Source: Cytobacillus oceanisediminis
GTDB taxonomy: Bacteria > Bacillota > Bacilli > Bacillales > Cytobacillaceae
DNA length: 64,000 nucleotides
Reading direction: 5' to 3'
Assembly (NCBI RefSeq): GCF_022811925.1
Contig: NZ_CP065511.1
Coordinates: forward strand, 1,419,501-1,483,500
Below are positions 1 through 64,000 of this stretch, one piece after another. The notes under the pieces were generated by a model that worked only from the letters and a program-made list of their open reading frames with translations, made no database searches and was not told where the DNA came from. The first letter of the stretch is position 1; the number at the start of each line of letters is the position of its first letter. The position numbers and the translations under genes are program-made.

Positions 1-79
1 ATGAATTAATAAAACACAGTAAATACAGTATGATAAAGATAATAGCCGAAAAATTGGAATCGCTGCTGGAGGTGGGTAT

Positions 80-718
80 ATGGAGATTGAGAAACTGGCT
101 AAAAGGTTGGGTAACAGGACCCCAGTTATTTTAGGGAGTGAGCGATTTTTGAAATTCGCTATTTTGCTTCCGCTTGTTGAGAAAAATAATGAGGTACATG
201 TCCTTTTTGAAGTGCGTTCACTTAAAATGAGAAGGCAGCCTGGGGAGGTCTGTTTCCCGGGCGGGAGAATAGATCCGGAAGATAGGGATGAGGAGCATAC
301 GGCCATCCGTGAGACCTCAGAGGAACTCGGCGTGAGTGAAGACAGCATTACAGATGTGTCCCCGCTGGATTACATGATTTCCTTCGGACAAATTATTTAC
401 CCTTATGCAGGCATTATCCATAATCCTAACCAGATTGTGCCAAACCCTGACGAAGTAGAAGAAGTTTTTACCGTGCCTCTTTCCTTTCTAAAAAATGTAA
501 AGGCGGAAACGTATCACGTGAATTTTAAAGTGGAGCCCGAAGAAAATTTTCCTTTTGACTTGATTGCCGGGGGTGAAAATTACAAATGGCAGACAAGGAA
601 AGTAGAAGAAGTATTTTACTATTTTGAGGATAAGGTTATTTGGGGGCTGACTGCCAGAATTCTTAAGCATTTTCTTGAAATCATTACTGAAGATTTCGAG
701 GAAAGTGAAAGCGTTTGA
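80..718 (+). CDS. CoA pyrophosphatase, NUDIX hydrolase family
   Basis: A 212-residue NUDIX hydrolase that probably cleaves coenzyme A or its oxidised forms to 4'-phosphopantetheine and 3',5'-ADP. The protein carries the CoA-specific signature R-S-x3-R-x3-G-x3-FPGG (about residues 46-62), followed by the Nudix box ending in RETSEELG (about residues 77-84). The spacing inside the box is two residues longer than the textbook consensus, which is usual in the CoA diphosphatase subgroup. The ATG at 80 follows GGAGGTGGG at a normal distance. No partner gene is visible upstream because the window begins here. The family assignment is firm; the exact substrate is inferred from the signature. Confidence 0.9.
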   Translation: MEIEKLAKRLGNRTPVILGSERFLKFAILLPLVEKNNEVHVLFEVRSLKMRRQPGEVCFPGGRIDPEDRDEEHTAIRETSEELGVSEDSITDVSPLDYMISFGQIIYPYAGIIHNPNQIVPNPDEVEEVFTVPLSFLKNVKAETYHVNFKVEPEENFPFDLIAGGENYKWQTRKVEEVFYYFEDKVIWGLTARILKHFLEIITEDFEESESV

Positions 719-740
719 AGAAAATAATTTTCAAAAAAGG

Positions 741-769
741 TTGACGCAGTCCTTATAAATGTTTATGAT
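741..769 (+). promoter_or_regulatory. Sigma-A promoter of the SAM-riboswitch/hom transcript
   Basis: TTGACG at 741-746 and TATGAT at 764-769 are separated by 17 bp. The predicted start of transcription falls a few bases before the first strand of riboswitch helix P1, which supports both calls. Confidence 0.7.
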
Positions 770-793
770 TCATATAAATTGAATACTTAGAAA

Positions 794-960
794 CTTCTTA
801 TCAAGAGAGGCGGAGGGACTGACCCTATGAAGCCTCGGCAACCAGCATTTATGCACGGTGCCAAATTCAGAGGAATACATTTTCCGAAGATAAGAAGGCG
901 GAATGAACGAAATGTAAATTCAAACCCCTTCTTGTCTGTAATGGACGGAAGGGGTTTTTT
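794..960 (+). promoter_or_regulatory. SAM-I (S-box) riboswitch with intrinsic terminator
   Basis: Class I S-adenosylmethionine riboswitch. P1 pairs CTTCTTA (794-800) with TAAGAAG (891-897). Between them are the hallmark S-box strings AGAGAGGCGGAGGGACTG, GAAGCCTCGGCAACC and the GGTGCCAAATTC junction. The expression platform is a terminator pairing AAACCCCTTC (922-931) with GAAGGGGTTT and followed by a T run (to 960). SAM binding should stabilise P1 and terminate transcription before homoserine dehydrogenase, so the gene is expected to be on when SAM is low. Confidence 0.96.
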
Positions 961-1008
961 GTTTTTACAGGTATCTGCACTTTAAATATTAACCAGGGGG
1001 AATGAGAA

Positions 1009-2226
1009 ATGTCAGCGATAACGATTGGGCTATTGGGGTTTGGAACAGTTGGAAAAGGAGTGTATGAAACGATCAGCAAACATCAGGGAAGGCTTCAGGC
1101 GATATTCGGGAAAGAAGTTAAGGTCTCGGCCATCCTTGTCAAAAATGTGAGTAAGCATTCTTTGCGCGATGATGAGGTGCTTTTAACTGATGACTTTCAA
1201 GATATTATTGAGCTTCCTAAGCTTGATGTCGTAATTGATGCCATTGTTGGCAGGGAACCAGGCTATACGTATTTGCGCCAGGCAATATCGAGAGGATGCC
1301 ATGTCATTACAGCAAATAAGGAGATGTTTGCATTCCATGGAAGTGAGCTTGCGAGGCTCGCAAAAGAAAATAATGTATCATTAGGATTTGAAGCAACAGT
1401 CGGAGGCGGAATCCCTATAATTCAGACTATCAAGCAGCTGCTGAATGCCAACAAGATTGAACGGATCGAAGGAATATTAAATGGCACATCCAATTTCATT
1501 TTGACAAGTATGCGCGAGGAGAGCTTATCATTTGAAGAAGCACTGAAAATAGCTCAGGAAAAAGGATATGCAGAAGCCGATCCCAAAAATGATATCGAAG
1601 GATATGACGCTTTTTACAAAGCGGTTGTTCTGAGCGAGCTGGTATTCGGGAAAGCACCGGCGCAGGAAACATCTGTTAGAGAAGGCATTACTGACATTAC
1701 AATTGAGCAAATTCGTATGGCTGATTCCCTGGGACTGAAATTTAAACATGTAGCATCAATTCAGAGGGAAAAAGATGCTATCCGCTGTACTGTAAAACCG
1801 GTCCTGACAGGGGAGGCACATCCCTTGTACAGAGTAGAAGGAGTGCAAAATGCAGTTTCGATTGATGCGGATATAGTCGGGAATATCAGCCTGCAGGGTC
1901 CTGGAGCCGGCATGTTTCCGACAGCTAGCGCAATTATTGAAGATTTGATTCATGTAGGCAGAGCCGATATTCCTTCAGTCTTTGAGGAAGGCAAGTCGGA
2001 AGGGACTGTTCTTGACGAGCCAGTTTGGATCATCTGGGGTGATGCTGATAAAGCGGGATTGCCTGAGGGATGTGAAATAATCAGAAAAGTGTCAAAAGAT
2101 GTCTTCATCTTTAAGGCATCATTGGAAGCTGTGTCATTATTAGATACATCAGATTTGAAGGCTTATCAGGTGCTTGGAGACTATGCTCCGGCTGCAAAGG
2201 AAAATAAACAGGTACAGACGGTATAA
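1009..2226 (+). CDS. hom: Homoserine dehydrogenase lacking a recognisable ACT domain
   Basis: A 405-residue enzyme that reduces aspartate semialdehyde to homoserine, the branch point for methionine and threonine. The N-terminal Rossmann motif GFGTVG lies at residues 10-15; the catalytic domain has the family strings GTSNFI and KGYAEADP-x2-D. The last ~70 residues do not resemble the C-terminal ACT domain of the roughly 430-residue threonine-sensitive Bacillus enzyme. Together with the SAM riboswitch immediately upstream, this suggests a methionine-dedicated isozyme that is insensitive to threonine. The start ATG has a GGGGGAATG-type ribosome binding site. No thrC or thrB follows. The enzyme call is firm; the isozyme role is inference. 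Confidence 0.93.
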   Translation: MSAITIGLLGFGTVGKGVYETISKHQGRLQAIFGKEVKVSAILVKNVSKHSLRDDEVLLTDDFQDIIELPKLDVVIDAIVGREPGYTYLRQAISRGCHVITANKEMFAFHGSELARLAKENNVSLGFEATVGGGIPIIQTIKQLLNANKIERIEGILNGTSNFILTSMREESLSFEEALKIAQEKGYAEADPKNDIEGYDAFYKAVVLSELVFGKAPAQETSVREGITDITIEQIRMADSLGLKFKHVASIQREKDAIRCTVKPVLTGEAHPLYRVEGVQNAVSIDADIVGNISLQGPGAGMFPTASAIIEDLIHVGRADIPSVFEEGKSEGTVLDEPVWIIWGDADKAGLPEGCEIIRKVSKDVFIFKASLEAVSLLDTSDLKAYQVLGDYAPAAKENKQVQTV

Positions 2227-2249
2227 CCTGAAAGCATAATGAAAAAGCA

Positions 2250-2278
2250 GGAGGGGCAAGCTTATGAGCTGCCCCTCC
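2250..2278. terminator. GC-rich inverted repeat after hom
   Basis: GGAGGGGCA (2250-2258) pairs with TGCCCCTCC (2270-2278). On the minus strand the hairpin is followed by CTGCTTTTTC, so it is a better terminator for leftward transcription, although it also lies right after hom. Confidence 0.6.
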
Positions 2279-2282
2279 CGAA

Positions 2283-2571
2283 GTATGTTTAGAGATGGTG
2301 GATGTTATCGCAGTCCAACTGCCCGTACAGGCCCGTCAGCAGAACAAAGACTAAAAACGCCACGTTCTCCCAAAAGCTATCACTTTCGGTCGTGCGATGC
2401 ATCGCTGCCGCAGCTTTCCTTATCCTGTGGCAACGTCTTTGTGACCCGCTTCCTCCCAAAAGCTGTCGCATTTGGTCGTGCGATGCTCATGCTGACGAAG
2501 CCTTCCTTGTCCTGTGGGCCTCAACTAACAATCAGTGGGGTATAAAGCCCCCCACTGATTGAAGTTTCACT
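2283..2571. repeat. Noncoding spacer with two tandem imperfect direct repeats
   Basis: Two imperfect copies of about 64 bp lie at 2367-2430 and 2453-2517, with a period of 86-87 bp. They share CTCCCAAAAGCT, GGTCGTGCGATGC and TTCCTTRTCCTGTGG. The string CCGCTTCCTCCCAAA at 2446-2460 recurs at 31081-31095, so this is probably a remnant of a dispersed genomic repeat. An inverted repeat CAATCAGTGGGG/CCCCACTGATTG (2529-2540 and 2550-2561) lies at the end of the small leftward gene and may terminate it. I see no convincing coding sequence here. Confidence 0.6.
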
Positions 2572-2766
2572 TTATGCCTGCTGGTTCTTTAACAAAGGAT
2601 TATTTAATCCAGAATAAAGGTCTTTTACATGGACCGTTACAATCTTAGCGCCAATCTGGACATGGACCATATTATCAAAAACAGCTGTTACCAGGCCGTT
2701 TAATGAAACATTCGTGCCAATATTGAGATCTTTGCCGGGAGTTTTAACATTTTTCTTGTCTGCCAT
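2572..2766 (-). CDS. Small conserved-type protein of unknown function
   Basis: A 64-residue basic protein. After a charged N-terminus, the central part (about residues 17-50) alternates short beta-like stretches with G-x-V-x-x-V patterns, resembling small SH3/KOW-like barrels such as the DUF2187 type. That comparison is only impressionistic. The start ATG is preceded by GGGATGGTG on the minus strand. It is a single gene whose transcript would end at the 2529-2561 hairpin. No function can be assigned. Confidence 0.6.
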   Translation of the reverse strand: MADKKNVKTPGKDLNIGTNVSLNGLVTAVFDNMVHVQIGAKIVTVHVKDLYSGLNNPLLKNQQA

Positions 2767-3100
2767 CGTAACACCATCCCATTCCGTTTTATTGAAACTT
2801 ATACATAGAATATTGCCTTTTTATAGTAAAATAAACGCTTTAATAAAAAAAGTCCAGTAATATAGCCTGTTTTTTTATCGACAAATTTTATTGTTGCCAG
2901 GCACTTGTCGAATTTTCTTTATATAGAAAATTAAGTATTCATTTCCGAAAATCAAATACAGCCGAAAAAACAATGCTTGGAGGGAATTACGCAATTAATG
3001 CTATCCAATTTTGGATCTAACTGACAGGAGTGAAATTCAGACAAAGAGGGTATTTATAGTCCGTAAAAATACAGATTCAGAAAAGGATGAAAAACGGAAT

Positions 3101-4243
3101 ATGAATATGCCTCTTGCAATTGGGCTCATTTTTATTGCCCTTTATATAACTGCAATAATCGGGATTAAAATCTTAAGGATTCCTGATATTGTTATTTATA
3201 TTATTTTAGGAGCCGGCATCTGTTTTTTTGGATTTTACAAAGAGGCGCAAGTAATTGAAGCTGCAGGTGAAATTGGCTTAATTCTGTTATTCTTTCTGCT
3301 TGGCACAAAATTCTCTGTGCGTGAATTAAGGAATAATGGAAGGAAAGTCTGGAAATCCGGGTTATTGGATGTTTTTCTGGGAGTGGGAGTGACTGCGGGA
3401 ATTGCCTATGCTGCAGGTCAAAACATGTTTGTCTCTTTATTGATTGCCGGAATCGTATATGCAACCAGTTCTTCAATTACTGTTAAGCTGCTGGAATCAA
3501 AAAATCGCCTTGAAGATAAAGACTCTGAATATATGCTCTCTCTTCTGATTTTTGAAGACCTCGCTGCTCCGATTCTTGTGACTGTGTTAATTGGGCTGAG
3601 CGGCGGAAATAGTTTCTCCGCTGCAGATTTTCTGTTTATTTTTCTGAAGGTGTCTCTTCTTGCTGGCGCTGCAATTTGGATGAGCAGAATAGTTCTTCAT
3701 AAAGCCCAGCATTGGATGAAAAAAGTTGCTCATGAAGATTCCTTTTTGATTCTTGTACTCGGAGTTGCGATTACCTATGGCGGATTTGCAGTATTTCTGG
3801 GGCTATCAGAGGTTATTGGCGCATTTCTTGCCGGCATCATTCTTGCCGGAACGGAGGTAAAAGAAAAAACAGAGGAAGTTGTACTTCCCGTCAGGAATCT
3901 GTTTCTTCCATTTTTCTTCTTGAATTTCGGGCTTTCGCTTGAGTTTAAGGAAGAAATTCCTTCTCTGGGTCTTCTGGTTATTATTGTTATCTGGTCTATC
4001 ATTCACAAGCTTGCTGCAGGGTATTTTGGAGGACAATGGTATGGCCTATCGAAACAGGAAGCTCTAAAGGCGGGATTATCATTATCATCAAGGGGAGAAT
4101 TCTCTGTAATTATTGCCGGATTGGCCACAGGGGGCCTTAAAGTATTTGCCGGGGCTTATATCCTGATTGCAGCTTTGATCGGCATGCTGCTGTTTCAATT
4201 ATCGCCGCGGATCCATTCATGGATGAAGAGGAGTTCCAGTTAA
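3101..4243 (+). CDS. CPA2-type cation:proton antiporter (Kef/NapA-like), membrane domain only
   Basis: A predicted integral membrane antiporter of about 380 residues with 11-13 hydrophobic segments. It contains the CPA2-like strings LLFFLLGTKFS, a YATSSSITVKLL segment (about residue 125), the acidic IFEDLAAP motif (about residues 150-157; the Asp is the likely cation/proton site) and LSSRGEFSVI near the C-terminus. No RCK/TrkA nucleotide-binding domain follows, unlike KefB/C. The frame stays open upstream to a TTG at 3011, but the ATG at 3101 lies just before the first membrane segment and has AAAGGA upstream, so I prefer it. A well-spaced GGAGGG precedes an out-of-frame ATG at 2998 with only 8 codons. 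The ion (K+ or Na+) cannot be told from sequence. Confidence 0.85.
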   Translation: MNMPLAIGLIFIALYITAIIGIKILRIPDIVIYIILGAGICFFGFYKEAQVIEAAGEIGLILLFFLLGTKFSVRELRNNGRKVWKSGLLDVFLGVGVTAGIAYAAGQNMFVSLLIAGIVYATSSSITVKLLESKNRLEDKDSEYMLSLLIFEDLAAPILVTVLIGLSGGNSFSAADFLFIFLKVSLLAGAAIWMSRIVLHKAQHWMKKVAHEDSFLILVLGVAITYGGFAVFLGLSEVIGAFLAGIILAGTEVKEKTEEVVLPVRNLFLPFFFLNFGLSLEFKEEIPSLGLLVIIVIWSIIHKLAAGYFGGQWYGLSKQEALKAGLSLSSRGEFSVIIAGLATGGLKVFAGAYILIAALIGMLLFQLSPRIHSWMKRSSS

Positions 4244-4318
4244 TAGCAATAAAAAATTACCGGAAAACCTCTTGTTCATTAAAAGTTTTTCCGGATTGCT
4301 GTTTATAAATTTCTTCTT

Positions 4319-4924
4319 TTACCTCCTGCTCCGTGAAACAAAAGGGTTTTCAGCAATCCAAAATCTCCATGGATAATTCCGTGCTTCACCGGAATTATCA
4401 ATTCCGATTCGTTTTCCGCGTGTGACTTTCCCAGGAGGAATTCCTTTAGCAATCATAAGAGGGGGGCTTGTAAAATGCCGGCCATAATCATCTATTGTAA
4501 TATCGAGAGCTTTGGTTAATTTTCCAGGCCCATTAGTGAGGTTCTTTAGATCATCCATTTTTCGTCTTTTCTTCATTAAATCAAGTCCGTCTACAGGTTC
4601 AATTCCCCTGATCAATACAGCTTCCGGCTTTTCCTTAGGGCCGCTCACAACATTAACCAAACAATGGGTATGCATTACATACGTGTAGACAAATCCGGGT
4701 TCATTGAACATGATTTCGGTCCGCTTTGTTCTCCTGTTCCCAAAGCTGTGAGCTGCCCTGTCTTCAGGACCCATATATGCTTCTGTTTCAACGATATAGC
4801 CTGAGGCGACCCCCTCTTCAGTTTCTTTGATCAATATGCAGCCCAGCAGTGCTTCCGCCAATAGTAGTGTCGGCTGCTGAAAAAAGCCTTCTGGCAGAGG
4901 GGCATATGGTTTTATTTCTTTCAT
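4319..4924 (-). CDS. DNA-3-methyladenine glycosylase (AAG/MPG family)
   Basis: A base-excision repair glycosylase of about 201 residues that removes alkylated purines. The family signature VETEAYMGPEDRAAHS (about residues 39-54) includes the catalytic Glu, followed by the FVYTYVMHTHCLVNVV segment. Length fits the bacterial AAG family (about 196-210 residues, YxlJ in B. subtilis). The ATG at 4924 has GGAGAG 7 bases upstream; a longer reading from 4966 has no better signal. It is convergent with the antiporter, and an inverted repeat in the 4250-4305 spacer may serve both. Confidence 0.93.
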   Translation of the reverse strand: MKEIKPYAPLPEGFFQQPTLLLAEALLGCILIKETEEGVASGYIVETEAYMGPEDRAAHSFGNRRTKRTEIMFNEPGFVYTYVMHTHCLVNVVSGPKEKPEAVLIRGIEPVDGLDLMKKRRKMDDLKNLTNGPGKLTKALDITIDDYGRHFTSPPLMIAKGIPPGKVTRGKRIGIDNSGEARNYPWRFWIAENPFVSRSRR

Positions 4925-5056
4925 GATCAATCTCTCCAAACAGTATTTTATTAGTTCTTGCAGCATCGTGTCTTATGTTTTACCCTTTGCTATTTTTTCA
5001 TAACCATACCTGCAGTATAATAGCAAAAGGAAATACTATACAGGATGTGGGCATTG

Positions 5057-5872
5057 ATGAATAAAAATATCGGTTTTATCGGATGTGGAAAAATGGCTCA
5101 GGCCATAATTGGAGGAATACTCAAATCCAATCTGGTAAATCCAAGCCAGATTATTGCTTCATCGAGAACAGAGAAGACGCTTGAGGATGTAAAAAGCAGG
5201 TGGAATATACAAATACGCCTTTCCAATATTGAAGCAGCGGAAGAAGCGGATATACTTTTTTTGGCTATTAAGCCTGATGCACATGGGGCAGTTATTGATG
5301 AAATTAAAGATAGCATTCGTTCCCATGCCATCATCTTAACCATTGCGGCCGGCATCAGCCTATCCTTTCTGGAACAGTCATTTGGCCGGAAAATCAGAGC
5401 AGTTCGAACCATGCCTAATACGCCATCATTAGTAGGAGAAGGAATGTGTGTCCTTTCCGCAAATGAATCAGTATCTACAGATGATATGGAAGAAGTGGCA
5501 AAAATATTCTCATGTATTGGAAGATCAGCTGTTATGGAAGAAAAGATGATGGACGCCATTCCTGCTATCAGCGGTTCTTCTCCAGCTTATGCCTATATGT
5601 TCATTGAAGCATTGGCAGATGGCGGTGTAAAAGCAGGATTGCCCCGTGACCAGTCTTATCAGCTCGCAGCCCAGGCTGTTTTGGGGGCAGCCAAGATGGT
5701 GCTGGAAACGGGTCTGCATCCAGCGGAATTAAAGGATGAGGTCTGTACTCCAGGAGGGGCAACGATTGAAGCAGTTGCCGAACTGGAGAGAAAAGGGTTC
5801 CGTGCAGCGGTGTTGAGTGCAATGGATCAATGTTTTGAAAAAACAAAGGCTCTTACAGGGAAAAACAATTAA
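5057..5872 (+). CDS. proC: Pyrroline-5-carboxylate reductase
   Basis: Catalyses the last step of proline synthesis, NAD(P)H-dependent reduction of pyrroline-5-carboxylate. The N-terminal Rossmann motif GCGKMAQAI is at residues 8-16, the central RTMPNTPSLVGEG motif binds the substrate region, and the C-terminal signature includes SGSSPAYAYMFIEAL and VCTPGGATIEAV. About 271 residues from the ATG at 5057; an in-frame ATG at 5045 is also possible, adding four residues, and both have AGGA-type sites. It stands alone, with a short inverted repeat (GGCAGTT/AACTGCC, 5897-5914) after it. B. subtilis has several paralogues (proG, proH, proI), so which one this corresponds to is not decided. Confidence 0.94.
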   Translation: MNKNIGFIGCGKMAQAIIGGILKSNLVNPSQIIASSRTEKTLEDVKSRWNIQIRLSNIEAAEEADILFLAIKPDAHGAVIDEIKDSIRSHAIILTIAAGISLSFLEQSFGRKIRAVRTMPNTPSLVGEGMCVLSANESVSTDDMEEVAKIFSCIGRSAVMEEKMMDAIPAISGSSPAYAYMFIEALADGGVKAGLPRDQSYQLAAQAVLGAAKMVLETGLHPAELKDEVCTPGGATIEAVAELERKGFRAAVLSAMDQCFEKTKALTGKNN

Positions 5873-6017
5873 ACAAGATTTATTAACCTAAACCCGGCAG
5901 TTATACAACTGCCGTCTAAGGGTTCCTGAAATATAGGCACAAATCAAATGGGAAAACACTGAACATTTCACGGCAAAATGGAATATATAATAAGAAAATT
6001 TAAATTTTAATTCCGAC

Positions 6018-6046
6018 TTGACTCATAGGAATACATGTATTATAGT
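6018..6046 (+). promoter_or_regulatory. Putative sigma-A promoter of tcyP
   Basis: TTGACT (6018-6023) and TATAGT (6041-6046) with 17 bp between them, about 40 bp before the ATG. CymR control would be expected from B. subtilis, but I cannot delimit a CymR box with confidence. Confidence 0.5.
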
Positions 6047-6086
6047 AAGTCATTATGAAAACATCTATTGGGGAGGATTCAGTCCG

Positions 6087-7475
6087 ATGAGTACAGGACT
6101 TTTAGTTTTAAATATTGCCATTATGCTTCTGCTTATAGGCGTATTATTCTTTATGCAAAAAAAGCATATTTCATTCTCAAAACGTGTGTTTACAGCGCTT
6201 GGATTAGGGATCTTGTTTGGCTTCGCACTTCAGCTGATTTACGGACCGGGTGCAGAGATCATTGCCAAATCTGCAGACTGGTTCAATTTAGTAGGCGGGG
6301 GTTATGTTAAATTCCTGCAAATGATTGTAATGCCGCTTGTCTTCATTTCTATATTAGGTGCATTTACTAAGCTAAAATTAACAAATAATATTGGAAAAAT
6401 CAGTGTGCTTATTCTTGGGCTGCTTGTAGGTACAACAGCAGTTGCTGCCGCTGTCGGGATTGCAACAGCTGTCGGCTTTGACTTGGAGGCAGTCCAAATC
6501 AGCGGAGGCGATGCAGAGACTGCCCGCGGGGAACAGCTTGAAGAAACCTATCAGGGCATTGAAGGTAGAACATTCCCTCAGCAGATGCTGGATCTTCTTC
6601 CGGCCAACCCATTTCTTGATTTTACAGGGGCAAGACCAACATCCACCATTTCAGTTGTTATCTTTGCAGCCTTTTTAGGAATTGCTTACCTGAGTGTCAG
6701 ACGGAAATCACCAGAACAGGCTGACCTTTTTGCGAAAATTGTGGATGCCTTCTATGCAATTATCATGCGTGTTGTTACATTAATCTTACGTTTAACACCA
6801 TACGGAGTTTTGGCGATTATGACGAAAACAGTGGCCATGAGTGATTTCGACTCCATTTTAAATTTAGGAAAATTTGTTATTGCTTCTTATGTGGCACTTG
6901 CCATCATGTTCCTGATTCACCTGCTGCTTTTAACATTGAGCGGTTTAAATCCAATCACATATATGAAAAAAGCATTTCCTGTATTAACATTTGCCTTTAC
7001 ATCTAGAACAAGTGCCGGTGCATTGCCATTGAACATTAAAACGCAAAAGTCGCTGGGTGTTCCTGAAGGAATTGCTAACTTTGCAGGGTCATTTGGTCTT
7101 TCCATCGGCCAAAATGGGTGTGCTGGAATCTATCCGGCAATGCTGGCGGTAATGATTGCTCCGACTGTGGGCATTAACCCGCTGTCACCAGGATTTATTT
7201 TTACCGTCATTCTCATTGTAGCAATCAGCTCCTTTGGTGTGGCAGGGGTCGGCGGCGGTGCGACTTTCGCAGCGATCCTGGTATTATCTGCCCTTGACCT
7301 GCCAGTTGCACTGGCTGGCTTGCTGATCTCAATTGAACCGCTGATAGACATGGGACGCACAGCTGTTAACGTCAGCGGATCCATGACCTCCGGTATCTTA
7401 ACGGGCCGAATCACCGGTGAAATTGATGGAAATCTTTATAGCGACATGAATGAAAAAATAGAAGCTGAAGCATAA
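6087..7475 (+). CDS. tcyP: L-cystine uptake protein TcyP (DAACS-family symporter)
   Basis: A sodium- or proton-coupled symporter for cystine, 462 residues, almost the same length as B. subtilis TcyP (463). The N-terminus is hydrophobic. The body shows the DAACS fold signatures: FLQMIVMPLVFISIL (about residues 78-92), a serine-rich reentrant-loop-like FTSRTSAGALPL (about residues 306-317), and the C-terminal DMGRTAVNVSGS (about residues 424-435) where substrate and cation bind. The start ATG has GGGGAGG 9 bases upstream; an earlier in-frame start at 6018 overlaps the promoter and is rejected. A strong terminator follows at once. Confidence 0.93.
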   Translation: MSTGLLVLNIAIMLLLIGVLFFMQKKHISFSKRVFTALGLGILFGFALQLIYGPGAEIIAKSADWFNLVGGGYVKFLQMIVMPLVFISILGAFTKLKLTNNIGKISVLILGLLVGTTAVAAAVGIATAVGFDLEAVQISGGDAETARGEQLEETYQGIEGRTFPQQMLDLLPANPFLDFTGARPTSTISVVIFAAFLGIAYLSVRRKSPEQADLFAKIVDAFYAIIMRVVTLILRLTPYGVLAIMTKTVAMSDFDSILNLGKFVIASYVALAIMFLIHLLLLTLSGLNPITYMKKAFPVLTFAFTSRTSAGALPLNIKTQKSLGVPEGIANFAGSFGLSIGQNGCAGIYPAMLAVMIAPTVGINPLSPGFIFTVILIVAISSFGVAGVGGGATFAAILVLSALDLPVALAGLLISIEPLIDMGRTAVNVSGSMTSGILTGRITGEIDGNLYSDMNEKIEAEA

Positions 7476-7476
7476 G

Positions 7477-7511
7477 AAAAGCGACGGGTGCCGGGCACCT
7501 GTCGCTTTTTT
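7477..7511. terminator. Terminator after tcyP
   Basis: AAAAGCGACGGGTGCC pairs with GGCACCTGTCGCTTTT and is followed by a T run. It sits between convergent genes and can work in both directions. Confidence 0.9.
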
Positions 7512-7514
7512 CAA

Positions 7515-8090
7515 TCAACGATATTCTGCTCTTTTCTTAACTGTTAACGATGTCATGGCGCCAACAAATATGATGGTGATAAACGAGTACAGGAACTTTT
7601 CAATACCGACAATTTTTAATCCGCTTAAAATAACCAATCCATCAATTGCGAATATCAAAGCGCCGATGTTAATAGGGAGGAGCTTTGTCATCAGCTGAGC
7701 CAGAAGGTCTGTACCTCCTGTGCTGGTTTCATAACGGAGCATGAGGCCGATCCCAAAGCCGACCAGGCAGCCGCCTAAAATCGAGCTGGGCAATATGGAA
7801 AGTTCAAAATGACCTCGCATAGCAGAAAGCAAATCAATAAGGAAGGATGAAATCAGGAGGCCGTGCAGACTATAGAAAAAATATTTCTTCTCATAAAACC
7901 AGGCAAGTACATATAATGGAATGCTTAAGACAATCATACTCAATCCAGTGGGAAGCTCGTAATAATAATGGAGGATCAGCCCTATGCCAATAATGCCCCC
8001 ATCAAGCAAATGGTGGGGGACAAGGAAGCCGTTAATGCCTATGCCTAATAATAAACTTCCTATTAAAGTTGCAAACAGCTTTTCATACAT
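7515..8090 (-). CDS. YitT-family membrane protein lacking the C-terminal DUF2179 domain
   Basis: A 191-residue protein with about five or six membrane segments. It carries the YitT membrane-domain strings FLVPHHLLDGGIIG (about residues 22-35) and the second-repeat LRYETSTGGTDLLA (about residues 118-131). Typical YitT proteins are about 280-290 residues and end in a soluble DUF2179 domain; this one stops directly after the membrane part. Compare the full-length paralogue at 45012-45905. The function of the family is not known. The natural stop codon and intact reading frame suggest a stable short form rather than decay. Confidence 0.85.
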   Translation of the reverse strand: MYEKLFATLIGSLLLGIGINGFLVPHHLLDGGIIGIGLILHYYYELPTGLSMIVLSIPLYVLAWFYEKKYFFYSLHGLLISSFLIDLLSAMRGHFELSILPSSILGGCLVGFGIGLMLRYETSTGGTDLLAQLMTKLLPINIGALIFAIDGLVILSGLKIVGIEKFLYSFITIIFVGAMTSLTVKKRAEYR

Positions 8091-8164
8091 AAGCTATCAT
8101 CCTAACTTGTCCTTTTCTATACTTATAGAATATGAATGACCAGGTATTAAATAGAAGCGTTAAA

Positions 8165-8200
8165 AAACAAAAAAGCTTGTCCGATTTGGACAAGCTTTTG
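8165..8200 (-). terminator. Terminator of the purine permease gene
   Basis: AAAAGCTTGTCC (8171-8182) pairs with GGACAAGCTTTT (8188-8199). Read leftwards it is followed by TTTTGTTTTTT, a classic intrinsic terminator for the leftward gene ending at 8226. Confidence 0.9.
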
Positions 8201-8225
8201 TTGTAAGGCGCTTCCGCTTTTCTAT

Positions 8226-9527
8226 TTAGTGCGGCAGGAAAGCAAGCTGATAAAAGAATAACACTGCAAATAAATAAACCAGCGGATGAACCTCTCTCCA
8301 TTTGCCTTTTACCACTTTCATAAGCGGATAAGCGATGAATCCAAGCGCAATTCCTGTTGCAATACTGGATGTCAGCGGCATGCTTAAGATAATCAGGAAT
8401 GCAGGGAATGCTTCATCAAGTTCATTCCACTTAATATGTGAAATGCTGCCCATCATCAGGCTTCCAACGATGATCAGGGCTGGTGCAGTAATGGCAGCAA
8501 GACCTGATACCGCACTGACAAGCGGTCCGAAGAATGCTGAAAGCAGGAACAAACCTGCAACAGTCAAGGTTGTTAATCCTGTTCTTCCGCCCGCTGACAC
8601 ACCTGTGGAAGATTCAATATAAGCTGAAGTCGGGCTTGTACCAAACATAGCACCGATAGAAGTGGCGATGGAATCTGACAAAAGTGCCTCACGAGCTCTA
8701 GGCATCGTTTTGCCCTTCATTAATCCCGCCTGCTGGGCAACGCCGATCATCGTTCCTGTCGTATCAAAAATCGTTACAAGCAGGAAGGAGAAAACAACGG
8801 CGTATAAACTATGCTGGATAACATCTCCAATTGCTTCGAATGGATTTAAAATGATGATTCCATCCGGAAGCGAAGGCAGTGAAACAAATCCTTGGTCAAA
8901 AGAGAGCTGGCCGGTAAAGAAGGCAATCAGGGCTGTGATTATCATTCCGAAAAATAAAGCCCCATTAATCCCGAGCGTCATGAGAATTAATGTTAAAGCA
9001 AGACCGACCAGAGCAAGAATGGATTGTGGAGAATGCAAATCCCCAAGTGCAACAAGATTTGTTGGGTGGCTTGTGATCAGCCCGGTTAACCGCAAGCCGA
9101 TAAATGCAATAAATAAACCGATTCCGGCAGTAATTCCGTGCTTTAAATTATCCGGTATCGCAATGATCAGTTTTTCCCGGAAAGGGGTAAGCGACAATAT
9201 AATGAAGATAATACCTGCAATAAATACTGCTGAGAATGCAGTCATGTAATCAATATTTCCATGTGTGCCGACAACTGAGTAGGCAAAATAGGCGTTCAGG
9301 CCCATTCCCGGTGCGATGGCAATCGGATAATTGGCGAACAGCGCCATCCAAAGAGTACCTGCAACGGTTGCGATAATGGTTGCGGAAAAGACTTGCTCAA
9401 AGGGTACACCTGCATCAGATAAGATGACAGGGTTAACGACCACAATATAAACCATAGTTAAGAAAGTGGTGATGCCTGCCAGAACCTCGGTCTTTACGTT
9501 TGTTTGATTTTCTTTTAATTTGAACAT
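8226..9527 (-). CDS. NCS2-family purine permease (PbuO/PbuG/AzgA type)
   Basis: A 433-residue uptake permease, probably for guanine/hypoxanthine. Membrane-protein landmarks include GITTFLTMVYIVVVNP (about residues 19-34), the conserved APGMGLNAYFAYSV (about residues 73-86), a FDTTGTMIGVA motif (about residues 254-264) and TSPTSAYIESSTGVSAGGRTG (about residues 299-319). These are hallmarks of the AzgA-like NCS2 branch. Unlike the paralogue at 47923-49218 there is no riboswitch upstream; instead a pair of PurR boxes lies at 9579-9623, as expected for a PbuO-like gene. Transcription is leftward from that region and ends at 8165. Confidence 0.92.
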   Translation of the reverse strand: MFKLKENQTNVKTEVLAGITTFLTMVYIVVVNPVILSDAGVPFEQVFSATIIATVAGTLWMALFANYPIAIAPGMGLNAYFAYSVVGTHGNIDYMTAFSAVFIAGIIFIILSLTPFREKLIIAIPDNLKHGITAGIGLFIAFIGLRLTGLITSHPTNLVALGDLHSPQSILALVGLALTLILMTLGINGALFFGMIITALIAFFTGQLSFDQGFVSLPSLPDGIIILNPFEAIGDVIQHSLYAVVFSFLLVTIFDTTGTMIGVAQQAGLMKGKTMPRAREALLSDSIATSIGAMFGTSPTSAYIESSTGVSAGGRTGLTTLTVAGLFLLSAFFGPLVSAVSGLAAITAPALIIVGSLMMGSISHIKWNELDEAFPAFLIILSMPLTSSIATGIALGFIAYPLMKVVKGKWREVHPLVYLFAVLFFYQLAFLPH

Positions 9528-9578
9528 ATAAAGTCCCCCATAAACTAAAACTTCTTTCAGGTTGTATGTGTTATCAAT

Positions 9579-9623
9579 AAATACGAACGTTAAGAAAGCA
9601 CAAATAATATAATATTCGTTTTT
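9579..9623 (-). promoter_or_regulatory. Putative PurR operator (two inverted PurBoxes)
   Basis: AAATACGAACGTT at 9579-9591 on the plus strand and AAAAACGAATATT on the minus strand (9611-9623) both agree closely with the Bacillus PurBox AWWWCCGAACWWT. They face each other with a 19-bp gap, close to the 16-17 bp known from B. subtilis. They lie 50-100 bp upstream of the permease start. Confidence 0.65.
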
Positions 9624-9812
9624 GATATAGATTTCAAGACCTTAATGTTATTATTCTATATATTGGCGGTTTCATCCTTATATAAAGAAAAAAGCTTTGA
9701 TACGGAAACTTGCTTTCCGCGAAACAGCCATTATATAAAAATGTGTTGATTATCAATGGAGTATGCTTATACACTATTGTCAAACGATAACGAAATGGGG
9801 TTGGGTTGGCCT

Positions 9813-11483
9813 ATGTTTGCAAATCTTAAAACAATGAACTTGAGTCAGCAGGCCGAATATTTAACAAAGGCCCTTGTGCAGATGAAGAGCTACAATCATT
9901 CGGATGGAGAAAGGCATAAAGCTGATTTTTTAAAAGAAATAATACACTCGTACCCATCTTTTAATGATAATGATAATTTAGTATGGACTCAGGAAATACC
10001 TGGTGATGAATTGGGCCGCAAGAATGTGTTTGCCTTCCTCAAGGGGCGCTCCAGAAGCAAAAAGACTACTATATATCTGGCGCATTTAGACACGGTGGGC
10101 ACAGAGGATTTTGGGCCGATTCAGGGACTGGCCCATGATCCGGATAAGCTCCAGGAGTTTTTTGTACAATATGGCTCTGATCCTGAAGTGCAGGAAGATG
10201 CCCGGTCTAATGAGTGGCTTTTTGGCAGAGGGGCATTGGATATGCAGAGCGGAATTGCTGTCCATCTGGCCAATCTCCTGTTTTTCTCGGAAAATCCAGA
10301 CGAATTGGCCGGCAATTTGCTTGTCATGTTCAATGCTGATGAAGAGGGTGAGCATAAAGGAAGCAGAGCTGCTCTATCCGAATTGCTGAGGCTGAAAGAA
10401 AAAATGGGTCTGGAATATTTGGCTGCAATAAATAATGATTTTATCTCACCATTGTATGATGGGGACACCACGAAGTATATATACACAGGCACAGCAGGGA
10501 AAATCTTGCCATGTTTCTCCATTTTCGGAAGGGAGGCTCATGCAGGTGAAAGTCTTGCCGGGATTGATCCTACATTGATTGCTGCAGAGCTGACTGCCCG
10601 TATAAGCCAGAATTTTCAGCTGACTGAGAAACTTGAAGGAGAGCTGGTGCTTCCGCCAAGCTGTTTATATATGAGAGATGATAAAAAACGCTATGACGTT
10701 CAGACGGCAGTCGGCTGCCGGGTTTACTTCAATTACTTCTTCTACGAAAAACCCCTGAAGCAGCTTTCGAAAGAACTGGGGATGATTGCCGAAGATGCAG
10801 CCATCGCAGTAGAGGACCGGCTGAAAGGTGCCTATAAAGATTTTCGGACTGTCAATAAGCTGCCGGAAAGACAGCTGGACTGGGGAACAGAAGTGACGGC
10901 TTTAGATGATTTTCTTGTATATCTCGAAGAGAAGGGCATAGATACAGTGAGTGTTATGGAAGAAGCAAGGAAGCAAAGTTCGCTTGATGAAACCGATGCC
11001 AGAATGATTGCTTTTGATATTGTAGAAGCTTTACACCAATCAGACCCCGAGAAGAAACCTAGAGTGGTCTTATTTTATGGAACACCTTTTCTTCCTGCCA
11101 ACACGGTTGATGTGAATACAGAAAGAGGGATCTTTTTGAAAAATTGCCTGGAGGAAGTGCTCTCTGAAGAAGCTAAGAAAACAGGTGAGACATTCAAGGT
11201 CCGCAAATATTTCCCCTACTTATCTGATGGAAGCTTCCTATCTTTTGACGGCTCGGATGAGGATATACAATCTCTTAAAAAGAACTTTCCTGCTATAAAA
11301 AGCCTTTTTCCAATTCCATTAAAGGCAATGAGAGATTTAAATATTCCTGTCATTAACCTCGGAGTTTATGGGAAGGCTGGCCATAAGTGGACAGAGCGGG
11401 TTTATAAACCATATACTTTTGAAGTTTTGCCTGAGATTATCCGAAAGCTTACAAGAAGAATACTTCAAAAGCCGGGAAGCTAG
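9813..11483 (+). CDS. rocB: M20-family peptidase, RocB-like arginine-utilisation protein
   Basis: A 556-residue M20 metallopeptidase-type hydrolase. The metal-binding elements are HLDTVG (His91), RGALDMQSG (Asp in the second block, about residue 151) and the NADEEGEHKGS block (about residues 181-190), followed by a GREAHAGESLAGIDP dimerisation-type region and the C-terminal GKAGHKWTERV where the last metal ligand His lies. The overall pattern and length match B. subtilis RocB (566 residues), a gene of the arginine catabolic regulon whose exact substrate is unproven. Starts at 9756 or 9813 are possible; 9813 begins at the aligned N-terminus. It stands alone, with no other roc genes nearby. Confidence 0.85.
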   Translation: MFANLKTMNLSQQAEYLTKALVQMKSYNHSDGERHKADFLKEIIHSYPSFNDNDNLVWTQEIPGDELGRKNVFAFLKGRSRSKKTTIYLAHLDTVGTEDFGPIQGLAHDPDKLQEFFVQYGSDPEVQEDARSNEWLFGRGALDMQSGIAVHLANLLFFSENPDELAGNLLVMFNADEEGEHKGSRAALSELLRLKEKMGLEYLAAINNDFISPLYDGDTTKYIYTGTAGKILPCFSIFGREAHAGESLAGIDPTLIAAELTARISQNFQLTEKLEGELVLPPSCLYMRDDKKRYDVQTAVGCRVYFNYFFYEKPLKQLSKELGMIAEDAAIAVEDRLKGAYKDFRTVNKLPERQLDWGTEVTALDDFLVYLEEKGIDTVSVMEEARKQSSLDETDARMIAFDIVEALHQSDPEKKPRVVLFYGTPFLPANTVDVNTERGIFLKNCLEEVLSEEAKKTGETFKVRKYFPYLSDGSFLSFDGSDEDIQSLKKNFPAIKSLFPIPLKAMRDLNIPVINLGVYGKAGHKWTERVYKPYTFEVLPEIIRKLTRRILQKPGS

Positions 11484-11566
11484 TTCCCGGCTTGCTTCAA
11501 AAAAGTAACTTTAATATAGCAGTAACGTCTAATGTATGAGGAAAGAATTCAGGAGGCGGTGGCAGA

Positions 11567-12226
11567 ATGATAAAGGCTGTAATTTTTGATTTTGATGGAA
11601 CCATTGTAGACACAGAGTCTTTATGGTATGAGGTCTTTAAACAAACCCTGTCAGAAGATTATGGATTTGAGCTTGGGCTGGAGGATTTTGCGCAGGGCAT
11701 TGGCACCACAGATGATATTCTATTTAATTATATTGACAGTAAATTAGGCATCCAAATTAATCGTGAATCTGTTCAGGAGAAAACAGAAAAAGCATTTCAG
11801 AGTCAGAGGGATATTTTAATTTTGAGGGAAGGGATTCAGGACCTAATAGAAAAGTGCATTGAAAAAGGCCTTAAGCTTGGAGTTGCATCCAGCTCCGGCA
11901 GGGATTGGGTTAAGCATTATCTGAACCATTTTGGAATTGAGGGTCATTTTCAAACGCTCAAAACAAAAGAAGATGTTGAAAAAGTAAAGCCTGATCCGGC
12001 TCTTTACATAAAAGCACTAGAAGAAATGGGCGTCGAGCCGGAAGAAAGTCTGGCCATTGAAGATTCCGTAAATGGATCAATCGCAGCTGTTCAGGCAGGA
12101 ATGCACTGTGCGGCTGTTCCAAATGATGTGACGCATTTTCTCTCTTTTCATGAAAAGGTAATGCGGTATAAAGCTTTCTCTGAAATTCCCATTGATGAAC
12201 TGATAACAGAAAAAGGCAAGGGATAA
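11567..12226 (+). CDS. yhcW: HAD-superfamily hydrolase, YhcW-like (beta-phosphoglucomutase-type fold)
   Basis: A 219-residue phosphatase/phosphomutase-like protein. Motif I is DFDGTIVDTE (residues 8-17, Asp nucleophile and acid/base Asp), motif II is the ASSSG region (about residues 107-111), and motif III/IV is KVKPDP followed by AIEDSVNG. An alpha-helical cap lies between motifs I and II. Length agrees with B. subtilis YhcW (220). The ATG is preceded by AGGAGGCGGTGGCAGA. The substrate is unknown. Its 3' end overlaps a bidirectional terminator shared with the convergent RpiR gene. Confidence 0.88.
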   Translation: MIKAVIFDFDGTIVDTESLWYEVFKQTLSEDYGFELGLEDFAQGIGTTDDILFNYIDSKLGIQINRESVQEKTEKAFQSQRDILILREGIQDLIEKCIEKGLKLGVASSSGRDWVKHYLNHFGIEGHFQTLKTKEDVEKVKPDPALYIKALEEMGVEPEESLAIEDSVNGSIAAVQAGMHCAAVPNDVTHFLSFHEKVMRYKAFSEIPIDELITEKGKG

Positions 12227-12240
12227 GCCCCTGCCTTTTT
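12211..12240. terminator. Bidirectional terminator between yhcW and the RpiR gene
   Basis: AAAAGGCA-GGG pairs with CCC-TGCCTTTT. T runs occur on both strands, and the structure overlaps both coding ends. Confidence 0.88.
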
Positions 12241-13093
12241 AAATCCTCTTAACTGAAATAGCATTCCGCATCTTGTGGAGTGCTTTTTTGCCATCTTCTT
12301 TTCTTGCCATCATGACGTTCACATATAGCGCGTCAATAATACTTAGCTGGGCAATCCGGGAAGATAGGGCCTCAGAGCGGTAATCGGTTTCTTCAGCTAC
12401 TGTAAAAAGTGAGATATCAACATTCTGGCTGAGCGGTGATTTTGCAAAATTTGTAATGGCAATGGTTTGCACCTTATTTTGTTTTGCCACATTAAGAACC
12501 TGAATGACATCCTTTGTTGTGCCGGAGTGAGAAATAAAAACTGCCACATCATTCTCGGTCAGCTGCGAAGCCGACATCAGCTGCAAATGCGAATCGCTGT
12601 TTGCCAGCACAGTAATGCCGGTGCGGATAAATTTGTGGTAAGCATCCATGGCGATAATACTGGATCCGCCGCTCCCGACAAATTCGACTTTATTTGCATT
12701 CAATATTAGGTCCACTGCTTTTTCAAAAGCCCCCCCGCCAATGATTCCAAGGGTATCTTCAAGGGTCTTGATATTGGAGCGGAACACCTTTTCCGAAACA
12801 GTCAGGATTCCATCATCTTCATTAATGGTTTCATGAATATCCTTAATAGGTGTAACGATTTCCGATGCCAATGCTATTTTAAGAGCCTGATAGCCTTTAA
12901 AGCCAATCCGCTTGCAAAAACGGAATACGGTTGAGTCAGCTATGCCAAGGTCATCAGCAAGCTGGTTAATGGAGCTGTGGACGATTTTTTCAGGGTGTTC
13001 AAGAATATAATCTGCAATCTTTTTTTCTTTATCGCTGAATTTTGCATAATGTGTTTTAATTCGGGCAAAACAATATAAGTTATCATGAACCAT
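12239..13093 (-). CDS. MurR/RpiR-family regulator, probable gluconate-operon regulator
   Basis: A 284-residue regulator with an N-terminal HTH_6 domain (about residues 1-80; SSINQLADDLGIADSTVFRFCKRIGFKGYQALK is the helix-turn-helix and wing region) and a C-terminal SIS sugar-phosphate-binding domain (about residues 130-260; EFVGSGGSSIIA and FISHSGTTKDV are the SIS motifs). It is transcribed away from gnd-gntP-gntK across a shared 196-bp region, the usual arrangement for a local regulator that senses a pathway intermediate such as 6-phosphogluconate. This contrasts with B. subtilis, where GntR-family GntR does the job. Activator or repressor status is not evident. Confidence 0.88.
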   Translation of the reverse strand: MVHDNLYCFARIKTHYAKFSDKEKKIADYILEHPEKIVHSSINQLADDLGIADSTVFRFCKRIGFKGYQALKIALASEIVTPIKDIHETINEDDGILTVSEKVFRSNIKTLEDTLGIIGGGAFEKAVDLILNANKVEFVGSGGSSIIAMDAYHKFIRTGITVLANSDSHLQLMSASQLTENDVAVFISHSGTTKDVIQVLNVAKQNKVQTIAITNFAKSPLSQNVDISLFTVAEETDYRSEALSSRIAQLSIIDALYVNVMMARKEDGKKALHKMRNAISVKRI

Positions 13094-13208
13094 TTATGGG
13101 CATCTCCCTAAAATAAATTTCAAAAAATTTTTTTCATTAGGTATAGAAGATAGAAGGGAATAAAGCGCTTTCTAATTTCAATTTCTATTATAATCGAAAA
13201 ATATTTTT

Positions 13209-13246
13209 TTGAAAACGATTGCAAACAGAAAAATATTTTGTATAAT
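13209..13246 (+). promoter_or_regulatory. gnd promoter overlapped by a CcpA (cre) site
   Basis: TTGCAA (13219-13224) and TATAAT (13241-13246) with a 16-bp spacer form a sigma-A promoter. TTGAAAACGATTGCAA at 13209-13224 matches the cre consensus WTGNNANCGNWNNCA in full and covers the -35. A weaker cre-like AATAAAGCGCTTTCTA lies at 13159-13174. AT-rich inverted repeats of the GAAAAATATTTTTTTG type (13196, 13228, 13259) may be RpiR sites. Confidence 0.75.
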
Positions 13247-13289
13247 AAAGTCACATACGAAAAAAATTTTCTTCATCCAGGAGGCAATT

Positions 13290-14186
13290 ATGCAAGTAGG
13301 AATGATCGGTCTAGGAAAGATGGGATACAACTTATCCCTGAATTTGAAAGACCATGGACATGAAGTGACAGCATTTGATAAAGACAATAATATAATCGAA
13401 AAAATTTCTGCTGAAGGGATTAAAGGAGTCCCATCTATTGCGGAATTGGTAAACAATCTTACAAAGCCGCGTGTGATATGGATGATGGTGCCTGCAGGTG
13501 ATATTACAGAGGCAGTTATTGAGGAGACATCAGCACTTCTCGAAGAAGGCGATATATTAATCGATGGAGGTAACTCCAATTATAAGGAAACGCTGCGCAG
13601 AGCTGAAATGCTTCAGAAAAAAGGAATTTACTTCTTCGATTGCGGAACTAGCGGCGGTATGGAAGGTGCACGCAATGGTGCATGCACAATGATTGGCGGA
13701 GATGCGGAAGTATTTAAAACGATTGAGCCAATTTTTAAGGATATTACTGTGGAAAACGGCTATATGTATGCCGGAAGAACAGGAAGCGGCCATTTTCTGA
13801 AAATGGTACATAACGGAATTGAGTACGGCATGATGCAGGCAATTGCGGAGGGATTTGAAATCCTTGAAAAGAGCCCGTTTGACTATGATTATGAAAAAGT
13901 CGCTAAAGTTTGGAATAACGGTTCTGTCATTCGTTCATGGCTAATGGAACTAACTGAAAATGCATTCTCGAAGGATGCTAAGCTTGATGGCCTTAAAGGT
14001 GTCATGCATTCATCCGGAGAAGGGAAGTGGACGGTTGAAACAGCCCTTGATCTTCAGACAGCCGCTCCAGTCATTACCATGTCATTAATGATGCGCTACC
14101 GCTCTCTGGCAGAAGATACATTCTCGGGTAAAGTGGTCGCTGCATTAAGAAATGAATTTGGCGGACATGCAGTAGAAAAGAAATAA
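13290..14186 (+). CDS. gnd: 6-phosphogluconate dehydrogenase, NAD-type short form
   Basis: Oxidatively decarboxylates 6-phosphogluconate to ribulose 5-phosphate. The 298-residue length matches the short YqeC-type, NAD-linked 6PGDH rather than the 470-residue enzyme. The N-terminal Rossmann motif is GLGKMGYNL (residues 7-15). The catalytic region has DGGNSNYKETLRR and the DCGTSGGMEGARNG substrate loop, and MVHNGIEYGMMQ contains the catalytic Lys/His neighbourhood. The ATG at 13290 follows AGGAGG; an upstream in-frame start at 13209 lies inside the promoter and is not real. First gene of the gnd-gntP-gntK operon. Confidence 0.93.
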   Translation: MQVGMIGLGKMGYNLSLNLKDHGHEVTAFDKDNNIIEKISAEGIKGVPSIAELVNNLTKPRVIWMMVPAGDITEAVIEETSALLEEGDILIDGGNSNYKETLRRAEMLQKKGIYFFDCGTSGGMEGARNGACTMIGGDAEVFKTIEPIFKDITVENGYMYAGRTGSGHFLKMVHNGIEYGMMQAIAEGFEILEKSPFDYDYEKVAKVWNNGSVIRSWLMELTENAFSKDAKLDGLKGVMHSSGEGKWTVETALDLQTAAPVITMSLMMRYRSLAEDTFSGKVVAALRNEFGGHAVEKK

Positions 14187-14258
14187 ACTTTTTTGGGAAC
14201 TGGACTAGCTGCCAATGGCAGCTTTCCAAATCCCGCAAATATATATTGTATCCATAAA

Positions 14259-14272
14259 TGAAAACGCTTCAA
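14259..14272 (+). promoter_or_regulatory. CcpA (cre) site upstream of gntP
   Basis: TGAAAACGCTTCAA agrees with the cre consensus at nearly all positions and lies 20 bp before gntP, between gnd and gntP. It would act either as a second promoter operator or as a roadblock. Confidence 0.65.
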
Positions 14273-14291
14273 ATACAAAGGGGGAAATGAA

Positions 14292-15635
14292 ATGTCAGGC
14301 TCAATGTTAATTTTAGTAGCGATGGCTGGTATCTTCTTGCTATTATTCTTAGTTATGAAAACAAAGCTTCATGCTTTTGTAGCTTTATTGCTTGTGAGTT
14401 TGCTAGTTGGGATTGCAGCAGGGATGCCGCTTGATGGCGTAATTCAATCAGTTCAGAATGGGATGGGCGGAACTCTCGGATTCGTAGCTGTTGTTGTGGG
14501 TCTTGGTGCAATGTTTGGCCGTATGCTTGAGGTTTCTGGAGGTGCTGAACGTCTTGCACAGACAATGATCAAGAAATTCGGTGAAGATAAAGCGCAGTGG
14601 GCGCTTGGTATTACAGGTTTTATTGTCGCAATACCGGTATTCTTTGATGTTGGTTTTATCATTCTTGTGCCGATTGTTTATGGTCTGGCAAAGAAAACAG
14701 GAAAGTCACTGCTTTACTATGGGATTCCGCTTTTAGCAGGTTTGGCTGTTACACACAGCTTTATTCCGCCGACTCCGGGACCGATAGCAGTGGCAGATTT
14801 AATTGGTGCTGATCTTGGCTGGGTAATTTTATTTGGTGTTATTGCCGGTATTCCTTCAATGATTATCGCAGGTCCTTTGTTTGGTAAGTATATCGCGAAA
14901 AAAATACATGTATCGGTTCCAGATTACATGCAAATTGAGGAAAAGGAATATGACAAAGAGCTTCCAAGTTTTGCGCTAATTGCAAGCATCATTTTCATTC
15001 CGCTGGTGCTGATCCTTCTAAACACTGTTTCAGGTGTTCTTTTAGAAGAAGGAAATGGTTTAAGAGCATTCTTCACATTCATGGGTCACCCGTTTGTGGC
15101 ACTGACTTTAGCTACTTTACTGGCATTCTACAGTCTTGGAACAAAACGCGGCTATTCCCGCCAGGAAGTACAGGATATTGCTACAAAATCTTTAGAGCCA
15201 GCTGGTATCATTATTCTAGTTACGGGTGCCGGCGGTGTGTTTAAGCAGGTTCTGATTGATTCTGGTGTTGGACAGGTTTTGGGAGATATGATGGCTGCTT
15301 CCGCACTGCCTCCAATTCTTCTGGCCTTCCTAATTGCCACTTTTGTACGTGTTGCACAAGGTTCGGCAACAGTAGCAATGGTTACAGCTGCAGGATTAAT
15401 TGCCCCGCTTATTGAAACAATGGGACTTGAAGGTCCGGTACTTGGATTGATTGTTATCTCCATTGCAGCAGGAGCAACGATATTCTCACATGTTAACGAC
15501 TCTGGCTTCTGGCTTGTGAACCGCTATTTCGGCCTTGACGTTAAAGATACACTGAAATCATGGACCGTGATGGAAACATTAATTGCTTTAGTCGGATTTG
15601 CGACAGTATTTATACTTGGCTTCTTTATTGCCTAA
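14292..15635 (+). CDS. gntP: Gluconate permease (GntP family)
   Basis: A 447-residue gluconate:proton symporter with 12-14 membrane segments, essentially the same length as B. subtilis GntP (448). Recognisable family strings include GGTLGFVAVVVGLGAMFGRM (about residues 59-78), THSFIPPTPGP (about residues 154-164), AQGSATVAM (about residues 355-363) and the C-terminal SHVNDSGFWL (about residues 398-407). It follows gnd by about 105 bp and precedes gntK by about 103 bp, consistent with a gluconate catabolic operon. A hairpin in the following spacer may adjust expression of gntK. Confidence 0.94.
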   Translation: MSGSMLILVAMAGIFLLLFLVMKTKLHAFVALLLVSLLVGIAAGMPLDGVIQSVQNGMGGTLGFVAVVVGLGAMFGRMLEVSGGAERLAQTMIKKFGEDKAQWALGITGFIVAIPVFFDVGFIILVPIVYGLAKKTGKSLLYYGIPLLAGLAVTHSFIPPTPGPIAVADLIGADLGWVILFGVIAGIPSMIIAGPLFGKYIAKKIHVSVPDYMQIEEKEYDKELPSFALIASIIFIPLVLILLNTVSGVLLEEGNGLRAFFTFMGHPFVALTLATLLAFYSLGTKRGYSRQEVQDIATKSLEPAGIIILVTGAGGVFKQVLIDSGVGQVLGDMMAASALPPILLAFLIATFVRVAQGSATVAMVTAAGLIAPLIETMGLEGPVLGLIVISIAAGATIFSHVNDSGFWLVNRYFGLDVKDTLKSWTVMETLIALVGFATVFILGFFIA

Positions 15636-15647
15636 AATTAATATGAA

Positions 15648-15689
15648 GAAGAAGGGAAGTGGCGACTTGTTAAAGCCGCTTCTTTCTTC
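15648..15689 (+). other. Intercistronic stem-loop between gntP and gntK
   Basis: The segment ending GAAGTGGC pairs with GCCGCTTC and neighbouring A-G/T-C-rich bases across an 11-nt loop. No T run follows, so it looks more like an mRNA stability or partial attenuation element than a terminator. Confidence 0.45.
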
Positions 15690-15738
15690 AGTTTTAAATG
15701 ACCGCTTTTTCAGATTTGTTTTTGAAAGGAGATTATCA

Positions 15739-17283
15739 ATGTCTGCCACAAAATATGTAATCGGTACGGATATTGGAACAACAAGCACAAAATCAGTATT
15801 ATTTGACCATAACGGCACGGTTCTTGGAAAATACACTATTGAGTATCCTCTTTATACTCCTAATCCTTCGACTGCAGAACAGGACCCGGAAGAAATTTTT
15901 CAAGCTGTTCTAGGTACCCTTAGAGGCTGCATAAAGGAATCAAATGTTAGAGCGGAGGATATTACATGCGTGTCCTTCAGTTCAGCCATGCATAGTGTCA
16001 TAGCTGTAGACGCAGATGGAGTGCCATTGACAAACAGCATTACCTGGGCTGACAACCGCAGTGCAAAATGGGCTGAAAAGATAAAACAGGAACTGAATGG
16101 CCATGAAATATACTTACGGACTGGAACGCCTATTCATCCGATGTCACCGCTATCGAAAATCCTCTGGCTGAAAAATGAGAAGGAGGAAATATTCAAGCGC
16201 ACCTACAAATTTATTTCCATTAAAGAGTATGTTTTTCACAAATTATTTGGTGAGTACATCGTTGATTATTCAATAGCATCAGCTACTGGAATGTTTAATT
16301 TGAAGAAACTGGACTGGGATGAAGAAGCTATAGAGACTGCTGGAATTACATCCGAAAAACTGTCGAAGCCTGTCCCAACTACTTTTTCTGTAAAAGGGAT
16401 GAAAGAGGAATTCAGAAAGCTGACTGGTTTAAGCTCGGATACTCCGTTTATTGCAGGTGCCAGTGATGGAGTCCTTTCCAACCTTGGAGTTAATGCGATT
16501 GATCCAGGTGTGGTGGCCGTAACGATCGGAACAAGCGGAGCGATCCGTGCTGTAACCGACAAGCCTGTAACCGATCCAAAAGGCAGGATCTTCTGCTATG
16601 CCCTTACAGAAGAACACTGGGTTATTGGCGGTCCAGTAAATAATGGAGGCATGCTTTTCCGCTGGGTGCGCGATGAATTCGCTGCATCAGAAGTTGAAAC
16701 GGCCAAGCGTCTGGGAATTGATCCTTATGATGTATTAACAAAGATTGCATCAGGAGTTGCACCTGGATCAGATGGCCTGATTTTCCATCCTTATATGACG
16801 GGGGAACGCGCACCTTTATGGAATGCCAATGCAAGGGGTTCATTCTTTGGTCTGAGCCTTCACCATAAAAAAGAGCATATGATCCGTTCTGTGCTTGAAG
16901 GGGTTATCTATAATTTATATACTGTATTGCTTGCTTTAGAGGAGCTGACAGGGGAGCCAAAGAGGATTCAGGCAACGGGCGGATTTGCCAGATCAGATCT
17001 ATGGCGCCAAATGATGGCCGATATTTTCAATCAGGAAGTTGTTGTGCCTGAAAGCTATGAAAGCTCTTGCCTGGGAGCGGCTATTCTTGGATTATATGCT
17101 TTAGGGGTGGTTGAAGACTTAAATGTTGTCTCGGATATGGTAGGTGCAACGTTTAGCCATCAGCCGAAGGAAGAGGATGCGAAAGTATACAGGGAGTTAA
17201 TGCCGATTTATATACGCTTATCGCGTTTGTTTGAAAATGAATATGAAAGTCTTTCAGATTTTCAAAGAAAATATTTAGGATGA
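15739..17283 (+). CDS. gntK: Gluconokinase (FGGY family)
   Basis: Phosphorylates gluconate to 6-phosphogluconate, the substrate of gnd in the same operon. It has 514 residues, as in B. subtilis GntK (513). The N-terminal FGGY motif is IGTDIGTTSTKSVLFD (about residues 9-24) with the phosphate-binding loop. The mid-region AGASDGVLSNLG and the TGERAPLWNANARG segment (about residues 353-366) are typical, followed by the second ATP-site motif TGGFARSDLWRQ. The ATG at 15739 follows AAAGGAG 7 bases upstream; earlier in-frame codons reach back into gntP and are not used. A strong terminator ends the operon. Confidence 0.95.
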   Translation: MSATKYVIGTDIGTTSTKSVLFDHNGTVLGKYTIEYPLYTPNPSTAEQDPEEIFQAVLGTLRGCIKESNVRAEDITCVSFSSAMHSVIAVDADGVPLTNSITWADNRSAKWAEKIKQELNGHEIYLRTGTPIHPMSPLSKILWLKNEKEEIFKRTYKFISIKEYVFHKLFGEYIVDYSIASATGMFNLKKLDWDEEAIETAGITSEKLSKPVPTTFSVKGMKEEFRKLTGLSSDTPFIAGASDGVLSNLGVNAIDPGVVAVTIGTSGAIRAVTDKPVTDPKGRIFCYALTEEHWVIGGPVNNGGMLFRWVRDEFAASEVETAKRLGIDPYDVLTKIASGVAPGSDGLIFHPYMTGERAPLWNANARGSFFGLSLHHKKEHMIRSVLEGVIYNLYTVLLALEELTGEPKRIQATGGFARSDLWRQMMADIFNQEVVVPESYESSCLGAAILGLYALGVVEDLNVVSDMVGATFSHQPKEEDAKVYRELMPIYIRLSRLFENEYESLSDFQRKYLG

Positions 17284-17319
17284 AAAAAAGGAGCGGGCAC
17301 AGCCTGCTCCTTTTTTTAT
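17284..17319. terminator. Terminator of the gluconate operon
   Basis: AAAAAAAGGAGCGGGC pairs with GCCTGCTCCTTTTTTT. It also ends the convergent pit gene. Confidence 0.93.
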
Positions 17320-18317
17320 TAGAAAATGGCATTCAATATTAAATAAACAATGCCAGCCAGGGTGGCCGAGATTGGCAAGGTGATTACCCATGTAATAAGC
17401 ATTCTCTGCGCTGTTCCCCATTTTACTCCTTTTAGCCTGTGGGCAGAACCTACACCCAGGATAGAAGAGGAGATAACATGAGTTGTACTGACTGGCAAAT
17501 GGATATACGTTGCACCGAAGATGATCATAGCGCCTGTTAAGTCTGCTGCCACTCCATTTATAGGACGGATTTTCATGATTTTTCCGCCGACTGTTTTAAT
17601 GATTTTCCAGCCGCCGACAGAAGTTCCGAGACCCATGGCTAATGCACAGGAGAACTGTACCCAAAAAGGGATATCAGTTGTTGTAACATAATTGTTTGCA
17701 ATCAGAGCCATTGTAATGATACCCATTGCTTTCTGTGCGTCATTTGTTCCATGTGTATAGGATTGCAGAGCAGCAGTGAAAATTTGGATCAGCCTGAAGT
17801 TCCGGTTAGTTTTAGTCAGGTTGTTGTGTTTGAAAACGATCTTGAAAATGCTGTAAACAATAAAACCGACTGCAAATGCAATTAACGGCGAAAAGATAAG
17901 TGCCTGAAGGATTTTTAAAAATCCCTGATAATTTAGAGCTGAAAATCCTGCTGCCGCAATCGCAGCACCGGCAATCGACCCTATGATCGCATGAGAAGAG
18001 CTGCTTGGGATGCCATAATACCAGGTCAGCAGGTTCCAGAATATCGCAGCGATTAAAGCGGCTAGGATGACAAGAGAACCATTCTGCAAGGTAAAAGGGT
18101 CCACAATATCTTTGGTAATGGTTTTAGCCACTCCAGTAAATGTCATGGCACCAACAAAGTTCATGACGGCTGCCAATATGATGGCGTGCCTTGGTTTAAG
18201 CGCCTTGGTGGAGACCGAGGTAGCTATTGCGTTTGCTGTATCGTGAAAACCATTGATAAAGTCAAATGCCAGGGCCCCAATGACAATTAAGATCGTTATA
18301 ATAAATATTGCATCCAT
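17319..18317 (-). CDS. pit: PiT-family low-affinity inorganic phosphate transporter
   Basis: A 332-residue phosphate permease with about ten membrane segments. The PHO4/PiT signatures are visible: DFINGFHDTANAIATSVST near the N-terminus (about residues 19-37) and, in the second half, YTHGTNDAQKAMGIIT (about residues 182-197), both duplicated GxxxAN/D-type phosphate-binding elements. It is co-transcribed with the DUF47 gene 12 bp upstream, as in the B. subtilis ykaA-pit pair. Confidence 0.94.
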   Translation of the reverse strand: MDAIFIITILIVIGALAFDFINGFHDTANAIATSVSTKALKPRHAIILAAVMNFVGAMTFTGVAKTITKDIVDPFTLQNGSLVILAALIAAIFWNLLTWYYGIPSSSSHAIIGSIAGAAIAAAGFSALNYQGFLKILQALIFSPLIAFAVGFIVYSIFKIVFKHNNLTKTNRNFRLIQIFTAALQSYTHGTNDAQKAMGIITMALIANNYVTTTDIPFWVQFSCALAMGLGTSVGGWKIIKTVGGKIMKIRPINGVAADLTGAMIIFGATYIHLPVSTTHVISSSILGVGSAHRLKGVKWGTAQRMLITWVITLPISATLAGIVYLILNAIF

Positions 18318-18329
18318 TGTGATCGCCCC

Positions 18330-18947
18330 TTAAGCATTTTTCATAATGATGGTTTCAAGCGTATTGGCGACATTCTGGCAGCTGTCAGCAATTTCTTCCA
18401 GCGTTTCATAAATTTCTTTATACTGAATGATTCGAATAGGATCTTTTTCTGTGGCAAAAAGATGCTTGATTGACTGACGGCGGACTCCATCACATTTGGA
18501 TTCGTAATCTTTAATTTTGATTGCATGCTCTCTGATCTGCAGTAATTTCTTAGTTGAAAGAAGTACCACGCATTTTTCAATTTCAATTGCACAATTCTTA
18601 ATCGCATCCACGAACTTCAGCATAAATTCATCAGCCTGTGTCATGGAATACATTTCAAATAAATCAGCACATTCTTCAAAGCCATCGAGCACATCATCCA
18701 TGCTCATAGCGAGGTGGAGGATATCTTCTCTTTCAATCGGCGTAATAAAAGCGTTATTTAGTTCTTTAATGACTTCATGAACATAGGAATCGCCCTTTGT
18801 TTCATAATCCTTCATTGTTTTTGAAAAGGTTTTTAAATCACTGACATTGTTAATCTTATAGTCGGCAAAGTAAATTGCACTATCTTTTAAATTCACAGAA
18901 ATATTGCTTAACAATGTGTTAAACTTGTCCTTCTTCTTAAAAACCAT
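18330..18947 (-). CDS. ykaA: DUF47 (PhoU-like) protein, partner of Pit
   Basis: A 205-residue, wholly helical, charged cytoplasmic protein of the DUF47/PhoU-like family. These are regulators of Pit-type phosphate transporters. Characteristic segments are MSMDDVLDGFEECADLFEMY (about residues 84-103) and IYETLEEIADSCQNVANTLE near the C-terminus (about residues 179-198). It is the promoter-proximal gene of the ykaA-pit operon. A direct role in gating Pit is inferred from the conserved gene pair. Confidence 0.92.
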   Translation of the reverse strand: MVFKKKDKFNTLLSNISVNLKDSAIYFADYKINNVSDLKTFSKTMKDYETKGDSYVHEVIKELNNAFITPIEREDILHLAMSMDDVLDGFEECADLFEMYSMTQADEFMLKFVDAIKNCAIEIEKCVVLLSTKKLLQIREHAIKIKDYESKCDGVRRQSIKHLFATEKDPIRIIQYKEIYETLEEIADSCQNVANTLETIIMKNA

Positions 18948-19086
18948 TTTTTTACCCCCAATTATTTTAGGAAAAATTCAATCAAACGTAATTATTTTAT
19001 ACGAAATCGACAAAATATGATAGTTTTTTTTATTACAGTAATATTCCCCAGTTTAATGAGAATAAACGAAGAGACTATTTATAACT

Positions 19087-19120
19087 GAAAGAAAGACACC
19101 GCCAAACTCGGCGGTGCCTT
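19087..19120 (-). terminator. Terminator of the FusB-like gene
   Basis: The plus-strand inverted repeat GACACCGCC-AAACTC-GGCGGTGCC (19095-19118) reads leftwards into TTTCTTTC. Confidence 0.8.
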
Positions 19121-19141
19121 AATTATGGGATGGATGACCAT

Positions 19142-19780
19142 CTATCCTTTCAGCCTTCCAATAAAATCATGTAGTTTTTGCAGTGAATTCAAATTTTCAT
19201 TGCATTTCTGGCTGTCATGGCAAATGTAATTTCCTTTTTTTGTATAAGTGCCCAACTGAGTACCCTTGGTTTCAGTTAAGAACATGCCTGTTTCTTCAAA
19301 TTTGCTGCAGATGGCACAGATTCCTTTTTTGCTCAGCGGTTTGAATGTTCCATATATGCCAGTCAGTTTGCCATCGAGCAGGCTGATCATATACTTCCTG
19401 TTTGTGCCTTTGTCGTCCCATCCCAAGTAGCTGATTTCCCTGAAATCGATATCTTCAAGTGCTGGTATCTTTAATTTTTTTGCTTTAGGGAACAGCTTTT
19501 TGATGGATTGTTCCGTCAAAGATGCAAACGGTATTACATATTCCTTTATTTGTGCCAAGAAGGCATCAGCCTGATCTCTTTCTTTTATATCAATGATCGG
19601 TGAAAGAAGCTGCTTTTGTTCCTCGCTAAGTTCTTCAAAAAGCCCCAACACTTTTTCGCTAGAAAGAGATTTCAGTGCATTCAGCACTCCTGTATCATTG
19701 ACAGATGCATGGCCATTAATAAGCACTTGCGTCTGATATTTAATAAAATTATATTGATCATTTCTGATGAAAGGATCCAT
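19142..19780 (-). CDS. FusB-family EF-G-binding protein
   Basis: A 212-residue protein, the length of staphylococcal FusB (213). FusB proteins bind elongation factor G and release it from the ribosome, giving fusidic acid resistance. The helical N-terminal domain spans about residues 1-75; the C-terminal part holds a four-cysteine zinc finger, CAIC near residue 156 and CHDSQKC near residues 190-196. The ATG at 19780 follows AGGAGTG. Chromosomal FusB homologues are common in Bacillaceae without known exposure to the drug, so a role in translation under stress is as likely as resistance. Monocistronic. Confidence 0.85.
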   Translation of the reverse strand: MDPFIRNDQYNFIKYQTQVLINGHASVNDTGVLNALKSLSSEKVLGLFEELSEEQKQLLSPIIDIKERDQADAFLAQIKEYVIPFASLTEQSIKKLFPKAKKLKIPALEDIDFREISYLGWDDKGTNRKYMISLLDGKLTGIYGTFKPLSKKGICAICSKFEETGMFLTETKGTQLGTYTKKGNYICHDSQKCNENLNSLQKLHDFIGRLKG

Positions 19781-19920
19781 TATACTCACTCCTATACCTT
19801 TAGCACCTTTATATATCACCTTCACTTTAAAAGAATTACATAAAAATGTAAATGTATAAAACAATTAGGAAATGAACACGGCATATGAAAAAGCACTGAA
19901 CAAGGTCCAGTGCGAAGATT

Positions 19921-20184
19921 TCACTTTTTATAAACTATTTTTTTGATTGTTTCGACTGAAAGAAAATATTCTTCCGCCAATTGGCTAATTGTTTTGCCGT
20001 TTTGGAAGGCACCTTTAATAGAACAGTTCCTTTCATCCAGAGCTTTTCTCGCTCCAGAGCGTGAGCCCCATTTTTCGTAGTCCTTTTCAGGCTTGGGGAT
20101 ATATATAGCCTCACCCTGAACATATTTTTGTATTTCTGCTATCAAATTCTCCGGTAAAACGGCATTAGCTTTTACATAACTCAT
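19921..20184 (-). CDS. CD3324-type small HTH protein (Mor-like)
   Basis: An 87-residue protein with a conserved N-terminus (MSYVKANAVLPENLIAEIQ), a middle KWGSRSGARKALDERN segment and a C-terminal helix-turn-helix: SQLAEEYFLSVETIKKIV (about residues 68-85). It resembles the Mor-transcription-activator-like HTH family named CD3324 in genome annotations. The ATG at 20184 has AAGGAG upstream; the longer reading from 20235 has none. The role is unknown, presumably DNA binding. Confidence 0.75.
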   Translation of the reverse strand: MSYVKANAVLPENLIAEIQKYVQGEAIYIPKPEKDYEKWGSRSGARKALDERNCSIKGAFQNGKTISQLAEEYFLSVETIKKIVYKK

Positions 20185-20277
20185 TTCTGCCAGCTCCTTA
20201 TTTATTTTTGACAATAAAAAATGAATAAGGTGCAAAGCCGATATCAGAAATGGTTTTAGCTGAATGGGCGATAATAA

Positions 20278-20370
20278 TTAGTCTATTACCGCCTCATGCA
20301 AAGTATCGCCACCAATATCAGGCTTTGCATGAGACGCTGCATTATCAGGCATTGCAACTGCAATGGCCAC
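20278..20370 (-). CDS. Candidate 30-residue small protein with internal hairpin
   Basis: A GTG at 20370 sits 8 bases after AGGAGG and opens a 30-codon frame (MAIAVAMPDNAASHAKPDIG is the beginning of it). An in-frame ATG at 20376 is too close to the ribosome binding site. Within the frame, CTCATGCAAAG (20293-20303) and CTTTGCATGAG (20323-20333) form a perfect 11-bp inverted repeat around a 19-nt loop. I do not recognise the peptide. It could be a real small gene, or a noncoding element with a fortuitous frame. The rest of the 20185-20575 spacer holds nothing else I can support. Confidence 0.35.
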   Translation of the reverse strand: MAIAVAMPDNAASHAKPDIGGDTLHEAVID

Positions 20371-20575
20371 TTTCATCACCTCCTAAAAAGTGTTTTTCTA
20401 TATTATAAATAAAAATGATTGCCATTGCATTTAACACACTAATCCGACAAAATCTAATCAGTCCTTGTCACCACTTGATTCTTGCAGATTTTTCTGATAA
20501 TATATTTTTCTGCCCACGCGTTTGCTCATATGTCCTTCTCCATTGCGGCTGAAAAACAATTGAAAGGAGAAACAT

Positions 20576-22843
20576 ATGCCATCTGAATTTGAACACCCCG
20601 ATTTTCAGCAGGAGACTCAGCGGCTGGAATTTACGAAACGTTATATTGATGTCGTGATTAAAACTTCAGAATCCAGCAAAGATAAGTTTCAGGAGAATAT
20701 GAAAGAAGCTTTCGAAGACGTTGATTGGCTTGAATCCAGTTTAAGTTACTCTTCTTTACTGACAAATGCCCGTTTTTTTGAGATGTCCAAAGATGAATTA
20801 AAACAATTGAAAAAAGCCCGGAAAAAGCCTTATTTCGCCAGAATTGATTTCTTAAGGGAAGATTTAAACGAAAAAGAGATTTTATACATAGGCAAAACTT
20901 CATTGTATTCAAGGGAGAATCAAGAGCAGATTATTGTTGACTGGCGTTCTCCGATAGCCAATTTATACTATGAAGGCAGGCTGGGTGAGGTTCAATACCA
21001 TTCCTATGAAGAAAGCTTTACGGGTCATCTGTCATTGAAAAGGCAATATTTGATTGAAGACGGGATTCTGGATGAAATCCGGGATATAGACCTCACGACT
21101 ACAGATGAATTGCTTCAGGAATCACTGTCTAAAAGCTCAAGCAACCGCCTCACTGAAATTATTTCAACCATTCAGGAAGAACAGAACAAAATAATTCGTG
21201 CTGATTTAAATAAGCCCATCATTGTTCAGGGGGCAGCAGGCAGCGGTAAGACAACGATTGCCCTGCACAGGATAAGTTATTTCATTTATCAGTACAAAGA
21301 AAATTTTGCCCCTGAACAGCTTATGATTCTGGCACCGAGCAGGCTATTCATTGATTATATTTCAGAAGCTCTTCCAGAGCTTGGGGTAGAAAGAGTCCGC
21401 CAGACTACCTACCAGGAATATGTGCTGGCATGTCTTGGCGAAGATCTTAAAATGGCTGATGACAGTAAATTGGTGAATTTGCTCGAAGGCCATGGCAGTG
21501 AAGAAGCAAACCTTGCAGCCTGGGCATCATCCATTAAAGGATCGCCTGTTTTTCAAGTAATCCTCGGCAATTACCTAAAAGAAATTTATAATAGCTTCTG
21601 CCCTAGTGATGATTTTATGGTAGATAAATTCAGGCTGTTCAGCCATAAGAAATTCTTCCAGCTTTTTTTGGTGGATTACAATTATCTGCCTCTTTATCGA
21701 AGACTCGAAAAATTAAAGGCTGTGCTTCAAAACGATCTTGCTAAGAAAAAGAAAAATATCATAAAGAAAATTGAAACGTATTATGACGAGAGAATCGAAA
21801 GGGCCCTTTACAGAGGGAAAGACCCTGAAAAAAGAAGACTGTATGTTTCAGATGCGCTTGATAAAAAAGCAGCCAGACTGGAAGAATTAAAGAAAAGCTT
21901 CAGAACTGCTGTGCCAAGATACATGAAGCAATTTCCGAAAAAAAGCCTGATCCGTTATTATAAAGACCTATTTGAAGACTCCATCCGTCTATCAAGATTA
22001 TCAGGCGGGAAATTGCCTGTAAAAGATGCAGATCTACTATGTAAATACTGCCAGAAATTGTTCAGAAAAAAAGTTTATGAGAGAGAAGACTTAGCTTTAA
22101 TGCTTTACTTGCAGGAAAGCCTTTTTGGCATTCCTAAAGAGCTGAAGGCAAAAAATATCGTCATTGATGAAGCACAGGATTACAGTTTCATGGAGCTCCT
22201 CTCTTTAAAAAAGTCACTTGAAACGGATATGTTCACATTAGTGGGGGATCTTGCACAGGGAATTCATTCCTACAGGGGACTAACAAGCTGGCAAGAGGTT
22301 CTTGACTTTATTTTTCCGCGTGCAACATATACAGAGCTTCAAAAAAGCTATCGTACCACAGTGGAAATCATGGAAAAGGCGAATGAATTGCTCAAGCTTC
22401 TTCCCTATTCATTCCCCGAAGTGGAGCCGGTTGTCCGCCATGGGAAAAGTCCTGAATTTATCAAGAGAGAGAATGGCCACGGTCTTGTACAGCAGCTTGA
22501 GGAACTGGTAATTTCATTGAAAGAAGAAAATTATAAAACGTTTGCGGTGATCGGGAAAACGATGAAAGACTGCCTGCTCATTCATGGCCTTTTTGAAGAG
22601 CATGCCAAACTCCCTTTTAAACTGCTGCAGGAGCAGGAAAGTATACCAAAGGATGAAATCGTTATCGTACCTTCCTACTTGGCAAAGGGCCTCGAATTTG
22701 ATGCGGTCATGATTCTATCACTTGAAGAAGAATTTTCCAGAGAATATGAATTGGATATTAAGCTTCTTTATGTCGCCATGACACGGCCTCTGCACCGATT
22801 ATATTTCTATGGACTGGAAAAAAACAATTTTATTATAGGATAA
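20576..22843 (+). CDS. helD: HelD-like RNA polymerase recycling helicase (UvrD superfamily 1)
   Basis: A 755-residue superfamily 1 ATPase of the HelD type (774 residues in B. subtilis), which binds RNA polymerase and helps release stalled complexes. Motifs in order: Walker A GAAGSGKTT (about residues 218-226), Walker B IDEAQD (about residues 529-534), motif IV SYRTTVEI (about residue 592), motif V AKGLEFDAVMIL (about residues 702-713) and motif VI LYVAMTRP (about residues 736-743). A long coiled-coil-like insertion (about residues 370-470) corresponds to the finger-like arm, and the helical N-terminal ~75 residues to the secondary-channel arm. ATG after AAAGGAG. Monocistronic with its own terminator. 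Confidence 0.92.
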   Translation: MPSEFEHPDFQQETQRLEFTKRYIDVVIKTSESSKDKFQENMKEAFEDVDWLESSLSYSSLLTNARFFEMSKDELKQLKKARKKPYFARIDFLREDLNEKEILYIGKTSLYSRENQEQIIVDWRSPIANLYYEGRLGEVQYHSYEESFTGHLSLKRQYLIEDGILDEIRDIDLTTTDELLQESLSKSSSNRLTEIISTIQEEQNKIIRADLNKPIIVQGAAGSGKTTIALHRISYFIYQYKENFAPEQLMILAPSRLFIDYISEALPELGVERVRQTTYQEYVLACLGEDLKMADDSKLVNLLEGHGSEEANLAAWASSIKGSPVFQVILGNYLKEIYNSFCPSDDFMVDKFRLFSHKKFFQLFLVDYNYLPLYRRLEKLKAVLQNDLAKKKKNIIKKIETYYDERIERALYRGKDPEKRRLYVSDALDKKAARLEELKKSFRTAVPRYMKQFPKKSLIRYYKDLFEDSIRLSRLSGGKLPVKDADLLCKYCQKLFRKKVYEREDLALMLYLQESLFGIPKELKAKNIVIDEAQDYSFMELLSLKKSLETDMFTLVGDLAQGIHSYRGLTSWQEVLDFIFPRATYTELQKSYRTTVEIMEKANELLKLLPYSFPEVEPVVRHGKSPEFIKRENGHGLVQQLEELVISLKEENYKTFAVIGKTMKDCLLIHGLFEEHAKLPFKLLQEQESIPKDEIVIVPSYLAKGLEFDAVMILSLEEEFSREYELDIKLLYVAMTRPLHRLYFYGLEKNNFIIG

Positions 22844-22850
22844 AACTTTT

Positions 22851-22881
22851 AGCAGCTGATTTTTCAGGCTGCTTTTTTTTG
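22851..22881 (+). terminator. Terminator of helD
   Basis: AGCAGC pairs with GCTGCT across TGATTTTTCAG and is followed by eight T. Confidence 0.88.
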
Positions 22882-22926
22882 CCTAAAAGCACTTCGAACT
22901 TCAAAAAAATAATTTTAATGTCCATT

Positions 22927-22952
22927 GTTTAGGACATTTTTTCACCGGGAAA
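22927..22952 (+). promoter_or_regulatory. SigB-like promoter upstream of a structured region
   Basis: GTTTAG (22927-22932), 14 bp, then GGGAAA (22947-22952), compared with the SigB consensus GTTTAA-N12-15-GGGTAT. It is the only plausible promoter I find between helD and the hairpins at 22970-23060. It overlaps an inverted repeat TGTCC/GGACA (22919-22936). Confidence 0.35.
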
Positions 22953-22969
22953 ATCAATCTTACATAAGA

Positions 22970-23060
22970 AGGGATAGCGAAAAATCCGCGATATCACAAT
23001 CCCGGCATTTGCCGTTTATATAGATGGGCGATTGCATCCCTCGGGCAATCGCTTTTGTTT
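22970..23060 (+). ncRNA. Candidate structured RNA or yvgN leader ending in a terminator
   Basis: Three successive hairpins: GGGAT...ATCCC with an internal GCG...CGC, then CGGCATTTGCCG, then GCGATTGC/GCAATCGC (23028-23052) with a T-rich tail. The last is a convincing intrinsic terminator although no gene ends here, so it either terminates a small RNA or is an attenuator for yvgN 80 bp downstream. I do not recognise a named riboswitch class. Confidence 0.4.
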
Positions 23061-23140
23061 TGAAAGTGTAAATAGTAGGTCTCCTTTTCATGCAAATGAT
23101 AAAATGAAGTAAAAAACATGGAAGGAGATGATTTCATCAT

Positions 23141-23968
23141 ATGAAGGATATCAGCAGCACTTTAACCTTGCATAATGGAGTTGAAATGCCCCAATTCGGG
23201 CTGGGAGTATATAAAGTAGAAGAGGGCCAGCAGGTTGAAGACACGGTGAAAAATGCAATAAACATAGGCTACAGGCTAATTGATACCGCTGCCTTTTATG
23301 ACAATGAAGAGGGTGTTGGAAGGGCAATAAAAGAAAGCGGTGTTCCCAGGGAAGATCTTTTCATAACGACAAAGGTGTGGAATACGGACCAGGGATATGA
23401 GCAAACTTTAGATGCCTTTGATAAGAGTTTAAAGAAGCTGGGTTTAGATTACATCGATTTATATCTAATCCATTGGCCAGTTAAGGAGAAATACCTGGAA
23501 ACCTGGCGAGCGCTTGAGAAGCTTTATTGGGATGGAAAGGTAAGAGCTATCGGCGTGAGCAATTTTCAAATTCATCATTTAAAGGACATAATGGAAAACT
23601 CAGCTGAAAAGCCTGCAGTCAATCAGGTTGAGCTTCATCCTCTTCTATCTCAGGTAGAAATGAAGGCATTTTGTGATGATCACAATATAAAAGTGGAGGC
23701 TTGGTCTCCAATTGCAAGGGGCAGAGTGCTGGAGGACCCTGCCATAAAAGAAATTGCCGAAAGTCACGGCAAATCATCAGCCCAAATTATATTAAGATGG
23801 CATCTCCAAAACGGTATGATCGTAATCCCCAAATCAGTTAAAGAAGAAAGATTAAGGGAAAATGCAAATATTTTTGATTTTGAATTAACTGAAGAAGAAA
23901 TGAAACAAATGAATACATTAAATAAAGATCAGCGATTTGGGGCCGACCCGGACAAATTTGATTTTTAA
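23141..23968 (+). CDS. yvgN: Aldo/keto reductase, YvgN-type glyoxal/methylglyoxal reductase
   Basis: A 275-residue NADPH-dependent reductase (B. subtilis YvgN is 276). The catalytic tetrad is visible: Asp and Tyr in DTAAFYDNEEGVG (about residues 49-61), Lys in FITTKVWN (about residues 78-85) and His in LIHWPVK (about residues 110-116). The C-terminal IPKSVKEERL segment binds the NADPH phosphate. In B. subtilis the enzyme detoxifies glyoxal and methylglyoxal; substrate range here is inferred. The upstream terminator-like structure may attenuate it. Confidence 0.92.
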   Translation: MKDISSTLTLHNGVEMPQFGLGVYKVEEGQQVEDTVKNAINIGYRLIDTAAFYDNEEGVGRAIKESGVPREDLFITTKVWNTDQGYEQTLDAFDKSLKKLGLDYIDLYLIHWPVKEKYLETWRALEKLYWDGKVRAIGVSNFQIHHLKDIMENSAEKPAVNQVELHPLLSQVEMKAFCDDHNIKVEAWSPIARGRVLEDPAIKEIAESHGKSSAQIILRWHLQNGMIVIPKSVKEERLRENANIFDFELTEEEMKQMNTLNKDQRFGADPDKFDF

Positions 23969-24048
23969 TTAAGCTATTCAAAAAGCATCCTTAGGGGTGT
24001 TTTTTGTTTTTATAAATTTTTTCCAGAAGAATAGTTTTTAAATTTTTG

Positions 24049-24073
24049 GTTTTAGATAGAGAATCCTGGGTAA
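24049..24073 (+). promoter_or_regulatory. Putative SigB promoter of ywzA
   Basis: GTTTTA (24049-24054), 13 bp, GGGTAA (24068-24073): a good match to the general-stress sigma-B consensus, about 105 bp before the start of a gene whose family is stress induced. Confidence 0.5.
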
Positions 24074-24178
24074 TTTAATTGTACAAGCAGATAAGATCAC
24101 CAAAAGCTGCGCAGCTACTGAATGAAATTCTTAATCTGAACAGAAACTAAATTAAATCAAAACGAGGAGTGATTTTCA

Positions 24179-24439
24179 ATGTTAAGCTTTTTATGGGCAT
24201 TAATTATAGGTGGTATCATTGGTTGGTTAGCAGGTATGATTTTGGGAAGAGATATTCCAGGAGGAATTATTGGGAACATCATCGCTGGTTTCATTGGTGC
24301 ATGGTTAGGTTCATTAATCCTTGGTGATTGGGGTCCTGTAGTAGCTGACTTTGCTATTATTCCTGCTTTAATTGGTGCTATCGTGCTTGTATTCATCGTA
24401 GGCTTCATCATGAAGGCTATGCGCAAATCTCATGACTAA
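24179..24439 (+). CDS. ywzA: GlsB/YeaQ/YmgE-family stress membrane protein (YwzA-like)
   Basis: An 86-residue hydrophobic protein with three membrane segments and glycine-rich turns (GGIIGWLAGMILGRDIPGG at about residues 12-30; FIGAWLGSLILG in the second half). This is the transglycosylase-associated/GlsB family found in Gram-positive and enteric stress regulons; the molecular role is unknown. ATG after GAGGAGTG. A SigB-type promoter upstream and a terminator at 24452-24481 make it a monocistronic stress unit. Confidence 0.9.
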   Translation: MLSFLWALIIGGIIGWLAGMILGRDIPGGIIGNIIAGFIGAWLGSLILGDWGPVVADFAIIPALIGAIVLVFIVGFIMKAMRKSHD

Positions 24440-24451
24440 TAGAATCATTTG

Positions 24452-24481
24452 AAAGAAGTCCCATATGGGGCTTCTTTTTTT
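24452..24481 (+). terminator. Terminator of ywzA
   Basis: AAGAAGTCCC pairs with GGGGCTTCTT (one G-T pair) and is followed by a T run. Confidence 0.88.
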
Positions 24482-24511
24482 GCGCTGAAAGCCTCTGCTT
24501 CTAAGTTTTAG

Positions 24512-24541
24512 TGAAATAAAAGCTGCCTCTGAACGGCAGCT
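24512..24541 (-). terminator. Terminator of the RluA-family gene
   Basis: AGCTGCC/GGCAGCT (24521-24541) reads leftwards into TTTTATTTC. Confidence 0.8.
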
Positions 24542-24552
24542 CTAAATCGTTA

Positions 24553-25473
24553 TTAAAAGGAATACGGATCAATTCCCTTAAAAATCTCAGGATCATCTAA
24601 AAAAGGCGCATGACAGACTATGGTTTCCTCTAAGAATGGGTGTGGAATCTCAAGTTTTACGGCGTGCAGTGCCTGCCGTGGAAAAGCAGGTTTCCCGCCA
24701 TATAAAATATCCCCTGCAAGAGGATGTCCGATATGGCTGAGGTGAACACGGATCTGATGTGTTCTGCCTGTATCCAGAAGGCATTTAATAAGTGAAAGAT
24801 TTAGCTTAGGAAAGTACTCAATTAGTTCATAGTTCGTGACAGCAGGCTGGCCGCTGGGGGATACTCTTCTTCTGGTTGGATGATGCCTGTCCCGCCCAAT
24901 TTGTTCGCTGATGGTTCCTTTGATCTTTGAAATCCTGCCATGAACCAATGCTAAATATGTGCGTTTAATAGTTCGTTCCTCCAATTCTTTATCCAGGATT
25001 GCTCCTGCCAATGCATGTTTCGCAAATAAAATGGCACCGGTCGTATCTCGATCCAGGCGATGTATATGTTTTATGCTACTGGATTCACCCTGCATCTGCA
25101 TATGAAAGGCTGCAGCGTTTGCTAAGGTATTATTTTGCTCTGGAGAATTAGGATGCGTGTCCATGCCTGCAGGCTTATTCAAAACAAGTAAATGATCATC
25201 TTCAAAGAGTACTTCGATGTCATAATAAGAGGGTATTAGGCCCAAATCTTCCTCCTTGAAGAAATGGAATTTTAATTTATCCCCTGCATGCAGCGGCTTT
25301 GTCCAATTGGCTGGTTCATCATTGGTTAATACCTGCTTGTTCATCCTCATATTGTGTGTCTGTTTTTTGGGTGCTCCCCATAATGTCCGGACTATATATT
25401 CGAGGGAATACCCTTCCCAGTGAACAGGCACCTCTATTTCACACCATTCGCCAAACCTTTGTATTTTTACCAT
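24553..25473 (-). CDS. yhcT: RluA-family pseudouridine synthase (YhcT-like)
   Basis: A 306-residue RNA pseudouridine synthase. The N-terminal ~85 residues form an S4-like region (LEYIVRTLWGAPKK, then GDKLKFHF). The catalytic domain contains LLVLNKPAGMDTHP (about residues 96-109), the catalytic aspartate motif HRLDRDTTG (about residues 137-145) and the substrate-binding LDTGRTHQIRVHLSHIGHPL (about residues 229-248). It matches YhcT of B. subtilis in length and neighbourhood (yhcU next to it). The modified rRNA position is unknown. Confidence 0.92.
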   Translation of the reverse strand: MVKIQRFGEWCEIEVPVHWEGYSLEYIVRTLWGAPKKQTHNMRMNKQVLTNDEPANWTKPLHAGDKLKFHFFKEEDLGLIPSYYDIEVLFEDDHLLVLNKPAGMDTHPNSPEQNNTLANAAAFHMQMQGESSSIKHIHRLDRDTTGAILFAKHALAGAILDKELEERTIKRTYLALVHGRISKIKGTISEQIGRDRHHPTRRRVSPSGQPAVTNYELIEYFPKLNLSLIKCLLDTGRTHQIRVHLSHIGHPLAGDILYGGKPAFPRQALHAVKLEIPHPFLEETIVCHAPFLDDPEIFKGIDPYSF

Positions 25474-25581
25474 AAATTGCTCCTTATCCTGATTGAATAA
25501 TCGTGACTTTTATACATATAAATTAATTACAATAATATATTAGTCTTAAAAAACAGCTGATAAAAGGAATAGGTGTTCACA

Positions 25582-25600
25582 AAATATTATTGTAATATTT
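25582..25600. promoter_or_regulatory. Perfect AT-rich inverted repeat between divergent yhcT and yhcU
   Basis: AAATATTA-TTG-TAATATTT lies in the shared upstream region of two divergent transcription units. It may be an operator, but AT-rich palindromes also arise by chance. Confidence 0.3.
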
Positions 25601-25700
25601 AAAGTCACCTTCTATTTTGCTGAAAATGGAGTTAATATAGTACTTTAGGACCAATTATAAAGCATTATGCCTGTTCCATCTATTTCCGCAGGAGGAATAA

Positions 25701-25820
25701 ATGTCAACAAATCCCTTCTCTATGGGTATAATTACCACCCTAAAGGGCTTTCAGAATATGATATTCTTATGTATATATTACGAACTGATTACAAGGATTA
25801 CAAAGGTGGGTTATCAGTGA
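25701..25820 (+). CDS. Candidate 39-residue leader ORF of yhcU
   Basis: ATG at 25701 follows AGGAGG with 5-base spacing, a stronger signal than that of yhcU itself. The 39-codon frame has a hydrophobic middle (MIFLCIYYELI) and its stop TGA overlaps the yhcU GTG by the GTGA arrangement typical of translational coupling. The peptide is not recognised. The other frame here is open too (continuous with yhcU back to 25667), so coding evidence is modest. Confidence 0.35.
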   Translation: MSTNPFSMGIITTLKGFQNMIFLCIYYELITRITKVGYQ

Positions 25821-26215
25821 AAGTTGTATTCGCATCAACTCCTGATCAGGAACAAAAAATTCAAGAATTAATTAGAAAATTCTATTCAAATGTGTTTCCT
25901 CTTTATTTCACAGATGATGACATAAGAGAATTTGAACAGCAGAAGATTTTACATACTTCTACACGGCACTTTGAATACTTCGGAACATTAAAGGAGGCTT
26001 ACCAGGTTATAGCAGGACTGCAGACGCTAATGGCTATTCTGGAATCCCGTCATATGAATGACAAATATGAAATGATTTTCGTCAAAAATGTTCAAATACT
26101 TCAAGAATTCGGTTTGTCATTCCCATTTGACTACAGTCATTTTTGCGGAGAAAGGATGCCGCGGAATAATTTGTTCAGTGTCTACGCCAAAGCCGCAAAT
26201 GAAATGCTTGTATAA
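25817..26215 (+). CDS. yhcU: YhcU-like conserved protein (DUF5365 type)
   Basis: A 132-residue cytoplasmic protein (YhcU in B. subtilis is 131). The sequence starts VKVVFASTPDQEQKIQEL, followed by FPLYFTDDDI and a C-terminal YSHFCGERMPRNNLF segment. No catalytic motif is evident and the function is unknown. I place the start at GTG 25817 because GGTGGG precedes it and the length then equals the homologue; an ATG at 25667 would add 50 residues. It shares a terminator with the convergent thioredoxin/BdbC unit. Confidence 0.75.
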   Translation: MKVVFASTPDQEQKIQELIRKFYSNVFPLYFTDDDIREFEQQKILHTSTRHFEYFGTLKEAYQVIAGLQTLMAILESRHMNDKYEMIFVKNVQILQEFGLSFPFDYSHFCGERMPRNNLFSVYAKAANEMLV

Positions 26216-26216
26216 A

Positions 26217-26252
26217 AAAACGCCTGCAGCTGACTGAGCCGCAGGCGTTTTT
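26217..26252. terminator. Bidirectional terminator between yhcU and the thioredoxin gene
   Basis: AAAACGCCTGC pairs with GCAGGCGTTTT, with A and T runs on either side. Confidence 0.92.
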
Positions 26253-26254
26253 GG

Positions 26255-26725
26255 TTATTTCGAATTCTCATTAAACCATTGTTCAAAGACTTCTTTTTCC
26301 TGGTAACCAGTAATTCTGTTAACCTCTTTGCCGTCTTTGAATTGAACAATTGTTGGAGTTTCCTTAATTCCGTAATTGTCCCACCCGTCTTCAAATTCAA
26401 GAAGGTTGAATTGAACCAGGTCAATGCCCATATCTTCTGTAAGTGGAGCCACAACAGGAGTTGTTTTCTGACAATGAGGGCATGTAGGGCTATAAAAATA
26501 CACAGTTACATCTTCATTTTCATTTAACTTTTTGTCCAATTCTTCAGGAAGGATCAGATTTTGATAATTTGGGTCTTCAAGCTGTTTGATTGTTTCAGGA
26601 TGAAGTGAATCCTTTCCATATGGATTATTCCCAGACACTTTTTCTTCATTTTGCATTTTAGTTAAGATTCCAACCGCTGCGAATAACGCAACGATAATGG
26701 CAAGAAAAATAATGACCTTTTTCAT
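26255..26725 (-). CDS. Membrane-anchored thioredoxin-like thiol:disulfide protein
   Basis: A 156-residue protein with an N-terminal membrane anchor (VIIFLAIIVALFAAVGIL) and an extracytoplasmic thioredoxin fold. The active site is CPHC (about residues 82-85), preceded by VYFYSPT, and the cis-proline loop is ETPTIVQF. It is translationally coupled to the upstream bdbC gene: TAATG overlap, with the ribosome binding site AAGGAGG inside bdbC. CPHC is DsbA-like, so the pair is probably a disulfide-forming couple equivalent to B. subtilis BdbC with a thioredoxin-like partner. Confidence 0.9.
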   Translation of the reverse strand: MKKVIIFLAIIVALFAAVGILTKMQNEEKVSGNNPYGKDSLHPETIKQLEDPNYQNLILPEELDKKLNENEDVTVYFYSPTCPHCQKTTPVVAPLTEDMGIDLVQFNLLEFEDGWDNYGIKETPTIVQFKDGKEVNRITGYQEKEVFEQWFNENSK

Positions 26726-27165
26726 TATTCTGCTACCTCCTTGGTTTTCTTCCAGACAAGATAACTGCTAATAAAAATAATTATAAAAGCTGTCAATGCT
26801 AAAAACGGAATCGTGATGAATCCAAGCCAATTAATATATTGCCCTGTACAGGGAACTCTCCCGCATGCTGCTGCATGGTCTGCCATAAATGAAATTTTCT
26901 GAATGGAATAGTGGTATATGGAAATCCCTGCTCCAACTGCAGATAACACCATTGTATAAAGGCTGATGCGATAATCTTTCTTAATAACAGCCAAGCCTAA
27001 TATGACAGCAAATGGGTACATGATAATCCTTTGATACCAGCAAAGCTCGCAAGGCTCGTATTGCCTGATTTCCGAAAAATAAAGGCTGCCGAACATGGCC
27101 AGAATCGATGCTGCCCAGGCAAAAAACAGCAAATTCTCCCGCCGGTCTGTTTGTGTTTTCTCCAT
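26725..27165 (-). CDS. bdbC: Disulfide oxidoreductase BdbC (DsbB family)
   Basis: A 146-residue quinone-linked membrane oxidoreductase with four membrane segments. Cysteine pairs are CELC (about residues 38-41, after the first membrane segment) and CGRVPC (about residues 98-103, in the second external loop), the arrangement of DsbB/BdbC. It should reoxidise the thioredoxin-like partner encoded by the overlapping downstream gene. The ATG at 27165 follows AAGGAG; an in-frame codon at 27216 lacks a site. Confidence 0.93.
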   Translation of the reverse strand: MEKTQTDRRENLLFFAWAASILAMFGSLYFSEIRQYEPCELCWYQRIIMYPFAVILGLAVIKKDYRISLYTMVLSAVGAGISIYHYSIQKISFMADHAAACGRVPCTGQYINWLGFITIPFLALTAFIIIFISSYLVWKKTKEVAE

Positions 27166-27524
27166 AATTATCTCCTTATTAATATGTACTCTAAAAATTA
27201 TAAAGCTATTGGGCATCCCTTGTAAATTAACATGTTCAAAGGATCATCAGAAATAGGGCATTTGTTATATTGAAATGGTATTAGGCAAGGGACAGGGGTA
27301 ATTACCGGAGAGAATAAATTAAAAGAAGATATTCAATCACCTTTATAGAAATATATATGAAGGAAAAGAAGCAAGATAAGAATAAGAGGGAAATTGGCTA
27401 AGAAAATTCAGAGGGTGTTATGAATGCAGTAAAAAAGGGAAAAGACCTGTATATCACTGGAGCGGCTGAGCTTTCCGTAACAGCTCCCAGGATAATTATT
27501 ATTTCCAAAAGGAGTGCACCACCA
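27166..27524. other. Intergenic region between bdbC and yhcX
   Basis: About 360 bp between divergent genes. I see no supported gene, riboswitch or terminator. An in-frame extension of yhcX back to ATG 27420 is possible but unlike the family N-terminus. Confidence 0.5.
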
Positions 27525-29063
27525 TTGACAAAGCTTGATTTAAAGAAGTTTGAGAAAAAAATGATTATCAGAAATACACGGCATTCAGATATAGATCATA
27601 TCATTGCCCTGCAGGAGCTCTGTTTCCCCGGCATGATACCCTGGAAGAAGGATCAGCTTGAAAGCCATCTGGATATTTTCCCTGAAGGCCAGTTTGTAGC
27701 AGAATATGATGGAGAAATCATTGGTTCCTGTTCGAGCCTTATTATCAATTTTGATGAGTATGATGATCGTCATTCCTGGGATGATGTGACAGATAAGGGA
27801 TACATAACGAACCATAATCCGGAAGGCTATAACCTTTATGGAATAGAAGTAATGGTTCATCCGGATTACCGCAGAATGAAAATTGGCCATCGCCTGTATG
27901 AGGAGAGAAAAGAGCTTGTCAGATCTTTAAATTTAAAAAGTATCATCATAGGGGGGCGCATTCCGAATTATCATAAATACGCCAAAGAAATGAACCCCCG
28001 TGAGTATGTGAACGAGGTCTCACTTCATAAAATCTATGACCCGGTTTTATCCTTTCAGCTCCTGAATGGATTTACTCTGATGAGGATTAACCCGAACTAT
28101 TTGCCTGATGATGTTCAGTCAAATAAATATGCAACGCTGATGGAATGGAATAATGTTGATTACAGGCCAATGACTAAGCGTTTTTATAAAACAAGTTACC
28201 CGGTCCGTATATGCGTGGTGCAATACTTAATGCGGCAGATTAAATCCTTCGATGAATTTGCCCATCAGGTGGAATATTTTACAGATGTTGCTTCTGATTC
28301 CGGTTCTGACTTTGCAGTATTTCCCGAGCTATTTACCACCCAGTTAATGTCCTTTCTGGACGAACGGTCACCAAGCCTTGCGGTCAGGAAGCTGACGGAA
28401 TACACTGAGCAATATATCGAGTTATTTACGGATTTGGCAGTCAGGTATAATATCAATATAATTGGCGGTTCTCATTTTGTTAAAGAAGATGATGATGAGA
28501 TTTATAATATCGCTTATCTTTTCCGCCGCGATGGAACGATTGAAAAGCAGTATAAGCTCCACATTACGCCAAATGAGCGCAAATGGTGGGGAATCAGCCG
28601 CGGGGACGAAGTGAAAGTATTTGATACGGATTGCGGAAAAATAGCCATCCAAATTTGCTATGACATCGAATTTCCTGAGCTGGCGAGAATTGCGACTGAT
28701 AAAGGTGCAAAAATTATATTTACACCTTTCTGTACTGAAGATCGCCAAGGATATTTGCGGGTGCGCTATTGTGCTCAGGCGCGCGCTGTTGAAAATCAGA
28801 TATACACGGTTATTTCAGGAACGGTGGGCAATCTTCCCCAAACAGAGAATATGGATATTCAGTATGCACAGTCAGCCATATTTGCACCATCTGATTTTGA
28901 GTTTGCAAGGGATGGCATTGTGGGAGAGACCAATCCAAATATTGAAATGGTCCTGATTGGTGATGTTGATCTGGAAATTCTCCGCCGGCAAAGACAGGAT
29001 GGCACGGTGCGCCAGCTAAAAGACCGCAGGCATGATATTTACAGCATTAGATATAAGAAGTAA
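27525..29063 (+). CDS. yhcX: Bifunctional GNAT acetyltransferase/nitrilase-family amidohydrolase (YhcX)
   Basis: A 512-residue fusion, the length of B. subtilis YhcX (513). The N-terminal GNAT domain (about residues 12-170) has the acetyl-CoA-loop region VMVHPDYRRMKIGHRLYEE. The C-terminal carbon-nitrogen hydrolase domain (about residues 225-505) shows the Glu-Lys-Cys triad: Glu in FPELFTT, Lys in YKLHITPNERKWWG, Cys in IQICYDIEFPELAR. The start is TTG 27525, 10 bases after AAGGAG; it gives the family N-terminus TKLDLKKFEKK. The substrate is unknown. A hairpin terminator follows. Confidence 0.9.
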   Translation: MTKLDLKKFEKKMIIRNTRHSDIDHIIALQELCFPGMIPWKKDQLESHLDIFPEGQFVAEYDGEIIGSCSSLIINFDEYDDRHSWDDVTDKGYITNHNPEGYNLYGIEVMVHPDYRRMKIGHRLYEERKELVRSLNLKSIIIGGRIPNYHKYAKEMNPREYVNEVSLHKIYDPVLSFQLLNGFTLMRINPNYLPDDVQSNKYATLMEWNNVDYRPMTKRFYKTSYPVRICVVQYLMRQIKSFDEFAHQVEYFTDVASDSGSDFAVFPELFTTQLMSFLDERSPSLAVRKLTEYTEQYIELFTDLAVRYNINIIGGSHFVKEDDDEIYNIAYLFRRDGTIEKQYKLHITPNERKWWGISRGDEVKVFDTDCGKIAIQICYDIEFPELARIATDKGAKIIFTPFCTEDRQGYLRVRYCAQARAVENQIYTVISGTVGNLPQTENMDIQYAQSAIFAPSDFEFARDGIVGETNPNIEMVLIGDVDLEILRRQRQDGTVRQLKDRRHDIYSIRYKK

Positions 29064-29077
29064 TATATAGTTGCAGA

Positions 29078-29110
29078 TTGAGCGCCTTTCACTTGGCGCT
29101 CAATGCTTTT
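29078..29110 (+). terminator. Terminator of yhcX
   Basis: TTGAGCGCC pairs perfectly with GGCGCTCAA across 8 nt, followed by TGCTTTT. Confidence 0.8.
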
Positions 29111-29230
29111 CAGCGGAAGCATACATAATCTTAAGGTGAATTTTGTCAAAATAACTCGGATGTTTTTAAGAGGAATATCCGCCTGGAACTCGAAAAGGAT
29201 ATGAAGAAGCTTTTTTTAGGAGGTCATACA

Positions 29231-30976
29231 ATGGAATGGAAGACAGCGGCAGAACGATGGATAAACCATGAGAATTTGGACAGTGAATTACTGGAACAGC
29301 TAAAACGTCTGCAGGGAAATGAAAAGCTCTTTGAAGAAGCGTTTTATAAGGGACTGGAATTTGGAACAGGCGGTATGCGCGGGGAAATAGGACCGGGAAC
29401 AAACCGAATGAATATATATACAGTCCGCAAGGCATCTGCGGGACTTGCCGCATACATAGAAGAAAAGGGATTGGAAGCAAAGAACAGAGGTGTGGCAATT
29501 GCATATGATTCACGCCACATGTCCCCGGAATTTGCAATGGAGGCGGCTAAAACACTTGCCAGCAGGGGCATTCAGACATATGTATTTGACGAACTTCGCC
29601 CAACACCTGAACTTTCATTCGCAGTCCGGTACCTGCATGCGTATGCAGGGATAGTCGTGACAGCAAGCCATAATCCTCCGGAATACAATGGCTATAAGGT
29701 GTATGGATCGGACGGTGCTCAGCTGACTCCTGCTGAAGCTGACATTGTTATCGGCAAAGTAAATGAAATAGAAAACGAACTGCTTATTGAAGTGATGGAC
29801 GAGGACAGTTTAAAGGAAAAAGGCCTTATCACAATGATTGGAACTACAGTTGATCAGGCCTATCAGAAGCAGCTCCTTACCATTTCCGAAAACCCTGATG
29901 CCGCAAATGAAACGGATGTTCATGTAGTTTTTACACCTCTACACGGTACAGCCAACAAGCCAGTTAGAGAGGCTTTGGCTGCTTTGGGCTATGAACATGT
30001 GCATGTAGTGAAGGAACAGGAGCTCCCGGATCCTGAGTTTTCAACAGTAAAGAGTCCTAATCCAGAGGAAAAAATTGCATTTGAGCTGGCCATGAGAGAT
30101 GGAAGAGAAACAAATGCAGATATATTAATTGCTACAGACCCAGACGCTGATCGTCTTGGCATCGCTGCAAAAAACAAAGATGGTGACTATGTTCTTTTGA
30201 CAGGAAATCAGACAGGTGCGCTGCTGCTTCACTACATACTTTCTCAGAAGAAAGAGAAGAATACACTGCCTGACAATGGCATCATGCTAAAAACGATCGT
30301 TACATCTGAATTTGGACGCAGGGTTGCATCATCTTTTGGTGTAGAAACCATCGATGTTTTAACAGGCTTTAAGTTTATTGCAGAAAAAATCAAGGAATAC
30401 GAGGAGACTGGTAAATACAGCTTCCTGTTTGGGTATGAGGAAAGCTATGGCTATCTTATCGGCGACTTTGCAAGGGATAAAGATGCTATCCAGGCGGCTT
30501 TGCTTGCTGCGGAAATGGCTGCTTTTTATAAAAAGAAAGACATGTCCCTTTATGATGCATTGCTCAGCTTGTTTGACGAGTATGGTTATTTCCTTGAAGG
30601 GTTAAAATCAATGACTCTAAAAGGAATTGAAGGAGCAGAAAAAATCCAGCAGACCCTGGCATCATTCCGTGCCAATCCGATAAAAGACCTTCAAGGAATG
30701 AAGGTCCAGGCTGTTGAAGATTACTTAACAGGAATCAGAACTGAAGCAGATGGAATGGAGAAAGTAATGGACCTGCCCAAGTCCAATGTTATTAAGTATT
30801 TCTTCGAAGATGGGACCTGGATCTGCCTAAGGCCATCAGGTACAGAACCGAAAATTAAATTCTACTTTGGAATCAGTGCCTCCTCATTAGCCAGCAGCAA
30901 GGAAAAACTGGAATCGGTCCAAAAAGAATTTATGCAAATCGTAGAAGAGAGAATGGACAGTTCAGTAATAAACTAA
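29231..30976 (+). CDS. pgcA: Phosphoglucomutase/phospho-sugar mutase PgcA
   Basis: Interconverts glucose 1-phosphate and glucose 6-phosphate, feeding UDP-glucose for teichoic acid and glycolipid synthesis. It has 581 residues, identical in length to B. subtilis PgcA (YhxB). Active-site serine in [13 protein letters not shown] (about residues 143-155), magnesium loop DPDADRLG (about residues 302-309), sugar-binding GYEESYG (about residues 405-411) and phosphate-binding [12 protein letters not shown] (about residues 536-547). ATG after AGGAGG. Its place before yhcY-yhcZ-yhdA is the same as in B. subtilis. Confidence 0.96.
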
Positions 30977-31026
30977 GGCTGTTTAGTCATTCATTTGTTC
31001 AAAACTATCCAATTGCATAATAGATG

Positions 31027-31058
31027 CACCGAAGGGTCATGCTCTTCGGTGTTTTTTC
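31027..31058 (+). terminator. Terminator of pgcA
   Basis: CACCGAAG pairs with CTTCGGTG and is followed by six T. Just after it (31081-31095) lies a copy of the 15-mer found in the 2446-2460 repeat. Confidence 0.88.
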
Positions 31059-31166
31059 TGTCTGCAACTTTAGTCGCAGGCCGCTTCCTCCCAAATGCCA
31101 AGGAAGAAAGGGAATAAAAGTTATATAATAAAAGTACATAATATGAAAGTTCCAAGGGGGATAAGG

Positions 31167-32297
31167 GTGTTAGGGGAAAAAAGGCAATCTGAAATCAGAA
31201 TTTTAAAAGAAATAGCAGAAATATTGAATGAAGGAACGGAAATTGATTCCCTTCTAAAGGAGGTTCTGCAGAAATTGCTTCATATTACCGGTCTTGAAAC
31301 GGGATGGGTATTTCTAATCGATAGCCAAGGGGAGTTTCGCCTGGCAGCAGAAGAGAAACTGCCCCCTGCCCTTTCCGCGGATAACTGCAGACCGATGTGC
31401 AAGGGAGACTGCTGGTGTATTGACCGCTATAATGACGGCAGATTAAACAAAGCTTCGAACATTATTGAATGCAAAAGAATAGAAGATGCCATTGCCGAGC
31501 AAAGAAAGGATACCAATGGGCTTACCCATCATGCCTCCGTACCGCTGAGAGCAGGGGAAGAAAAGTTTGGGATCCTTAATATTGGCTCACCTGATAAAAC
31601 CCATTTTTCACCTGAAGAATTGGCTTTACTGGAATCAGTGGCTTTTCAAATCGGAACGGCTATAAAACGAATCAAACTGACACAGCTGGAACAGGAGACG
31701 GCTCTTGCTGCGGAAAGAAACAGGCTGGCAAGGGACCTGCATGATTCGGTCAACCAGCTTTTGTTCTCCTTAAGCTTAACGGCGAGAGGAGGGGCTGAAA
31801 TGACTGATAACCCTGAAATTAAAGAAACCTTTTCCTACATGCAGGATCTCGCACAGGAAGCTTTAAGCGAGATGAGGGCGCTTATCTGGCAGCTGAAACC
31901 CCGCGGGCTGGAAAATGGAATTGTATGTGCTATGCAGACCTACAGCCAAATGCTTGGCCTGAAGCTCGATTCAAAAGTAAAAGGTGTAATCTGTCTGCCC
32001 GGAAAAGTTGAAGAGACACTTTGGAGAATTGGCCAGGAAGCACTGGCCAATTGCAAAAAACACTCTGGTGGATCAACAGCGGATTTAACACTGGCAGTGG
32101 ATGAAAAAACGGTAAAAATGGTTATCTCCGATTATGGCAGAGGGTTTCATTATCGTGAAAAAGACATACCTTCACTCGGCCTAAAAAGCATGAAAAAAAG
32201 GACAGAAGCCTTGAATGGTGTATTTTCATTAAGAACACAGCCTGGCCAGGGAACTGCAATTGAAATTATTATTCCAATTACAAAGGGAGGGAAATAG
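31167..32297 (+). CDS. yhcY: GAF-domain sensor histidine kinase, NarX/LiaS type (YhcY)
   Basis: A 376-residue cytoplasmic sensor kinase. A GAF domain occupies about residues 20-165 and has several cysteines (CRPMCKGDCWC, about residues 74-84) that could bind a redox-active ligand or iron-sulfur centre. The HisKA_3 dimerisation motif is AAERNRLARDLHDSVNQLL (about residues 181-199, phosphorylated His) and the HATPase domain has IGQEALANCKKHS (N box), DYGRGF and LGLKSMKKR. GTG start at 31167 with AAGGGGG upstream. The response regulator gene begins at the next base after the stop. Confidence 0.9.
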   Translation: MLGEKRQSEIRILKEIAEILNEGTEIDSLLKEVLQKLLHITGLETGWVFLIDSQGEFRLAAEEKLPPALSADNCRPMCKGDCWCIDRYNDGRLNKASNIIECKRIEDAIAEQRKDTNGLTHHASVPLRAGEEKFGILNIGSPDKTHFSPEELALLESVAFQIGTAIKRIKLTQLEQETALAAERNRLARDLHDSVNQLLFSLSLTARGGAEMTDNPEIKETFSYMQDLAQEALSEMRALIWQLKPRGLENGIVCAMQTYSQMLGLKLDSKVKGVICLPGKVEETLWRIGQEALANCKKHSGGSTADLTLAVDEKTVKMVISDYGRGFHYREKDIPSLGLKSMKKRTEALNGVFSLRTQPGQGTAIEIIIPITKGGK

Positions 32298-32945
32298 ATG
32301 GCCATCAAGATTTTAATAGCGGACGATCATCATGTTGTAAGAAGGGGTCTTGTATTTTTTCTCAAAACACAGCCGGAAATAGAAATCATCGGAGAAGCAA
32401 AGAACGGCCGTGAAGCTGTGGAGATGATGCAAACGAGCCAGCCTGATGTTGTATTAATGGACTTGGATATGCCTGTTATGAATGGTATTGAAGCCACAAG
32501 GCAAATTAAAGCGAGCTGCCCTGAAGTGAAGATCATGATACTCACAAGTTTTTCAGACCAGGATCATGTGATTCCAGCAATTGAGGCCGGGGCCTCAGGA
32601 TATCAGCTGAAGGACATTGAGCCGGATATTCTTGTTCAGGCAATTATCCAGCTGATGAAAGGGGAGAACCAGCTGCATCCAAAAGCGACCTCCCATCTGC
32701 TCACACATTTAACGAATAAAAACAGTACAGAAAAACAGCCGCTGGAAGAACTGACAAAGAGAGAACTGGAGGTTCTGCGGGAGATTGCAAAAGGGAAAAG
32801 CAATAAAGAAATTGCTTCATCCCTTTATATAACAGAAAAGACAGTCAAAACCCATGTTTCCAACCTGCTGTCCAAATTGGATCTCGCAGACAGAACACAG
32901 GCAGCACTTTATGCAGTGCGTCATGGTATTGCAGAGGAAGACTAA
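32298..32945 (+). CDS. yhcZ: NarL/FixJ-family response regulator (YhcZ)
   Basis: A 215-residue response regulator paired with the upstream kinase. The receiver domain has the acidic pocket ADDHH (about residues 8-12) and the phosphoacceptor in VVLMDLDMPVMNG (Asp about residue 54), with Lys in YQLKDIEP. The C-terminal LuxR-type HTH is LTKRELEVLREIAKGKSNKE followed by KTVKTHVSNLLSKL. It directly abuts yhcY, so the two are one operon; yhdA follows and may be a target. Confidence 0.93.
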   Translation: MAIKILIADDHHVVRRGLVFFLKTQPEIEIIGEAKNGREAVEMMQTSQPDVVLMDLDMPVMNGIEATRQIKASCPEVKIMILTSFSDQDHVIPAIEAGASGYQLKDIEPDILVQAIIQLMKGENQLHPKATSHLLTHLTNKNSTEKQPLEELTKRELEVLREIAKGKSNKEIASSLYITEKTVKTHVSNLLSKLDLADRTQAALYAVRHGIAEED

Positions 32946-33081
32946 AAAACTCATCCAAAAGTTGCAGAAGATATTTACTAAATTAGACCTAAGATAAGCT
33001 TTATAAAACTCAGCCATACTGACGATGTTTATAATCGCATGTTTCTATATACTAAAGAATATAGGACTAAAAGGAGAGTTT

Positions 33082-33621
33082 ATGATGAAGCTTACAATTA
33101 TTAATGGAAGCCCGCGATTGAAGGGAAGAACGGGAATAGCCTCTCGTTATATTGCAAGGAAATATAATGCTGAACTGATCGATTTAAGTCTTGGAGAAAT
33201 TCCTTTATATAATGGAACAGAAGATCAATATCAGGTGCCTGCCGTTAAAAAGCTGCGTCAGCAGATTGCAGACTCTGATGGGGTCATTCTAGCTTCCCCT
33301 GAGTACCACAGTGCCATGAGCGGAGCTCTAAAAAATGCGCTGGATTTTCTCGGAAGTGAGCAATTTGCCCATAAGCCAGTCGGCTTGCTGGTTGTGGCAG
33401 GAGGCGGAAAAGGCGGCATCAATGCCCTGAATAATTTAAGAATTGCCGGCAGAGGTGTATATGCCAATGTTATACCCAAACAGCTAGTCCTGGACCCACA
33501 TTGTTTTGATTATGAAAATGATGGCCTTTTTGAGGAACCTGCCCAACTTGTTGAGGGTTTAATGAAAGAACTTCAGGTATATATGAAGGCATATGGTCAA
33601 ATTAAGCAGGAATTAAAATAA
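33082..33621 (+). CDS. azr: NADPH-dependent FMN reductase, azoreductase type (YhdA)
   Basis: A flavodoxin-fold reductase of about 179 residues. The FMN phosphate loop is NGSPRLKGRTG (about residues 7-17), the second flavin loop ASPEYHSAMSGALKNALDFL (about residues 74-93), and the third VVAGGGKGG. The close homologue in B. subtilis is azobenzene reductase YhdA (174 residues), found at the same position after yhcZ. ATG at 33082 or 33085 after AAGGAGAG. Natural substrates are probably quinones or flavins. Confidence 0.9.
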   Translation: MMKLTIINGSPRLKGRTGIASRYIARKYNAELIDLSLGEIPLYNGTEDQYQVPAVKKLRQQIADSDGVILASPEYHSAMSGALKNALDFLGSEQFAHKPVGLLVVAGGGKGGINALNNLRIAGRGVYANVIPKQLVLDPHCFDYENDGLFEEPAQLVEGLMKELQVYMKAYGQIKQELK

Positions 33622-33630
33622 TAAAAATAC

Positions 33631-33659
33631 AAAAACACGGACCAAAAATCCGTGTTTTA
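33631..33659. terminator. Terminator between azr and yhdB
   Basis: AAAACACGGA pairs perfectly with TCCGTGTTTT; shared by convergent genes. Confidence 0.9.
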
Positions 33660-33679
33660 TTATTGGTGGAATTCTTTTG

Positions 33680-33934
33680 TTAAGTTAGTTCATAAAATAC
33701 TGTGTTTGGCAGCTGTTTTTCTGATAATTCATTGGCATGGTCAATATATCTCAGCAGTGAATATAAATGTTTCTCAATGACAGAATAGTCTTTTTCGAAG
33801 TTGTAGGCATGAAGAAAATGTTCGATCTTCTTCGAAAGAAATTGATCATCTGTTCTGACCATCAGGATCAGCAGGTTATCCCATTCTGACCGGTGCGTAT
33901 AATATAGCGCACGGTCATAATCCACTTTATTCAT
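33680..33934 (-). CDS. yhdB: YhdB-family small protein
   Basis: An 84-residue soluble protein, mostly helical, containing YDRALYYTHRSEWDNLL (about residues 5-21) and LSKKIEHFLHAYNF (about residues 33-46). Length and position (next to yhdA) match B. subtilis YhdB (80). The ATG follows GAGGAGGAGAGG. Function unknown. Confidence 0.8.
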   Translation of the reverse strand: MNKVDYDRALYYTHRSEWDNLLILMVRTDDQFLSKKIEHFLHAYNFEKDYSVIEKHLYSLLRYIDHANELSEKQLPNTVFYELT

Positions 33935-34139
33935 TTGTCCTCTCCTCCTCTTTCAGGAGTTGATTATAGTTTATGATGATGCAGAATTTTATTTCGAAGT
34001 AAATCTTGGACTTGTTGATTTACAGGGGTTTTCATCATTTACCTGTATATTGGCCACATTCATTTATAAGACAATTCCATACATAAAATTTAAGACTGGG
34101 CCAAAAATATAATTAACGACACATGCTTTGGAGGCCAAT

Positions 34140-34457
34140 ATGAAAAAGTATTTATCGATGTTTATGCTGATTTGTTTATTAACCGGGGGAGGCTCATTGG
34201 CAGGAGCTGTCCAAAAACCGGATTATGAAAAGTATGGGAGAATTGCCATCGCAGTTGTAAAGGAAGACTATCCTGGGGAAGAAGTGGTGGATTATCAGTA
34301 TGGAGGAAGGAAAAAAGCTATTGAAACAGATGTAACAGACACCTTCACTTTTACTGTAAAAGAAAATGGGAAGCCTGTAACCGTGCTGGTTATGGTCACA
34401 CATAACCTTAAAGATAACAAAGCGGTTAGCCTCACTGTAGAGAGAAAAACACAGTAA
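34140..34457 (+). CDS. yhdC: Secreted DUF3889-type protein (YhdC)
   Basis: A 105-residue protein with a signal peptide (MKKYLSMFMLICLLTGGG..., about 23 residues). The mature part (PDYEKYGRIAIAVVKEDYPGE, then DTFTFTVKENGKPVTVLVMV) resembles a PepSY-like or DUF3889 fold. It occupies the yhdB-yhdC position of B. subtilis (YhdC is 107 residues). ATG with TTGGAGG at good spacing. A compact hairpin AGCTCC-TTC-GGGGGCT with T run follows at 34456-34478. Confidence 0.8.
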   Translation: MKKYLSMFMLICLLTGGGSLAGAVQKPDYEKYGRIAIAVVKEDYPGEEVVDYQYGGRKKAIETDVTDTFTFTVKENGKPVTVLVMVTHNLKDNKAVSLTVERKTQ

Positions 34458-34583
34458 GCTCCTTCGGGGGCTTTTTTCATTGTATTTGGCCAGCAAACCC
34501 CTTATTTAAAATAATGATAAAAAGATATTTTTCTGATAATCTTGGATTAAGAATATAACCGTCAAATATGGGGAGTGAGTTTT

Positions 34584-35279
34584 TTGAAGGAATCAATTCT
34601 TGTAGCGGAGGATGAAGCTAAGATCGCCAGGCTTCTGGAAATTGAACTTGAATTCGAGGGCTATCAAGTGACAAAGGCAATGGATGGTTTTCAGGCAATG
34701 GAGTTATATCGAACTGGAAGCTGGGACTTAATTATTCTGGATATCATGCTACCGGGATTTAGCGGAATTGAAATTCTGCGAAGAATTCGCAGCAAGGATA
34801 AACAGACCCCCATTTTGCTGCTGACGGCTAAAAGCTCAGTGGAAGACAAAGTATCTGGTTTAGATTTGGGTGCGAATGATTACATAACAAAACCTTTCCA
34901 GATTGAGGAGCTGCTTGCGAGGATTCGGGCGGCATTAAGGATTAAGTCAGCAGCTGCGGAAGAAACTGCAGCTAATGACTGTCTGGAAGTGTCAGATTTA
35001 AAGCTCAATGAAAAAACAAGAGAAGTCAGCCGGGGAGATCAGTTAATAGAACTGACGCCCAGAGAATTTGATTTGCTTGTGTATTTAATGACAAATAAAA
35101 GACAGGTCCTGAACAGGGAACAAATTTTGGAGGCAGTTTGGGGATATGATTTTTTGGGGGACACAAATGTTGTTGATGTCTATATCAGGTATTTGCGCAA
35201 GAAAATAGACTTGCCTGAGATGCCTTCTCTTATTCACACAATCCGCGGAGTAGGGTATGTATTAAAGGAGACCAAATGA
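34584..35279 (+). CDS. OmpR-family response regulator (YkoG-like)
   Basis: A response regulator of about 231 residues. Receiver domain: acidic pair VAEDE, phosphoacceptor in LIILDIMLPGFSG (Asp about residue 52), Lys in YITKPF. C-terminal winged helix with LTPREFDLLVYLM and VVDVYIRYLRKKI. TTG at 34584 is preceded by GGGGAG at 8 bases; GTG 34575 is the other option. Its stop overlaps the kinase start by 4 bases (ATGA). With the downstream PepSY genes, the set resembles B. subtilis ykoG-ykoH-ykoI. Confidence 0.9.
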   Translation: MKESILVAEDEAKIARLLEIELEFEGYQVTKAMDGFQAMELYRTGSWDLIILDIMLPGFSGIEILRRIRSKDKQTPILLLTAKSSVEDKVSGLDLGANDYITKPFQIEELLARIRAALRIKSAAAEETAANDCLEVSDLKLNEKTREVSRGDQLIELTPREFDLLVYLMTNKRQVLNREQILEAVWGYDFLGDTNVVDVYIRYLRKKIDLPEMPSLIHTIRGVGYVLKETK

Positions 35280-36628
35280 ATCTTAGGAAGAAAATTTATT
35301 TGTATACAACCGTTCTCTTTGCAGTACTTCTGCTTATCATGAATATCACTGTGTATGCTGTTTTCAGCAAATTAATATATGAAAATGAGCAGGCATCCAT
35401 TTCAAATGAAATGGCTAATATTACAAAGATTGCCCAGAAATCAATCGGGAATGTTCCGGAAGCTGAACTGCTTAGGGCCTTTGTTCCTTCAAATGGAATG
35501 GTGAGACTGGTTCAGCCAGATAAAAAGGCAGTAACCTCCACATCCCCCGATGAAAAGGCGCTCAGTGAAATCCCTGCAGAGTATATCAGCAGTGAATTTA
35601 TAAAAACAATGGAAAGTGATAAGAAGGTTTATATGTTTGCGTCTGCTCCTGTGATCCTTCCAGATGGTGAAATAGGAAGCTTTCAGCTGACCAGAAGCAT
35701 GGAAAGTGCAGAAAAAATATTAAGGACTCTGCGCTTCGTTCTTGGAATTGTCACAGTCCTGGCAATGATTCCCGTTCTAATTTCCAGCGCTATCCTTAGT
35801 AAGTTTATTACAAGGCCTGTTGCAACAATGACAGCCACCATGAAAGAAATTAGAAAAAGCGGCCAATTCAAGCGTCTTGAACTGGAGGGGAAATCCCAGG
35901 ATGAGCTGCAACAAATGGGTGAAACCTTCAACCATATGATAGATCTTCTTGAATCCAATTATGAGAAGCAAAAACTTTTTATTTCAAATGCTTCCCATGA
36001 ATTAAAAACTCCATTAACTGTTATAGAAAGTTATTCAAGCCTGCTTAAGAGAAGGGGGTTGAAAGAACCTGAATTATTTAATGAATCAATAGAAGCCATT
36101 CATTCAGAGGCGTTAAGAATGAAGGAAATGACAGAACAGCTTCTTTTGCTTGCACGGCATGATGACCAGTGGATGCTCGATTTGAAAATGATGGATCTAA
36201 ACAGTTTTTTAACCCAAGTCATTCGGACATATGGAGATGCTTTTAAAAGGACTGTGCATTTGGAATCGGGTCTGGCTGAAAATACATTTATTCATACTGA
36301 TGAAAATAAATTAAAGCAGCTCCTGTTTATTTTTCTGGATAATGCCAGGAAATACAGTGATGATGTCATAAGGGTTACTGCTGGGACAGAGCAAAGTGAA
36401 GTTTATATCCGGATTGAAGATCGCGGTATGGGTATTCCTCAGAAGGATTTACCAAGGGTGTTTGACCGTTTTTACCGGGTAGATGAGGCGAGAAATAGAA
36501 AAACAGGAGGATCGGGACTGGGACTGTCCCTTGCCAAAGAAATCGCAGATGCACTTGGGATTGAAATCACGCTCGAAAGTACTGAAGGATTAGGAACTGC
36601 AGCATCCATAAGCATCAAAATGACTTAA
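35276..36628 (+). CDS. Sensor histidine kinase (YkoH-like)
   Basis: A 450-residue membrane kinase. Two membrane segments (about residues 8-28 and 150-175) flank an extracytoplasmic sensor region of ~120 residues; a HAMP linker follows (FITRPVATMTATMKEIRKSG), then the phosphoacceptor His in SNASHELKTPLTVIESY (about residues 236-252), N box FLDNARKYS, G1 EDRGMGIP, F box DRFYRVDEARNRK and G2 GGSGLGLSL. It is translationally coupled to the regulator and likely senses an envelope signal; its output probably includes the two PepSY genes downstream. Confidence 0.92.
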   Translation: MNLRKKIYLYTTVLFAVLLLIMNITVYAVFSKLIYENEQASISNEMANITKIAQKSIGNVPEAELLRAFVPSNGMVRLVQPDKKAVTSTSPDEKALSEIPAEYISSEFIKTMESDKKVYMFASAPVILPDGEIGSFQLTRSMESAEKILRTLRFVLGIVTVLAMIPVLISSAILSKFITRPVATMTATMKEIRKSGQFKRLELEGKSQDELQQMGETFNHMIDLLESNYEKQKLFISNASHELKTPLTVIESYSSLLKRRGLKEPELFNESIEAIHSEALRMKEMTEQLLLLARHDDQWMLDLKMMDLNSFLTQVIRTYGDAFKRTVHLESGLAENTFIHTDENKLKQLLFIFLDNARKYSDDVIRVTAGTEQSEVYIRIEDRGMGIPQKDLPRVFDRFYRVDEARNRKTGGSGLGLSLAKEIADALGIEITLESTEGLGTAASISIKMT

Positions 36629-36631
36629 CCA

Positions 36632-36660
36632 TTCTCATCTTTTTCTCATTTTATTATCAG
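36632..36660 (+). promoter_or_regulatory. Direct repeats upstream of first PepSY gene
   Basis: TTCTCATCTTT (36632) and TTCTCATTTTA (36643) repeat with an 11-bp period, as OmpR-type activator boxes do, just upstream of GATAAT. Related TTCTCAT/TTCTTAT motifs lie at 37396, 37415 and 37427 before the second PepSY gene. Confidence 0.45.
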
Positions 36661-36697
36661 ATAATAGGGAAATAAGCTAAGTGGGAGGTGTAAGGAA

Positions 36698-37390
36698 ATG
36701 AAGCATAAACCTATAATATTTGCAGCTTCGGGGCTTCTGCTGGCTGCGCTCCTTGTATTTGCAGTAATACAATTCACTAATGTCTCTGCTTCTGAATCCA
36801 TTACTGAAAGTGAAGCCAGGGAACTAATAAAAGACCGATATCAGGGAGAAATTCTGAATTTGAAAAAAGTGAACAGCACTTATTTGATTGAAATGGAAAG
36901 AGGAGAAGGGTTCTATGAAATAAAGCTGGGTGAAAACGGAGGAGAAATTCTTTCTTTTGAAAAAAAAGAACGGATTTCAAATGGTGAACAGAAGCAGCTT
37001 GATGAAGAAAAAATAAAGGAAATTATTCAGGCTAAAGAATCTGGTGAATTACTCTCCCTCAAAAGGGTGACCCATAAAGAAAAGTCAGCCTTCGAGGCAA
37101 TCATTCAGAAAGATGAAGAGAAGATTAAGATTACAGTTGATGCTCTGAATGGAGAAATTTTATCCCGTGCTGCTGAAGAAACAAAGGTCCCTGTCAAAAA
37201 TCTAACCGAAGAGGAAGCTGTCCAAATTGCTTTAAAAAATGAACCTGGGGAAGTGGATGATATCAGCTTTGAGGAAACAGACAGCGGATCTTATTATCTT
37301 GTTGAGATAGAAAAGGATGATGGCAGGGAGGCAGCTGTCCAGATCCATGCTATTACAGGAAAAGTGATGTCGGTTACCTGGGATGATTAA
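36698..37390 (+). CDS. PepSY-repeat membrane-anchored protein
   Basis: A 230-residue extracytoplasmic protein with an N-terminal signal or anchor segment (PIIFAASGLLLAALLVFAVI). Three PepSY-like units follow at about residues 35-90, 100-155 and 165-230, each of the form E-A-x2-I/L...G-E-I/V...Y-x-V/I-E-I...G-x-V/I-x-S. PepSY proteins often inhibit proteases or modulate sensor kinases. It follows the two-component system by 69 bp and could feed back on the kinase. The ATG follows GTGGGAGGTG with a long spacing. Confidence 0.85.
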   Translation: MKHKPIIFAASGLLLAALLVFAVIQFTNVSASESITESEARELIKDRYQGEILNLKKVNSTYLIEMERGEGFYEIKLGENGGEILSFEKKERISNGEQKQLDEEKIKEIIQAKESGELLSLKRVTHKEKSAFEAIIQKDEEKIKITVDALNGEILSRAAEETKVPVKNLTEEEAVQIALKNEPGEVDDISFEETDSGSYYLVEIEKDDGREAAVQIHAITGKVMSVTWDD

Positions 37391-37485
37391 TCCCTTTCTC
37401 ATCAAATTTTAATTTTCTTATCCTTTTTCTCTCATTTTCGCCGGTTATATTGAACATGTAGAAAAGAAAAAGGAGGAAGAATAAA

Positions 37486-38037
37486 ATGAACAAAAAATTT
37501 GCAGTTATTTCTTTGGCAGGAGCTGTATTGCTGGGTGGTGCTGTTGCAGCAGGTGCAGCAGATACGAATGGAAAAGGAAGCACTGGGAGTAAAAAAGAAG
37601 CAGTACAGGATTTGATTACTGTTGAAGAAGCGAAAAAGATTGCTCTTTCTGAAGCAGAGGGAAGAGTAGAGAGCATTGAATTGGAAAGAGCAAATGGCAA
37701 TCAGTATTATGAAATTGATATTGAGAACGGGAAAGAAGATTTCGATATTAAAATTAATGCCTTAGATGGTAAAGTTATTTCATTTAATAAAGAGCGAGAC
37801 GACGATGATGACAATGATCAGTCCGAAAAAGAGGTAAATGGAGAAAATATAATCTCCGAACAAAAGGCTATTGAAATAGCTGAAAAAGAGGTTAATGGAA
37901 CGATGAAAGAAATTGAAATAGATGAAGACGATGGTCAAATCCTATATGAAGTTGAACTGCAAACAAATAAAGGCGAAGCAGATGTTGATATTGATGCTGA
38001 AACAGGAAAAGTATTAAAAGTCGAATTGGGTGACTAA
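37486..38037 (+). CDS. PepSY-domain secreted protein (YkoI-like)
   Basis: A 183-residue protein with a signal peptide (KFAVISLAGAVLLGGAVAAGA). Two PepSY units (about residues 40-100 and 120-183) are joined by a very acidic linker (ERDDDDDNDQSEKE). Length and context resemble YkoI of the B. subtilis ykoGHI locus. ATG after AAAGGAGG. It has its own upstream TTCTCAT-type repeats, so it may be a separate target of the same regulator. Confidence 0.87.
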   Translation: MNKKFAVISLAGAVLLGGAVAAGAADTNGKGSTGSKKEAVQDLITVEEAKKIALSEAEGRVESIELERANGNQYYEIDIENGKEDFDIKINALDGKVISFNKERDDDDDNDQSEKEVNGENIISEQKAIEIAEKEVNGTMKEIEIDEDDGQILYEVELQTNKGEADVDIDAETGKVLKVELGD

Positions 38038-38047
38038 TTCCAAATGG

Positions 38048-38075
38048 AAAGCGGGGCGGAATGCTCCGCTTTTTG
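38048..38075 (+). terminator. Terminator after the PepSY genes
   Basis: AAAGCGG-GGC pairs with GCTCCGCTTT around GGAAT, followed by TT. Confidence 0.75.
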
Positions 38076-38165
38076 CTGTAATTTGTTACAAGCTTATGAA
38101 GAGACTACTCATCAATCCTCTTGTTGGTTCATAGATTATGGTAAGGACTAAAAGGGGGAGTGGCA

Positions 38166-39578
38166 ATGCGAGAAGAAGAAAATAAGTCATTGGAATATGC
38201 CATTCAGGAAATTACTGAAATTGCAAATGGGTTTGGCTTGGACTATTACCCGATGAGGTATGAAATCTGTCCTGCAGAAATCATTTATACATTCGGGGCT
38301 TATGGCATGCCGACCAGGTTTTCGCATTGGAGCTTTGGAAAACAGTTTCATAAGATGAAGCTGCATTATGATTTAGGATTATCAAAAATTTATGAGCTCG
38401 TAATCAATTCGGATCCTTGCTACGCGTTTCTGCTCGATTCCAATGCCCTTATTCAGAACAAATTAATTGTTGCTCATGTTTTAGCACACTGCGATTTCTT
38501 TAAAAATAATGTCCGTTTTCAAAACACAAAGAGGGACATGGTAGAGAGCATGGCTGCAACTGCCGAAAGAATCAGGCAATATGAAATTGAGTTTGGGAAG
38601 AAGGAAGTGGAAACTTTCCTTGATGCAGTGCTGGCAATTGAAGAACATATTGATCCGTCTATTATGAGGCCGAAGCTAGCCTGGAGTACGGAAGATGAAT
38701 ATGAAAGCAGCGGTGATACGGCAGCATCTAGCCCTTATGATGATTTATGGGGGTTGGATGAAAGGAACAAAAAGCATGAGCCAAAGAAGAAGAAAAAGAA
38801 ATTCCCTCCAAAACCCGAAAAGGATTTACTGTTATTTATTGAAAGCTACAGCAGGGAGCTCACCGACTGGCAGCGGGATATTTTAACTATGATGCGGGAA
38901 GAAATGCTCTATTTTTGGCCGCAGCTCGAAACAAAAATCATGAATGAGGGATGGGCTTCCTATTGGCATCAGCGTATTTTAAGGGAAATGGATTTGACAT
39001 CTGCAGAAGCGCTTGAATTTGCCAAATTGAATGCAGGAGTGGTTCAGCCGTCCAGAACCGGAATCAATCCATATTATCTGGGCCTGAAAATTTTCGAAGA
39101 TATTGAAGAGAGGTATAACAATCCGACGGAGGAAATGAAGAGGCGCGGTGTAGTGCCAGGTTCGGGCAGGGAGAAAATGTTTGAGGTCCGTGAGATCGAG
39201 TCAGATATATCTTTTTTAAGAAATTATTTAACAAAAGACCTTGTCATGAGAGAAGACATGTATCTATTCCAAAAACAGGGAAAGGATTATAAGATTGTTG
39301 ATAAACAGTGGGAGCATGTTCGTGATCAGCTTGTCAGCATGCGCGTAAATGGAGGTTTCCCGTATTTGACGGTTAATGACGGCGATTATATGAAGAATGG
39401 GGAGCTGTATCTAAAGCACTGGTTTGAAGGAGTGGAGCTTGATCTTAAATATCTTGAAAAAGTACTCCCATACGTATACCAGCTTTGGGGCAGAGGAGTC
39501 CACATGGAAACCATTGTTGAAGGCAAAAATATGCTTTTCACTTACGATGGGAAGAGCATTCATAGAAAATACTTATAA
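38166..39578 (+). CDS. spoVR: SpoVR-family protein
   Basis: A 470-residue cytoplasmic protein involved in spore cortex formation in B. subtilis (SpoVR, 468 residues). Diagnostic strings are [20 protein letters not shown] near the N-terminus, [12 protein letters not shown] (about residues 106-117, His and Cys that may bind metal), and [15 protein letters not shown] (about residues 261-275). A lysine-rich linker sits at about residues 200-220. ATG at 38166, 5 bases after AAGGGGGAG; GTG 38160 overlaps that site. Its presence marks a spore-former. Confidence 0.95.
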
Positions 39579-39586
39579 GAATGGAG

Positions 39587-39621
39587 GACGAACCACATCT
39601 GAAGTGGTTCGTCTTTTTTTG
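39587..39621 (+). terminator. Terminator of spoVR
   Basis: GACGAACCAC pairs perfectly with GTGGTTCGTC and is followed by seven T. Confidence 0.93.
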
Positions 39622-39708
39622 GTTGAGCTACAAACCGGTTTATTAAAAAATGGGCAGGATATAAACTAAATACTTTCTTCCTAAGGAGTATTGCAGTAAT
39701 ATTAACGT

Positions 39709-39724
39709 GTACAGGCGGGGGTAT
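39709..39724 (+). promoter_or_regulatory. Degenerate CstR-operator-like half site upstream of the HesB-like gene
   Basis: GTACAGGCGGGGGTAT keeps the right half (GGGGTAT) of the operator motif found repeatedly at 40156-41454, but the left half is poor. It may link the HesB-like gene to the CstR regulon; this is weak evidence. Confidence 0.25.
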
Positions 39725-39809
39725 TGGAATAGGTTATTTTATTTGATGACTTACCAGTTACTGATATTTAGCTTGAATCCATTTATAAACTAAGAAAGGA
39801 TGATAATTC

Positions 39810-40088
39810 TTGAAAATTACAGATTCAGCTCGGGACCTATTGAAGCAAGTGTTTCAAGAGAAAGATGCGGGCGGCATTAGAGTTTACTTCGCAGGCTTTG
39901 GCTGAGGAGGCCCACAAATTGGACTGGCTCTGGATGAGCCGGAAGCAGACGATTTAATCGAAACAATCAATGAAATCCAGGTTGCATTTGACCCGGAAAT
40001 CAAACCGCATACAGAAAGTATGATTCTGGACCATGACAAGGAAAATGAAAGACTAGTCTTGCTGGGCAACGAAAGCGAATGCTGCTAG
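39810..40088 (+). CDS. HesB/IscA-like protein with in-frame TGA: probable selenoprotein
   Basis: Frame of 93 codons starting at TTG 39810 (AAAGGA 9 bases upstream) and ending at TAG 40086-40088, interrupted only by TGA at 39903-39905 (codon 32). Reading TGA as selenocysteine gives a 92-residue HesB/IscA-type protein: RVYFAGFG-U-GGPQIGLALDEP, where relatives have cysteine, and a C-terminal Cys-Cys pair (91-92) that could complete a three-ligand metal or Fe-S site. The sequence after TGA is fully conserved in character, so the gene is not decayed. A SECIS-like hairpin follows the TGA at the expected distance. The alternative is a nonsense mutation or sequencing error; automated annotation would miss or truncate it. 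It neighbours the persulfide locus and has its own terminator. Confidence 0.72.
39924..39942 (+). promoter_or_regulatory. Putative bacterial SECIS element
   Basis: CTGGCTC (39924-39930) pairs with GAGCCGG (39936-39942), one G-U pair among seven, closing a 5-nt loop TGGAT with G at its second position (39932). That guanine is 26 nt after the TGA. Known bacterial SECIS elements have a short apical loop with G in one of its first two positions, 16-37 nt from the codon. Confidence 0.6.
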
Positions 40089-40097
40089 GCAAGTAAC

Positions 40098-40122
40098 AAA
40101 ACACCCGTTTGGGTGTTTTTTC
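40098..40122 (+). terminator. Terminator of the HesB-like gene
   Basis: AAAACACCC pairs with GGGTGTTTT across GTTT, followed by a T run. Confidence 0.85.
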
Positions 40123-40147
40123 TATTGAAAAAAATTTCAATCAGGTA

Positions 40148-40176
40148 TTGACTATATACCTTATAGGGTATATTAT
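40148..40176 (+). promoter_or_regulatory. cstR promoter with operator in its spacer
   Basis: TTGACT (40148-40153) and TATTAT (40171-40176), spacer 17 bp. The spacer holds ATACCTTATAGGGTAT (40156-40171), a 16-bp CstR/CsoR-type palindrome, so the repressor should control its own gene. Confidence 0.8.
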
Positions 40177-40300
40177 ATGAATTGTAATTGTATTAATAAT
40201 GCATATGAGATTACTTTCATGCTGTGCAAAAAGGGTTTTGAAATTGCAGCCATTCTCAATGCCTGGTTGTCATTCCGCAAAATAAATGGGGTGGGAAATA

Positions 40301-40561
40301 TTGGTATACGATGAAAGATCAAAAAACCGAATCAAAAGAGCTGAGGGACAGCTAAGGGGTATTTTAAAAATGATGGAAGATGAGAAGGATTGCAAATCTG
40401 TTATTACTCAACTAACTGCATCCCGTTCTGCGATTGATAAAGCAATCGCGGTTATTGTTAGTCAAAATCTTGAACAGTGTATTATAGAAAATGCTGAAAA
40501 AGGTACAGCAAATTCAAGCATTATTGAAGAGGCCGTCAACTTACTTGTTAAAAGCAGATAA
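40301..40561 (+). CDS. cstR: CstR-type persulfide-sensing repressor (CsoR/DUF156 family)
   Basis: An 86-residue, all-helical tetrameric repressor of the CsoR family. From TTG 40301 (GGGGTGGG 6 bases upstream) the two cysteines fall at positions 31 (DEKDCKS) and 60 (NLEQC), the same numbers as in Staphylococcus CstR. Position 56, the copper-ligand His in CsoR, is Asn, so this is a persulfide sensor rather than a copper sensor. In B. subtilis the positional equivalent is YrkD. Cross-linking of the cysteines by sulfane sulfur should release DNA and induce the downstream genes. An upstream ATG at 40286 would add five residues and shift this numbering. Confidence 0.9.
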   Translation: MVYDERSKNRIKRAEGQLRGILKMMEDEKDCKSVITQLTASRSAIDKAIAVIVSQNLEQCIIENAEKGTANSSIIEEAVNLLVKSR

Positions 40562-40568
40562 AAGACAG

Positions 40569-40613
40569 TTGACTTCCTCATTTTATTTAGTTATTATATA
40601 CCCTACAGGGTAT
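40569..40613 (+). promoter_or_regulatory. Promoter and CstR operator of the rhodanese pair
   Basis: TTGACT (40569-40574), TATTAT (40592-40597), spacer 17 bp, immediately followed by the perfect palindrome ATACCCTACAGGGTAT-like site at 40598-40613, which would block transcription start. Confidence 0.78.
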
Positions 40614-40639
40614 TAAGATCTATAATCGGAGGTAATCAA

Positions 40640-40999
40640 ATGACCATTGTAAATGGAGTTATTATTGCTCTTCTTATTATCCTTTTAGTTCGAAAATTGA
40701 TTCCAGTTAAAGGAGTCAGGCAGATGACACCTGCTCAGCTGCAAAACGAAATAAAGGACAAAAACAAGCAATGCATTGATGTTAGAACACCTGCAGAGTT
40801 TAAACGATTCCATGTTCCGGGATTTGTCAATATGCCTCTTCATCAGCTTACCCAGAAAATGAGCCAGCTTTCAAAGGATCAGGAAGTAGTTGTCATGTGC
40901 CAAAGTGGAATGAGAAGCAGCAAAGCGAGCAAAATCCTGAAGAAAGAAGGCTTTAAAAATATAACAAATATCAGAGGCGGACTGAGCGCCTGGAGATAA
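40640..40999 (+). CDS. Membrane-anchored rhodanese-domain protein
   Basis: A 119-residue protein with one N-terminal membrane segment (VNGVIIALLIILLVRKL) and a single rhodanese domain (about residues 27-119). The active-site loop is CQSGMRSS with Cys87; CIDVRTPAEF and GGLSAWR are the flanking family motifs. It should carry persulfide sulfur at the membrane. ATG after GGAGG. It is 15 bp upstream of a second rhodanese, so the two form an operon under the 40598 operator. Confidence 0.9.
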   Translation: MTIVNGVIIALLIILLVRKLIPVKGVRQMTPAQLQNEIKDKNKQCIDVRTPAEFKRFHVPGFVNMPLHQLTQKMSQLSKDQEVVVMCQSGMRSSKASKILKKEGFKNITNIRGGLSAWR

Positions 41000-41014
41000 G
41001 AGGGGATATTTCAT

Positions 41015-41311
41015 ATGAAAACTATGACTGCAAAGGATGTAGAGCAGAAGTTAGCTGCCGGGAAACCTTTGAATTTAATCGATGTGCGTGAGGTGGATGA
41101 GGTTAAGGAAGGGAAGATTCCATCAGCCATTCATATTCCGCTTGGATTAATTGAATTCCGCATGCATGAACTGGATAAAAATAAAGAATATGTAATGGTT
41201 TGCAGATCAGGCAGCCGCAGTGGACTAGCTGCCCGCTTTCTAGAAAGCCAGGGTTTTAGCGTGATCAATATGAGCGGCGGTATGATGAACTGGGAAGGCC
41301 CCATAGAATAA
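41015..41311 (+). CDS. Single-domain rhodanese sulfurtransferase
   Basis: A 98-residue cytoplasmic rhodanese. DVREVDEVKEGKIPSAIHIP is the N-terminal motif; the active loop is CRSGSRSG (Cys63), and GGMMNWEG closes the domain. It transfers sulfane sulfur, probably among the TusA, DsrE and dioxygenase proteins of this locus. ATG preceded by GAGGGG. The start context and spacing suggest co-transcription with the preceding rhodanese. Confidence 0.92.
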   Translation: MKTMTAKDVEQKLAAGKPLNLIDVREVDEVKEGKIPSAIHIPLGLIEFRMHELDKNKEYVMVCRSGSRSGLAARFLESQGFSVINMSGGMMNWEGPIE

Positions 41312-41339
41312 AACTTGATGTTCGAAAAGAAAAGGGGTA

Positions 41340-41384
41340 TTGACAGAAAGTAAAACATACTGTAATGTATACCCCGTGAGGTAT
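41340..41384 (+). promoter_or_regulatory. Promoter and CstR operator upstream of the DsrE-led operon (site 3)
   Basis: TTGACA (41340-41345) and TAATGT (41363-41368), 17 bp apart, then ATACCCCGTGAGGTAT at 41369-41384, a third copy of the palindrome at the transcription start. Confidence 0.72.
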
Positions 41385-41438
41385 TAAAACCTGATTACTA
41401 ATAACACAATAGAAACTTTATTTTTTTTGATTATATGA

Positions 41439-41454
41439 ATACCCATTGGGGTAA
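41439..41454 (+). promoter_or_regulatory. CstR operator-like site 4
   Basis: ATACCCATTGGGGTAA differs from the palindrome at one end position and lies 15 bp before the DsrE gene, 70 bp after site 3, so the operon may have tandem operators. Confidence 0.6.
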
Positions 41455-41468
41455 AAGGAGGAAAAGGA

Positions 41469-41945
41469 ATGGAAAAGAAGAAGACAACAATTGTTCTATT
41501 CAGCGGAGATTATGACAAGGTGATGGCAGCTTATATCATTGCGAATGGAGCAGCTGCTTATGACCATGAGGTAACGATCTTTCACACTTTTTGGGGACTG
41601 AATGCTCTAAGGAAAGATGAGCCTATCCAAGTGAAAAAATCATTTATGGAAAAAATGTTTGGAAAAATGATGCCTAGAGGTCCTGAAAAAATGGGTCTTT
41701 CAAAAATGAATATGGCTGGCATGGGTCCTAAAATGATTAAAGATATTATGAAAAAGCACAACACGATGCCAGTAAAAGATTTGATTGAAATGGCAAAAGA
41801 ACAGGATATTAAGCTGGTAGCCTGTCAGATGACAGTTGATCTTCTAGGCTTCAAACCAGATGAAATTATTGATGGCGTTGAATATGCTGGTGTAGCAGCG
41901 TACCTGGCAGATGCAGAAGATGGAAATGTAAACTTATTCATCTAA
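41469..41945 (+). CDS. DsrE/DsrF-like family protein (YrkE type)
   Basis: A 158-residue protein of the DsrE/DrsE_2 superfamily, proposed sulfur carriers. N-terminal strand KTTIVLFSGDYDKVMAAYIIANGAAA, a methionine- and lysine-rich insertion (about residues 60-100) and a conserved cysteine in LVACQMTVDLLG (Cys119). Corresponds by position to YrkE in B. subtilis. ATG after AGGAGG. Probably accepts persulfide from rhodanese or TusA partners encoded next to it. Confidence 0.87.
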   Translation: MEKKKTTIVLFSGDYDKVMAAYIIANGAAAYDHEVTIFHTFWGLNALRKDEPIQVKKSFMEKMFGKMMPRGPEKMGLSKMNMAGMGPKMIKDIMKKHNTMPVKDLIEMAKEQDIKLVACQMTVDLLGFKPDEIIDGVEYAGVAAYLADAEDGNVNLFI

Positions 41946-41975
41946 ACCAAATTTTTAAAATAGGGGGATTTCTAA

Positions 41976-42554
41976 ATGAAAACATTAAAAGCAAACTTTA
42001 CGGTAGATGCAAAAGGCCTTGCTTGCCCAATGCCAATTGTAAGAACAAAAAAAGCAATTAATAATTTAAACGCTGGTGAAGTACTTGAGGTCCTTGCAAC
42101 TGATAAAGGTTCAAAGGCAGATATTCAGGCCTGGTCAAAAAGTTCAGGACATCAATATCTTGGGACAATTGAAGAAGGGGATGTGCTAAAGCACTATATC
42201 CGCAAAGCAAGTGAAAATGAAGAGCGCGAAGCAGTAAATTTTGAGATTATTGCTTCTAACGAAGATCTGCAAAGAGAACTTGAATCAAATACAGAGATTG
42301 TCGTTCTTGATGTAAGGGAACCGGCAGAATATGCATTTGGACATATTCCAAACGCTATTTCCATTCCTTTTGGCGAACTTGAAGAACGAATGGGCGAGCT
42401 GAATAAAGATAAAAAGATTTATGTAGTATGCCGTACAGGCAGCCGCAGTGATATGGCTTCACAGGCATTAACCGAAAAAGGCTTCTCCCACATAATTAAT
42501 GTAGTGCCGGGAATGTCTGATTGGAATGGACCGACAGAAACTAAAGTGAACTAA
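41976..42554 (+). CDS. TusA-rhodanese fusion sulfurtransferase (YrkF type)
   Basis: A 192-residue two-domain sulfur carrier. The N-terminal TusA domain (about residues 5-77) has the Cys-Pro-x-Pro motif KGLACPMPI with Cys17; the C-terminal rhodanese domain (about residues 87-190) has DVREPAEYAFGHIPNAISIP and the active loop CRTGSRSD with Cys152. The fusion implies direct relay of persulfide between the two cysteines. It corresponds to YrkF. Separated from the DsrE gene by 30 bp and from the dioxygenase by 40 bp. Confidence 0.92.
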   Translation: MKTLKANFTVDAKGLACPMPIVRTKKAINNLNAGEVLEVLATDKGSKADIQAWSKSSGHQYLGTIEEGDVLKHYIRKASENEEREAVNFEIIASNEDLQRELESNTEIVVLDVREPAEYAFGHIPNAISIPFGELEERMGELNKDKKIYVVCRTGSRSDMASQALTEKGFSHIINVVPGMSDWNGPTETKVN

Positions 42555-42572
42555 AAAATTTTTTTAAAAAAT

Positions 42573-42588
42573 ATACATTAGGGGGTAT
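42573..42588 (+). promoter_or_regulatory. Weak CstR-like site 5 before the dioxygenase gene
   Basis: ATACATTAGGGGGTAT keeps outer bases of the palindrome, but its GGGGG also serves as the ribosome binding site of the next gene, so operator function is doubtful. Confidence 0.3.
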
Positions 42589-42594
42589 GAAACG

Positions 42595-43716
42595 ATGAAA
42601 GCAATGACTGCTAAAGAAGTAACAAAAAAAGTTATTCAAAATGAAGAGCTATTTATACTGGATGTGCGCAATGAAAGTGACTTTAATGATTGGAAGATTG
42701 AAGGAAAAAACTTTGAATACATGAATGTTCCCTACTTCGATCTTCTTGATGGAGTAGAGTCAATTCTGGATAAAATTCCAGCTGATAAAGAACTTTTAAT
42801 CGTTTGTGCAAAAGAAGGATCTTCTGTCATGATTGCAGAAATGCTTGAGGAAGCTGGACGAGAGGCATCTTACCTGAAGGGCGGAATGAAAGCATGGAGC
42901 GAACACCTTGAGCCTGTTAAAGTAGGAGACTTGAAGCACGGGGGCGAAATGTACCAATTTGTCCGCATTGGTAAAGGGTGTCTATCATATATGGTTATTT
43001 CTAATGGGGAAGCGGCGATAGTCGATGCAACAAGAATGACTGAGGTATTCACTGACTTTGCTGCTGAAAAGAATGCTGTAATCAAGCATGTTTTTGATAC
43101 ACACCTCCATGCTGACCATATCTCAGGGGGAAGAAAAATTGCTGAAAAAACTGGTGCTTCATACTGGCTTCCTCCTAAGGATGCTGAAGAAGTAACATTT
43201 GATTACAAAAGTCTTGATGATGGAAACGAAGTAATGATTGGTTCTACTAAGATCAGTATTCAAGCTATTTATTCACCAGGCCATACAATTGGATCAACAT
43301 CATTTGTGGTAGATGATCAATACCTTCTATCAGGCGATATTCTATTCATCGATTCAATTGGCCGACCGGACCTTGCAGGAAAAGCCGGTGACTGGGCTGG
43401 CGATTTAAGGGAGACACTTTATAAGCGTTATAAAGAGCTATCAAGTGAATTAGTTGTTATGCCTGCACACTTCATGATCATTGATGAGTTAAATGAAGAT
43501 GGCAGTGTTTCTGAGAAACTTGGCACATTATTTGCTGAGAATCATGGATTAAATATTGATGACGAAGGAGAATTCAGAAAATTAGTTTCTGAGAACCTTC
43601 CTCCTCAGCCAAATGCTTATCAGGAAATCCGTGAAACAAATATGGGTAAAATCAGCCCGGATGAAGAAAAACAGAGAGAGATGGAAATCGGTCCTAACCG
43701 CTGTGCTGTAAGATAA
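42595..43716 (+). CDS. Rhodanese-persulfide dioxygenase fusion (YrkH/CstB-like)
   Basis: A 373-residue fusion that should oxidise persulfide to sulfite using the non-haem iron metallo-beta-lactamase domain. An N-terminal rhodanese domain (about residues 1-108) has VCAKEGSS with Cys71. The MBL domain (about residues 115-350) has DTHLHADH (His170, His172, Asp174, His175), SPGHTIGS (His230), SGDILF (Asp248) and MPAHF (His292), the persulfide dioxygenase set. Domain order is rhodanese first, unlike Staphylococcus CstB (MBL-rhodanese-rhodanese). The sulfite produced would be exported by the TauE protein downstream. Confidence 0.92.
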
Positions 43717-43774
43717 TTACCTGAATTCAAAAAACTTTAGCTTAGATAATTTAAAAAATTGGAGGAATGAAAAC

Positions 43775-44002
43775 ATGAACGCAGCAAAAGTACTGGATGC
43801 AAAAGGCTTAGCTTGTCCAATGCCAATCGTAAAAACAAAGAAAGCAATTGGGGAAATCGAATCAGGCCAGGTGCTTGAAGTTCATACAACCGACAAAGGC
43901 GCAGTTAAAGACTTGGCTGCCTGGACAGAGTCAACAGGACATGAGCTTTTAAAACATGAGGATGACAACGGAATTTTAAAGTTCTGGATAAAAAAAGGCT
44001 AA
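43775..44002 (+). CDS. TusA-family sulfur carrier (YrkI type)
   Basis: A 75-residue TusA/SirA-like sulfur carrier with LDAKGLACPMPIVKTKKAI near the N-terminus (Cys14) and the ETHTTDKGAVKDL-type beta-alpha region. Highly similar in its first 60 residues to the TusA half of the fusion at 41976, suggesting duplication. ATG after GGAGG. It lies between the dioxygenase and the exporter in a row that matches yrkI in B. subtilis. Confidence 0.92.
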   Translation: MNAAKVLDAKGLACPMPIVKTKKAIGEIESGQVLEVHTTDKGAVKDLAAWTESTGHELLKHEDDNGILKFWIKKG

Positions 44003-44064
44003 TCTATTGAAAGGTAAAAGGGGGTTTCTACTCCCTTTTATCGCTAAAAGGAGGAGATAGCCAC

Positions 44065-44841
44065 ATGGATTTAACCTTTTTAATCGTTATATTTTTAATT
44101 GGTTTTATCGGGTCTTACATTTCCGGCATGGTAGGAATTGGCGGCTCAATCATTAAATACCCTATGCTTTTATACATTCCGCCATTATTTGGATTAGCTG
44201 CTTTTTCTGCTCACGAAGTATCCGGAATCAGTGCAGTACAGGTGTTTTTTGCAACAATCGGGGGCGTCTGGGCTTACAGAAAAGGTGGATACCTGAATAA
44301 AACACTAATTATTTATATGGGTTCAGCAATACTAATCGGAAGTTTAATCGGAAGCTATGGTTCAAGGTTTATGACTGAGGGCGGCATCAATCTTGTATAT
44401 GGTGTATTAGCTTTAATTGCCGCAGTCATGATGTTCGTGCCGAAAAAAGGCTTGGATGATATACCTTTGGATCAAGTAAAGTTCAATAAATGGCTTGCAG
44501 CCTTTTTTGCTTTGATTGTCGGCATCGGAGCTGGAATCGTAGGTGCAGCAGGTGCATTTTTACTGGTTCCTATTATGCTGGTTGTATTGAAGATCCCTAC
44601 AAGGATGACGATTGCGACATCACTGGCCATCACGTTTATTTCATCGATTGGATCTACAGCTGGCAAATTGGCAACCGGCCAGGTGGACTATATTCCTGCT
44701 GCCATAATGATAATTGCCAGCTTAATTGCTTCTCCATTAGGAGCTGCTGCAGGAAAAAGAGTAAATACAAAAATCCTCCAAGTCATTTTGGCTGTTTTAA
44801 TTCTGGCAACATCAATCAAAATCTGGATGGATATTTTATAA
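44065..44841 (+). CDS. TauE/SafE-family sulfite exporter (YrkJ type)
   Basis: A 258-residue membrane protein with about eight segments. Family strings: [21 protein letters not shown] (about residues 12-32) and, in the second repeat, [20 protein letters not shown] (about residues 152-171). TauE proteins export sulfite or sulfoacetate; here it fits as exit route for sulfite formed by the persulfide dioxygenase. ATG after AGGAGG. Last gene of the cluster, followed by a terminator at 44852. Confidence 0.92.
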
Positions 44842-44851
44842 TTAATAGGGA

Positions 44852-44878
44852 GGGGGCAGCGGACGCTGTTCCCTTTTA
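44852..44878 (+). terminator. Terminator of the persulfide operon
   Basis: GGGGGCAGC pairs with GCTGTTCCC (two G-T pairs) across GGAC and is followed by TTTT. Confidence 0.7.
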
Positions 44879-45011
44879 AGTTTAACATTTTGAGATTTAT
44901 CTTATTACTAACATATTTATTTGTTATTTTAATTTAACTGCCGCTCCAAGCCGGTTTTGCAACAACGGAGTTTACTTAATAGAGGTTTTCATAAGACCAT
45001 TAAAACCATTC

Positions 45012-45905
45012 TTAGTGGATGGCTTTCTTTTTAAATCTGCCGCCTCTCACTTCAGCAATATCAGCAACTGCTAAAAAAGCACTCGGATCTATTTCTTCGA
45101 CAATGGATTTTAATTTTGCTTCTTCAAGTCTGGTTATGACACAAAAAATTACTTTTTTGTCATCCCCAGTGTATGCGCCTTCCCCATTTAAGTAGGTAAC
45201 GCCTCGTCCCAGCCGGGCCATAATCGCTTCGCCGATTACCTTATGCTGGTCGCTGATGATCCAGGCGGATTTGGATTCATCCAGTCCGCTGATGACAACA
45301 TCAATTGTCTTGAAAGCAATGAAATATGCAAGGATTGAGTACATGGCCCGGTTCCAGCCGAAAACAAAGCCTGCAGTAGCAAAAATGAAGATATTGAAAA
45401 ACATAATGATTTCCCCGACAGAGAACGGGAGTTTTTTATTTACCAGAATGGCCAGTATCTCAGTTCCATCTAAAGATCCCCCATATCTGATTACCATTCC
45501 GACCCCAACGCCAAGAACAATGCCGCCAAATACTGTTGCTAACAGCAAGTCCTCTGTAAATACGGGAACATCATGCAAGAGGAGGGTGGTGGCTGATAAT
45601 ACCGCAATGCCCAGCAATGTAGACAATGCAAAGGTTTTCCCTATCTGTTTATACCCTATGTAAAAAAATGGAATATTTAAGGTGAAAATAAACCAGCCGA
45701 GTTTCCAGCCGGACAAGTGAGAGAGGATAATGGAGATTCCTACTATTCCGCCATCCAGAATTTTATTGGGCACTAGGAATTCTTCGATTCCGACACCCAT
45801 AAGTATGGCTCCAAGTATGATGAAGAAAATCCTTTTTGCAAGCTTGCCTTTAGTCAATCCTTTATGTACATTTGCTTCAACAGCAGTTTCGAGTGAAACG
45901 TTCAT
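45012..45905 (-). CDS. YitT-family membrane protein, full length
   Basis: A 297-residue protein with about six membrane segments (FLVPNKILDGGIVGIS, about residues 44-59; IRYGGSLDGTEILAIL, about residues 143-158) and the soluble C-terminal DUF2179 domain (about residues 215-290, GVTYLNGEGAYTGDDKKVIFCV). B. subtilis has several such proteins (YitT, YqfU, YvjA, YpjC and others) of unknown role, and I cannot say which is the orthologue. It is transcribed leftwards as a single gene. Confidence 0.88.
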   Translation of the reverse strand: MNVSLETAVEANVHKGLTKGKLAKRIFFIILGAILMGVGIEEFLVPNKILDGGIVGISIILSHLSGWKLGWFIFTLNIPFFYIGYKQIGKTFALSTLLGIAVLSATTLLLHDVPVFTEDLLLATVFGGIVLGVGVGMVIRYGGSLDGTEILAILVNKKLPFSVGEIIMFFNIFIFATAGFVFGWNRAMYSILAYFIAFKTIDVVISGLDESKSAWIISDQHKVIGEAIMARLGRGVTYLNGEGAYTGDDKKVIFCVITRLEEAKLKSIVEEIDPSAFLAVADIAEVRGGRFKKKAIH

Positions 45906-46277
45906 AAATGACCCCCATTTTTTAAGTGGTAAAAAATAAATTTATATATAAAACGCTGTCAGACTGAACGAGCATCTTTAATGAGCTAATAGCATTATAT
46001 GATAGCTTGTGCCATTTTTAGCTTAAATTAATTATTCGATAAGTCTGATAAAGACTATATCTAATTATAACATTACTTATATTAAATGAGGGATACCGAG
46101 TTCACAATTATAAGGTGTGTGCCCTTATAAGGGTAATTTTCCATTCTGATGGAAAGGCATCTTTTTTATTTGTTTATCAAAATGGAATGAATATTTTATT
46201 AAAATACGATTAGCTCAAAGATCTTCGGGGAAATAAACACATACAAGCTATAAGCTGATTAAGGGAGGAGTAGTAAA
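45906..46277. other. Intergenic region between divergent YitT and YfkH genes
   Basis: Contains a perfect palindrome CCCTTATAAGGG (46122-46133), then a short hairpin TTTCCAT-TCTG-ATGGAAA (46138-46155) followed by CTTTTTT. These could be an operator and a weak terminator or attenuator. No gene is supported. Confidence 0.4.
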
Positions 46278-47180
46278 ATGCATAAGGTTATTCAATTTGG
46301 CAAGAAGCTCGGAAAGGAATTTAAGAATGATCGGGCAACCGGGCTTGCAGCCGAACAAGCCTATTATTATATGCTCTCCATTTTTCCTTTGTTAATCCTG
46401 CTTATCTCCATTGTTCCATATCTTTCACTGGATCCTCAAAAAGCATTATCATACTTACAGAGTGTAATGCCGTCAGATTCATTTAATGTTATTGAAGATA
46501 ATGTAGTAGATATCATTACGAAGCCGAACGGCGGACTGCTGACGTTCGGTATCATAGGTACTTTATGGTCAGCTTCTAATGGAATGCAGGCTTTCATAAG
46601 AGCCATGAATGACGCCTTTGATGTGGAGGAAACGAGGTCATTTATAAAATCAAGACTGATATCCATAGGTTTGACTCTGGGTTTGCTCGCAGCATTCATC
46701 ATTGCTATGGTTCTTCCCGTTTTCGGAAAAGTCATCATGAACTTTGTTGAGAATTTTATTAATATACCTGATGGGATGCAGATACTGATCAATGTATTGA
46801 GATGGGCCATTGCTTTTGTGATCATGGTTACAGTCCTGGCTATCCTTTATAAGGTGGCACCGAATAAACATTTTCCTTTCAAACAGGTATTGCCAGGTGC
46901 TATAGCCGCAACGGTTATGTGGCAGCTTATATCTTTTGGCTTGTCCTTTTATGTAAGCAATTTTGGGAATTATTCCGCCACATATGGAAGCCTTGGCGGA
47001 GTCATTGTCTTGATGCTATGGTTCTTTTTAACCGGACTTGTCCTTGTCATTGGCGGGGAAATCAGTGCCCTCTATCACAGAAATAATACATTCAAGCCGG
47101 GCAGCGGAATGAAAGATGACAAAGAAAATCCCAAGGTACAAACAGATGCAGAAGCATATCGTACACTTTCATTAAAATAG
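46278..47180 (+). CDS. YihY/BrkB-family membrane protein (YfkH-like)
   Basis: A 300-residue membrane protein with six predicted segments. Family landmarks are LAAEQAYYYMLSIFPLLILL (about residues 22-41), TLWSASNGMQAFIRAMNDAF (about residues 93-112) and YSATYGSLGGVIVLMLWFFL near the C-terminus. Formerly mis-called ribonuclease BN; the actual function is unknown, possibly transport. The C-terminal ~35 residues are charged and cytoplasmic. ATG after GGGAGGAG. Confidence 0.88.
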   Translation: MHKVIQFGKKLGKEFKNDRATGLAAEQAYYYMLSIFPLLILLISIVPYLSLDPQKALSYLQSVMPSDSFNVIEDNVVDIITKPNGGLLTFGIIGTLWSASNGMQAFIRAMNDAFDVEETRSFIKSRLISIGLTLGLLAAFIIAMVLPVFGKVIMNFVENFINIPDGMQILINVLRWAIAFVIMVTVLAILYKVAPNKHFPFKQVLPGAIAATVMWQLISFGLSFYVSNFGNYSATYGSLGGVIVLMLWFFLTGLVLVIGGEISALYHRNNTFKPGSGMKDDKENPKVQTDAEAYRTLSLK

Positions 47181-47211
47181 GACAAAATAAAACGAGGGCT
47201 CAGCCCTCGTT

Positions 47212-47526
47212 TTATTTGATTTGGTGGATAAAAGGTATCTTAATGTTCCACCATTTCTTTATTTTCTTCGGTGTTTCCTTTACAGCGGATACCGTATTAT
47301 TAAAGGTCTGTTTTTTATAATTGATATCTCCTTGAATTTCTTTCTGAGTTGCTCTCAGTTCGTCAACCCCATTTTTCAATTGATCAGCTTTTAGCTGCAT
47401 GATAGTGCTTATAGCTGTCAGTTTCTTAATTGCCGGTTTGGCATCCTTGTAAGCTTTAAAAGCATAGATGCCCAGAAAGATCAGGGATGCTGCAATAAGA
47501 ATCAAGCTTGCATATACAATGAACAT
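47212..47526 (-). CDS. DUF948-family membrane-anchored protein
   Basis: A 104-residue protein: one N-terminal membrane segment (IVYASLILIAASLIFLGIYAF), then a long helical, coiled-coil-like region. It resembles DUF948/YtxG-type general-stress proteins. ATG at 47526 after GAGGAGG. On the minus strand GTTAAT-N13-GGGTAA about 35-55 bp upstream loosely resembles a SigB promoter. It is convergent with the YfkH gene; an inverted repeat ACGAGGGCT-CAGCCCTCGT at 47190-47210 between them is the shared terminator. Confidence 0.8.
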   Translation of the reverse strand: MFIVYASLILIAASLIFLGIYAFKAYKDAKPAIKKLTAISTIMQLKADQLKNGVDELRATQKEIQGDINYKKQTFNNTVSAVKETPKKIKKWWNIKIPFIHQIK

Positions 47527-47642
47527 TGTGACCTGCCTCCTCATGCTGGGTTTTTCTTATTGTTTACCCATTACAAATAAAAATTAACATTAAACCCCTG
47601 TATCCTTAATATAAAGGGGAATTCTCAGAATAAATTAAAGAA

Positions 47643-47671
47643 TTGACCTTCATATTTGAGTTTGCTAGAAT
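47643..47671 (+). promoter_or_regulatory. Promoter of the guanine-riboswitch transcript
   Basis: TTGACC (47643-47648) and TAGAAT (47666-47671), 17 bp apart, about 80 bp before the aptamer. Confidence 0.55.
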
Positions 47672-47749
47672 TATTTTCATTATATCAATATATTATTTTG
47701 TTTGGCTCAGGACATTGATCGATTGGTTTGCTGAGGCCATTCATTTTAA

Positions 47750-47894
47750 CCTGTATATGTTCAGAGATAGGGTCTGAGCGTTTCTACCGGGCTGCCGTAA
47801 ATAGCTTGACTACAGGGGATATAGCTTGTTCGAATCGGCATGCTATTTTCTTCTGTTTTCTTATGGCAGCTTCGCATATTGCGGAGCTTTTTTT
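47750..47894 (+). promoter_or_regulatory. Guanine/hypoxanthine (purine) riboswitch with terminator
   Basis: The aptamer core GGTCTGAGCGTTTCTACC and GCCGTAAATAGC match the purine riboswitch. P1 pairs CCTGTA (47750-47755) with TACAGG (47811-47816). The J3/1 strand reads TTGACTAC with C at the specificity position, indicating guanine or hypoxanthine rather than adenine. The expression platform is a terminator (AGCTTCGCA/TGCGGAGCT, 47869-47886, plus eight T), so ligand should switch the permease off. Confidence 0.95.
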
Positions 47895-47922
47895 ATTGGT
47901 TACTAAATAAGGAGGGAATGGT

Positions 47923-49218
47923 ATGTCATCTTTTTTCCGGTTTCGTGAAAGAGAAACATCATATAAACAGGAAACAATCGCAGGTTTAACGACATTTTTA
48001 TCAATGGCATATATATTAATTGTAAATCCAATTATACTTAGCCAGGCTGGAATGGATAAAGGAGCTGTCTTTACGGCTACTGCGCTGTCAGCAATTATTG
48101 GCTCTTTATTAATTGGCTTGCTGTCCAATTACCCAATTGGGATTGCACCAAGCATGGGCCTCAATTCTTTCTTCACTTTTTCTGTCTGCATCGGCATGGG
48201 CATACCATGGCAAACGGCTTTAACTGGTGTATTTGTTTCTGGGATCTTATTTGTGATCTTAAGCTTATTAAAAATACGGGAAAAAATTATTAACATTATA
48301 CCCAAGGATTTAAAACATGCAATAGCAGGCGGCATAGGCTTCTTTATTGCTTTTATCGGATTGAAAAATGCTGGCCTGATTGTAGGTAATGACGCGACAT
48401 TTGTTGCGATTGGCGATTTTAAATCCCCAGTCACGCTGCTGGCTGTTTTCTGTTTTATCTTAACAATCGTTTTAATGGTAAGGGGAGTTAAAGGTGCCAT
48501 TTTCTATGGTATGGTCATTTCAGCTGCTGCTGGAATGTTAATTGGCCTTATTGATAAACCGGAAAAAATTGTTGGGGCCATTCCGAGCCTTGAACCGACA
48601 TTTGGTGAAGTTTTTCTGAATATTGATCAAATCTTTACGCCGGAAATGCTGGCAGTCATATTCACTTTCTTATTTGTTGCCTTTTTTGATACGGCTGGAG
48701 CCTTAATAGCCATTGCAAGCCAGGCAGGCCTGATGAAGAATAATGAAATCCCTAATGCAGGAAAAGCGCTTCTGGCAGATTCAAGTGCTACTGTAGTCGG
48801 TTCTGTGCTTGGAACTTCTACAACTGCCTCCATGATTGAGTCCAGTTCTGGGATTGCGGCTGGAGGAAGGACAGGCTTTACTTCAGTTATCATCTCTGCA
48901 TGCTTCGCTATTGCATTATTCTTTTCTCCATTGCTCGGTGTTATTACGGCCGAAGTTACGTCTCCGGCACTTATCATTGTCGGAGCACTGATGGCTATGG
49001 AAGTGAAGCATATTGATTGGGGCAAACTGGAAATCGCCATTCCGGCGTTCGTGACCATCTTAATGATGCCGCTGACTTTCAGTGTAGCAACTGGGATTGC
49101 TCTCGGCTTCATCTTATACCCAATCACAATGCTGGCATTGAAAAGGCCAAAAGAAATTCATCCGATCATGTATGGATTATGTATTGCATTTATGGGTTAT
49201 TTTGTTTATCTTGCATAA
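47923..49218 (+). CDS. pbuG: NCS2-family guanine/hypoxanthine permease (PbuG-like)
   Basis: A 431-residue purine permease, closely similar to the gene at 8226-9527. It begins FRFRERETSYKQETIAGLTT; family motifs are APSMGLNSFFTFSV (about residues 73-86), FDTAGALIAIASQAG (about residues 246-260) and TTASMIESSSGIAAGGRTG (about residues 293-311). The guanine riboswitch directly upstream makes import of guanine/hypoxanthine the best functional guess. ATG with AAGGAGG. Followed by a strong terminator. Confidence 0.93.
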   Translation: MSSFFRFRERETSYKQETIAGLTTFLSMAYILIVNPIILSQAGMDKGAVFTATALSAIIGSLLIGLLSNYPIGIAPSMGLNSFFTFSVCIGMGIPWQTALTGVFVSGILFVILSLLKIREKIINIIPKDLKHAIAGGIGFFIAFIGLKNAGLIVGNDATFVAIGDFKSPVTLLAVFCFILTIVLMVRGVKGAIFYGMVISAAAGMLIGLIDKPEKIVGAIPSLEPTFGEVFLNIDQIFTPEMLAVIFTFLFVAFFDTAGALIAIASQAGLMKNNEIPNAGKALLADSSATVVGSVLGTSTTASMIESSSGIAAGGRTGFTSVIISACFAIALFFSPLLGVITAEVTSPALIIVGALMAMEVKHIDWGKLEIAIPAFVTILMMPLTFSVATGIALGFILYPITMLALKRPKEIHPIMYGLCIAFMGYFVYLA

Positions 49219-49220
49219 GG

Positions 49221-49255
49221 AAAAGGGCTGCCTGTATAGTCAGGCAGCCTTTTTG
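49221..49255 (+). terminator. Terminator of pbuG
   Basis: AAAAGGGCTGCCTG pairs with CAGGCAGCCTTTTT across TATAGT. Confidence 0.94.
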
Positions 49256-49406
49256 TGAATCCTATAATTGCTTTGAGAAATTGCAGGATTCACTTTTCTG
49301 CTGTTTCTGCTGAATATTATCATAAAATGTTTGACCCCGCTCTTTTAGTCTAAATTATAAGGAAACAATATAAAATCATTGAACAATAAGCCAATGTCAT
49401 ACATAA

Positions 49407-49432
49407 TATATATGAGCATATATTCATATAAA
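49407..49432 (+). promoter_or_regulatory. CzrA-type 12-2-12 operator before czcD
   Basis: TATATATGAGCA-TA-TATTCATATAAA is a 12-2-12 inverted repeat with 9 of 12 symmetric positions, the layout of ArsR/SmtB operators. It lies immediately before the ribosome binding site of czcD. Confidence 0.65.
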
Positions 49433-49444
49433 GGGGTGTAATGT

Positions 49445-50368
49445 ATGGGACACAGTCATGGGCACGGACATGGGCATTCACATGATCACCATCACACAGG
49501 CAATAAAAAGGCTTTAAAGTGGGCATTTATTTTGATTGCTTCATTTATGATTGTAGAAGTAATTGGAGGCATATGGACTAACAGCCTTGCGCTCCTATCG
49601 GATGCCGGACACATGCTGAGTGATGCAGCTGCGCTTGGCTTAAGTTTTCTGGCAATCAAAATAGGGGAAAAAAAGGCGACAAATTCAAAAACATTTGGCT
49701 ATAAACGATTTGAAATTATTGCTGCTTCAATTAATGGCATTACACTTCTCTTGATTTCTCTCTATATTTTCTATGAAGCCTACCACCGCATTCTTGAGCC
49801 GCCGGCTGTTCAAAGTATGGGGATGCTGGTGATCTCATCGATCGGACTGCTCGTAAATATCGCAGCGGCATTAATATTAATGAGTGGGGATAAGGATCAC
49901 AATTTAAATGTTAGGAGCGCTTTTCTGCATGTTCTTGGTGACTTGCTTGGTTCCGTTGGAGCTATAACAGCTGCGCTTCTAATTTATTTCTTCGGCTGGG
50001 GCATTGCGGACCCGATTGCAAGTGTAATGGTAGCAATTCTCATCCTTATAAGCGGGTGGAGGGTGGTAAAAGAGTCCTTTCATATTTTAATGGAAGGGAC
50101 ACCTTCCCACCTGAATCCTGAGGATATTAAAAGTGCGCTCCTTGGCCTTGCACATGTAAAAGATGTTCATGATCTTCATATTTGGACGATTACTTCTGGT
50201 TTCCCTTCTCTTAGCTGCCATCTTGTGATTGAACATAACGGCGGCCACGATGCAGTCCTTCATGCGGCGCAATCGGTACTGCATGATGAATATGGCATTG
50301 AGCATAGCACAATTCAAGTGGAAGGAGAAAGAAAAGGCTGCCCCGGCCATAATGAAAGCTGCAATTAA
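49445..50368 (+). CDS. czcD: CzcD-type cation diffusion facilitator (zinc efflux)
   Basis: A 307-residue CDF antiporter with a histidine-rich N-terminus (GHSHGHGHGHSHDHHH), six membrane segments and a cytoplasmic C-terminal domain. The transport site His/Asp residues are in ALLSDAGHMLSDA (about residues 50-62) and in LHVLGDLLGSV (about residues 161-171, LGDLLGS type). The soluble domain has VHDLHIWTI and ends in CPGHNESCN with two further cysteines. It exports Zn2+, possibly Co2+ or Cd2+. An ArsR-type operator precedes it and czrA is encoded just downstream on the other strand. Confidence 0.95.
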   Translation: MGHSHGHGHGHSHDHHHTGNKKALKWAFILIASFMIVEVIGGIWTNSLALLSDAGHMLSDAAALGLSFLAIKIGEKKATNSKTFGYKRFEIIAASINGITLLLISLYIFYEAYHRILEPPAVQSMGMLVISSIGLLVNIAAALILMSGDKDHNLNVRSAFLHVLGDLLGSVGAITAALLIYFFGWGIADPIASVMVAILILISGWRVVKESFHILMEGTPSHLNPEDIKSALLGLAHVKDVHDLHIWTITSGFPSLSCHLVIEHNGGHDAVLHAAQSVLHDEYGIEHSTIQVEGERKGCPGHNESCN

Positions 50369-50390
50369 TAGGGGCCAAAGGACAGCTTAT

Positions 50391-50708
50391 TCATGAATGC
50401 TGGCTATGTTCGATTGCCTGGTTCAGTAAACTAATGACGTGTTCATCATCATGGCTGTAGAAAAGAGTGGTTCCTTCACGGCGGAATTTTACCAGCCGCA
50501 GGTTTTTCAAAAAGCGAAGCTGGTGAGAAACCGTAGACTGAAGCAGTGATAGGTATTCGGCAATCTCATTTACCGAATACTCTCCGTGAAATAATAAATG
50601 AAGAATTCTAAGCCTGGTTGGATCTGACAAAGCTTTGAATGTCTGGGAAACCATGAATAAGGTTTCTTCATCCAGATCGGCTGGGTACGACGTGTTTTCT
50701 TCTGTCAT
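50391..50708 (-). CDS. czrA: ArsR-family zinc-sensing repressor CzrA
   Basis: A 105-residue SmtB/ArsR winged-helix repressor. The DNA-binding helix is [16 protein letters not shown]. The alpha-5 zinc site is complete: DEH at about residues 88-90, then ten residues, then HSQH, reproducing the D-x-H...H-x2-H pattern of CzrA. No cysteine metal site is present. ATG at 50708 after GAGGTG (GTG 50717 overlaps it). It is convergent with czcD, which carries the matching operator; metal binding should relieve repression. Confidence 0.94.
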
Positions 50709-50754
50709 TTTGTTCACCTCTGCCTTTCATTATAATTCTGTTTTAAATAAAACG

Positions 50755-50785
50755 AAACCGCAGAGGTGTGCCCTCTGCGGTTTTA
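50755..50785. terminator. Hairpin between czrA and the His-rich protein gene
   Basis: AAACCGCAGAGG pairs perfectly with CCTCTGCGGTTT. It ends the leftward gene starting at 51428 before it reaches czrA. Confidence 0.85.
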
Positions 50786-50789
50786 CATA

Positions 50790-51428
50790 TTATTTTGTCT
50801 TTCTGACTTCCTTGTGAATCTCATCAACCAGTTTTTTTATTTCTGCATGGATTTGTTCTTTTTCAAGGTTCAGTTCCTTTTTTATTTCAGGCATTGATTT
50901 TCCTTGTTCCTTCATTTGAATTATTTCGCCCAGATCCTTATTTGCCGCCTTTGCGATGGCTGCCCCGGAAATAAGGAAACGAAGAGGGACTCCTTTGTCA
51001 AGATACCCCTGCAGCACTTGGGGGGACTTGCCGGAATACTCGGAGACCTTTTGCAGAACAACTTGCTTATTAGTTTCAAGGAACTTATCCATGTGATGAT
51101 GATGCTTCTTTATTTTGTCTAAATCCACTCCATACTGCTGTGCTGTTTTTTCCCAGGAAGAGTTATTTTTTTTATAAAATGCCAATACGTCTGCAACCTG
51201 TTTATTTGAAAACTTTGCAATGTGGGCAGCTATGAAGATTTCCTTTTTGGTGAATCCTTGTTCCAGAAGGGATTTCATTTGGGATTCATCAATCATTCTG
51301 TGATGGTGTTCATGTTTTTGCTCTTGTGCCGGTGATTGTTCCTTTGGTGCTGTTTCGGCGTTAACGGATAAAGCGGCCCCCATTAAAATAATGCAAAAAG
51401 ACAATACTAATAGTAATTTTTTATTCAT
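50790..51428 (-). CDS. Secreted His-rich helical protein with an internal repeat, function unknown
   Basis: A 212-residue protein with a signal peptide (LLLVLSFCIILMGAALSVNA). The mature part has two His clusters, HEHHH (about residues 40-44) and HHHH (about residues 110-113), which could bind zinc or copper. Two units of ~65 residues look related: LLEQGFTKKEIFIAAHIAKF and YLDKGVPLRFLISGAAIAKA, each followed by N-K, a charged helix and a second helix with an L-x-x-D/E-K/Q-I ending. I do not recognise the family. It lies between czrA and a two-component system that is transcribed divergently. A role in metal or envelope sensing is a guess. Confidence 0.72.
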   Translation of the reverse strand: MNKKLLLVLSFCIILMGAALSVNAETAPKEQSPAQEQKHEHHHRMIDESQMKSLLEQGFTKKEIFIAAHIAKFSNKQVADVLAFYKKNNSSWEKTAQQYGVDLDKIKKHHHHMDKFLETNKQVVLQKVSEYSGKSPQVLQGYLDKGVPLRFLISGAAIAKAANKDLGEIIQMKEQGKSMPEIKKELNLEKEQIHAEIKKLVDEIHKEVRKTK

Positions 51429-51611
51429 GCTGCACTGCACTCCTTTCAAAATTATAATTCGTATATAGCATTTCCCAAGATAAAGCGAAAGCATGAATAA
51501 ATTTGGCTATCTTTTTCACGAAAACATTAAGGACAGAGATATTCATTGAAAAAAAACACTCATTTCGATTACATTAAGAAAAGAAGACTGTTCGGGGACG
51601 GTGATGGGAAA

Positions 51612-52313
51612 ATGAAAATACTTGTTGTGGAAGATAATGAAAGTGTTTGTTCAATGCTTGGGATGTTCTTTATGAAAGAAGGATACCAAGGAGTCTTTGT
51701 CCATGATGGGCAGCAGGGGTTTGAGCATTTTAATAAAGAAAGATGGGACTTAATTATCGTCGATTGGATGCTTCCTATCATGGATGGAGTGACTCTCTGC
51801 CGTAAAATAAGGGAATTGAGCAAGGTCCCGATCATTATGCTGACGGCTAAAGATAGCGAGTCTGATCAGGTTCTGGGCCTTGAAATGGGTGCTGATGATT
51901 ATGTGACCAAGCCATTCAGTCCGCTGACGCTAATGGCCAGGATCAAAGCGGTGACACGCAGGTTTCAGGCTGAAGCAGGATCAGTGGATGACCCCCACTA
52001 TGTTGCCAGTGAATACTTCAAAATCAGCAAAGATTCCAGAGAGGCCTATTATAATGGGCAGCTTCTCAAGAATTTGACCCCAAAGGAATTTGACTTGCTG
52101 TATTATCTTGTAAAACATCCAAAACAGGTTTTTACAAGAGAGCAGCTGCTTGATAGTGTATGGGGTTATCAGTTTTATGGAGATGAAAGAACGGTAGATG
52201 TACATATAAAAAGGCTCAGGAAAAAAATAGGCACGGATGAGCAGCCTTTTATCCATACAGTATGGGGCGTGGGCTATAAATTTGATGAAACGGCAGCTGA
52301 AAATGAAAGTTAA
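51612..52313 (+). CDS. OmpR-family response regulator
   Basis: A response regulator of about 233 residues. Receiver: VVEDNESV, phosphoacceptor in LIIVDWMLPIMDG (Asp about residue 51), YVTKPFSP. Winged helix: LTPKEFDLLYYLV, REQLLDSVWGYQF and TVDVHIKRLRKKIG. ATG at 51612; starts further upstream (51546) lack an aligned N-terminus. It overlaps the following kinase gene by 11 bp. Divergent from the His-rich secreted protein gene, which may be a target. Confidence 0.9.
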   Translation: MKILVVEDNESVCSMLGMFFMKEGYQGVFVHDGQQGFEHFNKERWDLIIVDWMLPIMDGVTLCRKIRELSKVPIIMLTAKDSESDQVLGLEMGADDYVTKPFSPLTLMARIKAVTRRFQAEAGSVDDPHYVASEYFKISKDSREAYYNGQLLKNLTPKEFDLLYYLVKHPKQVFTREQLLDSVWGYQFYGDERTVDVHIKRLRKKIGTDEQPFIHTVWGVGYKFDETAAENES

Positions 52314-53724
52314 ATATTTTTATCAGCTGCTGATTAGCCATGTCAGCATCCTCATTCTGGCATTCCTGTTATTAAGCCTTCTTTTCTCCCAGTTTGTTGA
52401 GAATTATATTTTTGAAAATAAAGTGGAAGAGCTCGATTCCTATGGGGAACAGATCCTGACTGATTTAACAGTCAGGATAGAGGGGGATGAACAATTTTTA
52501 ACAGAATACAGCCAGCTGCTTGATGCGAGGAATATAAAATATATACTCTTTGATCATAAAGGGAGGGTCTTGTATCCGGAGCTTAAATCAGATCCGATGA
52601 TTCAGCTGACCAAATCTGAGTGGGCAGAAATTTCGAAAGGAAGTAAAGTAACTGTAAAGCATGATATAGAACGCTTTGGCCAGGAGGTAACATTGGTTGC
52701 CATGCCTTATATGCAGGGGGGCAATCTGGTTGGCGGAGTTTTGCTTCTGTCTCCTATAACTGGAGCTATGGAGGTTGTCAGCCAATTAAATCGATTTTTA
52801 TTATATACCATTTTTATTTCGCTCTCTGCGACCATCCTGTTAAGCCTGGTTCTCTCTAAAAATCTGATCAAGAGGATAACGGACCTCAGGAATGCTGCCT
52901 CTATGATTTCATCCGGGAACTATGATGTAAATGTTCCATACACCTATATGGATGAAATCGGTGAACTGGCTAAAGACTTTAACGATATGGCAGCCAGGTT
53001 GAGGGAATCTAATGAAGAAATTAAAAGACTGGAGAATAGAAGGAGGAAATTCATTGCTGATGTCTCGCACGAGCTGCGGACTCCTTTGACCACCATCAGC
53101 GGTTTGGCTGAAGGCATTAAAGGAGGGCTGATCCCGGAGGCGGAAAAAGAAAAAGGGATGGTCCTGATTGACAGGGAAGCAAAGAGACTTATTCGTCTGG
53201 TAAACGAAAATCTGGATTATGAAAAGATCCGGTCCAATCAGCTGCAGCTGAATAAAATGGATATTGATCTTATGGAAGCCTTTGAAATTGTTAAGGAACA
53301 GCTGGAAATTCAGGCAGGGGAAAAAGGCAACAGGATTTATCTTGAGGCTGAAGAAGGGGTTTCAGTTCATGCAGATTATGACCGGCTTATTCAAATTTTG
53401 GTTAATATTGTAAAGAACAGCATACAATTCACCGATCAAGGCTCTATATTTTTAAGGGGAAGAGAAGATCCTGACCACACAGTGATCGAAATAGAAGACA
53501 CAGGAATTGGCATCGATCCTCAAGAAATCGAGTCTATCTGGCTGCGTTTTTATAAAGCTGATCTATCCAGGACCAATCATTCCTTTGGTGAATTTGGCAT
53601 TGGACTTTCCATTGTTAAACAGCTTGTTCAGCTGCACAGCGGAGAGATTGCTGTCAGCAGTGATAGAGGGGAAGGGACTAAATTTACGATTAGGTTTCCA
53701 CGGAAAAAAGCATCTTTGCAATAA
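52303..53724 (+). CDS. Sensor histidine kinase with HAMP domain
   Basis: A 473-residue kinase. Two membrane segments (about residues 10-30 and 165-185) bound a ~130-residue extracytoplasmic region; HAMP at about residues 188-240; the phosphoacceptor motif is ADVSHELRTPLTTISGLAEG; then N box NIVKNSIQF, G1 DTGIGIDP, F box IWLRFYKADLSRTNHSFG and G2 FGIGLSIVKQL. ATG at 52303 lies inside the regulator gene. The signal is unknown. Confidence 0.9.
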   Translation: MKVKYFYQLLISHVSILILAFLLLSLLFSQFVENYIFENKVEELDSYGEQILTDLTVRIEGDEQFLTEYSQLLDARNIKYILFDHKGRVLYPELKSDPMIQLTKSEWAEISKGSKVTVKHDIERFGQEVTLVAMPYMQGGNLVGGVLLLSPITGAMEVVSQLNRFLLYTIFISLSATILLSLVLSKNLIKRITDLRNAASMISSGNYDVNVPYTYMDEIGELAKDFNDMAARLRESNEEIKRLENRRRKFIADVSHELRTPLTTISGLAEGIKGGLIPEAEKEKGMVLIDREAKRLIRLVNENLDYEKIRSNQLQLNKMDIDLMEAFEIVKEQLEIQAGEKGNRIYLEAEEGVSVHADYDRLIQILVNIVKNSIQFTDQGSIFLRGREDPDHTVIEIEDTGIGIDPQEIESIWLRFYKADLSRTNHSFGEFGIGLSIVKQLVQLHSGEIAVSSDRGEGTKFTIRFPRKKASLQ

Positions 53725-53732
53725 GGCAAAAA

Positions 53733-53767
53733 AAAGGAACAGCACTCTGATAGGCTGTTCCTTTTGT
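53733..53767. terminator. Terminator between the kinase and the CNNM gene
   Basis: AAAAGGAACAGC pairs with GCTGTTCCTTTT; works for both convergent genes. Confidence 0.9.
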
Positions 53768-53771
53768 TCAT

Positions 53772-55127
53772 TTATGACAATACCTCTGTTTCAGTAAAAG
53801 GCACTTCTTTTGCGGGTGCCGGCTCTTCTGTTTCTGGTACTGCTGTTACTTCAATATACTTAATATGGTGCTCTTCCATATCCAGAATTTTGAACCGGTA
53901 ATTTTCATGTTCAATCATGTCGCCTTGTTTGGCTTCGTAGTTTTCAGTCAATATCCATCCGCCAATGGTATCGACATCTTCATCATTGATACCGGTACCC
54001 AGCAAGTCGTTAACTTCGCTGACAAGAACTTTGGAATCAATGATATATTGGCCTTCTTCCGTCTTTCTGACCATAGGCACTTCATCCATATCGAACTCAT
54101 CACGGATTTCACCAACAATCTCTTCAATGATATCCTCAACAGTGACTAAGCCTGAGGTACCGCCGTATTCATCCATTAAGATGGCCATGTGAATGCGTTC
54201 TTTCTGCATTTTAAGCAGCAGCTCATGGATAGGTATGCTGTCAATGACCCTGATAATGGGACGAATGTAAGATTCAAGGGTGCTTGATGATAATTCCCTG
54301 TTCATAATGAGATCTGTCATGACTTCTTTAATGTTGACCATGCCAATGATATGATCCTTATCTCCATCTATAATGGGATATCGTGTAAATTTCTCTTCCT
54401 GAACGATTTGCAGGAAGTCTTCAAGTGTATCATCTTTTGAGAGAGAGACAATTTCTGTACGCGGAACCATTATTTCTTTCGCGATACGATTATCAAACTC
54501 AAAGATTTTATTTACATACTTAAACTCAGATTGGTTGATTTCGCCGCTTTCATAGCTTTCTGATAAAATAATGCGAAGTTCTTCTTCAGAATGTGCCAAA
54601 TCGTGTTCAGAAGCAGGCTTTAATCCAAACATGCTGGTCAATAGGCGGGCAGAACCATTCAGCGCCCAGATAATCGGATACATAACCCGGTAAAACCAGA
54701 TTAAAGGACGTGTTGTTAACAGCGTAACCGCTTCTGCCTTTTGTATCGCCAGGGTCTTTGGAGCCAATTCCCCCACAACTACGTGCAGGAACGTGATAAA
54801 AGCAAAAGCAATGCTGAATGAGATAATATGCGAAATGGAAGACGGCAATCCGAAACTGTTGATCACTGGCCGCAGCAGGTGTTCAATTGTCGGTTCACCC
54901 AGCCAGCCAAGACCGAGGGCTGTAATGGTAATTCCCAGCTGGCAGGCTGAAAGGTATTCATCCAAATTCGAAATGACTTTCTTCGCAGCAATTGCATTTT
55001 TATTGCCTTCTTCAATTAGCTGATCAATCCTGGAACTTCGTATTTTAACAATGGCAAATTCCGATGTAACGAAAAAAGCCGTTAAAGCAATTAAAATGGC
55101 TATAAAAACCAAGTTTAATATGTCCAA
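53772..55127 (-). CDS. CNNM/CorC-family transporter, MpfA-like (paralogue 1)
   Basis: A 451-residue protein: N-terminal DUF21 membrane domain (about residues 1-195, [37 protein letters not shown]), a CBS pair (about residues 205-330, [34 protein letters not shown]) and a CorC_HlyC C-terminal domain (about residues 345-430, DTIGGWILTENYEAKQGD). B. subtilis MpfA (YhdP) of this architecture exports Mg2+. Starts at TTG 55127 with AAGGGG upstream. It follows a MerR gene and has a close paralogue at 55949, like yhdP and yhdT in B. subtilis. Confidence 0.9.
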   Translation of the reverse strand: MDILNLVFIAILIALTAFFVTSEFAIVKIRSSRIDQLIEEGNKNAIAAKKVISNLDEYLSACQLGITITALGLGWLGEPTIEHLLRPVINSFGLPSSISHIISFSIAFAFITFLHVVVGELAPKTLAIQKAEAVTLLTTRPLIWFYRVMYPIIWALNGSARLLTSMFGLKPASEHDLAHSEEELRIILSESYESGEINQSEFKYVNKIFEFDNRIAKEIMVPRTEIVSLSKDDTLEDFLQIVQEEKFTRYPIIDGDKDHIIGMVNIKEVMTDLIMNRELSSSTLESYIRPIIRVIDSIPIHELLLKMQKERIHMAILMDEYGGTSGLVTVEDIIEEIVGEIRDEFDMDEVPMVRKTEEGQYIIDSKVLVSEVNDLLGTGINDEDVDTIGGWILTENYEAKQGDMIEHENYRFKILDMEEHHIKYIEVTAVPETEEPAPAKEVPFTETEVLS

Positions 55128-55191
55128 ATAAGTTCCCCTTATCCCGCCTAAACGGGCAGGGTGTCACCTCCTGATTTTGTGAAAAATGGGA

Positions 55192-55613
55192 TTAGCTGGT
55201 TAAGTCGGAAAGGGAACGGAGCAATGCAGTGCTTTCAATAGTCAGCTTCTTGGAAAAGCCATCTTTCTGTTCATCATCCAGTGTATTAATAAGCGGCATG
55301 AGAACAGCTATTTCCTGATGAAGCTGTTTAATCTGCAATGTGACTGCGTTAATATGCTTTTCAACTTCCCCTGTCTGAATCTCCCTTTTCGTTTTCATTT
55401 CTAGTTTTCTCTTAATCTCTTCAAGCGGAAAATGCAGCAGTTTGCATTCCTCAATGAATCTTAAATCAGACAATACTTCTTCTGAGTATATGCGATAATT
55501 TGATTTTGAGCGTTTCGCTTTTATTAGGCCAATGCTAGTGTAGTAATCTATAGTTCTTTTAGAAACATTAGCAATATTGGCTAATTCGCCGATACGATAG
55601 TAAGCCCCATCAT
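55192..55613 (-). pseudogene. MerR-family regulator with an apparent frameshift just after the start
   Basis: The reading frame encodes a MerR protein of about 140 residues: YYRIGELANIANVSKRTIDY as the N-terminal helix-turn-helix, YTSIGLIKAKRS, then a helical effector half. The ribosome binding site AGGTGAT and the ATGATGGGG start (55613-55605) are one base out of frame with the HTH; the ATG frame hits TAG after ten codons. One extra G in the G run would restore Met-Met-Gly-Ala-Tyr-Tyr-Arg. No other start lies before the HTH; the next (TTG 55473) removes it. Either a true frameshift, a sequencing error or rare non-ATG initiation. Its position beside two mpfA-like genes recalls yhdQ-yhdP. Confidence 0.65.
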
Positions 55614-55948
55614 ATCACCTCTGTTTTGAATACTTATATCTCATGAAAATGTGCTTTTCCATCAAGAGATATAGTTAGAATCAATTATACGTTAGCACAA
55701 ACCATACAGTCAAACGTAGTAGTTTTGGAAAAAGGGTTACATTTATTTTATGAAATTATGCATTAAATATGAAGTAAAAAGATTCGGAAAAATTATTTTT
55801 TTTCAGGGCCCGGTGTGCACCTTTTTGACTTATGCCATCCGAAGGTAAGACAGCTTATGACAGGCAGGTGACTATTTTAGCATAAGCAGCCTGAAGGCGA
55901 ACAAAAACCAGGAGCAAGAAAATCGCTCCCGGTCATTAAAAATGCAGG
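55614..55948. other. Spacer between the MerR gene and the second CNNM gene
   Basis: Noncoding as far as I can see. Contains a terminator for the rightmost leftward gene (55901-55933) and a G/C-rich stretch GGGCCCGGTGTGCACC at 55806-55821 that is palindromic in part (GGTGTGCACC). Confidence 0.4.
55901..55933 (-). terminator. Terminator of the second CNNM gene
   Basis: ACC-GGAGC pairs with GCTCC-GGT (55907-55933) and reads leftwards into a T run. Confidence 0.78.
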
Positions 55949-57241
55949 TCATATTTTCACAACTTCAATATAGGAAATGTGGTGCCCTTCCATGTCCTTA
56001 ATAATAAATCTGAATCCTTCTTCTTCGATAAAGTCTCCCTGTGTCACATCATACTTCTGCGTCATTATCCAGCCTCCGATGGTGTCTACATCATCATCAG
56101 ATAATGATGTCCCCAGAAGGTCATTTGCTTCTGAAATCAGCAGCTTTGCATCCAGGATATAATGATTTTCTCCTGACTTTTGAACAAACGGAAGTTCATC
56201 GGCATCAAATTCGTCTCGAATTTCACCTACAATTTCTTCGAGGATATCTTCAACTGTGACCACTCCAGCTGTTCCGCCGTACTCATCAAGAAGAATTGCC
56301 ATATGGGACCGCTCTTTTTGCATTCTTAGGAGCAAATCGTGAATGGGAATGGTTTCAATCACCCTGATGACAGGTTTAATATATTGCCGTAAAGGGTGTT
56401 TGCCTTCACACTTTTTTCTAACGCAGTCAGTTAAGATTTCCTTTACATTAATAATCCCCAGAATATTATCTTTATCACCCGCCGTAACCGGATATCTGGT
56501 GTATCGCTCATTCAATATGAGATCCAGGATTTCTGCCAATGATGAATCTTCCGGGAGGGTAACAATCTCGGTTCGCGGAACCATTATCTCTTTAGCAATT
56601 CTATTGTCAAACTCAAAAATTCTATCCACATACTGGTATTCTGATGGATTGATTTCTCCGCTCTTTAAGCTTTCAGATAGGATAATCCGAAGCTCTTCCT
56701 CTGAATGGGCCATTTCACTTTCTGATACAGGCTTCAGTCCAAATAATCCTGTAACAATTCTTGCTGAACCATATAAAATCCAAATAAATGGATACATGAT
56801 CCTGTAAAATAATATTAATGGTTTTGAAAAAGATAACGTTATTGCCTCTGCTTTTTGTATGGCAAAGGTTTTTGGCGCCAGTTCTCCAATGACCACATGG
56901 AGAAATGTCACAACAGAAAAAGCAATGACAAAAGAGAGGATATGAGTTAGGGCAGCCTGTAAGTTAATGCTTTCAAATACGGGATGGAGCAGACTCTCAA
57001 TAGTCGGTTCACCAAGCCAGCCGAGGCCCAGTGCTGTAATCGTAATTCCAAGCTGACAGGCAGATAAGTATTCATCCAGACTGCTTATAACTTGTTTTGC
57101 TGAACGGGCTTTAGCATTTCCCTCCATAATAAGCTGGTCAATTCGTGAAGTCCGGACTTTAACAATCGCAAATTCAGATGCAACAAAAAAAGCAGTTAAT
57201 GCAATTAAGAAAAATAATAAGAATAGGTTAAGGGTGATCAT
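55949..57241 (-). CDS. CNNM/CorC-family transporter, MpfA-like (paralogue 2)
   Basis: A 430-residue protein with the same DUF21-CBS-CBS-CorC_HlyC layout as its neighbour at 53772, and long stretches of near identity ([67 protein letters not shown]). It lacks the acidic/proline tail of paralogue 1. Probable magnesium or other divalent cation exporter. ATG at 57241; a conserved GGAGGTG-x-CA-CCC leader string occurs before both paralogues. Confidence 0.9.
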
Positions 57242-57437
57242 ATAAAATCCCTACACGATATGTAAGGGGCTGGCACCTCCTTTATTATAAGTACTTTTCC
57301 CTTATTCATGAATTTTACAAATAAACCATGAATAAAGGATTTCCTTAATAAGAAATTACCCTTAATTAGGAGGAAGGTAACCAGAAAAAATAAAAATTGA
57401 GGATTCAAGATATGCATGTTCCTGTCAGTAAAAAATA

Positions 57438-57460
57438 AAAAAGCCTGAGGCAGGCTTTTT
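57438..57460. terminator. Hairpin downstream of the acetyltransferase gene
   Basis: AAAAAGCCTG pairs with CAGGCTTTTT across AGG; ends the leftward acetyltransferase transcript. Confidence 0.75.
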
Positions 57461-57500
57461 CTAAAGATACACGTATAATTTTTAAAGATAGATAACTTTC

Positions 57501-57527
57501 TAGCTCCAGGCGACTTCCGCTTTTCTT
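57501..57527. repeat. Fragment of a Bacillus dispersed repeat
   Basis: TAGCTCCAGGCGACTTCCGC resembles the two ends (CTAGCTCCAGCG and GCGCTTCCGCTTTTC) of a repeat family scattered in Bacillaceae genomes, with its middle deleted. A related end, GGCGCTTCCGCTTTT, lies at 8207-8221, and a possible one at 60856-60876. Confidence 0.45.
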
Positions 57528-57528
57528 A

Positions 57529-58071
57529 TCAATAATTCCATTCTCTTGCCAGAAGTCCATATACGGCAAGGTCGTGATATCGATTATAAAGGTACTCGCC
57601 ATCCCGGATGATTCCTTCCTGACGAAAGCCGAGCCTCTCCGGTATCGCGCGGCTTTTTCCATTTTTGATCCCGCAGCGTATTTCGATTCTGTTCAGTTTT
57701 AAATCAAAGAAAGCATGATTAATCATGGCCTGCACACTTCGTGTCATAATTCCGCTTCCCTCAAAATCCTTTGCAAGGTAATATCCAATGCTGGTTTGTC
57801 TGTTGTTCCAGTCGATCTGGTGAAAACCAATAGAGCCTGCAAGCTTTCCCTGATAACGGATACCTGCATTAAAGCCGTTGTTATCGGCAAACTGTTTCAG
57901 CCATATTGGAATAATAGAGTGATACTGTACAGGTGAAGCCATATTATCTACCCATGGAAGCCATTCTCTTAAATGACTGCGGTTTCTGTCCACCAGGTTG
58001 AAAAGCTCTTCTGAATGATGCAGCTGGAACAATTGCAATTCTATATCTTCATCTGCTTTTAAGGAAAACAT
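57529..58071 (-). CDS. GNAT acetyltransferase, RimJ/RimL type (YdaF-like)
   Basis: A 180-residue N-acetyltransferase. RNRSHLREWLPWVDN (about residues 26-40) is the RimL-type N-terminal motif; the acetyl-CoA site is IGYYLAKDFEGSGIMTRSVQ (about residues 101-120); RNRIEIRC and NGKSRAIPERLGF are the later GNAT blocks. In the last one the usual Asn-x-x-Ser is NGKS. B. subtilis YdaF (183) is similar. Probably acetylates a ribosomal or other protein N-terminus. ATG at 58071 after GGAGGAG. Confidence 0.88.
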   Translation of the reverse strand: MFSLKADEDIELQLFQLHHSEELFNLVDRNRSHLREWLPWVDNMASPVQYHSIIPIWLKQFADNNGFNAGIRYQGKLAGSIGFHQIDWNNRQTSIGYYLAKDFEGSGIMTRSVQAMINHAFFDLKLNRIEIRCGIKNGKSRAIPERLGFRQEGIIRDGEYLYNRYHDLAVYGLLAREWNY

Positions 58072-58201
58072 GGGACAATCTCCTCCAATAATCTGTAAAT
58101 ATATTAATAATAATCTGAAATTAAATAAAAATATATATTTTTGGTTAAAATCATGTAAGCTTTTAAGCCAGAAAATGAAAAAGCTGCTCCTCAATTGGGA
58201 G

Positions 58202-59341
58202 TCAGCCTTTGACTTTTGTCTGTTTTTCAGTTGGCAGGATTATGCTGAAAACGGTCCAATCCGACTCTGTATCACAGGTCAGTGTCCCTTGATGTTTTTC
58301 AATTATCTCTCTGCATACAAATAAACCCAGCCCTGTTCCAAGTGTTTTTGTTGTAACAAACGGTTCGAAAATGGAACTGACGAGATGCTCTGGAATTCTT
58401 GGCCCATTGTTAGCAATATCAAGCTTTATGTGTCCATCTGGAGTCCATTTGCTTTTAATATGAATGACAGGGTCGCTGCGGTACTGAGTAAGCACATCAA
58501 TTGCATTGAAAATAATATTAATGAATACTTGACGGATTTCATCAGCATAGCCATTCAAATATATATCTTCGTTCATATCCTGAAGAATCTTAACCTTTCC
58601 ATCCAGGATACTGGGATATAAAAATATCAGGACTTCATCTATTAATTCATTTAGAGAGAAAGTGATTTTCTCTTTTCCAATCAGTTCCTTTTTTGAGAGG
58701 AGCAAAAATTGTGAAATTCTAAAATTCAGCTGCTCCAGTTCATTCGATATGATGTCCAAATATTTCATGGAGGGATTTTCGGATTTTAACAGCTGGATAA
58801 ACCCCTGTACAGATGTAAGCGGATTTCTGAACTCATGAATAAAGCTGGAAGTCATCTGGCCGAGCAGCGTCAATCTATCTTTATGGGTGGAATCGATAAA
58901 TTGTGTCTTTTCCTTAATAATCTGATCTTTTGCATCCGTGTATCTGGATACAGCGTGGTATAAGAATTTATCGAAGCAATAACCGATTTTTTCGTACTGG
59001 CTCTGCAGTTCATGAAAATGTATTTCGGAACGATTCAATATATCGAGAAAAATCGTTCTTCCCAAATTGACATTATAAACAAAGTCTCCAATATTAATTT
59101 CTGCTTTCACTCGCTGTTCAGCGACAGAGTAGGCAAGTTTCTGAATATATTCTTCAAGTTCATCGCCGTCTTTTATCATAAATTGAATAATTAATTGGAA
59201 CATGGCGTTGCCATTATCTTTGATTTTATCTTTAAAAGGATCATCCTTATTAATGAGGATTTTTTCATTCCATTCACTTAAAAGGTCTTCTTTTTCAGTT
59301 AGCAGAAGTTCCAATATGGCATTATTTGTTTCAATCGTCAT
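58202..59341 (-). CDS. Sensor histidine kinase with RsbRD-type N-terminal domain
   Basis: A 379-residue soluble kinase. The N-terminal ~150 residues are all-helical and resemble the RsbRD_N (globin-like) sensor domain (LSEWNEKILINKDDPF, GDFVYNVNLGRTIF). The kinase core is that of sporulation-type kinases: phosphoacceptor His in SSFIHEFRNPLTSVQGFIQLL (about residues 185-205), N box IIFNAIDVL, G1 IANNGPRIP, F box IFEPFVTTK and G2 GTGLGLFVC. An orphan kinase without a regulator gene, so Spo0F or another distant partner is possible. ATG 59341 is 4 bases after GGAGGG. Confidence 0.87.
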   Translation of the reverse strand: MTIETNNAILELLLTEKEDLLSEWNEKILINKDDPFKDKIKDNGNAMFQLIIQFMIKDGDELEEYIQKLAYSVAEQRVKAEINIGDFVYNVNLGRTIFLDILNRSEIHFHELQSQYEKIGYCFDKFLYHAVSRYTDAKDQIIKEKTQFIDSTHKDRLTLLGQMTSSFIHEFRNPLTSVQGFIQLLKSENPSMKYLDIISNELEQLNFRISQFLLLSKKELIGKEKITFSLNELIDEVLIFLYPSILDGKVKILQDMNEDIYLNGYADEIRQVFINIIFNAIDVLTQYRSDPVIHIKSKWTPDGHIKLDIANNGPRIPEHLVSSIFEPFVTTKTLGTGLGLFVCREIIEKHQGTLTCDTESDWTVFSIILPTEKQTKVKG

Positions 59342-59530
59342 TTTACCCTCCACTTTTTCTCATTAAAACAGTTATCCCATAGATTTCGATAGATTACAGC
59401 AAAATCCTCTGTTAATTTAATGGAAAATAACAGTAATTTTACCCTATGGATTATGGCCATACTTGTGACAAAAAGCACAGTCATTTTTTTGTGACAATTG
59501 GTATATTTAAATAACCAGGCAGTTTTTTAT

Positions 59531-59585
59531 TTGTAAAATTGTCACTATTTCTTTTATAATATAGAAACAGGTGTAAATTTACACC
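59531..59585 (+). promoter_or_regulatory. Promoter and perfect palindromic operator of the XRE gene
   Basis: TTGTAA (59531-59536) and TATAAT (59555-59560), 18 bp apart. GGTGTAAATTTACACC at 59570-59585 is a perfect 16-bp palindrome around the expected transcription start, probably the autoregulatory site of the encoded repressor. Confidence 0.7.
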
Positions 59586-59611
59586 AACAACGAAAAGGGA
59601 ATGAAGCTGCA

Positions 59612-60079
59612 TTGACTAGAGATGAAATTATACTGAAAGTTTCAGATAAGATCCGTCTTATCCGTACAGAGGCAGGATACACACAGGATAAGATGGCGGA
59701 AATTATTGGAGTTTCAAAGAAGACCCTGGTTCAAATTGAGAAAGGGCGGGCAGAAGCAGGATGGTCGACAGTGGTGGCTGTATGTGCCTTATTCAGGGAA
59801 ACGGAAACAGTCCGATTTCTGTTTGGAAACGAACCCCTTGAAGTTCTGGAGACTATTGCAAGAGAGGGAATCGATTATAGGAAGGAAAAGACTCTTGGCG
59901 GAAAGCTCTGGTGGAGGGAATTGAAGAGAAGCAACGGTTTGATCCTTCAGCAGAATATCATCAGCCAGCATTACAGGATTATTGATCAGGACCATTTTAG
60001 AATTTACAGCAGTTTTGATGAAGTGTCTTCTAAAGAACGGTTTGAAGAGCTGGCTGCAGAGAATAAAGGCCTTCTTTAA
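59612..60079 (+). CDS. XRE-family transcriptional regulator
   Basis: A 155-residue protein with an N-terminal Cro/C1-type HTH (RLIRTEAGYTQDKMAEIIGV and SKKTLVQIEKGRAEAGWST, about residues 14-54). The C-terminal ~90 residues (GKLWWRELKRSNGLILQQNIISQHYRI) have no family I recognise. TTG start at 59612; the distance to AAAAGGGA is rather long. A perfect palindrome upstream is the probable operator. A terminator shared with the universal stress gene follows. Confidence 0.85.
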   Translation: MTRDEIILKVSDKIRLIRTEAGYTQDKMAEIIGVSKKTLVQIEKGRAEAGWSTVVAVCALFRETETVRFLFGNEPLEVLETIAREGIDYRKEKTLGGKLWWRELKRSNGLILQQNIISQHYRIIDQDHFRIYSSFDEVSSKERFEELAAENKGLL

Positions 60080-60104
60080 TAATAGGTGTATACTATTAAA
60101 TATA

Positions 60105-60130
60105 AAAAAGCAGCCGCCGGGCTGCTTTTC
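60105..60130. terminator. Terminator between XRE and usp genes
   Basis: AAAAGCAGCC pairs with GGCTGCTTTT; A and T runs on both sides make it bidirectional. Confidence 0.9.
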
Positions 60131-60135
60131 CTGTT

Positions 60136-60672
60136 TTAAGGGATTTGCGGTCTTTCCTTATCTTTAGCTATAAGCACTGGGCAAGGAGCATTCTTGGCAA
60201 TTTTTGAACTGGTGCTACCAAGGAACATCTTTTTAATTCCGCCTTTGCCTGAGCTCCCCACTATAATTAAATCGGCATTTTCGGCAGCTGCATATTCACA
60301 TATGCTGTCAGCGGGACTTCCTTCTATAACATCGAACTTTACATTAATGTTATACGGCTCGAGAATTTCCCTCGCATTGAAAAAAGCATTGTCAACACTA
60401 TGTTTCACTCTTGCGTGAGTCCTGGCTGAGGATTCATCATGATATACCGGCAGGGGAGGTATTTGAATTCCTTCCAGCAGATAGCCATTTGTCCTTACAG
60501 GCTCTATCGCTTTCTCATTGCTTATGGGAACATTTTCAATTGTCTCCTCAAAGACTTGTGCAATCAGAAGCTGGGATTCAGGATGCTGCTTAACCAATTC
60601 GATCGCCATATTTAAAGCCTGTCTGCTTCCATCTGTATCATCATAGCCAACTACAATTTTTTCAAAGAACAT
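60136..60672 (-). CDS. Universal stress protein (UspA family)
   Basis: A 178-residue UspA-fold protein. KIVVGYDDTDGSRQALNMAI starts the fold (Asp at the end of strand 1), and the ATP-binding signature VGSSGKGGIKKMFLGSTSSKI (G-x2-G-x9-G-S/T type, about residues 138-158) is intact, so it is probably an ATP-binding type. A ~35-residue insertion (about residues 45-85) extends the fold. Ends in CPVLIAKDKERPQIP. Single gene. Confidence 0.92.
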   Translation of the reverse strand: MFFEKIVVGYDDTDGSRQALNMAIELVKQHPESQLLIAQVFEETIENVPISNEKAIEPVRTNGYLLEGIQIPPLPVYHDESSARTHARVKHSVDNAFFNAREILEPYNINVKFDVIEGSPADSICEYAAAENADLIIVGSSGKGGIKKMFLGSTSSKIAKNAPCPVLIAKDKERPQIP

Positions 60673-61193
60673 AATAGTTCACTCCTTCTTAAGGTAAGGA
60701 AACTTATTGTACATATACCCTTCACTGCAAGAAATCAATCATTGTAAATCAAATGGCTCCTGAAAATTTGTTCATACCCCCACAAAAAACGCTATTGCTT
60801 CGTAGATTCTAGTATTAATAAAAATGAAGCAAAACTCATATGGAATGCTATGGATTAGTCCAGTTCCAGCGTCTGCAAAAAATTCCATTCTTATCAAAAA
60901 AAGCATTCGGTCTACGATTGCTTTTTTTCATTGATGCTGCGTTTGGGAGTTTTGTCACCATTTAATCTGGATAGTAAATTCCGGGTCATACAGACTAAAA
61001 ATTAAATTTACAAAAGATGATAAAAAATTTGAGTTTTTGGGTACATGTATATGTCTGGGAGAATTATAGTTTTTAGTTGGGAACAAAATACTATATGAAA
61101 ACATATTCTTTGCAGGTATGCTGATATCGGTATAGTCTAGAGGCTGCCGTTAAACCAGCAAAATGATATTCAGCAAGAGGTATTGGAGGAAAT
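60673..61193. other. Intergenic region upstream of the penicillin-binding protein gene
   Basis: 521 bp without a supported gene. A terminator-like hairpin AAAGCATTCG/CGATTGCTTT with T run lies at 60895-60928, not adjoining any gene I can see. A possible fragment of a dispersed repeat (GTCCAGTTCCAGCGTCTGC) precedes it at 60858-60876. A small RNA is possible but unsupported. Confidence 0.45.
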
Positions 61194-63290
61194 ATGAGAA
61201 AGAGAACTTCAGTTATTAAAAAGTTTCAGTCAACTTGGAAAAAGCTGCACCTGACACAGGTATCCATATTGCTTGCATCTACATTAGTCTTGGCTTTCTT
61301 AAGCTTCGTTTATTTTTCATACAAGGATGCGGATATAAGTGCGCTTGAAGCAGGGCTTGCACAATCTACTGTCATTTATGACGCTGATGAGGAAGTAGCC
61401 AGCAAGATCTCTGCAAACAAAAATGAAGGCATTTCAATTGATCAAATTCCTGATCATATGAAGAATGCTGTTATTGCCATTGAAGACCACCGTTTTTATG
61501 AACATGGAGGAATAGATTTAAAAGGAATAGGCAGAGCCTTTTTTACAAACCTGAAGGCAGGCGGAATTGTTGAGGGGGGCAGTACGCTTACCCAGCAGCT
61601 GACTAAAAACGCCTTATTGTCTGCAGAGAAAACATATAAAAGGAAGCTGGAAGAATTCTTCCTTGCGCTTGAAATAGAAAAGGAATACAGCAAAGACGAA
61701 ATTATTCAGATGTATTTAAATCAGGTTTATTTTGGAGAAGGCGCCTGGGGCATAAAGCGTGCAGCGATGAAATACTATGCAAAGGATGTTGAGGATCTCT
61801 CAATTAGCGAAGCAGCACTGCTTGCTGGGCTGGTTAAAGCCCCTTCAGCGATCAATCCTTACCAAAATAAAGAAAAAGCAATTGAAAGAAGAAACCTCGT
61901 GCTTGATCGCATGAAGGAACACAGCTTAATTTCAGAAAAAGAATGGGAAAAGGCTAAAAATGAAAAGCTTGTTTTTGAAGATGGCGGGGGAGATCCCCTT
62001 AAAGGGAAATACCCTTACTATGTAGATGTTGTTCTTGAAGAGGCTATTAATAAGTATAATATTTCCCTTGACGATCTTCTTAGTAACGGTTATCACATTT
62101 ACACTGAGCTTGATCAGGATATGCAGGGCAGTGTAGAAGATACTTACAAAAATGATCAATTATTCCCTAAAGGTACTGGAGATCAGCCGGTGCAAAGCGG
62201 AGCCATACTTCTGGATCCTCAGAATGGCGGAATCCGTGCTCTTGCAGGCGGAAGAGGTGAACACACTCTTCTGGGACATAACCGCGCTGTCCATAAAGTA
62301 GGCCAGCCTGGATCGACAATGAAGCCGATTGTACCATACACAGCTGCACTGGAATCGGGATGGGAAATCACTGATGAACTTAAGGATGAGAGAATGACAT
62401 TTGGCAAAGATTATGAGCCGAATAATTATAATGGCCAGTTCCGAGGAAATGTGCCGATGTATGAAGCAGTAAAGGACTCATTGAATGTTCCTGCTGTATG
62501 GCTTTTGGATGAGATTGGTGTGGAAAAAGGGGTGGATGCCGCGAAGAGTTTTGGCATACCTGAAGATGCCATTAATCATAATCTGGCACTCGCCCTTGGG
62601 GGTACAAATGAAGGAGTTTCACCGCTAACCATGGCACAGGCATATGCTGTGTTTGCAAATGGCGGAGAGAGGCCGGAAGCCCATTCCATTACAAAAATAG
62701 TTGATAAAGATGGAGAGACAGTTGCAGAATGGAAAGGTGAAAACACAAGGGTCATTTCAAAGGATGTTGCAGATAAAGTGACAACCATGCTTCTTGGGGT
62801 AGTTCAGCATGGTACAGGGAAGGCTGCCCAAATACCCGGCAGAGAAGTTGCGGGGAAGACAGGAAGTACACAAATGACCATTGAAGGCATAGATGGCGTT
62901 AAAGATCAATGGTTTGTCGGCTATACACCACAGCTGGTAGGTGCTGTGTGGGTTGGCCACGATAAGACAGATGCAAAAAACTATCTTACAACCTCCAGCA
63001 GTGAAGGCACGGCTCCAATATTCCGCGAAATCATGGGAGAAGCCCTGAAAAACCAGGAAGCAGAATCATTTAATGTCCCTCAAATTGCTGGCCTGATGGA
63101 ACAGAGGCAAAGGGAGCAGCAAAGAAAAGCATGGGAGGAAAACATAAGAAAAGAAACAGAGAAGATAAAAGAAAAAATTGAAAAAGAAAAGGAAAAATGG
63201 AAAGATAAATGGAATAAAGGGGAGGAAAAAGGCAAAGAGAAAGAGAAGGAAAAAGATAAAAAGAAAGATAAAGAAAAAGAGGATGATTAA
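61194..63290 (+). CDS. Class A penicillin-binding protein (glycosyltransferase/transpeptidase)
   Basis: A 698-residue bifunctional peptidoglycan synthase. One membrane anchor (VSILLASTLVLAFLSFVYFS, about residues 23-42), then GT51 domain with catalytic Glu in IAIEDHRFYEHGGID (about residues 90-104), GGSTLTQQLTKN and YLNQVYFG; transpeptidase domain with GQPGSTMKP (Ser about 373, SxxK), DSLN (SxN) and AGKTGST (about residues 552-558, KTG). It ends in a ~50-residue Lys/Glu-rich tail. Closest B. subtilis relatives are the sporulation-associated PbpF/PbpG; I cannot decide between them. ATG after TTGGAGG. A terminator follows. Confidence 0.93.
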   Translation: MRKRTSVIKKFQSTWKKLHLTQVSILLASTLVLAFLSFVYFSYKDADISALEAGLAQSTVIYDADEEVASKISANKNEGISIDQIPDHMKNAVIAIEDHRFYEHGGIDLKGIGRAFFTNLKAGGIVEGGSTLTQQLTKNALLSAEKTYKRKLEEFFLALEIEKEYSKDEIIQMYLNQVYFGEGAWGIKRAAMKYYAKDVEDLSISEAALLAGLVKAPSAINPYQNKEKAIERRNLVLDRMKEHSLISEKEWEKAKNEKLVFEDGGGDPLKGKYPYYVDVVLEEAINKYNISLDDLLSNGYHIYTELDQDMQGSVEDTYKNDQLFPKGTGDQPVQSGAILLDPQNGGIRALAGGRGEHTLLGHNRAVHKVGQPGSTMKPIVPYTAALESGWEITDELKDERMTFGKDYEPNNYNGQFRGNVPMYEAVKDSLNVPAVWLLDEIGVEKGVDAAKSFGIPEDAINHNLALALGGTNEGVSPLTMAQAYAVFANGGERPEAHSITKIVDKDGETVAEWKGENTRVISKDVADKVTTMLLGVVQHGTGKAAQIPGREVAGKTGSTQMTIEGIDGVKDQWFVGYTPQLVGAVWVGHDKTDAKNYLTTSSSEGTAPIFREIMGEALKNQEAESFNVPQIAGLMEQRQREQQRKAWEENIRKETEKIKEKIEKEKEKWKDKWNKGEEKGKEKEKEKDKKKDKEKEDD

Positions 63291-63305
63291 CAATATACAC
63301 TTAAG

Positions 63306-63335
63306 GAGTACAGTGAAAATCTGTACTCTTTTTTT
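63306..63335 (+). terminator. Terminator of the penicillin-binding protein gene
   Basis: GAGTACAG pairs perfectly with CTGTACTC across 7 nt, followed by seven T. Confidence 0.9.
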
Positions 63336-63350
63336 AGGAGGTGCGCCGTC

Positions 63351-64000
63351 ATGGCAGAGAAATTTTATGATGAATTAGCAGGAGATTATCACTTGATTTT
63401 TGAGGACTGGGATCGTTCCATTGCCAGACAGGGAGAGGTGCTGGATAATTTATTAACGGCAGAAGGCATAAAAAAATCCTCATCTATTTTGGATTGTTCC
63501 TGCGGCATTGGAACCCAGACTTTAGGACTAGCTAAAAAAGGATATAAAATAACAGCGTCTGACATTAGCGGAAAGTCTATCGAAAGGGCAATAAGGGAAG
63601 CAGAACTGAGACACCTGAACATCCAATTTTTTCAGGCAGACATGAGGGCATTGTCATCTGTACACAGCGATTATTTTCAAGCAATCATCTCTATGGATAA
63701 CGCCTTGCCGCACCTCATTACCGATAAGGAATGCCTAGAGGCACTTAAAGAGGTATACTGTTCCCTCAGCCAGAAAGGTATTTTTCTTTTTTCTACCAGA
63801 AATTACGATGAAATACATAAGGAAAGGCCTTCGTCTACCTTGCCTGCAAGAAGGAAAAAAACTATAACCTTTCAGCTGTGGGATTGGCATCAAAATTCTG
63901 ACGTATATGATTTGCGGCATTTCACAATGGCGGAAAAAGACGGAACCTGGGATGTTTCGGAAAGAAATTCCCAGTATAGGGCCTATAAAAGGGAAGACCT
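63351..64000 (+). CDS. Class I SAM-dependent methyltransferase (partial, runs off the window)
   Basis: Reading frame open from ATG 63351 (AGGAGG about 9 bases upstream) to the window end, at least 216 residues. It begins MAEKFYDELAGDYHLIFEDW and has the methyltransferase motif I ILDCSCGIGTQTLGLAKKG (about residues 44-62), motif II ITASDIS, and post-I IISMDNALPHL. The C-terminal end is missing. The substrate is unknown; glycine/sarcosine N-methyltransferase-like proteins have a similar N-terminus but this is only a possibility. Confidence 0.85.
   Translation, partial: MAEKFYDELAGDYHLIFEDWDRSIARQGEVLDNLLTAEGIKKSSSILDCSCGIGTQTLGLAKKGYKITASDISGKSIERAIREAELRHLNIQFFQADMRALSSVHSDYFQAIISMDNALPHLITDKECLEALKEVYCSLSQKGIFLFSTRNYDEIHKERPSSTLPARRKKTITFQLWDWHQNSDVYDLRHFTMAEKDGTWDVSERNSQYRAYKRED

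Follow-up and report, generated by a model that had tools for sequence, protein, structure and literature searches.

Between a SpoVR family gene and a persulfide-type cluster in the genome of Cytobacillus oceanisediminis (5.58 Mb, two contigs) stands a short frame of HesB/IscA type that is interrupted by a TGA codon, which raises the question of whether this codon is a stop or is read as selenocysteine (Sec), and what a selenium-containing protein of this type would do at such a place. Features of the window, which here means the whole analyzed stretch of 64,000 nucleotides, are collected in Table 1. Several independent sequence tests support translation of the gene through UGA as Sec, and the gene, cut by gene callers at the apparent stop, almost certainly encodes a real selenium-containing IscA/HesB-type protein.

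Table 1. Positions of the features of the window that are discussed in the text
Feature	Position	Strand	Description and basis
Predicted HesB/IscA-like selenoprotein gene	39810..40088	+	TTG start, 92 codons plus stop, motif GFG-U-GGP, C-terminal Cys91-Cys92
In-frame TGA, predicted to be read as Sec, codon 32	39903..39905	+	Aligned with the Cys of the IscA-type GC motif; genome has Sec machinery
Ribosome-binding-like stretch AAGAAAGG	39792..39799	+	10 nt before the TTG; direct reading
Predicted bacterial SECIS hairpin	39924..39942	+	7-bp stem, loop UGGAU, G at loop position 2; fold, synonymous freeze, compensatory pairs
SpoVR family gene, left border of slot	38160..39578	+	Family name match of 244.7 bits, below the cut-off of 679
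Persulfide-type cluster	40286..44841	+	ORFs; family matches for the regulator and MBL-rhodanese, all below model cut-offs
Presumed YitT-like gene, right border of slot	45012..45905	-	ORF position; slot shared in relatives
Terminator-like hairpin after HesB gene	40098..40119	+	Terminator scan
Possible sigma-B-type promoter	39700..39724	+	TATTAA, 13 nt, GGGTAT; read by eye

A sequence-only reading of the locus had drawn the frame from the TTG at 39810 through a TGA at codon 32 to a tail ending in a Cys-Cys pair, and all of these coordinates hold, with the stop TAG at 40086-40088 and a C-terminus that reads ...ESECC. The start position is common to the aligned orthologs, in which the start codon is ATG, TTG or GTG. 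Alignment with Cys-containing homologs bore out the suggestion that the TGA takes the place of the conserved cysteine of the GFG-C-GGP motif, as the in-frame UGA matches a conserved Cys column, and the UxGP motif of HesB-like selenoproteins is present as UGGP. The terminator proposed for the gene itself was also found, as a terminator-like hairpin.

The selA, selB, selC and selD genes, named earlier as a check on the proposal, are all present in the genome: SelA (475 bits), SelB (377 bits, cut-off 242), SelD (422 bits), whose own gene has an in-frame TGA, and tRNASec with anticodon tca (60.3 bits, over the gathering score). Among selD, HesB and formate dehydrogenase, the genes looked at as possible Sec clients, selD and two HesB copies are the Sec genes seen in this genome, and none of the 10 formate dehydrogenase matches listed, three of them over cut-off, carries a TGA. 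Sec use had been assumed to be rare in Bacillaceae, which does not fit the panel of 151 genomes (this one and 150 relatives), in 112 of which SelB is over cut-off. A HesB protein match occurs in 96 of the 151. All 73 genomes in which a TGA-bearing match scores 45 bits or more have SelB over cut-off (73/73), versus 0/39 genomes without SelB over cut-off that carry such a match; the count leaves out G087 and G119, with weak TGA matches below 30 bits, and a G081 fragment. Cys forms of HesB were found in 10 of these 39 genomes. The exception is G087, which has no SelB over cut-off and carries a weak TGA copy (24.5 bits) of a second subfamily, the surroundings of which match a G011 contig without any difference for more than 10 kb, as would be expected after a recent transfer.

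The hairpin suggested as SECIS element (7 bp, a 5-nt loop with G at position 2, a start 18 nt past the TGA and a spacing of 26 nt from TGA to loop G at 39932) could be confirmed at every coordinate, the stem CUGGCUC/GAGCCGG being formed by 39924-39930 and 39936-39942 and the loop by 39931-39935. The stretch 39915-39950 folds with -12.2 kcal/mol (z -3.4, with 1 of 200 shuffles equally good); three longer stretches around the hairpin gave z values of only -0.9 to -1.7, so thermodynamics by itself is no proof of a SECIS element. A scan of 39500-40400 against Rfam returned no family over its gathering score. In 55 unique TGA genes, codons +7 to +11 downstream of the TGA read CTG (52/53), GCT (54/54), CTG (55/55), GAT (54/54) and GAG (53/53) when only rows that carry the commonest amino acid are counted, and the usage of these codons elsewhere in the same genes is 0.18, 0.23, 0.18, 0.60 and 0.20, respectively. 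Synonymous sites in the hairpin are near-frozen, which indicates that the hairpin is under selection as RNA. A stem qualified if it had 5 or more pairs and a G as first or second nucleotide of the loop, within the allowed distance range (16-37 nt, the value given in the sequence-only reading); such a stem is present in 91 of 96 unique TGA sequences versus 5 of 16 unique Cys sequences, the other 11 having no qualifying hairpin. Stems of at least 7 pairs occur in 78/96 versus 1/16, and the mean folding energies are -11.3 (TGA) versus -4.2 kcal/mol (Cys). Among the 96 TGA sequences, pair 21-39 is C-G in 75, T-A in 6 and G-C in 6, which represents compensatory changes, and at pair 26-34 T-A predominates (91), with C-G in 2; a lone T-A at pair 27-33 belongs to a shifted register and is no compensation. 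Pairs 22-38 and 24-36 are non-standard in 12/96 and 8/96, respectively, which counts against the hairpin.

The TGA at codon 32 is kept in all 18 nearest orthologs (L024-L041). For codons 33-92, dN/dS was 0.06-0.19 against seven near orthologs, consistent with the earlier impression that the half downstream of the TGA shows no decay; among four more distant orthologs, the values were 0.10-0.14 in three, with dS close to saturation, and not computable in the fourth. It could be argued that the TGA is a true stop in a decaying HesB pseudogene, or a sequencing error, as individual copies do break (a TAA in G067, two frameshifted records), but 73 genomes keep the TGA together with a constrained hairpin and a constrained downstream half, and strong TGA copies occur only alongside SelB. 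The co-occurrence with SelB, the codon freeze and the dN/dS values speak strongly against both versions, which are extremely improbable. The reading as a HesB-like selenoprotein is thus supported by the presence of the Sec genes and by the retention of the TGA in close relatives; unrelated stops in close relatives, which had been named as a possible argument against it, amount to the isolated TAA of G067.

Several other irregular copies were observed. In G067 (L047/L068), the hairpin and the remaining gene are intact around the TAA, and G044, of the same genus, has TGA at that codon. The two frameshifted records of the window-type gene are L042 (G034) and L061 (Cytobacillus firmus NBRC 15306). 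At L195 (G053) and L202 (G084), two same-strand TGA-HesB genes stand about 2 kb apart.

As far as the accessible text of these sources goes, HesB-like selenoproteins have been in print since 2005-2006 (PMC1242214, PMC1794560; also PMC9312934), form a family with a UxGP motif (PMC13188914), and numbered 90 proteins from 86 organisms in one count (PMC5029168). The window protein resembles the HesB-like selenoproteins of TIGR01911 in being IscA-type, with Sec in UxGP and a single in-frame UGA, and differs from them in a shorter tail ending in CC and in scores below the cut-offs of TIGR01911 (44.9 versus 66.35 bits, with C put for U) and NF038090 (IscA_HesB_Se; 43.1 versus 85 bits). When the search read through stops, none of 398 genomes of the phylum reached the TIGR01911 cut-off, so this cut-off is strict for the phylum. 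PF01521 is also missed (24.1 bits, gathering score 26.3). The predicted structure has the IscA fold, and tail residues 89-92 are modeled at pLDDT below 50, so that a three-ligand geometry is unsupported by the model. Identity to E. coli IscA (1S98, 1R94) is 22%, the window protein having Sec for Cys and a tail CC; the tail motif of IscA is CxC. A HesB-like selenoprotein of Methanococcus maripaludis, likened to the window protein by description, is archaeal, and was found via mutagenesis and 75Se labeling according to the part of PMC11097638 available.

Many of the genomic neighborhoods point to arsenic. Neighbor clustering, together with scans of one representative per neighbor cluster that confirmed ArsA, ArsB, ArsC, ArsD, ArsR and Acr3, placed TGA- or Cys-HesB near the end of arsenic operons, typically in the order arsR-arsB/acr3-arsC(-arsD-arsA)-(phosphatase)-hesB. 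A locus was called ars-linked if its strand carried, within 6 kb, at least two of ArsA, ArsB, ArsC, ArsD and Acr3, L099 being added by hand on ArsC alone. The count covers 93 TGA loci whose flanks were long; it leaves out 14 loci of the window clade with flanks of 1.5 kb and includes the broken G081 copy, L225. Of the 93, 43 had ars genes, 2 had genes of both the ars and the persulfide type, 5 had persulfide genes alone, and the remaining 43 had neither, so arsenic is not the sole context. The 45/93 ars-linked loci belong to 13 genera (24/29 in the genus of this genome, 21/64 outside it), and ars genes also stand beside 14/17 Cys loci, where HesB in most cases comes after ArsA or the phosphatase. 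Chance adjacency within 6 kb was estimated at about 1% from the ArsC-type matches per genome (1-6, weak ones included, with one over cut-off in 144/151 genomes). The second TGA copy of the same genome (C1:3583967-3584239) sits in arsR-arsB-arsC-HesB, and two plasmid ars operons also contain HesB, as a TGA gene without a listed feature in Cytobacillus and as a Cys gene called 'adhesin' in Priestia. Of the distinct TGA proteins, 42/43 of those linked to ars end in CC versus 21/42 in other contexts (p 2e-7, uncorrected for kinship), and the contrast is weak when genera with CC throughout are counted (12/13 versus 11/21); L225, L105 and L106 are left out of the tail count. It is well supported that the window-type HesB is a member of a subfamily whose genes often close arsenic operons.

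Cys-type counterparts in ars operons have been described, namely the HesB-like orf7 of ars1 in Bacillus sp. CDB3 and hesB of an Exiguobacterium ars operon (in the portions of PMC4562236 and PMC8779447 at hand), which are likened here by operon membership and description, not by sequence. The Cys loci of the present set have Cys, often as CCGP, versus UGGP/UGQP in the TGA loci. A link to ars across HesB selenoproteins as a whole is unsupported: unlike the window-type subfamily, HesB loci of other classes of the phylum had no ArsA, ArsB, ArsC, ArsD or Acr3 neighbor in any of 20 cases (tblastn at 1e-5 with ars proteins of the relatives). These 20 were chosen among the better-scoring places of the phylum search; one had an ArsR-family match only, another did not yield the HesB frame, and three were shortened by contig ends.

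No same-strand ars gene adjoins HesB in the window, and the history of the slot between SpoVR and YitT offers an explanation. In two relatives of the same genus, G012 and G009, this slot holds arsR-arsB-arsC-arsD-arsA-HesB(TGA) with the persulfide cluster behind it; in a third such relative, G002, arsA fragments, HesB(TGA) and persulfide genes; in G004, HesB(TGA) without the persulfide cluster; and in the window, HesB and the persulfide cluster with no ars genes. The order SpoVR, HesB, persulfide cluster is common to most of the nearest orthologs, ArsA lies upstream of HesB in L038, L039 and L041, and L040 has no persulfide gene near HesB. In the tree, the rows of the slot fall together in one starred clade of 17, the inner order of which is weak, so that the direction of change rests mainly on the arsA fragments of G002. 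It is well supported that an ars operon once lay between SpoVR and the persulfide cluster and eroded until its last gene, the HesB of the window, was left; the persulfide neighborhood of this gene looks inherited. Taken jointly, a Sec-translated protein of IscA fold and its origin in an ars-operon subfamily, as the survivor of an eroded operon, are very probable on these genomic comparisons. The placement next to a persulfide regulon had been singled out as notable; this stands in so far as some TGA-HesB genes elsewhere lie in or beside persulfide operons, but the adjacency in the window looks like a remnant of ars erosion.

The signals around the gene were also compared. Another terminator-like hairpin stands between SpoVR and HesB. 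The possible promoter, which we liken to the sigma-B consensus, has its GGGTAT block in 10 of 13 aligned orthologs (absent from L038, L040 and L041), and a sigma-70 promoter scan gave nothing at 39700-39724. TGA-HesB genes have other neighborhoods as well: in genus g20 (L186, L194, L215), the gene immediately precedes an ArsR-family regulator and a P-type ATPase, a pair that we take to resemble CadC-CadA, and in g4, g16 and one g18 genome it faces what is presumably a tungstate-type ABC transporter on the opposite strand. Thiophilic stress may be the common thread of these contexts.

As a mechanism, the UGA would be decoded by the SECIS hairpin with SelA, SelB, SelC and SelD, yielding a 92-residue protein of IscA fold in which Sec32 occupies the first ligand position and Cys91-Cys92 forms the tail. 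Together, the selenolate and this Cys pair might then bind thiophilic toxic species, most likely As(III), and the protein could serve as an As(III) sink, as a chaperone for ArsB/ArsA, or to protect Fe-S sites. A ligand set of one selenolate with two thiolates would match As(III) in its three-coordinate form, and binding of As(III) or a similar thiophile through Sec32 and Cys91-Cys92 is a plausible but tentative proposal. Still more tentative is its extended form, in which the Sec-HesB encoded last in the ars operons of these Bacillaceae captures As(III) and related thiophiles via Se32 and the tail cysteines, arsenic tolerance is partly selenium-dependent, and the gene survives loss of the operon.

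The IscA fold and the ligand position would also suit a selenium-bearing A-type Fe-S carrier, which would repair or deliver clusters after damage from arsenite, cadmium or sulfane stress but bind no toxicant, as would contexts spanning arsenic, persulfide and a presumed CadC/CadA-like cluster; however, the tail is CC and not the CxC of IscA, and such a carrier seems rather unlikely. The persulfide genes suggest a different role, in which the selenolate would take S0 from a neighboring rhodanese/TusA/DsrE relay. In the window, we take the cluster to comprise a CsoR-family regulator, rhodaneses, DsrE-like, TusA-rhodanese, MBL-rhodanese (CstB-like), TusA and TauE, most of these names being presumptive. 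TGA-HesB follows directly after TauE in G077 and G037 and lies near persulfide genes in G065, and the second TGA-HesB subfamily, which has no tail cysteines, is found within a long persulfide operon in each of two genera (L105, G087 C2; L106, G011 C2). CsoR-type palindromes run through the persulfide cluster of the window (40156, 40598, 41369, 41439, 42573), with 28 matches in the whole window versus 10 expected (at most 2 mismatches, both strands), but upstream of HesB the one operator match, at 39709, has 2 mismatches and occurs on one strand only. As HesB, moreover, has its own terminator-like hairpin and its adjacency in the window lineage is explained by the eroded ars operon, sulfane-sulfur handling appears improbable.

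Both HesB-like selenoproteins and the presence of the Cys form in ars operons are already known, and the joining of the two was not found in the accessible literature. The function of HesB-like selenoproteins is called unclear or uncharacterized in the available parts of PMC11097638 and PMC13188914, and no link of Sec-HesB to arsenic or persulfide was found in the openly available text, most subscription papers lying outside this scope, nor any Sec-HesB link in the corresponding parts of PMC4531530, PMC6426599 and PMC5481582. Such genes are easily missed by annotation, as had been anticipated: five Cytobacillus plasmid matches, one of which was checked and has the TGA, are without a feature in the gene table of PLSDB, which is itself incomplete. 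A subfamily that scores below the family cut-offs, and whose commonest recognizable context is the ars operon, offers a lead on the role of HesB selenoproteins, and makes the question of this role a simple one of arsenite tolerance and As(III) binding, Sec versus Cys. If the arsenic proposal is true, it would provide a physiological role for a group of HesB-like selenoproteins.
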